IMG/VR virus record: IMGVR_UViG_3300024344_000079
Span: 1-30,654 of that record
Direction: 5' to 3' (one strand)
DNA length: 30,654 nucleotides
Source: a virus
The notes beneath the pieces were generated by a model. The model was not told the DNA's origin and did no database searches. It saw only the letters and a program-made list of their open reading frames with translations. The position numbers and the translations under genes were made by a program. Each line of letters begins with the position of its first letter. The stretch's first letter is position 1. Of this stretch, positions 1 to 30,654 are shown piece after piece.

Positions 1-1
1 T

Positions 2-214
2 AATCCTAGTAATCCTACTATAGGTCAAACAGGACAGATATATGTAATACAAGACGGTACAGGATCACGAACATTAGCCTACGCAAGTAACTGGAAATTC
101 AGTGGTGGTACTGCACCCACATTAACAACAGATGCTAATGCTATAGATTTGCTTGTATATAATGTTAGAGCAGCAGATAAAATAGATACTGTATTTCTTG
201 GTGATTTTAAATAA
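2..214 (+). CDS. C-terminal end of a phage fibre/appendage protein (5' truncated by window edge)
   Basis: An open frame enters from the left edge and runs 70 codons to a TAA at 212-214. The residues are rich in Gly, Thr and Ser (GSRTLAYASNWKFSGGTAPT, then TDANAIDLLVYNVRAADKID) and end in FLGDFK. This 'W-F-GG-TAPTLTT-AN-IDLLVY' pattern is a familiar C-terminal module of phage tail-fibre and virion appendage proteins, where it forms a small beta-rich tip or trimerisation region. That role is inferred from memory of the pattern. It sits 22 bases before the next virion gene in the same direction, so it belongs to the structural operon. The start and full length lie outside the window. Confidence 0.7.
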   Translation, partial: NPSNPTIGQTGQIYVIQDGTGSRTLAYASNWKFSGGTAPTLTTDANAIDLLVYNVRAADKIDTVFLGDFK

Positions 215-236
215 TTTTCATTTATAAGGATAGTAA

Positions 237-2123
237 ATGGCGTCTACTATTTCCAAACTAGCTAAGTTAAATCTTAAACCGGGATTTCACAGAGAATCAA
301 CCCAGTACTCTGAAGAAGGTCGTTGGTTTGATGGTGATCGTGTGCGCTTTAGAGAAGGCAAACCAGAGAATTTAAGAGGCTACAATAAATTTACAATAGA
401 TGATGACAGAACAATTGCTGGCATTGGTAGAGATTTAATAACGTGGTCAAAAAATAATTCAGAGAAACTTCTTTCTGTAGGAACAGAGAAGAAACTTTAT
501 ATAGTAGATGGTTCTTTTCCTTATGATGTAACACCTATTGTTAGTACAGTTACTATCGGTAATGATGGGACTACAGGTAACTTCAGTACTATCTCTGGTC
601 AGAATTTAGTTTATGTAAGTCTTACGAATAACAACACCAGTATAGGAGACTTCATAGAATTTACTTCTACTTCTATTAATGGCTTTAGTCAAGGAACAAA
701 CTTTGCTGCCTCTGCTTTTGGTGGTCCTGTCCTAGAAGTTGTCAGTGTTGTAGGTGTGAATAGCTTTGCTGTATCGGTTGAGTACGCATCTAACGCTACT
801 CAAGCAGGACCGGGACAAGGCACTGCACACTTTCTTATATCTACTGGATCAAACGATAGTATTCAAGGAACTGGCTACGGTGCAGCAACATACCTTGCGT
901 CAAGTACATCTATAACATCAGCAAGAGCTTGGAACGAAGCTGCAGGTACATCTGATATTGTTTTTGCTGCTACTCAGTGGTCTTTAGATACATTTGGAGA
1001 AGACTTACTAGGAGTTAAAAGAGGAAATAAACTTTGTCATTGGGATGCAGATGCTAGTGTAACACCTCAAAGAGCTACGATTGTTCCTAATAGTCCTAAT
1101 AATATTAATAGTATTGTAGTATCTCCTAATGATAGACACGTTGTTGCTTTAGGTACAAACGAATTTGCTTCTAATGATTTTAATCCTATGCTTATTAGAT
1201 GGGCAGACCAACAAGACTATAATAACTGGACACCTTCAATCAGTACAACATCAGGAGAACTGGTCGTTGTGGATGGTACAGAAATTATAGCTGGTATCAG
1301 AACAAGAAACTCTATCCTTATATGGACAGATAATGCTTTGTATGGTTTGCAATTTGTTGGTCCTCCCTTCATATTTAGTATTCAACAATTAGGTTCTAAC
1401 TGTGGTTTGATAGGACAACACGGTGCTATAGCAGTAGATTCAGCAGCATTCTGGATGAGTGATGATAACTTCTATGTATTCGATGGTTCTGTAAGAAAGC
1501 TTGACTGTACAATAAGAAGACATTTGTATGATGATTTTAATATGACGCAGAAAGCAAAGGTTTTCTGTGCTACTAATTCAGAGTTCCACGAAATTATTTG
1601 GTTGTATCCTACAGAGAGTTCTTCTGAGCCAGATGCATATGTTATCTTTAACTACATAGAAAATACTTGGGTGTACGGAACAAACTTCTTCACTACCTAT
1701 GCAGATGATAGTATCTTTGATAACACAATTACAACAGGAAGAGTAAGTGCTTCAGATGGAACCCGTATATGGAACAACGAACCTGATGATATATTTACTG
1801 GAGATGGTAAGGCACTAACATCGTTCTTGGAATCTGCTGATTTTGATTTACAGGATGGTGGAGACATAATGTTTTTAAGCAGGGTTATTCCTGATTTTAC
1901 ATTTGGTGCAGGAACAAATCTAAACTTCTCTATTAACTTAAAGGATTATCCTTCTGATACAGCTATAGAAAAAGGACCATATACTTTAAATCTAGCTACC
2001 AATAAAGTAGATTTGAGAGCAAGAGGAAGACAGGCTAACGTAAGAGTTTCTACTTCTGATGTAGGTGCGGAGTGGAGGTGGGGCAATATGAGGATAGCTC
2101 TACAGCCAGACGGTAAACGATAA
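237..2123 (+). CDS. Virion neck/tail protein, possibly P22 gp10-like (packaged-DNA stabilisation type)
   Basis: A 628-residue protein with an N-terminal signature (LKPGFHRESTQYSEEGRWFD, then GDRVRFREGKPENLRGY) and a C-terminal signature (RARGRQANVRVSTSDVGAEW, ending QPDGKR). Both recur in a large phage virion family often annotated as a P22 gp10-like DNA stabilisation or tail hub protein. The middle is beta-rich, with many Thr/Ser/Asn and repeated short strands, consistent with a beta-propeller or jelly-roll body. No signal peptide or membrane segment is seen. An AAGGAT ribosome site precedes the ATG by about 7 bases. The stop overlaps the next start by one base (TAATG), indicating translational coupling. 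The gp10 assignment rests on end motifs and position, and another tail-hub role is possible. Confidence 0.6.
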   Translation: MASTISKLAKLNLKPGFHRESTQYSEEGRWFDGDRVRFREGKPENLRGYNKFTIDDDRTIAGIGRDLITWSKNNSEKLLSVGTEKKLYIVDGSFPYDVTPIVSTVTIGNDGTTGNFSTISGQNLVYVSLTNNNTSIGDFIEFTSTSINGFSQGTNFAASAFGGPVLEVVSVVGVNSFAVSVEYASNATQAGPGQGTAHFLISTGSNDSIQGTGYGAATYLASSTSITSARAWNEAAGTSDIVFAATQWSLDTFGEDLLGVKRGNKLCHWDADASVTPQRATIVPNSPNNINSIVVSPNDRHVVALGTNEFASNDFNPMLIRWADQQDYNNWTPSISTTSGELVVVDGTEIIAGIRTRNSILIWTDNALYGLQFVGPPFIFSIQQLGSNCGLIGQHGAIAVDSAAFWMSDDNFYVFDGSVRKLDCTIRRHLYDDFNMTQKAKVFCATNSEFHEIIWLYPTESSSEPDAYVIFNYIENTWVYGTNFFTTYADDSIFDNTITTGRVSASDGTRIWNNEPDDIFTGDGKALTSFLESADFDLQDGGDIMFLSRVIPDFTFGAGTNLNFSINLKDYPSDTAIEKGPYTLNLATNKVDLRARGRQANVRVSTSDVGAEWRWGNMRIALQPDGKR

Positions 2124-2395
2124 TGATTTATCCTGAACTCCCTTCTTATTCTTTACTCTACCAAGAAGAAGAGATAAAGAAACTCTATAAAGACTTGTCT
2201 TCTTGGGCAGGACAACTTAAAACTTTACTGGAATTAAGAGATACTCAAGTTGATAACACACCATCTACTAAGGTTTACTCTGTTGTTACTGTGACTTCTA
2301 TAGGTAGACCTGCTAGTGGAGATATAGCTTTCTCTCTTGGAGAAGGAAAGTTTAAAGGATATGTAAGTGGAACAGGATGGGTAAACTTTAACTGA
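2123..2395 (+). CDS. Small virion-operon protein with a beta-rich fibre-like C-terminus
   Basis: A 90-residue protein. Residues 1-45 are helical and charged, with runs such as YQEEEIKKLYKDLSSW. The second half is a short beta-rich module (TSIGRPASGDIAFSLGEGKF, ending YVSGTGWVNFN). That ending is common in phage proteins that attach to fibres or collars. The gene is coupled on both sides, sharing one base with each neighbour (TAATG upstream, TGATG downstream). I do not recognise a named family. A minor virion or fibre-connector role is inferred from the C-terminal pattern and the setting. Confidence 0.6.
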   Translation: MIYPELPSYSLLYQEEEIKKLYKDLSSWAGQLKTLLELRDTQVDNTPSTKVYSVVTVTSIGRPASGDIAFSLGEGKFKGYVSGTGWVNFN

Positions 2396-2604
2396 TGACT
2401 ATGACACAATCACAGAAGATATTAGATATATTATATAATAGTACTTATATTCAGAATATGAATAAAGGTTATGTGGAATCTACTGTCGAACAGGGTATGG
2501 CATATCCTAAAGATTCGGTGTATAATAATCCTAATACTTTACATGCAGATATGACTAAATCGCAGTCTAACTATATGAACCCTAAACAAGCGAAGGTAAT
2601 CTAG
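2395..2604 (+). CDS. Small hypothetical protein in the structural operon
   Basis: A 69-residue polar protein rich in Asn, Tyr, Met and Gln, with no membrane segment, cysteine or recognisable motif. It starts on the TGATG overlap with the preceding gene and ends two bases before the next ATG, so it is almost certainly co-translated with its neighbours. An alternative start two codons downstream (the second Met) is equally possible. The product is unknown. Its position between a fibre-like protein and the lysozyme-domain virion protein suggests a minor structural or assembly role, but nothing in the residues proves it. Confidence 0.5.
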   Translation: MTMTQSQKILDILYNSTYIQNMNKGYVESTVEQGMAYPKDSVYNNPNTLHADMTKSQSNYMNPKQAKVI

Positions 2605-2606
2605 TA

Positions 2607-4940
2607 ATGGCGTATATGGTAAATAGAGACGCTCCTTATAGTGGTCTAGCTAATCTTATGGCTATGAATGGTAGGTTTGGGGATACTGAACTTGTTCATA
2701 TGTCTAAGCCAGAGATTAGAGGCTTGGCTTCTTTAGGTGAGCTTACTATTAATCCTGATACTGGTTTACCTGAAGCTTTTAGTTTAGGTTCTGTTTTACC
2801 TTTAGCTATTAATATAGGTCTAGGTGCTGCTACTGGAGGAATGTCCACCTTTGCTCAAGCAGCTATAATGGGTGGTGTTAATCTAGCTATGGGTCTAGCA
2901 CAAGATAAATCTTTTGGTGATGCTTTGTTTGGTGCTGCGCTTGGTGCTGCAGGACCTGCACTAATGAGAGGTATAACGGGTGCTGCAGGTGCTGGTGCTG
3001 GTGCTGTAAGTGGATCGGCACCAACTGGTGTAGAAGGTTCTTTAGCTAGTAGTGCGAGTCCAACATTTACAGAAGGAGCTTTAGCTCTTCCAACAGATGC
3101 TCAGATAATGGCAGGGATCACACCACCGGGATTTGGGGGTGTTTCTACTGATGCTTTTTTTACTGACGCTATTAGTACACATGGAGGTGAGCTAGGTGGA
3201 GTAGGTCAAGGAATGGGTTCCGTTTCTCCTCCTACACCTTCTTTTGGATCAAAGATAGCAAATTGGATTGGAGATAATCCTCTTGAAGCAACAGGTGTGG
3301 GTGGATTAGGACTTGCAGGACTAGCTGCATTATCAGGAGGAGAAGAAGAAGTAGATGTTATCGAAGAAGAAATACAACCACTACCACGATCTGAGTTTAC
3401 AGGACATAAAACTAGAGGTCCATTTACAGAACAACAACTGCTTGACTTAGCTCTTAGAGGAGGGGCTGCACTTGATGATGATGACATTGATGAAGATGGT
3501 CAGCTTGCTTATGATTTCTTTACTCCCGGTAGCTACACTCGTAAAAATGATGGTGGTTTAGTTGGAATACCTCAAACTAAACAAAGAAGTAATGTAACTA
3601 ATTTTATGTTAGCTGAAGATAAGGGAATGCCTTCTTCTCTTAGTGTGTTTGAATTAGGAAAATCTTTAGGAAATATGGGTAAGGAGCAACCTAATTCAGG
3701 TATTATGCAATTAGCTGTAGGTGGTCAACCTAAATCTAATATTGCTCAGATGCTTAACCCTACTCTTGAAAGACAAGCCCCTACTCCCTCTTTAAATTAT
3801 GATGAGTTAAGAAGAAGAGCTTATTTACAGGAAGAAGGTTCTCCTTTAAATATTTATCAGACACAGCACGAAGATATATTAAGGGATACTTTAGGAAGAA
3901 TAGTAGAAGATTCTAGAAAAGAAGTTATAGAAACTCCTGAAGAACCAGTTGCTCCTGTTGCTCCTATTCCTAAACCAGTAAATGTATTTAGTGATGATGG
4001 TAATCCTGATGCAGCGGATGAAGAGGATGCAGCAGCGGCGGCAGCAGCAGATGAAGAGGAGGCAGCAGCAGCAGCAGACGCGGAGGAAATTGCAGAAGGT
4101 GGTATTGTTGGTTTAGCTCATGGTGGAAAACTTAAACACTACGATAAAGCTTTTGATAGTCTTTATAAGTTAGGTGTTGAATTTCCTCAACTTGAAGGAA
4201 TGTTAGCAAGAGAAACTGAAGCTTCTCTTCCACTAGAAAAAAGATTAAGAAGAGTTAATCCTAAAAGTAAAGCAACAGGTTTATTTCAATTTATACCTAA
4301 AGTAGCTAAAGAGTTAGGCACTACTACATCTAAAATTAAAGAGATGTCAGCAAAAGAACAAGGTGATCTTTATGCTCAATACTTAAAAAAGCATAAGTGG
4401 CAACCGGGGATTCCTCTTGGTATGATGCAAGCCGCACCAAGTATGGCTAATAAACCAGATGATCATATTGTTTATAAAAAAGGAAGTAAAGCATATAAAC
4501 AAAATCCTAATTGGATTGGACCTGAAGGAGAAATAACAGTAGAAAGTATAAAGAAATATTATGATCCAAACTATAATATGGAACCCCAAGAAGAATCAGA
4601 TGGTGGTTTGGATATAATAAAAATGTTAAAGGGTATTCTTCCTCTTTCAGAAGGTGGTACAATAAACCAGTACTTTGAAGGACAAGTTGTAGGTAAAGGT
4701 GATGGCATGTCTGATCAAATTATGTTTGAGGTCCAAGGAAAAAAGCCTGATAAGGCTCTATTAAGTAAAGATGAATATGTTCTTCCTGCTGATATGGTAT
4801 CTATATTAGGTAATGGTTCTTCTAATGCAGGTGCAGAGGTACTTGATCAGTTTGTAAAAGATACTAGACAAAAGGGTTTTGGAACACAGAGGCAACAAAG
4901 ACAAATAAATCCCCAGAAAGGATTGTCAGCATTAGTATAG
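2607..4940 (+). CDS. Large virion protein with hydrophobic N-terminal part and lysozyme-like domain
   Basis: A 777-residue protein with several parts in order. Residues 25-57 hold a short module (GDTELVHMSKPEIRGLASLG) also found in the 665-aa protein at 5376-7373. Residues 60-130 are Gly/Ala-rich and hydrophobic. After residue 470 comes an Ala/Asp/Glu linker with long Ala runs. Next is a lysozyme/SLT-like domain with a candidate catalytic Glu in ARETEAS and the motif SKATGLFQFIP, matching the ES...GLFQ pattern of lytic transglycosylases. The C-terminal tail (VVGKGDGMSDQIMFEVQGKK, then LSKDEYVLPADMVSILGNGS) is a pattern known from marine phage virion proteins. I infer an ejected protein that opens peptidoglycan during DNA entry. 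No separate endolysin is visible in the window, so this is the only muralytic candidate. Confidence 0.7.
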   Translation: MAYMVNRDAPYSGLANLMAMNGRFGDTELVHMSKPEIRGLASLGELTINPDTGLPEAFSLGSVLPLAINIGLGAATGGMSTFAQAAIMGGVNLAMGLAQDKSFGDALFGAALGAAGPALMRGITGAAGAGAGAVSGSAPTGVEGSLASSASPTFTEGALALPTDAQIMAGITPPGFGGVSTDAFFTDAISTHGGELGGVGQGMGSVSPPTPSFGSKIANWIGDNPLEATGVGGLGLAGLAALSGGEEEVDVIEEEIQPLPRSEFTGHKTRGPFTEQQLLDLALRGGAALDDDDIDEDGQLAYDFFTPGSYTRKNDGGLVGIPQTKQRSNVTNFMLAEDKGMPSSLSVFELGKSLGNMGKEQPNSGIMQLAVGGQPKSNIAQMLNPTLERQAPTPSLNYDELRRRAYLQEEGSPLNIYQTQHEDILRDTLGRIVEDSRKEVIETPEEPVAPVAPIPKPVNVFSDDGNPDAADEEDAAAAAAADEEEAAAAADAEEIAEGGIVGLAHGGKLKHYDKAFDSLYKLGVEFPQLEGMLARETEASLPLEKRLRRVNPKSKATGLFQFIPKVAKELGTTTSKIKEMSAKEQGDLYAQYLKKHKWQPGIPLGMMQAAPSMANKPDDHIVYKKGSKAYKQNPNWIGPEGEITVESIKKYYDPNYNMEPQEESDGGLDIIKMLKGILPLSEGGTINQYFEGQVVGKGDGMSDQIMFEVQGKKPDKALLSKDEYVLPADMVSILGNGSSNAGAEVLDQFVKDTRQKGFGTQRQQRQINPQKGLSALV

Positions 4941-4941
4941 A

Positions 4942-5373
4942 ATGAAGTTAATTAAAATTGAGCAGAACTGTACTCACATTACTTTTCCTTATGTATCACA
5001 TTTATTAAAGAAAGCTTTAGAATATAATGATGGAGAATATTTAATAGAAGATATTTATTCTAGCTTATTAGATGGGAGATTAACTTTATGGGTAGGTTGT
5101 TCAGAAGAACAGAAGCGAATAGTTTTTGCAGGGACAACAGCAATAATAAAATACCCTCAGTATAATGTATTAGAAGTAGTACACGTTGGGGGAGAGAGCA
5201 ACAAATTTATTAAGTATATAGAAGATATATGGAATAAGGATTCTGAACTAATGAAGTATGCTAAAGTAAACAACTTGAAAAGAATAAATATATCAGGAAG
5301 AAGTGGTTGGCTCAGAGTTTTAGGTAAAGTTGGTTTTAAAAAATCATACACAGCATTAACAAAGGATATATAA
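4942..5373 (+). CDS. T7 gp13-like internal virion protein with GNAT-like fold
   Basis: A 143-residue protein. The LWVGCSEEQ, VVHVGGES and ISGRSGWLRVLGKVGFKKSY segments fit the layout of the phage T7 gp13 family, a GNAT-like fold in which the terminal 'GR-GW-R-L-GF' stretch is most conserved. In T7 this family is needed for virion assembly, and the acetyltransferase fold need not be active. The acetyl-CoA loop (Q/R-x-x-G-x-G/A) is not evident here. The gene starts one base after the preceding stop and ends two bases before the next start, inside the ejection-protein block. A true acetyltransferase is the main alternative. Confidence 0.6.
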   Translation: MKLIKIEQNCTHITFPYVSHLLKKALEYNDGEYLIEDIYSSLLDGRLTLWVGCSEEQKRIVFAGTTAIIKYPQYNVLEVVHVGGESNKFIKYIEDIWNKDSELMKYAKVNNLKRINISGRSGWLRVLGKVGFKKSYTALTKDI

Positions 5374-5375
5374 CT

Positions 5376-7373
5376 ATGGACCTTGGGATGAAAAATATTG
5401 ATAGTCTGTCTACTATAGAGAAGATTTCTCTGTATAACTGTCTTTATAAAGACTTGGCTGGTAAAGGTATTGATGGTGATACTGAGCTTGCCCATGTGAA
5501 CAAGGAGGAAATGGAAGTCCTGCGTTCTATGGGTGGGTCTGGCACTATTAATCCTCACACTAATCTGATTCAGTTTGGTGGTGGAGGTGGTAAAAGCCAA
5601 CCTACTCAAACTACTCAAACTCAGCAAACTACTTTTCCTAGAGAGCTACAACCTTTTATTTCAGATATCTTTGGTAAAGCCCAAGCTATTCAAGAGAAAA
5701 GAGAAGAGGAAGGTTATGTTCCTTTTCAAGGTCCACGTTTAGCAGACTTTACTGAAGATCAACAGGTTGCTTTCCAAGGAGTCAGAGATACTGTAGGACA
5801 AGGTGAACCTTTCTTTACTAGGGCTACAGAGTTAACTGAATCTGCTACGGCTGCACCTACGTCTGAATCTGTAGGTCAATTTATGAATCCTTATATTCAA
5901 AATGTTTTGGATATTGAGAAGAGAGAAGCAAGAAGACAGTCAGATGTAGCTGGTCAACAAATTGCTGGTAGGGCAGCTAGAGCCGGTGGTTTTGGTGGAT
6001 CAAGAGAGGCTATCTTGTCTGCAGAGAATGAAAGAAATACTCAAAGAAACCTTGCAGATATTCAATCAAGAGGATTAGCGTCTGCATTTGAGGATGCTCA
6101 GAGTAGACTAGCTCAACAAAGACAAAGAGAACTTTCTGCAGGTCAGCAGTTCAGTGGTTTAGGGGCTGCACTGCCAGCACAAAGACTAAGAGAGTTTGGT
6201 GCTTTAGAAGCTACGGGTGCTACTCAACAACAGAGAGGTCAACAAGCTTTAGATATTGCTCAACAAGAATTTGAAATTGGCAGGACATTTCCTGAAAGAA
6301 CTTTGGGAGATTATTCTGCTATTCTTAGAGGGTTTACACAACCTCTTGCTGGTAGTACATTTAGACAGGGATCAACACGAACTCCCGGCCCTAGCTTTGG
6401 ACAACAGGCTGCAGGTGTAGCAGGATTAGTAGGTACTGCAAACAGGGCAGGGTTCTTTGGAAATAATAATAATAGAAGTTTCTTTGGAAACAATAGAGAA
6501 GGTGGTCTGGTTGGTCTGGCTAATGGTGGTAAGGTAGCAAGGTATCAAACAGGTACTGGTCAAGGTACTGTTGGTAATAATTCACAAAACGGTCGGATGG
6601 GATGGTTGGATATTTTAACTGCAAATAAAGAAGAACTTGATACGCTTTGGCCCAGACGAGAAATACCACAGGCGGCTAAAGAAAATACCGTTGTTGTAAA
6701 AGAGACTACAGAAGAGGGAGATTTAGCGGCGAAGCAAGCCCAACTAAAGAAAGACCTTGGTATCAATCCTCTTTCTTATGCGAATCGTCAAGCGGCAGAC
6801 TTTCAAAAAGTTATAGAAATGCAAGAGGCTACCAGTAAAAGTAGAAAGGGTATGTTAGATACGAAAAGAGAACTATTACAAAAACAAATAGCAGATGCAG
6901 AAGGTATGGGTCAAGATGAATTTTATGCTGGTCTTCTAAGGTATGCTGCTGCTGATCCTGAAAAGGGAATCCAAGGTCTTTTTGAAGCTTTCCAAGAGTC
7001 TCCAGAAAAGCTGAAGGCAGCAGAACAAAGAGCGTCTGATCTTGCACTAACAGAAGCAGGATTAGATTTAGAAGGTGCAGAAGCAGACTTGAGTGACATA
7101 CAGAAACGAATAGTTTTAAATAATGCTATAACAGAATCCGCAAGAAAGGGAAGTCTAGGCATAAATGATGCTGTTAAGGTACAAGCTTTTATTCATGGTG
7201 GAGGTACAGCTGAAGATTTAAAAATTATGGGCTTTGTTGATCCTGTAATATTAAAGGCGGCTGAAAAATATCATGCTAAAAAAAATCCATCCGGTAACGA
7301 TCAAAAGGAGGCACCTGATCCCGCTAACGCTGCTGCTTCAGTACCTAATGTTAAACCAGCAAAACAGGAATAA
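5376..7373 (+). CDS. Internal/ejection-type virion protein, 665 aa
   Basis: Residues 34-67 repeat the N-terminal module of the 777-aa protein (GDTELAHVNKEEMEVLRSMG, then GTINPHTNL). A Gln/Thr-rich linker follows, then a long helical region rich in Gln, Arg and Ala (residues about 90-320). This includes GPRLADFTEDQQVAFQGVRD and AARAGGFGGSREAILSAENE, a pattern seen in many uncharacterised phage virion proteins. Near residue 375 the motif EGGLVGLANGGKVARYQTG resembles one in the 777-aa protein. The C-terminal third is charged and predicted helical. No catalytic motif is seen. Placement between the gp13-like and 1243-aa genes supports an internal (ejection) protein comparable in position to T7 gp14/gp15. 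That equivalence is inferred. Confidence 0.6.
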   Translation: MDLGMKNIDSLSTIEKISLYNCLYKDLAGKGIDGDTELAHVNKEEMEVLRSMGGSGTINPHTNLIQFGGGGGKSQPTQTTQTQQTTFPRELQPFISDIFGKAQAIQEKREEEGYVPFQGPRLADFTEDQQVAFQGVRDTVGQGEPFFTRATELTESATAAPTSESVGQFMNPYIQNVLDIEKREARRQSDVAGQQIAGRAARAGGFGGSREAILSAENERNTQRNLADIQSRGLASAFEDAQSRLAQQRQRELSAGQQFSGLGAALPAQRLREFGALEATGATQQQRGQQALDIAQQEFEIGRTFPERTLGDYSAILRGFTQPLAGSTFRQGSTRTPGPSFGQQAAGVAGLVGTANRAGFFGNNNNRSFFGNNREGGLVGLANGGKVARYQTGTGQGTVGNNSQNGRMGWLDILTANKEELDTLWPRREIPQAAKENTVVVKETTEEGDLAAKQAQLKKDLGINPLSYANRQAADFQKVIEMQEATSKSRKGMLDTKRELLQKQIADAEGMGQDEFYAGLLRYAAADPEKGIQGLFEAFQESPEKLKAAEQRASDLALTEAGLDLEGAEADLSDIQKRIVLNNAITESARKGSLGINDAVKVQAFIHGGGTAEDLKIMGFVDPVILKAAEKYHAKKNPSGNDQKEAPDPANAAASVPNVKPAKQE

Positions 7374-7389
7374 AGGTTAAATAAAAACA

Positions 7390-10300
7390 ATGGCAAATAA
7401 TCCAGCCAGAACATACGAAGGTATGCTACAGGATCAAGCTTTAATTGATGCTATGTGGCATACGGATAAAGCTTTAGGAAATGAGATAGCTTATGGTGAT
7501 AACAAAGCTATTCTAGATAATTTCTTAGAGAACTATAGATGGCGTGAAACTAATCTAGGCTCTATTATAAATGCTTCTAATAGAGTTGAAGATATGGATG
7601 CTAATCACAGGAAGATGTTTGCCTACACTCTTCAAGAAATAGAGAAGCTACCTAGAGCCGGTGCAGAGGGTGGTGGAAGCATGTGGGACGCTGCTTTAGA
7701 TTATGGTGGTGCTGCTATTGCTGACCCAACCAATCTTGCATCTCTGGTTGCAGGTGGTTTTACATTTGGTACTGCAGGAGCGGCTACGTTTGCTGCTAAA
7801 GAAGCAGCGAAACAGGCAGCTAAAGCTGGTGTCCAAGCTAAACTTAAAGCATTGATAGGTAAAGCTGGGGTAGCTTCCTTGGTTGCAGACGGGTCTATAG
7901 CCGCTACAGGCGGTGGTTATCATAGTATAAAAAAACAAGGAATAGAAAAAGACTTAGGTCTTATTGATGAGGTTAATCCGTGGAGGGCAGTAGCTCAAGG
8001 ACTGATAGAAGGTGTAGCTAGTCCTGTTGTAGGCATTGGGGCTGGAGCAGTTGGTCAGGGAATAGGGACATTAGGAGGTAAACTTATTGATAAATCTGAG
8101 GCAGCTACTCAAGGAAAAGATTTCATATCTCGTTGGCTTTTGCCTACTGGAGGTGTATCAGAAATGCAGAGAAGGCTTATTGAGAAACCTACAGGTGAGA
8201 TGCTCTTATTAAAAGAAGATGCAGATATTCTATATAAAAACTTTAACAAAGCTATCGAAGCTAATCCTAAACTTAACTCAGAACAAGGTAAAGCTTTAGT
8301 TAATAAAGCTCTTGAAGGTGATAAGAAAGCTATAGATGCTTTGCGAACAGTAGACGTTGCAGCCGCAGACTTATTAGATGCATCCAGAGCAAAAATTAAA
8401 GAGGCACAAAACTTCGCTGATGAATCTGCTTTATCTAAGGAAATAAAAGGATTATTTAATACAGAGAAGGATTATGTAAGAAATATTTATGATGTCTATA
8501 CTCAAAGAAAAAGGAATGTTCCCTTTGATAAGTTTATAAAAGAGAATCCAGAAATTTTAGATAAGCTTAAAATACAAATCAGAAAAAATCCTAACTCAGA
8601 TTTATGGAATGATTTATCTAAAAGATATATAAACCTTAATACTGAAAAAATAAGACCTAAAGAAGCAGGTAATGAAGATGCTGTTGTAAAGGAGATTGCA
8701 AAAACTCTGTATGCTCCTACTACTCGACTAAGAAAAGAATCTGCACCGCTCTTAAAGAAAAGACTTAGATCATTAGATCAAGAAAAGATATCTCCTTTAG
8801 TACGGAAAATTATGGGTCAAAATAATGATCCTGCTTTGAGGGTATTGGAAAGTGTGAATGGTTTAATTGAATCTGCTTCACGAACTAACGCTATCAGAAA
8901 CATAGCTTATGATTCAGTTAGAAATAACTATGGTTACATTTCTAAAGCAAGAAATCTTAAAGAGGCAGAAGACGAAGCAATAAACAAATTAGGACCAGAT
9001 GTAATGCGTTTGGTTGGGACAACTAAAGATGCTGGACACAAAAAATTTAAAGATGAAAGGACAGTAACAAGTCTAGATGATGATGTAATTGAAGAAGGTT
9101 TGAAGTACACCTTTGTTACTAAGAAGGAAGGCGAAAAATTAAAGATGCTCCTTGATGAGACAGATATGTATCAAGGAGATCATTGGCTAGCTACTGTAGG
9201 TAGGGCTACTTCTGGTTTACAAGGGTTTATGAAGGCAGGTAAAACTCTTTACAGTCCTATAGCTATGGGTCGAAATGTTTTAGGTGCTGCTGGATATACA
9301 TTAGCGGGAGGCAATGCAAAAGGTATTATAAATGCCGCTACGAATGCATACAGTAAGATGACTAATAAAGAAAGAGGTCTTCTAGAGGAAGAGTTTATTA
9401 CTTCTGGTTTGAAGGGGTCTAACATTGATCTTAATCAAGCAATGAAAAGAATAGGTGATATCTCTAACAGAGAAAGTAACCAGAGTTTCTGGACAGATAC
9501 AAGCATTGCTAACCTTGCTAGATCAGGAGGTCTATCTTTATTTGGTAAAAAGGGTGCTAAAGCCGCAGAGAATATGAGGGCAATGTACGCGGCTGGTGAT
9601 GATATCTTTAAGTATGGTACATTTGTTAATGAAAAAGATAAAGCCAAGAAAGTTTTTGATAGTTATTCCGCAGCAAGACAGAACGAACTACTAGATAAAT
9701 TCCAGAAGGATTTCTTCTACGATCCAAAGGTTGCTGATCCTGCAGCAGCAAGAAAAGCTTTAGAGAATGCTTACCTAAAAGAAGAAGCAGCAAGAACTAC
9801 AGCTAATATTACTCCTGTCTATGATCGTGTTCCTAAACTCTTAGAGTTAATGAGAGGTGTGCCTATTGTTGGTTCGTTTACTGCTTATCCTGCAGAGCGT
9901 CTACGCAATAGATACAACATTATGAAGCAAGCTTCTGAAGAAATATCCAGAGGTGCGGCTGAAGGTAACAATGAGTTAGTATTAAATGGAATAAAAAGAC
10001 TATCAGGATTTGGTACTATGGTTGGTGGTCTTCATGTAGGAGCGCATCTTCTAAACGAATACAATAACTTCTCTGCAGAAGAGGATGTTCTAAGAAAGAA
10101 TGCTCCTAAGTATGACAGGAATGGAGCATTGCTTATTACAGGTAAGGATAAGAAAGGTAATATAAAATATCATAATCTAAACTACATACATCCTGACAGT
10201 GATATGATGGATGCCATAACTCCAATTATATTGAAAGCATTCAGAGGAGAAGATGTAAGTGAAAACTTAGGTGAAGCTGTAAAGGATTCTTTCCTTGGTT

Positions 10301-11121
10301 TAGTTGAACCTTATGTACAACCTAGTTTGGCTCTTCAGTTTGCCAGTGATATGTTAGGATATGCTCAAACAGGTGATGACTATTACTACAGCAAAGCACT
10401 GAAGACAATAGAGCCGGGATACGTTAATATTGCTAGAGATTTTGCTCACCATGCAGGTGCTATGCCTACAGCAGTAGAAGAAAAGCTGTATCCTAGTAGG
10501 TTTGGAGTTCCTTCTGAGAAGGCTGAAGGTATGGGAGATTATGCAAGTAAAGCCTTTGGTTTCCCTGTTCCTTTTGTCAAAGAGAAAACATTTAATCCTA
10601 AACTAGGATTAGCTTTTGCTATGAAGGAAATAGCTAAGAATGTATCAGAAGAAAATAGAGACTTTACTGATGATATAAAAACTAAGTTATTAAATTTAGA
10701 CAGGAGTTCTCCTGAAAACGTATATGATACAAACTTATCTATATTAAAAAATTATAGTGATCTTCTCCAAGTTAAGCATGAGGAACAAAGAGCTTTAGCT
10801 AAAGTTGTTGACAATTTAAAAGGGGTTATGTCCCAGACAGAAATAAAACAATTTTTAAAGTATCAAGGGAAGTCTGCTAGAACAGGACTATCAGATAGAG
10901 TTATTAATTCTGTTATGCAAGGCAAAGCATATGCTATTGATAAAGGTGCTAATAATTCTTTTTGGAGAAATATAAATGAATCTTTAGCAGGTCAAACAGG
11001 ATACTTACACAACAGAAGGCTTGGACCTTTAAGACGAAAAATGCGTGAGATAGAATCTTATTACCATAATCTTGATCTTTTAGAAGATGCACCAAAATTA
11101 AATTTTAGTAAGCCAGAGTAA
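7390..11121 (+). CDS. Very large internal/ejection-type virion protein, 1243 aa
   Basis: The largest gene in the window. Its N-terminus (MANNPARTYEGMLQDQ) is soluble. Residues about 105-235 contain two Gly/Ala-rich hydrophobic stretches (DPTNLASLVAGGFTFGTAGA and SPVVGIGAGAVGQGIGTLGG) that could insert in a membrane. The remainder is long, charged and mostly helical, with few cysteines, as expected for proteins that leave the head and form the trans-envelope channel. The size and place, last of the three large virion genes, match T7 gp16 or gp15, but I see no transglycosylase motif here. The start has a weak ribosome site (AAAGGTTAAAT) 16 bases after the previous stop. The function is inferred from architecture and context. 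Confidence 0.6.
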   Translation: MANNPARTYEGMLQDQALIDAMWHTDKALGNEIAYGDNKAILDNFLENYRWRETNLGSIINASNRVEDMDANHRKMFAYTLQEIEKLPRAGAEGGGSMWDAALDYGGAAIADPTNLASLVAGGFTFGTAGAATFAAKEAAKQAAKAGVQAKLKALIGKAGVASLVADGSIAATGGGYHSIKKQGIEKDLGLIDEVNPWRAVAQGLIEGVASPVVGIGAGAVGQGIGTLGGKLIDKSEAATQGKDFISRWLLPTGGVSEMQRRLIEKPTGEMLLLKEDADILYKNFNKAIEANPKLNSEQGKALVNKALEGDKKAIDALRTVDVAAADLLDASRAKIKEAQNFADESALSKEIKGLFNTEKDYVRNIYDVYTQRKRNVPFDKFIKENPEILDKLKIQIRKNPNSDLWNDLSKRYINLNTEKIRPKEAGNEDAVVKEIAKTLYAPTTRLRKESAPLLKKRLRSLDQEKISPLVRKIMGQNNDPALRVLESVNGLIESASRTNAIRNIAYDSVRNNYGYISKARNLKEAEDEAINKLGPDVMRLVGTTKDAGHKKFKDERTVTSLDDDVIEEGLKYTFVTKKEGEKLKMLLDETDMYQGDHWLATVGRATSGLQGFMKAGKTLYSPIAMGRNVLGAAGYTLAGGNAKGIINAATNAYSKMTNKERGLLEEEFITSGLKGSNIDLNQAMKRIGDISNRESNQSFWTDTSIANLARSGGLSLFGKKGAKAAENMRAMYAAGDDIFKYGTFVNEKDKAKKVFDSYSAARQNELLDKFQKDFFYDPKVADPAAARKALENAYLKEEAARTTANITPVYDRVPKLLELMRGVPIVGSFTAYPAERLRNRYNIMKQASEEISRGAAEGNNELVLNGIKRLSGFGTMVGGLHVGAHLLNEYNNFSAEEDVLRKNAPKYDRNGALLITGKDKKGNIKYHNLNYIHPDSDMMDAITPIILKAFRGEDVSENLGEAVKDSFLGLVEPYVQPSLALQFASDMLGYAQTGDDYYYSKALKTIEPGYVNIARDFAHHAGAMPTAVEEKLYPSRFGVPSEKAEGMGDYASKAFGFPVPFVKEKTFNPKLGLAFAMKEIAKNVSEENRDFTDDIKTKLLNLDRSSPENVYDTNLSILKNYSDLLQVKHEEQRALAKVVDNLKGVMSQTEIKQFLKYQGKSARTGLSDRVINSVMQGKAYAIDKGANNSFWRNINESLAGQTGYLHNRRLGPLRRKMREIESYYHNLDLLEDAPKLNFSKPE

Positions 11122-11137
11122 AGAGTACCAAAACAAA

Positions 11138-11494
11138 ATGGAAATGAATGCTGAATTTTTATTTCAGGTAGGGGCAGTAGTAGCATCCCTAGCTGGAGCA
11201 TGGGGTCTAGTCAGGGCGCAAGTTATTACCTTGAAAGCTACCCAAGAAGAGATGAAGGACCATATTGATGAACTGAACAGAGAGCTTGACAAGGCAGAGA
11301 ATAATGTTTCTGTTATGAAAAGCCAGATTAAAATATTAGCTGATATTCTTAGTCCTTCTAATCTTGCTTCGGAGAATAGAAGAAAGGGAGAGACTGCAAC
11401 GAGACTCCACAAGCTGGAAGAAAATGTGGTAGTACTCCAGCACATGCACAATGGAAAGCATCCCCCTCTAGATTCAGAAAGGAATACATCTTAA
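11138..11494 (+). CDS. Membrane-anchored coiled-coil protein
   Basis: A 118-residue protein with one N-terminal membrane segment (FQVGAVVASLAGAWGLV, residues 9-25). A long heptad-rich coiled coil follows (residues about 33-75, KATQEEMKDHIDELNRELDK and on), then a His-containing tail. This is the layout of small phage membrane proteins found near lysis genes, such as spanin-like or XhlA-like holin partners. No lipobox or enzyme motif is present. It overlaps the next gene by one base (TTAATGG). An alternative start is the Met two codons downstream. A lysis or envelope role is plausible but unproven. Confidence 0.55.
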   Translation: MEMNAEFLFQVGAVVASLAGAWGLVRAQVITLKATQEEMKDHIDELNRELDKAENNVSVMKSQIKILADILSPSNLASENRRKGETATRLHKLEENVVVLQHMHNGKHPPLDSERNTS

Positions 11495-11814
11495 TGGATA
11501 GAACGATTGTTACATTGACAAGCGATGCAAAAGAATATCTTCGTAGTGTAGCAGAAGACGGCAAGCATATTTCTTTGGGGGTAAAGAGTGGTGGATGTTC
11601 TGGCTTTGAATATGTGTGGAGTAAGGCAGAAGATTATCCTGATGTACATTGGTCAGACCCAATAGATGATATCTTAGTGGTGGACCCACTAGCAGAATTA
11701 TATATAGGTGGATCAGAGATAGACTACATCAAAGAATTAGGTGGTAGCTATCTGACAATTCGTAACCCAATGCAATCTAGTTCTTGTGGTTGTGGTTCCA
11801 GCTTCGGTGTATAA
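11494..11814 (+). CDS. IscA/ErpA/HesB-type iron-sulphur A-type carrier
   Basis: A 106-residue protein of the A-type carrier family, which holds [2Fe-2S] or [4Fe-4S] clusters and passes them to apo-proteins in the cytoplasm. The three ligand cysteines are present with near-canonical spacing: C35 in SGGCSGFEY, then C98 and C100 in SSCGCGSSFG. E. coli IscA uses C35, C99 and C101. The length matches the family. It starts on a one-base overlap with the coiled-coil gene and is the last sizeable gene of the virion operon, so it should be made late with the particle proteins. Phage-borne A-type carriers are known from marine viruses. The client is unknown. The Fe-S-type nuclease at 19036-19911 is a candidate, although it lies in the other operon. 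Confidence 0.9.
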   Translation: MDRTIVTLTSDAKEYLRSVAEDGKHISLGVKSGGCSGFEYVWSKAEDYPDVHWSDPIDDILVVDPLAELYIGGSEIDYIKELGGSYLTIRNPMQSSSCGCGSSFGV

Positions 11815-11818
11815 CTAG

Positions 11819-11935
11819 GTGTTAGATTTTATCACTGAATTACAAGTAAAATTCTTTGAGTGCAAAGGACATTTGATTATCATAGGAGCATTTCTTCTGC
11901 TGGTTACTGGCTCTACATGGTACAGCATACAGTAA
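11819..11935 (+). CDS. Small membrane peptide, 38 aa (GTG start)
   Basis: A short frame begins with GTG four bases after the IscA-type stop, directly after an in-frame TAG, and ends at TAA 11933-11935. The product starts VLDFITELQVKFFECKGH and then has one clear membrane segment (LIIIGAFLLLVTGSTWYSI). A polar start followed by a single helix resembles small holin-like or pinholin-like peptides, but length and motif do not prove it. The ribosome site is weak (CTAG just upstream), so translation may depend on coupling to the preceding gene. It is the last candidate gene of the + strand arm. Confidence 0.4.
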   Translation: MLDFITELQVKFFECKGHLIIIGAFLLLVTGSTWYSIQ

Positions 11936-12078
11936 GGTAGTAATCTTAGGTCTAAAATAGCAAAATCCTCTGGGTGAAACTCTCAGAGCCGCACAGAGGA
12001 TCGGTATTCTTTCTGGTAGGTTGGCCTATAGAACTAAGAGAAGGCTACTCAGCGGCTCTCCTAGCGAGACAATTTTCT
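11936..12078. other. Convergent intergenic region with interlocking inverted repeats
   Basis: This 143-base stretch separates the last + strand gene from the last - strand gene. It contains the perfect 8-base pair ATCCTCTG (11965-11972) / CAGAGGAT (11994-12001) and the perfect 8-base pair AGAGCCGC (11985-11992) / GCGGCTCT (12052-12059). The two pairs interleave, so the RNA of either strand could form a pseudoknot. Smaller pairs include GGCCT/AGGCT at 12023-12027 and 12042-12046. No coding frame of note was found. It may serve as a two-way terminator or a structured RNA. Confidence 0.6.
11961..12001 (-). terminator. Candidate terminator of the leftward (- strand) operon
   Basis: Read on the - strand, ATCCTCTG, a 21-base loop and CAGAGGAT are followed at once by TTTTGC and shortly by ATTTT. 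The stem is 8 bp, the loop is large and the U-tract is short, so strength is moderate. It lies about 80 bases past the stop of the terminase small subunit gene, where leftward transcription should end before meeting the + strand operon. Confidence 0.45.
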
Positions 12079-12552
12079 CTAAATCGTAGCAGTTTCCACT
12101 GATTCCACTGGTTCCTCCTGAATATCGTCTTCTTCCTCCTCTTGGAACCATTCACACTCAAGAAATATTTTAGATGCTCTTTCCTCTCCTAGAATTTCTA
12201 GGTTAGTAACTATATCGTGTTCCAATTCAGCGATAGATTTAATTACTTCTTCATCTTTAACTGACCTGACCTTAGACAAAACTTCCAAAGCTTTGATGGC
12301 GCTGTTGGTGTGACCATTATTCTTGGCATAGGTATATTGGTTTTCTATTTCAGAGATAACATCTATCTTTGTCTCTAATTCTTTTTCTAGTTCTTCTACT
12401 CTCTCCTTAATATCTTCTCTTTGTATAAGTCTGTGTCCTTGAGTATGGGCAGACACGGCAGAGTATCCTGCTGACTTAGCAGACTCCGTAGCATTACGAA
12501 GAACAACGTATGCCTGACAAAACTTCTCTTGTTTTAAATTTAATTCTGCCAT
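12079..12552 (-). CDS. terS: Terminase small subunit (Terminase_2-like)
   Basis: A 157-residue protein. Residues 3-50 (LNLKQEKFCQAYVVLRNATE, then SAKSAGYSAVSAHTQGHRLI) match the N-terminal helix-turn-helix of the Terminase_2 small-subunit family: 'L..KQ..F..Y......A..AA..AGYS..SA...G..LL'. The centre is helical for oligomerisation and the C-terminus is very acidic (EEEEDDIQEE). The protein should recognise phage DNA and recruit the large terminase for packaging. It is the last gene of the - strand arm, four bases after the lipoprotein gene. No large subunit is in the window. Split location from the large subunit and pairing with lysis genes is seen in T7-type phages. Confidence 0.8.
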   Translation of the reverse strand: MAELNLKQEKFCQAYVVLRNATESAKSAGYSAVSAHTQGHRLIQREDIKERVEELEKELETKIDVISEIENQYTYAKNNGHTNSAIKALEVLSKVRSVKDEEVIKSIAELEHDIVTNLEILGEERASKIFLECEWFQEEEEDDIQEEPVESVETATI

Positions 12553-12556
12553 CGTT

Positions 12557-12757
12557 CTATCCGCAAAATTTTTCCCACGCTACGTTATGTGTTAGTATCT
12601 GTCTTGCTGTTGTTTCACTAAGTTGATCTTGATTTGATATACTTATTGGCTTAGTCCAGCTACATTTAAGCGTCCCGCCGCCAACGCTTACGCAACCGCT
12701 TAATAACATCACCAGAAGAAAGCATGTTAATTTCGTTTTCAATTTTATTCCTTTCAT
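12557..12757 (-). CDS. Small lipoprotein, candidate outer-membrane spanin (Rz1-like)
   Basis: A 66-residue protein with a lysine-rich start, a hydrophobic signal and the lipobox LLSGC (Cys at residue 22), predicting cleavage by signal peptidase II and lipid attachment. The mature part is about 45 residues and contains the phage-typical stretch WTKPISISNQDQLSETTARQ with ILTHN before the end. Its first 92 bases overlap, in another frame, the end of the membrane protein gene 12666-12881. Overlapping frames with a lipoprotein second member are the hallmark of Rz/Rz1 pairs, in which the two proteins fuse inner and outer membranes at lysis. No proline-rich tract is seen, so the spanin call is moderate. 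Confidence 0.55.
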   Translation of the reverse strand: MKGIKLKTKLTCFLLVMLLSGCVSVGGGTLKCSWTKPISISNQDQLSETTARQILTHNVAWEKFCG

Positions 12758-12881
12758 TAACTTTATCTAAAGCATCTTCTAACCCAGCCTTCTTGGCAGC
12801 ATCACTGCCAGCTTTATAAGCAAAGATTAAAGGAAGAACTCTAGTAAAGAATCCAAATAGAGATGAGAAGAGGGATAGCAT
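12666..12881 (-). CDS. Small membrane protein, candidate inner-membrane spanin partner
   Basis: A 71-residue protein with an N-terminal hydrophobic segment (FSSLFGFFTRVLPLIFAYKA, residues 5-24). A charged helical domain with Lys/Glu/Asp heptads follows and ends in RLRKRWRRDA. It is shorter than typical Rz proteins (over 100 aa). It sits just after a holin-like gene and is overlapped by the lipoprotein gene, which supports a two-component spanin. An AAAGGAG ribosome site precedes the ATG by 6 bases (sequence CTCCTTTTAAAGG at 12890-12901 on the + strand). It could instead be an unrelated small lysis accessory protein. Confidence 0.5.
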   Translation of the reverse strand: MLSLFSSLFGFFTRVLPLIFAYKAGSDAAKKAGLEDALDKVNERNKIENEINMLSSGDVIKRLRKRWRRDA

Positions 12882-12905
12882 TTCATTCTCCTTTTAAAGG
12901 GGTAA

Positions 12906-12937
12906 GGACAGGGACACTGTATATAAATGCCCCTGCC
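12906..12937 (-). repeat. Imperfect hairpin between holin-like and spanin-like genes
   Basis: GGACAGGGACA (12906-12916) pairs imperfectly with TGCCCCTGCC (12928-12937), with one bulged base and one mismatch around an 11-base AT-rich loop. It lies in the 68-base gap between two lysis genes. It could slow polymerase or protect a processed mRNA end. No clear U-tract follows on the - strand. Confidence 0.35.
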
Positions 12938-12949
12938 TTTTATGGTAAT

Positions 12950-13135
12950 CTACTTGCCAGTTTGTTTCGCCTTTCCTACTGTTAGGCTCAAGAACTCAAG
13001 CACTTTATATATCTTACCCATAATAGAATCAGGTGCAGGAGTTTTAGTACCTGCAACCAATAGACTAGCAACAGTAACAATACCTGTCACAGTTGATAGG
13101 ATAAGTTCACTATTAGACATGACCATTTCTAGCAT
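12950..13135 (-). CDS. Holin-like small membrane protein
   Basis: A 61-residue protein. Residues about 9-29 (ELILSTVTGIVTVASLLVAG) form one membrane segment. It is followed by TKTPAPDSIMGKIYKVLEFL and a basic tail ending VGKAKQTGK. This arrangement, 'one helix - TPTP - GKIYK-L--L-L-VGKAK', recurs in small phage proteins next to lysis genes and is commonly labelled holin-like. Such proteins make holes in the inner membrane that release muralytic enzymes or trigger spanins. It starts 13 bases after the fusion gene and is followed by the spanin-like pair. Met-6 is an alternative start. Confidence 0.55.
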   Translation of the reverse strand: MLEMVMSNSELILSTVTGIVTVASLLVAGTKTPAPDSIMGKIYKVLEFLSLTVGKAKQTGK

Positions 13136-13148
13136 TTAGAATACTCCT

Positions 13149-15452
13149 TTATGCTGCTTCTTGTTCTAAGATTAAATCCAAGTAATGTAATCTATCGTTT
13201 TGCTTGGATTCTTTGTATACTTCGGAGACTAATGTGTTCTCTCCATAAATATTAATACTCATTTCTACTTCAGTATTATCAAATAGTCTTTCACAATCTT
13301 GTGCCATAGCCAAGAGTTCTCCTGTAGTCCAGAACTCAACCCCATTAGTTTCAACTCTCATATACTTGGGTCTTCCTTCTTGAACTGTTTCTTTTTTATC
13401 TTCCTCTGTAAGTTCTCTATCTAAACTACAATCAAAACCAAACAGATGGAAGTTACGAAAACCATAGATATGCATCATGCCTATGGATCGCATAGCAGCA
13501 CAAGTTCCTCCATTAACAAACACTGTCTTATCACTTATATTTAACTTCTCGTCTACCTCTACTTCTCCATTTGCCTGACCCTTAACTTGTTTTGCTACAG
13601 CCTGAGAGAAGGCGTGCCAACCATAGATGTTATTTGTTTTAGATTGGAGCAACTCAGTAACACTAGGATCAGTCATAGAAGCAATAAAGAATTTTGTTTT
13701 ATCATCGACAGTTTCAAACAAAGATGATCGTAATACACCGTGCGTACTTGTACCTGTTACTGGTCGAGGATCAAGTATAACACACGCCCACGGTTGTATG
13801 CAAGCCTTCAAAAGTTTAGGATAGCTATGCTTCACACAGATAATCCTGCCGTTCGTTTCTTTTTGAACTCTCTTTATTTCTTCGTAATCAGTAGAAGGTC
13901 CACCAGAAACAATGATAGCATGTTCTTCGTGGATAGCACATGATTTAACTATATCCCACTTAGAGATCAGGTCTACATTCTTATTAATATTATCCCAGAT
14001 ATATTCTTTAGGTACAGAATCCTTCGGCTGTACAATAATAGGCATCTTCTTTAAGTCTGTAGGTATGTCTGGTAGATCGTCATCATTAAGGAGAACAGCA
14101 AGATGAGTTCTACCACCACCCTTTACCCTGTCTTGTGATGGTAGTACAGTTATTCTTTTATCTGGCATGGACTCAATAAGTCTGTTGGTTCCTAAGTACT
14201 CATCGTCTAAGATGTTACCATTCTCATCCTTAGAAAAGAAATCATCGAAGACAATACAGGGTATATGCTTTAAGTTCTCGTAGTCTGATCGAACAGTTTC
14301 TTCACTGTGTCCACCATCAATGAAAGCAAATGAAGCCTTCTTTAGTTTCTTCTGTGCTTTCTTTAGAGTTACTTTAGAGTCTCCTCTGAATAGGTTAAAG
14401 GTAAATGTCTTACCTTCTTCCTTCATCTTTCTTTTGAAATCAGCCAATCGTTTTCGTACTGCCTTGGCTTTGTTGTGTGCCTTTGAATTTAGTTCTACTA
14501 AATCTAGTTCTTCTGTAGCTTCCTCAAACAAATCGAAGCCTATATATCTTACCTTATCGCTCTTCTCAAAAGCAGCCAATGACATTTCAATAGCACGACC
14601 ACCATTCCATGTACCTACCTCTACAATACAGTCAGTAGCATAAGCACGGACAAGCTCTGCTAACTGTCTATATCGGGGAAGACCAATGTCAGGAGCAACG
14701 GTGTCGTCAGACAACTCACTCTTTAGATTACCTTTGAAGTGTTTCATGTATTGAGATACAGGAGAATTAGCAAAAGCAGATAGACCTTTAACATCCGGTG
14801 TAAGGTTATGTACTTTCATACCGTGAGCAATATAAATCTTTAGAAGCCGCTCAAAGATAAAGCCATCATGCCATTCTCTGTATGACACAACCTCGCCAAT
14901 ATCATAGCATCCTCGCAGGTCTGCTAACATATAGTGAGGTGACTGATAATCAAGATTAAAGGCTACGAAAGAAGTCTCACTATAATCTACATCCTTACGT
15001 CCTAGATGCACAAGCTCTGCTTTCTCTGGTAGAAAGGCGAGAACTCTTTCTTCACTTAAAGGTTTGGTAGTTTCTGTATCAGCATCTAACCATATCAACC
15101 ATCCACCTTTAGCTTCCTTCTCACTTATCTCTAGAGAGAGATCAGTCATGGCATATACTTTATGGCACCATTTAATAGCATCCATACGCCAGCTATAATC
15201 TACCTTACCACCTTCCGTACCATCATGTATCTTCATATGCTCTCTAAAAGAGATCATATCTTCTACATCATTAAGGTTTCTATATTCAATTACCTTTGAT
15301 TGTGGAAACTCTGCTACCAATTCATCAGGACAATCGTGATAATAAGCTATAAGTTTTAGATCGTCTTTCCAAAACTTAGATACTGATTCCAGCATATTCT
15401 TGGCATAGCTAATATAGCCAGCCGCACTGAATGAAGTTACAAATCTGATCAT
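13149..15452 (-). CDS. Three-domain fusion: glycosyltransferase-like, SAM methyltransferase, DUF115/MptE-like
   Basis: A 767-residue protein from the ATG at 15452, three bases after the stop of the upstream glycosyltransferase gene. A longer frame from 15506 is possible but overlaps that gene. Residues about 1-230 look like a nucleotide-sugar transferase: IRFVTSFSAAGYISYAKNML at the start and a DxD site in GGWLIWLDADTETT. Residues about 265-430 form a class I methyltransferase: motif I VEVGTWNGG, acidic strand end YIGFDLFEE and FIDGGHSEETV. Residues about 510-690 resemble DUF115/MptE-like proteins: HAIIVSGGPSTDYEEIKRVQ and later FVNGGTCAAMRSIG and FHLFGFDCS. DUF115 occurs in motility-associated (Maf) flagellin glycosylation factors. 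I infer building or methylation of a glycan on virion or host surface. The substrate is unknown. Confidence 0.7.
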   Translation of the reverse strand: MIRFVTSFSAAGYISYAKNMLESVSKFWKDDLKLIAYYHDCPDELVAEFPQSKVIEYRNLNDVEDMISFREHMKIHDGTEGGKVDYSWRMDAIKWCHKVYAMTDLSLEISEKEAKGGWLIWLDADTETTKPLSEERVLAFLPEKAELVHLGRKDVDYSETSFVAFNLDYQSPHYMLADLRGCYDIGEVVSYREWHDGFIFERLLKIYIAHGMKVHNLTPDVKGLSAFANSPVSQYMKHFKGNLKSELSDDTVAPDIGLPRYRQLAELVRAYATDCIVEVGTWNGGRAIEMSLAAFEKSDKVRYIGFDLFEEATEELDLVELNSKAHNKAKAVRKRLADFKRKMKEEGKTFTFNLFRGDSKVTLKKAQKKLKKASFAFIDGGHSEETVRSDYENLKHIPCIVFDDFFSKDENGNILDDEYLGTNRLIESMPDKRITVLPSQDRVKGGGRTHLAVLLNDDDLPDIPTDLKKMPIIVQPKDSVPKEYIWDNINKNVDLISKWDIVKSCAIHEEHAIIVSGGPSTDYEEIKRVQKETNGRIICVKHSYPKLLKACIQPWACVILDPRPVTGTSTHGVLRSSLFETVDDKTKFFIASMTDPSVTELLQSKTNNIYGWHAFSQAVAKQVKGQANGEVEVDEKLNISDKTVFVNGGTCAAMRSIGMMHIYGFRNFHLFGFDCSLDRELTEEDKKETVQEGRPKYMRVETNGVEFWTTGELLAMAQDCERLFDNTEVEMSINIYGENTLVSEVYKESKQNDRLHYLDLILEQEAA

Positions 15453-15453
15453 T

Positions 15454-16209
15454 TTATTGTGCCATCTCCTCGTATAATTCTGTCCATTCTTTAGCGTACT
15501 GTTCATCTATTTTTCTTTTAGGTTCCCATGCTCTAAACAAGGGACCACCAGTAGTAAAGTGAACGCACTTAGGTTCAATATCAGGAGAAGAATGATCATC
15601 AAGCCAGTTCCATTCTTCGTCTATGCTTCCTATATCTTCACTGTCACACCAATGAAATCCATGTAGCCATGTACCTGATTTAATATTAACATCTGATATA
15701 GTTAGTTCTGTCTTTAGCCAAGGATGAGAACAGTTCCAGAACATAAAGCTAGACCAGTTCTTTCTTGGATATACCTGCTGTACTTTACCATCCATCTTTG
15801 TTTTATCTTTAGGATAATGCTCATGCTTAACACAACTAACTACGCTCTTAGTATTCTGGAAAGTATTGAAGACCTCTAAGATATCAGACCTAACAAACAT
15901 ATCACAGTCCATAAAGATAGCATGACCTTGATGTAGGTTAAGGAAAGGAACAAGGAACCTAGAGAAACTAAACTCAGTAGAGAATGGTTTCCTGTCAAAG
16001 ATATCTACTTGTTTACCATCATCAATTGTCTTACCTCTTCTGTAAAGACCAGACAATCTCACACTATCTTGAACCAAAGGAACAATGTTAACAGGACCAG
16101 AGGCATGTTTCTGTATACTATATTTTAAAACATTATAATAAGGTTCTTCTCTTTTATCAAATCCAATATAAACAGTAGGCATACGGGCGATATCATTATT
16201 ATTATTCAT
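15454..16209 (-). CDS. Glycosyltransferase (nucleotide-diphospho-sugar transferase fold, GT8-like)
   Basis: A 251-residue protein. After a short Asn-rich leader the sequence MPTVYIGFDKREEPYYNVLK opens a glycosyltransferase A fold. The metal-binding DxD appears in HAIFMDCDMFVRSD. Later features are FMFWNCSHPWL and the substrate-side stretch WLHGFHWCDSEDIGSIDEEW. No signal peptide or membrane segment is seen, so it acts in the cytoplasm. It is the first gene after the promoter at 16306-16334 and lies directly upstream of the fusion gene that carries another DxD domain. The pair probably acts on the same glycan. An AAGGAG site lies about 14 bases before ATG 16209, and the Met at residue 10 is an alternative start. 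Confidence 0.75.
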   Translation of the reverse strand: MNNNNDIARMPTVYIGFDKREEPYYNVLKYSIQKHASGPVNIVPLVQDSVRLSGLYRRGKTIDDGKQVDIFDRKPFSTEFSFSRFLVPFLNLHQGHAIFMDCDMFVRSDILEVFNTFQNTKSVVSCVKHEHYPKDKTKMDGKVQQVYPRKNWSSFMFWNCSHPWLKTELTISDVNIKSGTWLHGFHWCDSEDIGSIDEEWNWLDDHSSPDIEPKCVHFTTGGPLFRAWEPKRKIDEQYAKEWTELYEEMAQ

Positions 16210-16240
16210 TATTTTTATTATCTCCTTTCACCGTAAGAAA

Positions 16241-16272
16241 GATAGAGGGCAGCACCCCAACCGCCCCCTATC
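16241..16272 (-). terminator. Leader hairpin / possible attenuator ahead of the glycosyltransferase gene
   Basis: GATAGAGGGC (16241-16250) and GCCCCCTATC (16263-16272) form a 10-bp stem with one mismatch and a 12-base loop. On the - strand the stem is followed by TTTCTTACGG. It lies downstream of the promoter and upstream of the ribosome site. It may partly terminate reductase read-through, attenuate the new transcript, or protect its 5' end. Confidence 0.45.
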
Positions 16273-16305
16273 ATACAGCCTAACGTACTTCCGACTAACG
16301 ACTGA

Positions 16306-16334
16306 ATCATACACTACTAATTAAGTAATGTCAA
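16306..16334 (-). promoter_or_regulatory. Sigma70-type promoter for the glycan/lysis/terS operon
   Basis: On the - strand, TTGACA (16334-16329), a 17-base spacer and TATGAT (16311-16306). The -35 is a perfect consensus and the -10 has one change. It lies 9 bases past the reductase stop, and predicted transcription starts near 16299, about 90 bases before the glycosyltransferase ATG. The wider string CTTGACAT and TAGTGTATGATTC is shared with the promoter at 20805-20833. Confidence 0.8.
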
Positions 16335-16342
16335 GCATTTAT

Positions 16343-18028
16343 TTACACACCACAACTTCCACCATGACCAGTGATATCACATATGTCATGTGTCTCTAGG
16401 CTTTCTTCAAACTCTTCACCTAACTTGGTCACTGCTTCCTCATAAGGTACACTGGTTAAAGGTTGACCACCTCTACAAGAATCAGGATAGACAGTGAAGC
16501 CTCTTAGCCTATGAGCATAGGACGCAAGAGTGTTAGCAAAGTCATCTACTGTATCAGGATTGTTAAGCTTGCTACCCCATGATGGTAGATTAATAGTAGA
16601 AGAGATGGACATATCTACATAGTCTTGAACGTCTGCCTGAAACTTCATGCGGCGTTTGTAGTCTTCAGCTAAGTCAAGTGCAGACTCAATCTTATCTGGA
16701 ACAGCACCATAAAGATCAATCAGTTCCTGTGCTGCACTATCTACAACGTACTGATAGTGCCAACGTGTACCACCTTTAAGATACCTACGCTTGTAAGCAA
16801 CAGCGAAAATAGGCTCAACGCCAGTAGATGTACCAGCAAGGATACCTATGCTTCCTGTAGGTGCAATAGCTCTGTTAGCTACTGGTCTACTAATACTCAG
16901 TGTATCAGCAGTCTCCTTGGATACCTTGTTACTTTCTCCTTCGTAAACTCCTAGCCACTTATGAAGTTCTTCTGTTACCTCATACTTAGCACCCTTCTTA
17001 ATTAGCCATTCATGCATACCCATCAAGCCAAGACCAAGACGCCTATTCTTTTCTCTGACAGAGTAGACTTTCTCATAAGGTAGCTTTGCTTTTAAAGTAC
17101 CACAGATAAGAAACTTTGTAGCCAAGCTGACGATATCTTTAAACTCACTAAGATCGTCAATCCTACCCAAGTTAATGCTGCCAAGATTGCATACATCCGA
17201 ATCTGTATCGCTGCAGACTTCGGTACAAGCGTTGCGTAGTGTTTCGTTTTCCTTGTCAAAGAAGTTGAAGCTGAACCCCGGTTCTGCGGTCGATAAAGCT
17301 TGCCGTACATTAGTCCTAAAGACATCTCCTACATCTCCTGTATTCCAGTAGTTAAGTAACCATTCAGTATCGTAGTTAACACTTACATTGGTCATGTCAA
17401 GAGGTGCAGGAAAATTAAAGTCCTGTTCTTTTATTTGACCTAGACTGTACTCTGTGTTTCCTACCTTCATATCATACCAGTTCTTACTGGACAGAAATGT
17501 GGGTATGTCTGGATGTTTCCAGTTTAAGCTGGCATAGATAGCTGACCTTCGGCTACCCCCTTGCATAACCCTTCGGCCAATTTCGTTCAACATCTGCATC
17601 TTAGGGATAGGACCAGAAGCAAGACCACCAGTACCAGAAAGAACTCTTCCCTCTTCTCTGTACACAGAATAGTCTGCACCAATACCACCGCCTGTCATCA
17701 GGCATGACTCTGCTTTCCAAGAAAGGTTAGCCCAATCTTCTCTGGTATCTTCCTCTGCTTTTAATAAGTAGCAATTATTAAAGAACTTGTTGGGTCTACC
17801 TGCATAATATAGATAGCGACCACCGGGAATAAATTTAAGATCAGTAATATATTCTTTGAGTTGATCCTGTTCGTCATTGGTTAGTTGTACACCACATACA
17901 TCATCTACTAAAGTTGATGCGAGGCTTGCCCATGTTTCACAACCTTGGTGAGCATACTTGTGTTTGAAAATATCTTCTGAAAATTTAGACCTGAACATGG
18001 GGTTTTCGTTAGATCGGAATGTAGGCAT
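16343..18028 (-). CDS. nrdJ: Class II (adenosylcobalamin-dependent) ribonucleotide reductase, compact form
   Basis: A 561-residue enzyme that would reduce ribonucleotides to deoxyribonucleotides using vitamin B12. The catalytic triad is in N266-A-C268-T-E270, a variant of the usual N-P-C-G-E loop. C86 (FFNNCYLL) and C280 (SDVCNLGS) form the active-site redox pair. C550 and C559 (CDITGHGGSC) at the extreme C-terminus are the swinging redox cysteines. FIPGGRYLYYAG, GGGIGADYS and GGSRRSA fit the family. No radical-generating small subunit gene or ATP-cone domain is seen nearby, which supports class II. It is shorter than the 739-aa monomeric Lactobacillus enzyme. It lies next to a DUF3310-like gene and in the same arm as ThyX, so it feeds phage DNA synthesis. 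The host must supply or salvage cobalamin. Confidence 0.9.
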   Translation of the reverse strand: MPTFRSNENPMFRSKFSEDIFKHKYAHQGCETWASLASTLVDDVCGVQLTNDEQDQLKEYITDLKFIPGGRYLYYAGRPNKFFNNCYLLKAEEDTREDWANLSWKAESCLMTGGGIGADYSVYREEGRVLSGTGGLASGPIPKMQMLNEIGRRVMQGGSRRSAIYASLNWKHPDIPTFLSSKNWYDMKVGNTEYSLGQIKEQDFNFPAPLDMTNVSVNYDTEWLLNYWNTGDVGDVFRTNVRQALSTAEPGFSFNFFDKENETLRNACTEVCSDTDSDVCNLGSINLGRIDDLSEFKDIVSLATKFLICGTLKAKLPYEKVYSVREKNRRLGLGLMGMHEWLIKKGAKYEVTEELHKWLGVYEGESNKVSKETADTLSISRPVANRAIAPTGSIGILAGTSTGVEPIFAVAYKRRYLKGGTRWHYQYVVDSAAQELIDLYGAVPDKIESALDLAEDYKRRMKFQADVQDYVDMSISSTINLPSWGSKLNNPDTVDDFANTLASYAHRLRGFTVYPDSCRGGQPLTSVPYEEAVTKLGEEFEESLETHDICDITGHGGSCGV

Positions 18029-18033
18029 TTAAT

Positions 18034-18315
18034 CTAGTCTCCTTCTATTATATGATCGTGAGCGTATAGCATAAGCAGTGTGTAATGTAGCATCTTTAGT
18101 ATGTCTTGTCTATTCCTTCCTCCTTTCTTTCCGTACCTCTTCCAATATTTTAGAATGTTACCCATCAGAAATCCTTCTGCATAACCGTTATCAAATATTA
18201 TTTCTGATGCCTGATGCTTTCCTTTTGCATAGTGTTGTGCGTAAGTCTCTTGAATGTATTGATGCATCTCATCAAGATAAGATTCCTCATCAAACTTATA
18301 GGTAGGTGTAGTCAT
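18034..18315 (-). CDS. DUF3310-like phage protein
   Basis: A 93-residue soluble helical protein. Its centre, EGFLMGNILKYWKRYGKKGG, followed by a Asp/Ile/Leu-rich helix with HYTLLMLYAHDH, matches the conserved core of DUF3310 (SaV-like) phage proteins ('F..GN..KY..R.G.K.....D..K...Y'). Its biochemical role is not firmly established, though the family is frequent beside nucleotide-metabolism genes. It ends five bases before the reductase start, and the ATG has a good AAAGGA site nine bases upstream. A function in nucleotide supply is inferred from context only. Confidence 0.65.
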   Translation of the reverse strand: MTTPTYKFDEESYLDEMHQYIQETYAQHYAKGKHQASEIIFDNGYAEGFLMGNILKYWKRYGKKGGRNRQDILKMLHYTLLMLYAHDHIIEGD

Positions 18316-18325
18316 CTTCGTTCCT

Positions 18326-18679
18326 TTACTTAAAAGATATGACAGTATTGATCCTCTTCCTTACATAATCTATTTCTTTAGACTGAATAACTTTATAAGC
18401 GAAAGTCTTAGCGTAGTCAATATCTATTCCAGCCAAATCACAAACAGTTCCAAAGTCTTCTGCAGTAACACCAACAGAAGCAGCGAACCATGCCTTGGCA
18501 CTGTCTCTTGCTGTCCTAGATTCAGAAGACTCTCGTTGTTCCTCTGGCTTGGTAGCATCTAATAGTGCTTGGAGAATTACAGTAAGGAAAAGAACTTGTT
18601 CTGGTGCAGACTTTCTTGTTTCAATTAACTGTTCCATCTCAATAATAAATTCATTACTATTCTCTTTGATATTCACCAT
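18326..18679 (-). CDS. Conserved phage hypothetical protein
   Basis: About 117 residues from ATG 18679. Possible starts are 18703, 18679 and 18637, and none has a strong ribosome site. The core has two recognisable blocks: SAPEQVLFLTVILQALLDAT and SRTARDSAKAWFAASVGVTA, then DFGTVCDLAGIDIDYAKTFA. This pattern ('AR.WF..SVGVT..DF..VC..AG.....VR.F') is widespread in phages of Proteobacteria and remains unassigned. It has no membrane segment or catalytic motif. The frame overlaps the end of the endonuclease I gene by about 20 bases and leads into the DUF3310-reductase pair. Confidence 0.6.
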   Translation of the reverse strand: MVNIKENSNEFIIEMEQLIETRKSAPEQVLFLTVILQALLDATKPEEQRESSESRTARDSAKAWFAASVGVTAEDFGTVCDLAGIDIDYAKTFAYKVIQSKEIDYVRKRINTVISFK

Positions 18680-19052
18680 ACAACCATTCTTCTGGAATAC
18701 CATCCTTCAAATCACAAAACAAAAAATCATTCTTGGTACACCAATCAGCGTAAGAAGTCTTCGATCCTTTGTATATTTTATTTCTGGAGTTAGTAAAGAC
18801 AAACCTAACATCTGCATCAGGATTACTCTCTCTTAGAAAGAGGTGCTTCTTCCTGTCTTCTCTGGTAAACCTTCCTTTAACTTCCAGAATAATACCCGTG
18901 TCATCAAGAACAAAATCAGGTAGATACTTCTTGTGTTCAATCCACATATAAGGAATATAGTGTGGTTCAAAGTCAAAGCCTACATCCTTACTGTCTAAGT
19001 ATTCTGCTGCAGTCTTCTCGGCACCTGATCTAAACCTATAGTTCTGGGACAT
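18657..19052 (-). CDS. Endonuclease I, T7 gp3-like Holliday junction resolvase
   Basis: A 131-residue enzyme of the T7 endonuclease I family, close to the T7 length of 149. The catalytic set is visible in order: E12 in FRSGAEKTAA, D46 in YLPDFVLD, and E57-x-K59 in IILEVKGRF, equal to T7 E20, D55, E65 and K67. The later motif EDRKKHLFLRESNPDADVRF and IYKGSKTSYADWC also follow the T7 protein closely. It cuts branched DNA, resolves replication and recombination intermediates before packaging, and helps degrade host DNA. It overlaps the Fe-S nuclease gene by 17 bases and is co-transcribed with it. Confidence 0.9.
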   Translation of the reverse strand: MSQNYRFRSGAEKTAAEYLDSKDVGFDFEPHYIPYMWIEHKKYLPDFVLDDTGIILEVKGRFTREDRKKHLFLRESNPDADVRFVFTNSRNKIYKGSKTSYADWCTKNDFLFCDLKDGIPEEWLYGEYQRE

Positions 19053-19911
19053 TAGGTGTCCTGTTTACTTCAGTTAAATACTTTACATTGTTTGCATATT
19101 GAAATGCTCTCAACCCTGTACCATTGTTCGCATCATGCCAGCAATCGAACTTATAAGAACAGTAGACGCAACCAGTATCCAGCTTACGGTTGCCAGAAGC
19201 ACCATCAGGAACATCGTCGTAGCAACGATCAGGAGGCTTGCCATTATTAATAGCTTGTCGAAGATCATCAATACGAGATTCTGCATTGATCATATCCATG
19301 TGGTGTACCGGACAATATGTTATCTCTCCTGTTGATTTATCTATGACTACAAACCCAGCTTCCTTAACGTCATTAGCTTGAGCATAAGCAGATAGCTGAG
19401 AGATGTAACCAAAGGGATCGTCTTGAAAAATCTTTCCACTTTGAAACTTCTTAAAAGAAAAGCTAGATGCACTCTTGAAATCTACCAAGACATCATCTAC
19501 TCTACCATCCTGATGACCTACTACATTATTAACAACCAACTCCTTCTGTCTGTCTGTTACAGAATGCCCTGCAGTTTTGGAAAGAAAGACAAGAAGACAT
19601 TCTAAGATGTCTCCGTAAAGGAACTTTATGTAGTCTGAACCAGACAGATCATCCTCTTTGTTTTGTGGATTATTATATTTATCATTAAGAGAATACCATA
19701 TCTTTCTATCTGGTTGCCCTATCATGGACAGTCTTAGGTTCCTTCTTGGCTTCCTTTCCTCACTAATAGCAGAGACAACACAATCAGTTATATCTGCCGC
19801 TAGTTCCTTTAAATCTTCCGCAGATATCTTAGCCTTCCTATCAGTAAAGATACTATAGATATCCTCAACTAAAGTATCTATTGTTTTCTCTGGTTGTGCT
19901 GCCTTTGCCAT
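19036..19911 (-). CDS. Cas4/AddB/RecB-family exonuclease with putative iron-sulphur cluster
   Basis: A 291-residue PD-(D/E)XK nuclease. The active site appears as GH133QD135 followed by D144-F-K146 (VLVDFKSAS), and the RecB-family motif QLSAY is at residues 172-176. Four cysteines fit the Fe-S pattern of Cas4 and AddB: one before the active site (C105 in DILECLLVF) and three after it in C248-x2-C251-x5-C257 (GCVYCSYKFDCW). The family degrades single- or double-stranded DNA ends. In this phage it stands where T7 has the gp6 exonuclease, beside endonuclease I, and likely makes recombinogenic ends or recycles host DNA. It starts nine bases after the HTH gene. The Fe-S cluster is inferred from cysteine spacing. 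Confidence 0.8.
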   Translation of the reverse strand: MAKAAQPEKTIDTLVEDIYSIFTDRKAKISAEDLKELAADITDCVVSAISEERKPRRNLRLSMIGQPDRKIWYSLNDKYNNPQNKEDDLSGSDYIKFLYGDILECLLVFLSKTAGHSVTDRQKELVVNNVVGHQDGRVDDVLVDFKSASSFSFKKFQSGKIFQDDPFGYISQLSAYAQANDVKEAGFVVIDKSTGEITYCPVHHMDMINAESRIDDLRQAINNGKPPDRCYDDVPDGASGNRKLDTGCVYCSYKFDCWHDANNGTGLRAFQYANNVKYLTEVNRTPNVPEL

Positions 19912-19919
19912 AGCTGTAC

Positions 19920-20147
19920 CTATGCAGCTAATGCAGTAGGCATAGGTTCACTTGTAAGACGGTAACGAGTATAAGGTTTACCTTCTGGTGTCTTAGCAGA
20001 CACGGCTTCAATCGTATAACCTTTCTTGCGTAGCTTAGAGATTGCAGCAGTCAAGTTCTCTGCCCATCCATTCTCAATTGCAGTCTTCCTTGTGACACGC
20101 ATACGCTTACGCAATGCACTCAGTAATCTACTCTGTCCGTTCTTCAT
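19920..20147 (-). CDS. Small helix-turn-helix (HTH_55-like) DNA-binding protein
   Basis: A 75-residue basic protein with a winged-helix layout. The stretch SRLLSALRKRMRVTRKTAIE, then NLTAAISKLRKKGYTIEAVS and a beta wing ending YTRYRLTSE matches small phage HTH proteins ('R...I..LR..GY.I......G....YRL'). It has no other domain. A regulatory or DNA-remodelling role is likely, but its target is unknown. It lies between SSB and the Fe-S nuclease and overlaps the 42-aa frame upstream by 20 bases. A GAAAGGAT site precedes the ATG. Confidence 0.7.
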   Translation of the reverse strand: MKNGQSRLLSALRKRMRVTRKTAIENGWAENLTAAISKLRKKGYTIEAVSAKTPEGKPYTRYRLTSEPMPTALAA

Positions 20148-20256
20148 TACTATCTATCCTTTCTTTAAGTTGCAGTATCCTTAGAGCCGACAGTCCCTCT
20201 CCACTCCTGTCAGACAGTTCTGTTGCCCCATATCTTATCGGCAACCCCGTGTACAC
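20128..20256 (-). CDS. Small hypothetical protein, 42 aa (GTG start)
   Basis: A frame with GTG start at 20256 fills the otherwise empty gap between SSB and the HTH gene. The product is polar and looks protein-like: VYTGLPIRYGATELSDRSGE, then GLSALRILQLKERIDSNEER. A TAGG sequence lies seven bases before the GTG, and the stop overlaps the next gene by 20 bases, as is common in this operon. No homologue is recognised. If it is not translated, the gap contains a 6-bp hairpin (20222-20227 / 20240-20245) and short GACAG repeats. Confidence 0.4.
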   Translation of the reverse strand: MYTGLPIRYGATELSDRSGEGLSALRILQLKERIDSNEERTE

Positions 20257-20264
20257 CTCTCTAC

Positions 20265-20747
20265 CTAAAAGGGTACTGCTTCTTCTTGCTGTTGGGAAGA
20301 AGACGAAGACTTGACTACATAGCCATCGTCAATGGATTCAAAGTCGTTGCTGTTCCCATAAGGGACAAGATCAACAACCTGTACAGCCATGAGGTCTGCA
20401 CCTACACCAGACTTACCCGCGTAAGTCCAATCATAAGTAGCAAACTTTACGTTAACCTGACTGCCATTGCCAATAAGCTGATCATTCCAGCTATTATTGG
20501 CAGAGTCCTTAACGGTAGGAGCAGGACGCTCGTCACCGTTCTTCTTGTAGAGCTTACGCTTGATGGTAACAAAGTCATTGCGACCGTCACCCTTGTTCTT
20601 AATAGACAATCCAAGATTCTCTATTGTACTCCTAGTGTCATCATCTAACTCAAGATCAATTGAGTACACTGGTTCGTAAGTAGTATTAGGAGCGAGTACG
20701 CTTGCCCAATGTGCTTTACCAGAAACGATGTGGACGTTATTAGACAT
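20265..20747 (-). CDS. Single-stranded DNA-binding protein, T7 gp2.5-like
   Basis: A 160-residue protein with an OB-type body. NVHIVSGKAHWASVLAPNTT, then FVTIKRKLYKKNGDERPAP and a C-terminal beta segment AGVGADLMAVQVVDL-like (GKSGVGADLMAVQVVDLVPY) fit the phage gp2.5 group. The tail is Ser/Gln/Glu-rich and ends EEAVPF. An acidic tail with a terminal Phe is the gp2.5 hallmark that docks polymerase and helicase. It protects single strands during replication. It is the first gene after the promoter at 20805-20833, so strong early or middle expression is expected. An AAAGG site lies about ten bases before the ATG. Confidence 0.85.
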   Translation of the reverse strand: MSNNVHIVSGKAHWASVLAPNTTYEPVYSIDLELDDDTRSTIENLGLSIKNKGDGRNDFVTIKRKLYKKNGDERPAPTVKDSANNSWNDQLIGNGSQVNVKFATYDWTYAGKSGVGADLMAVQVVDLVPYGNSNDFESIDDGYVVKSSSSSQQQEEAVPF

Positions 20748-20804
20748 ATGTTAGTAACCTTTCTTTTCGTAGGCTGCACCATGCAACCTTTCTCTAGTTT
20801 GCGA

Positions 20805-20833
20805 ATTATGCACTATTCTGTACGCTAAGTCAA
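20805..20833 (-). promoter_or_regulatory. Sigma70-type promoter upstream of the SSB gene
   Basis: On the - strand, TTGACT (20833-20828), a 17-base spacer and CATAAT (20810-20805). It shares CTTGAC and TAGTGCATAATTC with the promoter at 16306-16334. The predicted start is near 20798. The leader contains a 6-bp hairpin with one G-U pair at 20772-20777 / 20783-20788, ahead of the SSB ribosome site. Confidence 0.75.
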
Positions 20834-20852
20834 GGACTCTTTAGAATATTTT

Positions 20853-21371
20853 TTATTTTTCTTTTGATTGGTTGATAACATCTTGAAACATAAGATCATC
20901 TATGCTTTTAAGAGAGGATATCTTTAGGTTGTAACAGTCACTCTTCACTATGTAACCATTAGATTTATCTATAGTACCCTTCTCCATAAAGATACTGTCC
21001 TCAAGGTATTGATTCTTATCATAATAACCCAGTATCCAACCAACAGAAAAATCATTTTTAATTCTACAGAATATGTAGTAGTCACACTGTTGCTTAGTGT
21101 TCCAGTTAGATATAGAACAATCATATTCTAGCTTTGGTTTGACTGATGTTCTTTTGGTTTTAACATCAACAGTCTTGCCATCAGAAAGAACTATGTCATA
21201 GTTATAAGTAGATTCAATAGGACGATTGAGATATTTAGATACTATCAGTTCGCCCATAGCACCATAAATATTTCCTGCACCCCTAGTGAAAGAACCTTTG
21301 AGTACTCCCATACCCTTAGACATTCTTGCAGCTTTAGCAGCTATGTCTTCAGTGATTTCCAGTTCCTTCAT
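20853..21371 (-). CDS. Putative PD-(D/E)XK endonuclease
   Basis: A 172-residue protein from ATG 21371, which overlaps the polymerase stop by one base (TAATG). A longer frame from 21425 is possible but would read through polymerase coding sequence. The motif pattern fits a restriction-like nuclease fold: a Glu in GAMGELIVSKYLN, an Asp in YNYDIVLSDGKT and VDVKTKRTS as the (D/E)-x-K centre. The cysteine-containing strand QQCDYYIFCRIKND resembles the strand after the active site in such enzymes. The substrate is unknown. Being coupled to the polymerase it probably acts on DNA during replication or host-DNA breakdown. The coding sequence looks more AT-rich than the helicase gene. Confidence 0.6.
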   Translation of the reverse strand: MKELEITEDIAAKAARMSKGMGVLKGSFTRGAGNIYGAMGELIVSKYLNRPIESTYNYDIVLSDGKTVDVKTKRTSVKPKLEYDCSISNWNTKQQCDYYIFCRIKNDFSVGWILGYYDKNQYLEDSIFMEKGTIDKSNGYIVKSDCYNLKISSLKSIDDLMFQDVINQSKEK

Positions 21372-23095
21372 TAGTGTGTCTGCGCCCAAGTCTTTCCTAT
21401 CTTGTACTCGCTTCCTAGTGGGCATAGTACTTTTAAATCCTTTTCTGTTTGTTTCATTGCTTTCTTTGTAAGTTCTCCAAACAATTCAGCATGTGGATTG
21501 TAGACCTCATGTTGGTACTCATCATGTATTGAGGCAACAAGAGATGCTTTCACCTTCCTTTCCTTGTATAGTTTATTAATATTAATTAACCACTGCTTAC
21601 AGATAACTGCACCTGCCCCTTGAATAAGGAGGTTAACAGCAGCGTGCCTGTTCCTTATCATCAGATGCCTTCCATCTAAGCCAACGAGGTAGCCTCTCTG
21701 ACTAGCCCTATCAACTCTCTCCCTGAATATCTTTAGGGATGGTGTGTTAGAAAGAAAGGAATCAATTAACTCCTGTCCCTTCCTTGCATCACCCCCTACT
21801 ACCTGACCTATCTTAGCTGCACCAGCACCGTAGATGAATGCGTAGATGAATGTCTTTGCTTGGTCGCGTGTATCTAATCCAGCAGCCTTTTGGTTTGCTG
21901 TATGTATGTCACCATCTACTACCTCATCAGTAAACTTCTTGTCACTTAGGTAATGTGCTAATGCTCTTAGTTCAAGAGAAGAAGCATCACAACCAACAAG
22001 GACATTAGAATTACTGGAAACTGTCCAGCAATCCCTACACTCCTGACCATAAGGAGAGTAGACTGCAGGAACTTGAGCCATGTTTGGTGAATGATGCGCC
22101 ATCCTTCCAGATATAGCGCGTAAAGTAAGTACTTGTCCATGAACTTTCCCATCCTCTTTAGTTGCTTCTAGCCAAGACTTGACTTGTGCTATGCGTTTCT
22201 TCAGGGTTAGGTACTCTGCAATCATCTGTGCTTCAGGGATATCTACTTTCTTCAGGACACTCTCATCTACAATAGCATGTCCCTTCTCTGTAAACTTATC
22301 TGGTTCCCATCCACACCTCTTTAGCCTTTCAACAATCTGTTGACGCGAGGCGAGGTTGAAGGTTTGGTAGTTGATAGCCGTGTGGACTCCTGATACGGTG
22401 GTGTAGTCTTGTATGTGACGAAGCCCAACTGTAGATAGGGAACCATCTTTCTTATAACGCGGCGTAATTTCTTTGACCGCAACAGGTATCGGTATAAACG
22501 TATTTTGTACAGTTTGTTCAAGAGAATCCGATTTATCTTGTAACCTAGCAATAAGGTTTGTAGCTTTTTGTATGTCGAGGGCAAATCCATTCCTTTCCTG
22601 TTGATCTATTAAAGCTCTGATTTTATATTCTAATTCAATAGAATCTCTACTTATGTTTTTAATTTCTTGTTGAAGAGTAATCCATACTCGTTCAGTCAAG
22701 TCAACGTCACGCTTGCAATACTCTATCATCTCATCCGATATACCAGAAGAGAAGTCAGTGAACTCTATCTTAGCAAAGTTTAATCTCTCACCCCAAGCGT
22801 TCAAGGAATGTCCCTTGTCTCTTGATGGATGGGTTAGCTGAGATAGAATAAGAGTATCTTCTAATTGAGATAGAGTTATCTTTGTACCTAGTAATTTATT
22901 AAGAACTGGTGCATCAAAAGATATACCGTTGTGCATTATAAACTTATCTACTTTACTACAGAATAGAGGGAAGTCAGTGTAGCACTCCTGTTCTTTCCAA
23001 GAGTATACCTTGCCTGTCTGTCTGTCTTTAGCTACGATACAATGTACAACGGTAGCATCTAAACTATCTGTCTCAATATCTAATACAACTATCAT
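21371..23095 (-). CDS. Family A DNA polymerase with 3'-5' exonuclease domain
   Basis: A 574-residue replicative polymerase. Exonuclease motifs: D6-I-E8 (VVLDIETD), HNGISFD61 and YCKRD130VDL. Polymerase motif A is VGCD370ASSLELRALA. Motif B is RDQAKTFIY418AFIYGAG, with Tyr at the E. coli 762 position, as in T7. Motif C is SIH524DE526. T7 polymerase has 704 residues, so this one is about 130 shorter. The thioredoxin-binding loop of T7 is probably absent, since the thumb region (residues about 290-320) is compact. It is coupled at both ends: an ATGA overlap with the zinc-ribbon gene and a TAATG overlap with the nuclease gene. It works with the primase-helicase and SSB of this arm. Confidence 0.95.
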   Translation of the reverse strand: MIVVLDIETDSLDATVVHCIVAKDRQTGKVYSWKEQECYTDFPLFCSKVDKFIMHNGISFDAPVLNKLLGTKITLSQLEDTLILSQLTHPSRDKGHSLNAWGERLNFAKIEFTDFSSGISDEMIEYCKRDVDLTERVWITLQQEIKNISRDSIELEYKIRALIDQQERNGFALDIQKATNLIARLQDKSDSLEQTVQNTFIPIPVAVKEITPRYKKDGSLSTVGLRHIQDYTTVSGVHTAINYQTFNLASRQQIVERLKRCGWEPDKFTEKGHAIVDESVLKKVDIPEAQMIAEYLTLKKRIAQVKSWLEATKEDGKVHGQVLTLRAISGRMAHHSPNMAQVPAVYSPYGQECRDCWTVSSNSNVLVGCDASSLELRALAHYLSDKKFTDEVVDGDIHTANQKAAGLDTRDQAKTFIYAFIYGAGAAKIGQVVGGDARKGQELIDSFLSNTPSLKIFRERVDRASQRGYLVGLDGRHLMIRNRHAAVNLLIQGAGAVICKQWLININKLYKERKVKASLVASIHDEYQHEVYNPHAELFGELTKKAMKQTEKDLKVLCPLGSEYKIGKTWAQTH

Positions 23096-23280
23096 TTACC
23101 TTCCAATAAAGATACTAATTCTAAGTCACACGCAGGACAAAAGCCTACTTCAATATCCTCTAAGTATAGTACAGCATTGCAGTTTGTACATTGTTGGTAC
23201 TCCTTATCGTCAAAGCCATCGTCATGTTGGTACTCGTAGTCAGGGTTTAACCATGAAGGATGTATACTATACTTCGACAT
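23092..23280 (-). CDS. Small zinc-ribbon protein
   Basis: A 62-residue acidic protein with two CxxC knuckles (QQCTNCNAV and GFCPACDLE), typical of a zinc ribbon. The ATG at 23280 is preferred over an in-frame TTG nine bases upstream, because the AAGGAG site lies ten bases before the ATG but only one base before the TTG. It overlaps the HNH gene by 14 bases and the polymerase start by four (ATGA). A small zinc protein tied to the polymerase may bind DNA or a replication protein. The exact role is unknown. Confidence 0.7.
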   Translation of the reverse strand: MSKYSIHPSWLNPDYEYQHDDGFDDKEYQQCTNCNAVLYLEDIEVGFCPACDLELVSLLEGK

Positions 23281-23710
23281 TCTTTTCAAGCTCCTTATAA
23301 AATTTACCTACCTTTATTATCTCATCTGCAGTAAATTCTCCTTTCATGCTATTAGCTCCATTAGATACCCAAATAATATTTCCTTTTGTGTACCCTTTGT
23401 TGTTATCAATTCTATCTACACTAGGCCACAATTTTCTTGGGTATTTCTCCTTACCAGTAACAAAAGGAGTTTTGAATATAGGACATCTGTTATCTTTAGG
23501 AAAGATTTCCTTTAAGTCTTGCCATGTTACATTAAATTCTTTTTTGTATTTATATTTATTTCTATTTTTCAAGATAGCTAGTCGTTTTTTAAAGAAGACT
23601 TCATGTCCTATAGTATTTTGTTTGTGCATTCTTGTTTGGTAATGTTGCTGTACTTTAGCTGGGTCTTTTCCTTTACCTTCCCATTTAGGCAATGCCTTCT
23701 GTCTTATCAT
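23267..23710 (-). CDS. Free-standing HNH-type endonuclease
   Basis: A 147-residue basic protein. The nuclease core is SVDRIDNNKGYTKGNIIWVS followed by NGANSMKG, the 'S.DRID...GY..GN..WVS..AN..K' form of the HNH fold. A single Cys lies before it (DNRCPIFKTPF). The N-terminal half is Lys/Arg/Tyr-rich and may bind DNA. It starts on an ATGA overlap with the helicase gene and is far more AT-rich than that gene, which suggests later acquisition as a homing-type element. It may cut a related phage genome lacking the insertion. A structural or packaging-linked HNH role is less likely at this place. Confidence 0.75.
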   Translation of the reverse strand: MIRQKALPKWEGKGKDPAKVQQHYQTRMHKQNTIGHEVFFKKRLAILKNRNKYKYKKEFNVTWQDLKEIFPKDNRCPIFKTPFVTGKEKYPRKLWPSVDRIDNNKGYTKGNIIWVSNGANSMKGEFTADEIIKVGKFYKELEKNVEV

Positions 23711-25413
23711 AGAACAATATCTCCTTCACCGTCATCACCGTCAGGGTTGTCACCTAGACTCTGGACTTCCTGTAACCGCCCGGTATCCTTGTTAAAGAAC
23801 AGGTGACAAGCCACGCCTGTCTCTCCGCTGTAACGGTTCTTCAATACACGGATCGTAGTAGTGTTAGAGATGTTCTCGTCATCAGATTGTTGGTCCCTTT
23901 CCATAGCTACCACTGCATCTGACAGTTGCGCTATGCTCTGGCTACCCCTGAGATGAGCCAAGCTTACCTCCTTACCTTGCTCATGTCCAGTGTCTCCACT
24001 GGTGCGTCGGAGATGAGACACAAGCAACAGAGCTACGTTACATTCCTCTGTGATGCTGCGAAGCTTAGTCATAAGGTTGTCGATGTTCCTTCGTTCATCC
24101 TCTCCTTCTAACCCAGATACTAGGATAGATAGATGGTCAAGGAATATCCACTTACAATCCAGTGCTTTGATCATGTACCTGATGCGACTAAGGATTTCAT
24201 CTGTACGCATAGAACCAAAGTGATCGAAGGCATAGAACCTGCGCGTACCTACAGTAGCATCTTGCCACGCTACTAGGTCTTCGCGAGAGAACTCATCCCT
24301 GATCTCCCTGATGTACAGTCTAGCGTTAGCTTCGACTGACATGAGATGGAAGATAGTATTACGCACGTTCTCTTCCAAGGAGATAACACCTATGTTCTCT
24401 GTCGTATTGTTCAAGACGTAGTGCATCATCTCTCGCATGACACTGGACTTACCCGTGCCTGTACCTGCAGTGAATGTTACTAGCTCACCTGTACGCATTC
24501 CGTATAGCTTATCGTTAAGCCCAGCAAAGGGATAGAGGCAGGTCTTGTAGTGTCCTTCCTCGTATAGAGCCTCGCCCATATCAGCAAGGTTAAGGATACC
24601 TGCTGGTGTGTACTGCTTTGCATTCCACCAAGCGATAGAGAAGTCTTCACGCTTGCCCTTCATAAGATACTCGTTAGCATCCTTGAAGGTAGACAGGTTG
24701 ACGATCTTACACTTGTTAGGTTCAAACAGAGATGCTACCTTCTGCGCTGCCTTCTTACCTGCATCGTCGGAATCAAAGCACAAGACAATGTTATCAAAGG
24801 TATTGAGGTACTCAAGGTTAGCCTTGCAGTTCTTGTATGCTGATTGAGCGCCAGAGTTAACGGAAACGACAGGCCATTTAGAACCTAGCATTTCGTAAGC
24901 AGACATAGCATCTAGCTCTCCTTCGCAGACGGTGATGTACTTACCACCGCCAGAGAACAAGGTCTGTCCAAAGAGAACAGCTTTGTTAAGGGTTCCCTCT
25001 GGTTGAGAGAACATAACCTTGGTATCACATACTCTTACCTTGGTAGATATGTGGTTGTTATTCTTATCGTAGTAAGGGTAATGATGTTTGATAATCTTAT
25101 TAGAGTTATCTAATTCTACTGTAACATTGTACTTCTTACAGGTATTGTGTGCTATCTTTCTATCAGCTATCGCTGAAGATATAGAGTTATTTAAATTAGT
25201 CATAGGCTTCACCGTATTCGTTGTTTGTTGAAGCTGCATTGCTTTAAAGTCTCCTTCGGTTATGCTGCTTGTGTTACGATGGTAGGTAGCACAAGAGAAG
25301 CACCAAGAATGTCCATCAGAATAGAGAGTGTATGCATCGCTTGATGAACAGTCAGGACACGGCCCTTGCTTGACTGCCTTGGTTAGGTCTTGGTCTTCAT
25401 GTTGGCTGTACAT
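23707..25413 (-). CDS. Bifunctional primase-helicase, T7 gp4-like
   Basis: A 568-residue replisome protein. An N-terminal zinc-binding domain has C19, C22, C38 and C41 (CPDCSSS and WCFSCATY), which reads the template for primer start. The Toprim primase core is at residues 158-225, with E164 (TVCEGELDAM) and D214-x-D216 (LCFDSDDAG). The DnaB/gp4 helicase domain begins near residue 285, with Walker A GTGTGKSS at 317-324, Walker B in WIFLDHLSIL and the later LLLVSHLRRTSG and LRGSQSIAQLSDAVVAMERD. The length matches T7 gp4 (566). It forms a ring on the lagging strand with the polymerase. An ATGA overlap links it to the HNH gene. Its ATG directly abuts the stop of the upstream gene. Confidence 0.95.
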   Translation of the reverse strand: MYSQHEDQDLTKAVKQGPCPDCSSSDAYTLYSDGHSWCFSCATYHRNTSSITEGDFKAMQLQQTTNTVKPMTNLNNSISSAIADRKIAHNTCKKYNVTVELDNSNKIIKHHYPYYDKNNNHISTKVRVCDTKVMFSQPEGTLNKAVLFGQTLFSGGGKYITVCEGELDAMSAYEMLGSKWPVVSVNSGAQSAYKNCKANLEYLNTFDNIVLCFDSDDAGKKAAQKVASLFEPNKCKIVNLSTFKDANEYLMKGKREDFSIAWWNAKQYTPAGILNLADMGEALYEEGHYKTCLYPFAGLNDKLYGMRTGELVTFTAGTGTGKSSVMREMMHYVLNNTTENIGVISLEENVRNTIFHLMSVEANARLYIREIRDEFSREDLVAWQDATVGTRRFYAFDHFGSMRTDEILSRIRYMIKALDCKWIFLDHLSILVSGLEGEDERRNIDNLMTKLRSITEECNVALLLVSHLRRTSGDTGHEQGKEVSLAHLRGSQSIAQLSDAVVAMERDQQSDDENISNTTTIRVLKNRYSGETGVACHLFFNKDTGRLQEVQSLGDNPDGDDGEGDIVL

Positions 25414-25644
25414 CTAGTACCTCGTTGGTATTGTAGTCTTATCCTTCTTTGTATCTAATGTATCACATATGCTCTTCAATCTCCAGTATTCTCTTAACAT
25501 AGTTTGAAGATCAGAAACAAACATATCTCCAGTATTATCTTCCATTGATGTATAGGCATCTCCTACACTATCGGCATAGTCTTGTACGATTTCCTCTAGT
25601 GTACGTTCCTTACCTTTCCATCTATATTTAGGTATAGTAATCAT
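25414..25644 (-). CDS. Small hypothetical protein preceding primase-helicase
   Basis: A 76-residue soluble protein, helical after a short beta start (ITIPKYRWKGKERTLEEIVQ), with an acidic centre and a Lys/Thr-rich end. No cysteine or catalytic motif is present. The GGAG site lies 11 bases before the ATG, and its TAG stop directly abuts the primase-helicase ATG, so the two should be translated together. A replication-accessory role is possible but not shown. Confidence 0.55.
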   Translation of the reverse strand: MITIPKYRWKGKERTLEEIVQDYADSVGDAYTSMEDNTGDMFVSDLQTMLREYWRLKSICDTLDTKKDKTTIPTRY

Positions 25645-25648
25645 GTTA

Positions 25649-25837
25649 CTACTCTCCAGTATTTATGGGGTTAGTTGTCTTCATCTTAATGGCATCGTCA
25701 TTAGCAAACAAAGTAAAGGATGCCTGTTCTCCACTCTCAGTATCAACTGTGATGGTAGTGTAGTGGGTTTCTGTTTCAGGCAAGTAGTCATTCTTTACTT
25801 CGACGTTAGTTACTCTATGAATGTTTGTGGTAATCAT
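25649..25837 (-). CDS. Small hypothetical beta-rich protein
   Basis: A 62-residue protein with alternating Thr/Val strands (VTNVEVKNDY, THYTTITVDTESGE, ASFTLFAN) suggesting a small beta barrel or sheet. There are no cysteines or membrane segments. AAAGGA lies eight bases before the ATG, a good ribosome site. It is located in a run of small early genes upstream of the primase-helicase, four bases from its neighbour. The function is not recognised. Confidence 0.5.
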   Translation of the reverse strand: MITTNIHRVTNVEVKNDYLPETETHYTTITVDTESGEQASFTLFANDDAIKMKTTNPINTGE

Positions 25838-25841
25838 AATA

Positions 25842-26060
25842 TTAATCCTTTACTATGCTATATTGAAGGGTTCGTTTAGGTGCAACATTAACAAGTAACT
25901 TGTCTTTACTTTTAAAGTTATTCTTATATCGTAGATGATTCATAAGATTACTAAGAGAACTTAATGAATCTCTCATCTCTTGTTTAGTACCTTGATCAAA
26001 AATAAAACCAACAGACCAACTCTTAGCTGTTCTATCTGAACCTCTAATTATCTTGTACAT
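25842..26060 (-). CDS. Small hypothetical basic protein
   Basis: A 72-residue protein with a beta start (MYKIIRGSDRTAKSWSVGFI), a central helix (EMRDSLSSLSNLMNHLRYKN) and a Lys-rich end. GGAG lies nine bases before the ATG. It overlaps the upstream gene by 17 bases. There is no known family. Small basic early phage proteins often bind nucleic acid or host enzymes, but here that is only a possibility. Confidence 0.5.
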   Translation of the reverse strand: MYKIIRGSDRTAKSWSVGFIFDQGTKQEMRDSLSSLSNLMNHLRYKNNFKSKDKLLVNVAPKRTLQYSIVKD

Positions 26061-26208
26061 CTTTTGATTCTCCTATGTAATCGTACATGATTTTATTTGT
26101 AGGTTTTCCTTTCTTTCTTGTATACTTTTTCTTGGACACAACTACCTTGTGACCTAGAGCATGTCGCCATCTCCAGTTAGGGTCACGCTTCTTAATTACT
26201 TTGCTCAT
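26044..26208 (-). CDS. Small very basic hypothetical protein, 54 aa
   Basis: From ATG 26208 the product is MSKVIKKRDPNWRWRHALGH, then KVVVSKKKYTRKKGKPTNK and an acidic tail. The charge is strongly positive in the first two thirds, suggesting nucleic-acid contact. The frame extends upstream to 26262, but those codons overlap the preceding gene and read as its shadow. The ribosome site is weak (GGATAG). The start is therefore likely but not certain. The function is unknown. Confidence 0.5.
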   Translation of the reverse strand: MSKVIKKRDPNWRWRHALGHKVVVSKKKYTRKKGKPTNKIMYDYIGESKDVQDN

Positions 26209-26377
26209 CTTGACTATCCAATAGCTCATTAACAAATGCCATGTCACCAGACATGATCTCATCTGTCTCTTCCGCTGCTAATTTCTTAGCTTCCTTCCTG
26301 TTATAACCCTCTTGCATATAGGTTGTCAACAGTTCTCTGAAAATAATTTTCCTGTCTTTTTCCCATAGGTTTTTCAT
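26192..26377 (-). CDS. Small hypothetical helical protein
   Basis: A 61-residue mostly helical, charged protein (KNLWEKDRKIIFRELLTTYM, then NRKEAKKLAAEETDEIM) without cysteine or membrane segment. Its ATG shares one base with the stop of the upstream gene (TAATG), a common coupling in this genome. The ribosome site is weak, fitting coupled translation. No family is recognised. Confidence 0.5.
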   Translation of the reverse strand: MKNLWEKDRKIIFRELLTTYMQEGYNRKEAKKLAAEETDEIMSGDMAFVNELLDSQDEQSN

Positions 26378-26532
26378 TACTCTACCACCTTTTCCCTATG
26401 TATATTCCATAAAGACAGAGACAAAGAATCATCTATAGCATCTGTCTTTTTAATCTCAAAGCTTTGTACACCATCTTCATTGGTATAGATAGCTAGGTAC
26501 AAACCGTTCAAAGATATTTCATTGTATATCAT
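26377..26532 (-). CDS. Small hypothetical protein coupled to ThyX
   Basis: A 51-residue protein starting MIYNEISLNGLYLAIYTNED, with an acidic centre. The ATG at 26532 overlaps the ThyX stop as ATGA, and AAAGGAAC lies just upstream, so this start is preferred over 26565. A beta-hairpin followed by charged residues is suggested. No motif is recognised, and position gives only early expression with ThyX. Confidence 0.5.
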   Translation of the reverse strand: MIYNEISLNGLYLAIYTNEDGVQSFEIKKTDAIDDSLSLSLWNIHREKVVE

Positions 26533-27209
26533 TGTTCCTTTTCCTTGTTGGTTAAAGCAGCCCAAGAGGTAGGATACAATACATTAATTATCTTATCCCA
26601 AAGGGAAGCTAAGTATTGTATCTCCTTCTGTGCGTGAGGATCACTCCTCAAATTATAAGCTCTGGCGAAAGCATATAGAGAACCAGTAACATAGTAGCTG
26701 GTGTACATGCTTTGAGGCAGAACCATCCTTGCTTGCTCTGGACACACACCTAATCTTAACAGGTGATTGTATGTCCACTCGCAATTCTTTATTGCCTTCT
26801 TGTATTCATTTATAAATGCACCTCTGTTTATGTTCACTGTCTCCTCGCTACTGCCTTGCTTGGCATTCGATGCTCTTCGACGCCATTCCTTTGGCTCATA
26901 AAATTCTGGTGGACTGTCAACATATCTACGAGATACCTCATTGTAAGAGAACCCTACCATATGTTTGAACCTTTGTCTAGCTACAAATAAAGGAACATCT
27001 TCTCGTAGAGTTATAGTACAGTGAGTGAAAGGTGTGAAGTGATTATGTTTTGCTAGGTAGTTAATTAATTTTGTATCTGTTTCTTTTAATTCTTTAAGAC
27101 CTGTCGCAGGTATGTCCTTCTCCCAGCTAGATTCCTTGTCGAAGGATACCCTAGCTGAATTAACTACAGTCAAGTCACTACCAGAATTACCTATTAACTT
27201 TGCTTCCAT
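26529..27209 (-). CDS. thyX: Flavin-dependent thymidylate synthase ThyX, phage-type variant
   Basis: A 226-residue enzyme making dTMP from dUMP with methylenetetrahydrofolate, FAD and NADPH. HNHFTPFTHCTITL (residues 55-68) and the long C-terminal helix (AYNLRSDPHAQKEIQYLASL) fit ThyX. The signature region is ARQRFKHMVGFSYNEVSRRY (77-96). The usual RHR-x7-S motif is replaced by KHM (82-84) and is one residue longer, while NE-x-S-x-RY is kept. I recall a KHQ/KHM form in other phage ThyX proteins, often with the following PPEFY and WR motifs also seen here. An AAGG site precedes the ATG. With the B12 reductase it completes a dNTP supply set. Confidence 0.9.
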   Translation of the reverse strand: MEAKLIGNSGSDLTVVNSARVSFDKESSWEKDIPATGLKELKETDTKLINYLAKHNHFTPFTHCTITLREDVPLFVARQRFKHMVGFSYNEVSRRYVDSPPEFYEPKEWRRRASNAKQGSSEETVNINRGAFINEYKKAIKNCEWTYNHLLRLGVCPEQARMVLPQSMYTSYYVTGSLYAFARAYNLRSDPHAQKEIQYLASLWDKIINVLYPTSWAALTNKEKEQ

Positions 27210-27225
27210 GTCCTTACCTTTCTTA

Positions 27226-27297
27226 CTACATTAATAAGAAACAAACAATCATAACAACACCTAGAAGACATACTATAATCTCAGTCTTGGTTATCAT
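27226..27297 (-). CDS. 23-aa membrane microprotein
   Basis: ATG at 27297 opens a 24-codon frame ending in TAG 27226-27228. The product is a six-residue polar start (MITKTE) followed by one hydrophobic helix (IIVCLLGVVMIVCFLLM). AGGAG lies eight bases before the ATG, one of the best ribosome sites in the region, which is the main reason to believe it. It stands between the tRNA and thyX. Its role is unknown. A host-membrane effector or a remnant are both possible. Confidence 0.5.
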   Translation of the reverse strand: MITKTEIIVCLLGVVMIVCFLLM

Positions 27298-27320
27298 AAT
27301 ACATTCTCCTTTAGCTATAG

Positions 27321-27397
27321 TGGCGCACCCGGCAGGACTCGAACCTGCAACCTATAGATTAGAAGTCTATTGCTCTGTCCAGTTGAGCTACGGGAGC
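27321..27397 (-). tRNA. tRNA-Arg, anticodon UCU
   Basis: A complete cloverleaf of 77 bases can be drawn on the - strand. The acceptor strands are GCTCCCG and CGGGTGC. The D stem is GCTC/GAGC and the anticodon stem ATAGA/TCTAT around CTTCTAA (anticodon TCT). The variable region is AGGTT, the T stem GCAGG/CCTGC around TTCGAGT, and G73 and an encoded CCA follow. The third acceptor pair is T-T, the only mismatch. It reads AGA (and AGG by wobble), the main arginine codons of this phage. It sits inside the early operon and must be processed from a longer transcript. It is also a possible integration target, but no integrase is present. Confidence 0.95.
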
Positions 27398-27417
27398 TAG
27401 TCATCTTCCCTGTAACC

Positions 27418-27732
27418 TTATGATTTGTTTAGTAGTTTTTGTACTATCTGTTCCAGTTCCTGTTCTCTTTTAGATATCTTATCTTCCAAATACATTACTT
27501 CATTTCTTAATTGTTTTACTTTCTTGTACTCATTATATAGTTGTGTGTTAAGAAATTTTATTTCATTCTTAGCTAACTTTATTTGATTCTCTTGATCAGT
27601 TACTTTATCTGCATCCAATATATTTTGTAGTGCTACCCTTAATTTAATAGCATCAATGTATGGTGCTTCAGCGGGTGATATATCCTTATCTATAAATTCT
27701 TCTAGGTCATCTCTTAACATATCAGAAGTCAT
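27418..27732 (-). CDS. Coiled-coil hypothetical protein
   Basis: About 104 residues from ATG 27732, overlapping the previous gene by 11 bases. ATG 27720 is an alternative, and 27762 seems too far inside the neighbour. The N-terminal part is acidic (LRDDLEEFIDKDISPAEAPY). Residues about 45-100 form a long Lys/Glu/Gln heptad coil (ENQIKLAKNEIKFLNTQLYN, then EYKKVKQLRNEVMYLEDKIS). No catalytic motif is seen. It lies just upstream of the tRNA. It may oligomerise or bind a host protein. The function is unknown. Confidence 0.55.
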   Translation of the reverse strand: MTSDMLRDDLEEFIDKDISPAEAPYIDAIKLRVALQNILDADKVTDQENQIKLAKNEIKFLNTQLYNEYKKVKQLRNEVMYLEDKISKREQELEQIVQKLLNKS

Positions 27733-28081
27733 CCCCGAAACCAGAGTCAGGGTATACATCATCCATAGTTTCTATAACAGAATTACATTTCTTATTACTC
27801 TTTGACCTCTCTTCTATTAATTGTTGTAGTTCCGCAGCAAAGAAATCAAACTCATACATAAGTTGTTCCGCATTAAAGAGCATAACTTCTTCAGAGTAAG
27901 TTGAGTTGTCTCTGCTATTAGATTTACCTATATACTCTCCGATAAGATCACTTAAAAGTACCCAACATAATCGTTTGTTTCCGTACTCCGCATCAAGATA
28001 AAAGGATACATATAAACCTTCGTCATGTGTTTCTAGTTGTACTCCTACATCATCTAAAACAAATTTACTTTTGATCATCAT
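27722..28081 (-). CDS. Hypothetical protein, 119 aa
   Basis: A soluble acidic protein. The first 45 residues look beta-rich (KFVLDDVGVQLETHDEGLYV, SFYLDAEYGNKRLCW). The rest is helical (AEQLMYEFDFFAAELQQLIE) with a basic patch and an Asp-rich end. An AGAGGAAC site lies before two consecutive ATG codons, so the start is uncertain by one residue. I do not recognise the family. Confidence 0.55.
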   Translation of the reverse strand: MMIKSKFVLDDVGVQLETHDEGLYVSFYLDAEYGNKRLCWVLLSDLIGEYIGKSNSRDNSTYSEEVMLFNAEQLMYEFDFFAAELQQLIEERSKSNKKCNSVIETMDDVYPDSGFGDDF

Positions 28082-28106
28082 CTGTTATGTTCCTCTCATT
28101 AGATTG

Positions 28107-28358
28107 TTAAGTTATCGTCATCAAATATTTTACTATGCCATTAGCAAGCAACGCACAAGACACAGAATTAATAACAATCAATGCCCTGTCATTCCAAATT
28201 ATAGCTACGATCAGCCAACCAAACAACCCTAGTGAATGAACAAATAGATTAAAAGGATAAAGATTATTTGATGTTAGTATCATACCTAAGATAAGAATGA
28301 TAGTAGATATCCATTTGATGTACCAATCTTTAGTGTGAGTAGGTGTAATCTTTTTCAT
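28107..28358 (-). CDS. Small membrane protein with about three helices (DUF6552-like?)
   Basis: An 83-residue protein with hydrophobic segments at roughly 16-30 (WISTIILILGMIL), 35-55 (FNLFVHSLGLFGWLIVAIIW) and 58-78 (ALIVINSVSCALLANGIVK). The opening motif KDWYIKWISTIIL and the following WNDRALIVINS recall a small membrane protein family of marine myophages (possibly DUF6552), an assignment from memory only. It would sit in the host inner membrane. It is the first gene after the strong terminator at 28.4 kb. A TATAAT string lies just before its ATG, but no -35 was found. Confidence 0.6.
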   Translation of the reverse strand: MKKITPTHTKDWYIKWISTIILILGMILTSNNLYPFNLFVHSLGLFGWLIVAIIWNDRALIVINSVSCALLANGIVKYLMTIT

Positions 28359-28373
28359 ATATTATTATACCTT

Positions 28374-28421
28374 ATTAAAAGAAATGAGGTGGACTTAGTA
28401 TATAAAAACTAAATCCACCTC
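28374..28421 (-). terminator. Strong intrinsic terminator
   Basis: GAGGTGGA (28386-28393) and TCCACCTC (28414-28421) extend to a 14-bp stem with one G-U pair and an 8-base loop (28400-28407). On the - strand the stem is followed by ATTTCTTTTAAT. It lies after the 62-aa gene and before the membrane-protein gene, and should end or reduce transcription of the first early segment. Confidence 0.8.
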
Positions 28422-28434
28422 AACGCTAACAACT

Positions 28435-28623
28435 CTAGTGGACCATGTTTAACCGGGCAATAGTGTCAGGATATTGCTCAGTATCCCACTCCTCTACACC
28501 ATTAAGGAAGTCATTGATCTGACCAACTGGTATTGCCTCAATGAATGGTGCATGAGACACAGTAAGTAGATAAGACTTCATGTAGCCGGGAATGTCGGAA
28601 TGATTTCTATATTTGTAAACCAT
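28435..28623 (-). CDS. Small hypothetical protein, 62 aa
   Basis: A soluble protein beginning MVYKYRNHSDIPGYMKSYLL, followed by VSHAPFIEAIPVGQINDFLN and an acidic stretch. AAGGAAGGAC lies upstream of the ATG, a good ribosome site. It is the last gene before the terminator at 28.4 kb, immediately downstream of the DUF932 gene. No motif is recognised and no role can be assigned. Confidence 0.55.
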   Translation of the reverse strand: MVYKYRNHSDIPGYMKSYLLTVSHAPFIEAIPVGQINDFLNGVEEWDTEQYPDTIARLNMVH

Positions 28624-28650
28624 TATCTTAGTCCTTCCTTGTTTGTGTTG

Positions 28651-29574
28651 TTAAGCTGCCTCAAGGAAGTCAGCAAACACCTTACTACCAAGCCATTTAC
28701 TGACCTGTTCCTGACGCTTGAGTAGTGTACCATCATCTCCGGTACGAGTCAAGCTAAACCTTGTGTCCTCTCCACCGTGACTACCATAGTTGGTCATAGA
28801 AGATACAACAGAGAACACATTGCTGCCACGCTCCTGTACTTCATCAATGTACTGGGAAAACAAACGAAAAGCCAAACCATTTTTACGTTTAGGATCATCA
28901 GTCGTACCTGTTGTGAGCTTACGGAACAGGTCCATTACCCTCTTGCTGTCATAGATATGGGAATCAGCCCACTTCTGATACTGTTCAACAGTATTCTTGT
29001 GACGATCCAAGGACATTTCAAACGCCTCAATAAATCCATCGACAGCAAAGTTCCTTGTGTGTTTGCGTCGAGTAACATCATACACACCGTTGATCTGTCC
29101 ATTAGTACAGAAGAAATCTATGTCACCAGAATAAAACACTACACTGGATGAGCTATTAAAAGCATTCTTCATAATGAACCTTAGACCTACGTTAGTCTTA
29201 TGTCCAGTACTCGTTTCTACTTCTCCCTTGATAGAGGGAAGAATGTATTCAGCAAAGCAAGCTGCCCCCTTCTTGGTTATGTGATCCTTAATTACTACAT
29301 CATCCAAGACAACAGGATCAAAGTAGTTGATCATCTGTTCCTGTAGAGGCATGAGTATTTCCCAGTTCTCTACTACCCTATAGTTCTTACCTACTATACC
29401 AAGGCAGTGGTCTTGTTCAGAGTAACCATCTCCCCGTGTCAGCATCTTGTAGTTTTGAGGGACAAGACCAGTAGTGATACCTACTACATCCTGTTCAAAG
29501 ACAGGGAAGAAAATATCCCTGCCCTCTGTGGTTGATAGTCTCTCAACGCCGCCTGTTGTACTGGTAGTATACAT
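28651..29574 (-). CDS. DUF932 phage/plasmid protein
   Basis: About 307 residues from ATG 29574, chosen because GGAG lies six bases upstream. The ATG at 29586 would contain that site. The family features are DHCLGIVGKNYRVVENWEIL near the N-terminus, then GLRFIMKNAFNSSSSVVFYS, DIDFFCTNGQINGVYDVTRR and KHTRN. These match DUF932, common on phages and plasmids, with no agreed biochemical function. It is a large soluble early protein. Some family members are expressed at high level early in infection, which would fit its place near the right end. An anti-host or DNA-transaction role is open. Confidence 0.75.
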   Translation of the reverse strand: MYTTSTTGGVERLSTTEGRDIFFPVFEQDVVGITTGLVPQNYKMLTRGDGYSEQDHCLGIVGKNYRVVENWEILMPLQEQMINYFDPVVLDDVVIKDHITKKGAACFAEYILPSIKGEVETSTGHKTNVGLRFIMKNAFNSSSSVVFYSGDIDFFCTNGQINGVYDVTRRKHTRNFAVDGFIEAFEMSLDRHKNTVEQYQKWADSHIYDSKRVMDLFRKLTTGTTDDPKRKNGLAFRLFSQYIDEVQERGSNVFSVVSSMTNYGSHGGEDTRFSLTRTGDDGTLLKRQEQVSKWLGSKVFADFLEAA

Positions 29575-29595
29575 ATCTTTCTCCATTGTTAAGTG

Positions 29596-29805
29596 TTAGC
29601 TTTCGTCACCATCATCATCGTCATCACCATACAAATCAATGATCTGTTTCTTGGTGAAGCCTAAGTTAACCATATCTTTGATGAACTTATCTTCAGAGAT
29701 GGCACCGTAAGTATAGAGAACTTTTAACTTCTCTACCTTACGGTTCCAAAACTCCTGAACAGATATAATATCTGCTGTTGGTTTAGTCGTTGGGTTCTGG
29801 GTTAT
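29596..29805 (-). CDS. Acidic-tailed small protein without a normal start codon (ATA start or +1 frameshift)
   Basis: The frame codes for TADIISVQEFWNRKVEKLKV, LYTYGAISEDKFIKDMVNLG, FTKKQIIDLYG and an acidic DDDDDGDES tail. This looks like genuine protein. The open frame has no ATG, GTG or TTG ahead of this segment back to its upstream stop. Two explanations fit: an AUA start at 29805-29803, seven bases after AGGAG, or a +1 slip from the 50-aa gene at CCC-A (29794-29791), four codons before its stop. The coordinates given use the AUA option. The function is unknown. The C-terminal half resembles small phage helical proteins with 'GAIS...F...M..LG'. Confidence 0.55.
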   Translation of the reverse strand: MTQNPTTKPTADIISVQEFWNRKVEKLKVLYTYGAISEDKFIKDMVNLGFTKKQIIDLYGDDDDDGDES

Positions 29806-29935
29806 CGTACATCTCCTCGTATAGTTGTGTATACAGTTTATAAATCTTCTTAGATTTAGAATGGTTCCAATACCATTGCGGCATCCTTTCGTACTGCCAC
29901 TCTAAATCTCTACACCATTCCATATAGGTCATCAT
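29783..29935 (-). CDS. Small aromatic-rich protein, 50 aa (possible first part of a frameshifted gene)
   Basis: ATG at 29935, two bases after the stop of the DNA-binding protein gene, opens 51 codons. The product is MMTYMEWCRDLEWQYERMPQ, then WYWNHSKSKKIYKLYTQLYE and a short acidic end before TAA 29785-29783. It has many Trp and Tyr residues. The stop overlaps the next coding frame, which is shifted by +1. It may therefore be a free small protein or the N-terminal part of a fusion made by slippage. A second in-frame ATG follows directly. Confidence 0.6.
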   Translation of the reverse strand: MMTYMEWCRDLEWQYERMPQWYWNHSKSKKIYKLYTQLYEEMYDNPEPND

Positions 29936-29937
29936 TA

Positions 29938-30345
29938 CTACATCTCCAAGGTATTGTCAAGTACGCGAAGACACTGCAAAGCATTTCGTCGCATCGTTTG
30001 TTTCAAGTTAAGACCAGACTTACCGCTGTCTTGATCTCGACGGGCCTGTAGTTTTAGAGCAAACCCAAAGTCTCCCCAATGTCCTAGTCGAACATTCCTT
30101 CCTAGCAATTTGTTGACTTCATCAGTTCGATAGTCAGCGTAACCTCCACCGATAGGCGAGACTGTCTCATAGTTATATTTCTTGGTGTTATCCCGCCACT
30201 CTTTCACATCCTCCTCCGCGAAGAAGATATTTGAGTTGTGCTTGATAGCCTTGAGAAGTCCCTTGTGCTTGGCAGTATACACTGCGTTGCGGGTAAGGCC
30301 CGTTGCTACGGATACTTCGGCAGTCGTCAGGTTGTAGTTCTTCAT
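29938..30345 (-). CDS. Excisionase-like helix-turn-helix DNA-binding protein
   Basis: A 135-residue protein. Residues 5-55 (LTTAEVSVATGLTRNAVYTA, KHKGLLKAIKHN, FAEEDVKEWRDN) form a MerR/Xis-type HTH_17 domain. The C-terminal part is basic, ends in a helix and has a GHWGDFGFALKLQARRDQDS segment of unknown role. It likely binds DNA as a regulator. A 16-bp palindrome plus a third half-site lies 43-71 bases upstream of its ATG and would suit autoregulation, which is inference. No integrase is seen, so a true excisionase is unlikely. Confidence 0.7.
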   Translation of the reverse strand: MKNYNLTTAEVSVATGLTRNAVYTAKHKGLLKAIKHNSNIFFAEEDVKEWRDNTKKYNYETVSPIGGGYADYRTDEVNKLLGRNVRLGHWGDFGFALKLQARRDQDSGKSGLNLKQTMRRNALQCLRVLDNTLEM

Positions 30346-30387
30346 AATGTATTCCTTATCTAAGGTTGGGGTTAAAATGTAATAGAT

Positions 30388-30416
30388 ACTACACTTATGT
30401 ACTACACTGGTGTAGT
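30388..30416. promoter_or_regulatory. Operator-like palindrome with three ACTACAC half-sites
   Basis: ACTACAC occurs at 30388-30394 and 30401-30407, and its complement GTGTAGT at 30410-30416. The last two form a perfect 7-bp inverted repeat with a TG centre. Half-sites one and two are direct repeats 13 bases apart. The cluster fills the 73-base gap upstream of the HTH gene. A weak - strand -10 (CATAAG, 30399-30394) lies beside it, so the palindrome would occupy the spacer of that promoter. Confidence 0.6.
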
Positions 30417-30418
30417 GG

Positions 30419-30553
30419 TTACTCTTCGTCGTAGTCTGGTTCTATATCTTCAGCTACTGCGACAGACACTGCCGCACTTTCGCTTAGGCCCTCTTCCATT
30501 AGAGCATCTATCTTGTTAAGTAAACTATTTTCCCATGCTAGTTCTCTACTCAT
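30419..30553 (-). CDS. Small acidic hypothetical protein, 44 aa
   Basis: From ATG 30553 the product is MSRELAWENSLLNKIDALME, then EGLSESAAVSVAVAEDIEPD and an acidic tail (YDEE). AAGGA lies about eight bases before this ATG, and it overlaps the upstream frame as ATGA, so it is preferred to 30613. It is helical with no cysteine or membrane segment. The composition resembles small acidic early phage proteins that bind host factors, but no family is recognised. Confidence 0.55.
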   Translation of the reverse strand: MSRELAWENSLLNKIDALMEEGLSESAAVSVAVAEDIEPDYDEE

Positions 30554-30654
30554 TCCTCTGTTCCTTCCATCAGTACGTCGCTCTGTGTCTTGATGTAAAC
30601 CTGCGCCCCACATGATAACGGATGAAAAGGAGTATACATTAGTTCACATGGCCC
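30550..30654 (-). CDS. End of a small gene at the right window edge
   Basis: A frame open from the right edge ends at TGA 30552-30550, sharing ATGA with the next gene. Codons from ATG 30639 give MYTPFHPLSCGAQVYIKTQS and DVLMEGTEE. The frame also stays open to the edge (GPCEL before the Met), so the true start may lie outside. The overlap with the next start and the absence of a competing frame are the support. No family is recognised. Confidence 0.4.
   Translation of the reverse strand, partial: GPCELMYTPFHPLSCGAQVYIKTQSDVLMEGTEE

Follow-up and report, generated by a model that had tools for sequence, protein, structure and literature searches.

A virus-encoded protein that joins three transferase-type domains in a single chain was found in IMG/VR record IMGVR_UViG_3300024344_000079, of which we analyzed positions 1 to 30,654 (30,654 nucleotides; here, the window). 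Together with the separate glycosyltransferase encoded directly upstream, this fusion probably constitutes a soluble, cytosolic glycan-building pair that would carry out two glycosyltransferase steps, a DUF115 transfer and an O-methyl cap, a reading to which we assign a probability of roughly 0.6. The features of the locus are as follows.

16306..16334, minus strand: sigma-70-like promoter upstream of the operon, TTGACA-17-TATGAT, near-consensus
16241..16272, minus strand: 13-bp hairpin with a T-rich tail in the operon leader; a terminator-like, attenuator-like or leader element
15454..16209, minus strand: separate DxD glycosyltransferase, 251 aa, first operon gene (phrog_28018, E = 1.6e-48; weak GT8 match)
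13149..15452, minus strand: three-domain fusion gene (GT-A plus O-methyltransferase plus DUF115/Maf-like), 767 aa
14718..15452, minus strand: domain 1, predicted GT-A fold glycosyltransferase, aa 1-245 (predicted structure)
15078..15086, minus strand: DxD of domain 1, D123-A-D125 (sequence conservation)
14076..14690, minus strand: domain 2, predicted class I SAM O-methyltransferase, aa ~255-459 (PF13578 and fold)
13173..14033, minus strand: domain 3, DUF115/MptE-like, Maf_flag10 type, aa ~474-760 (PF01973 and model)
12950..13135, minus strand: small hydrophobic ORF, a possible (inferred) holin (phrog_9685, unknown function, E = 2.7e-4)
12666..12881, minus strand: Rz-like spanin (phrog_1026, E = 1.1e-6)
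12557..12757, minus strand: overlapping Rz-like spanin partner (phrog_1275, E = 4.6e-18)
12079..12552, minus strand: terminase small subunit, terS (PF03592, E = 2.1e-15; phrog_51)

The fusion ORF runs from an ATG at 15452 to a stop at 13149, exactly where the initial annotation had placed it. A mechanically called ORF would begin at 15506 and encode 785 aa; the start at 15452 was preferred because relatives share an MIRFVTSF start and the longer ORF would overlap the upstream gene. The ATG lies 1 base past the stop of the upstream glycosyltransferase gene, whose DxD motif is invariant (105/105), so the separate DxD glycosyltransferase reported directly before the fusion is indeed present. The fusion is confirmed to be real rather than a chance product, and it is intact across relatives, forming one unbroken ORF in every complete relative but one. 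In that exception (L002), decay was rejected as an explanation, given that the break lies in ambiguous sequence and resembles noise from assembly.

The third domain matched a known family. PF01973 (MptE-like/DUF115) matched aa 487-677 with an E value of 2.8e-13 (50.4 bits against a cutoff of 34.6), and the same match was obtained in 26/26 family members. When folded alone, the DUF115 domain was predicted with a pLDDT of 83 and a pTM of 0.83, and the top structural match of the resulting model was Maf (5mu5, residues 244-502; Z = 19.5, 3.2 Å over 229 residues), which bears out the relationship to Maf-type flagellin glycosylation that the initial annotation had drawn. The PseD flagellin modification model NF050051 was also matched in part by 26/26 members; the window protein aligned with it over aa 488-610 and scored 25.7 bits against a full-length cutoff of 670. 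In a profile search against the sequences of solved structures, the Maf match of the DUF115 domain was subthreshold but collinear. MptE (8sd5; the HPPK of M. jannaschii) came second, with a Z score of 15.8 over 194 residues, and the GT29/GT42 sialyltransferases ranked after both (Z = 8-9). Since PF01973 takes its name from MptE, an archaeal 6-hydroxymethylpterin diphosphokinase, and this enzyme shares both the family and the fold of the phage domain, we considered whether DUF115 might instead be a diphosphokinase that activates a small molecule. MptE differs, however, in being a single-domain enzyme with a different reaction, and it is structurally farther than Maf from the phage DUF115; the higher Maf score, the partial PseD match in all 26 members and the sialyltransferase matches, all of them comparisons of fold and profile, make the diphosphokinase explanation improbable.

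Domain 1 reached no Pfam cutoff and matched no glycosyltransferase model (DUF1647, E = 0.028), yet its predicted structure resembled alpha-1,3-galactosyltransferase (Z = 13.8), the chlorovirus A064R glycosyltransferase domain (2p72; Z = 13.3) and glycogenin (Z = 13.1), with BoGT6a also among the matches at Z = 13-14. By predicted fold and DxD motif, domain 1 is a GT-A enzyme of GT6/GT8-like type. Its homologues in GenBank phages were confined to Pelagibacter phage Mosig and one environmental podovirus, at 26-27% identity.

Domain 2 matched Methyltransf_24 (PF13578) at aa 277-396 (E = 3.4e-8, 34.8 bits against a cutoff of 26.3). This match was found in 24/26 family members, the remaining two being without the domain. 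The motifs VEVGTWNGG, DGGH and FDD were recognized, and the fold matched MycF, CalS11 and COMT (Z = 13.8-14), of which MycF and CalS11 are sugar methyltransferases. Candidate acidic metal residues in the window protein are D379 and D403-D404, with N variants in 12/68 proteins; these may correspond to the metal-binding triad of TylF/MycF-type enzymes. The methyltransferase appears to be complete. Two relatives, L056 and L058, carry a fusion variant of 549 aa without the methyltransferase. In L230, the fused methyltransferase has decayed and an intact free-standing homologue is present on the same contig (746-1406 and 5729-7054), a single case that hints at supply of the methyltransferase activity in trans.

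Whole-protein prediction with AlphaFold2, using 26 aligned relatives, gave a mean pLDDT of 77.8 and a pTM of 0.45. On these values, the single domains are credible, whereas their arrangement is not established. A profile search of the whole chain against the sequences of solved structures returned nothing useful, and the phage defense models gave no match. Pfam thus accounts for two of the three transferase-type domains that the initial annotation had placed in this gene and predicted folds for all three.

We analyzed active-site conservation in 89 distinct proteins, comprising 69 full-length members of the window's wider clade and 20 more distant ones. Within the wider clade, the DxD and HxKG motifs of the GT-A domain and the DUF115 motifs VKHSY, LDPR, STH, GGT and TTGELLA were each kept in 69/69 proteins. 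Methyltransferase motif I (EVGTWNG) was kept in all window-clade proteins that have the domain, and FDD was changed to FNN in 12 of them. In contrast, the second Asp of DxD, the histidine of HxKG and the DGGH-plus-FDD pattern of the methyltransferase are gone from 16 of the 20 distant proteins. Loss of active-site residues, which the initial annotation had named as evidence against its reading, was therefore found for the GT-A and methyltransferase domains in the distant clade (16/89) and not in the window's clade. Since the DUF115 motifs persist in 89/89 proteins, this deep clade included, the constant part of the system is DUF115 plus the upstream glycosyltransferase. In the deep clade, the GT-A and methyltransferase domains may be structural or may work in some other way.

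These patterns raise the question of whether DUF115, together with the upstream glycosyltransferase, is the only working part throughout, the other two domains having the scaffold role that the degenerate N-terminal domain seems to play in Maf. Both the retention of DUF115 motifs where GT-A and methyltransferase residues are lost and the absence of the methyltransferase from L056 and L058 are consistent with such a role. We nevertheless consider it unlikely, given that the GT-A motifs are invariant and the SAM motif is kept in the window's clade. Moreover, dN/dS between the window and L040 was lowest in the two domains in question (about 0.04, 0.04 and 0.11 for domains 1, 2 and 3, respectively). 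All pairwise dN/dS values that were computable, those for the deep clade included, were below 0.15 for each domain, indicating purifying selection.

Parts of this architecture have precedents. In Maf, a degenerate methyltransferase-like domain is followed by DUF115 (PMC11339370), and Clostridium acetobutylicum CA_C2196 is described as combining a methyltransferase with a Maf-type glycosyltransferase (PMC4000134). Maf enzymes attach nonulosonic acids to a protein by O-glycosylation; one of them can use Kdo as well (PMC11339370). Because Maf/PseD (PF01973; 5mu5) has the same DUF115 fold, immediately preceded by a methyltransferase-like Rossmann domain, the phage protein resembles a GT-A domain joined to a Maf-like core. 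When the full phage model (241-752) was compared with Maf (31-502), the Z score was 18.9 but the rmsd was 14.7, and the relative domain placement was not matched. The phage protein differs further in its extra N-terminal GT-A domain, its apparently complete methyltransferase and its lack of the C-terminal helical domain of Maf, the alignment stopping at residue 502 of 632 in Maf, near the phage C terminus. Unlike for Maf/PseD, no flagellin or nonulosonic acid genes were recognized beside the phage gene.

A closer parallel in logic is A064R of chlorovirus PBCV-1, a virus-encoded three-domain protein in which two glycosyltransferases and an O-methyltransferase build a capsid glycan (PMC9614988; PMC7826918). 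Its first domain resembles phage domain 1. A064R domain mutants alter capsid glycans, and the viral glycosyltransferase genes are expressed early (PMC9614988). The order in A064R is nevertheless glycosyltransferase-glycosyltransferase-methyltransferase, as opposed to glycosyltransferase-methyltransferase-DUF115 in the phage, and its second transferase is not a DUF115 domain. A064R also belongs to a eukaryotic virus and has proven activities and a proven capsid target. Among phages, Mosig (MT647606) has a gene homologous to the GT-A domain (26%) adjoining one homologous to the upstream glycosyltransferase (39%), next to two methyltransferase genes. In Mosig, however, these are separate genes in the opposite order, there is no DUF115 match, and the phage belongs to a different group. 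The structure search also matched a 714-aa protein of an uncultured Caudovirales phage, UniProt A0A6J7X5Q0, at 31% identity across 766 aligned columns; it probably has the same architecture as the window protein but is named "methyltransferase domain containing protein" with no function assigned. Our literature search returned nothing linking DUF115 or MptE-like enzymes with phage glycosylation. The literature found contains no description of the three-part order, which the initial annotation had not matched to any described phage enzyme, but its novelty is smaller than was suggested, with the Maf layout and A064R already known. The individual domains belong to known types, and a viral protein with comparable logic already exists.

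The genes that follow the fusion are those for lysis and packaging. The small hydrophobic ORF is syntenic in near relatives, and for most relatives with a contig extending that far, terS lies downstream of the fusion. In several relatives (L014 [2105-2614], L022-L025, L029 and L036), an HNH_3 endonuclease gene sits exactly between the glycosyltransferase and the fusion; we rejected it as a part of the glycan system and regard it as an inserted gene, presumably of the homing type. Where the strand of structural genes ends, the window encodes a HesB/IscA-like Fe-S biosynthesis protein (PF01521; 11494-11814, plus strand); in L048-L050, L232, L233 and L235, homologues lie close to the same module. 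On the other side of the operon, the ribonucleotide reductase at 16343-18028 is swapped for distant types (22-26% identity, some with a separate beta-subunit gene) in L006, L039, L030 and L122, relatives that are otherwise syntenic. A tRNA-Gly lies just upstream of the operon promoter in L039 (7106-7179), the only one of five relatives scanned to have it.

No nucleotide-sugar synthesis gene was recognized in the window. A hint of CMP-Kdo, and no more than that, comes from cyanophage S-SCSM2R, in which kdsB and kdsA lie near a gene homologous to that of the upstream glycosyltransferase. The neighboring unknown genes of S-SCSM2R and of Caulobacter phages yielded no DUF115 domain. A 2OG-Fe(II) oxygenase gene, often accompanied by an Hsp20 gene, precedes the glycosyltransferase in some relatives (L064:3893-4982, L006:6113-7228 and L094:4418-4981). 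In the window, the pair has no such oxygenase next to it; where present, the enzyme may take part in the same modification. Given that phage glycosyltransferases can act on DNA, its presence in several relatives could also be taken to mean that the pair adds sugars and methyl groups to modified bases of phage DNA. We consider this very improbable: no hydroxymethylase was recognized in the window, its thymidylate synthase is an ordinary ThyX, the oxygenase is not next to the pair there, and the methyltransferase fold is that of a small-molecule/sugar O-methyltransferase.

Only two sites with at least 11/12 matches to a sigma-70 promoter occur in the 30.6 kb, the operon promoter and one starting at 16160, just inside the first operon gene. 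A promoter-like site was present in 10/33 dereplicated upstream regions (5 of them perfect, 12/12), relative to a mean of 0.17 in dinucleotide shuffles. The leader hairpin that follows the promoter is kept in L003, L004, L040, L044 and L054, and in L004 it carries a double, compensatory C-G to T-A change, as read by eye. Between 16209 and 12079, no terminator was detected apart from one weak pattern match within the fusion gene. With the genes codirectional as well, the promoter shared with lysis genes and terS that the initial annotation had assumed is plausible, if no firmer than that. The late action derived from it is not supported: a near-consensus sigma-70 promoter of the operon's own suggests reading by host RNA polymerase and is silent on lateness.

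Such a promoter would also fit action before assembly, as expected if the pair altered lipopolysaccharide, capsule or a host surface protein and thereby blocked superinfection or virion readsorption. Pelagiphage glycosyltransferases have been classed under lipopolysaccharide modification (PMC9599517). On the other hand, no membrane-bound GtrA/GtrB-like partner or flippase was found among the scanned window genes above the smallest ORF sizes, and the DUF115 domain is closest to a protein-glycosylating enzyme, Maf. We therefore regard host-surface change as less likely than not, although it keeps appreciable weight.

In the glycan-building reading that we favor, the separate glycosyltransferase and the GT-A domain would each transfer one sugar from a nucleotide sugar. 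DUF115, as a Maf/sialyltransferase-type transferase, would most likely make the linkage to the acceptor or add an acidic sugar, and the methyltransferase domain would cap the chain by O-methylating one of its sugars. By analogy with A064R, the product would be a short O-methylated chain made in the cytosol; the reactions, donor sugars, step order and acceptor are all inferred. The most likely acceptor is a structural protein of the phage that would receive its glycan in the cytosol, for which we judge the chances to fall a little short of even; a host surface glycan or host protein is less likely but has appreciable weight. A more specific proposal, which we advance tentatively, is that of a phage-encoded single-chain line that O-glycosylates virion proteins in the cytosol, with a Maf-type and two GT-A enzymes building a methyl-capped chain as a core trait of the clade. 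The glycan-building reading is supported by the Pfam matches, the three structural matches, the conserved motifs, purifying selection and synteny, and additionally by the adjacent glycosyltransferases and methyltransferases of Mosig, the free-standing methyltransferase of L230 and the A064R and Maf precedents. Counted against it were the lack of a Pfam glycosyltransferase match for domain 1, the residue loss in the deep clade, the lack of a nucleotide-sugar synthesis gene and the pTM of 0.45. The compact glycan-building system proposed in the initial annotation is thus the best reading, while its suggestion that virions are disguised or receptors altered goes beyond what sequence can decide. 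If the reading is correct, phages would own a self-contained cytosolic glycosylation machine with chlorovirus-like logic and a partial relationship to flagellin glycosylation, and it would be a possible source of soluble multidomain glycan enzymes.

The fusion recurs constantly within a widespread clade of uncultured phages. A first scan of viral contigs identified 57 loci and a profile scan identified 217 relatives, of which 80 were kept, so the same order does recur in other phages. All DNA polymerase relatives whose contig reaches the place carry the glycosyltransferase and the fusion before terS; where the fusion is incomplete or missing, the contig stops short of it or within it. The fusion likewise adjoins the upstream glycosyltransferase in all relatives with sequence beyond that gene. 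Since the pair is present in all DNA polymerase relatives that reach it and the fusion in 8/8 long records (45-107 kb), we conclude that it is a core trait of the clade. Neither a full-length fusion in 50,697 GenBank phage records nor a match to a divergent DUF115 query in phage records (E values up to 1) was found. The family profile gave pattern matches and no confirmed relative in 84,980 bacterial and archaeal genomes, a scan that reaches fairly close relatives only and does not imply that the domain order is absent from bacteria.

The window's DNA polymerase is nearest to those of Pelagibacter phages HTVC103P/104P (about 48%), and the G+C content is 37-40%. In the 49 kb of HTVC103P that was seen, there is no annotated counterpart of the fusion. 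Metagenomic genomes related to HTVC103P phages, with no cultured member, have been termed "group IV" (PMC8528129), and by our own assignment the window's clade fits this group. From their Pelagibacter phage relatives, these phages are probably marine. Two of the longer records stand out in size. IMGVR_UViG_3300025168_000039 (the record of L177; 106,894 bases) contains two different fusion copies, at 44350 and 99463, ~55 kb apart, which suggests that two phage genomes are joined in one contig; the 100-kb L040 record is also longer than expected.
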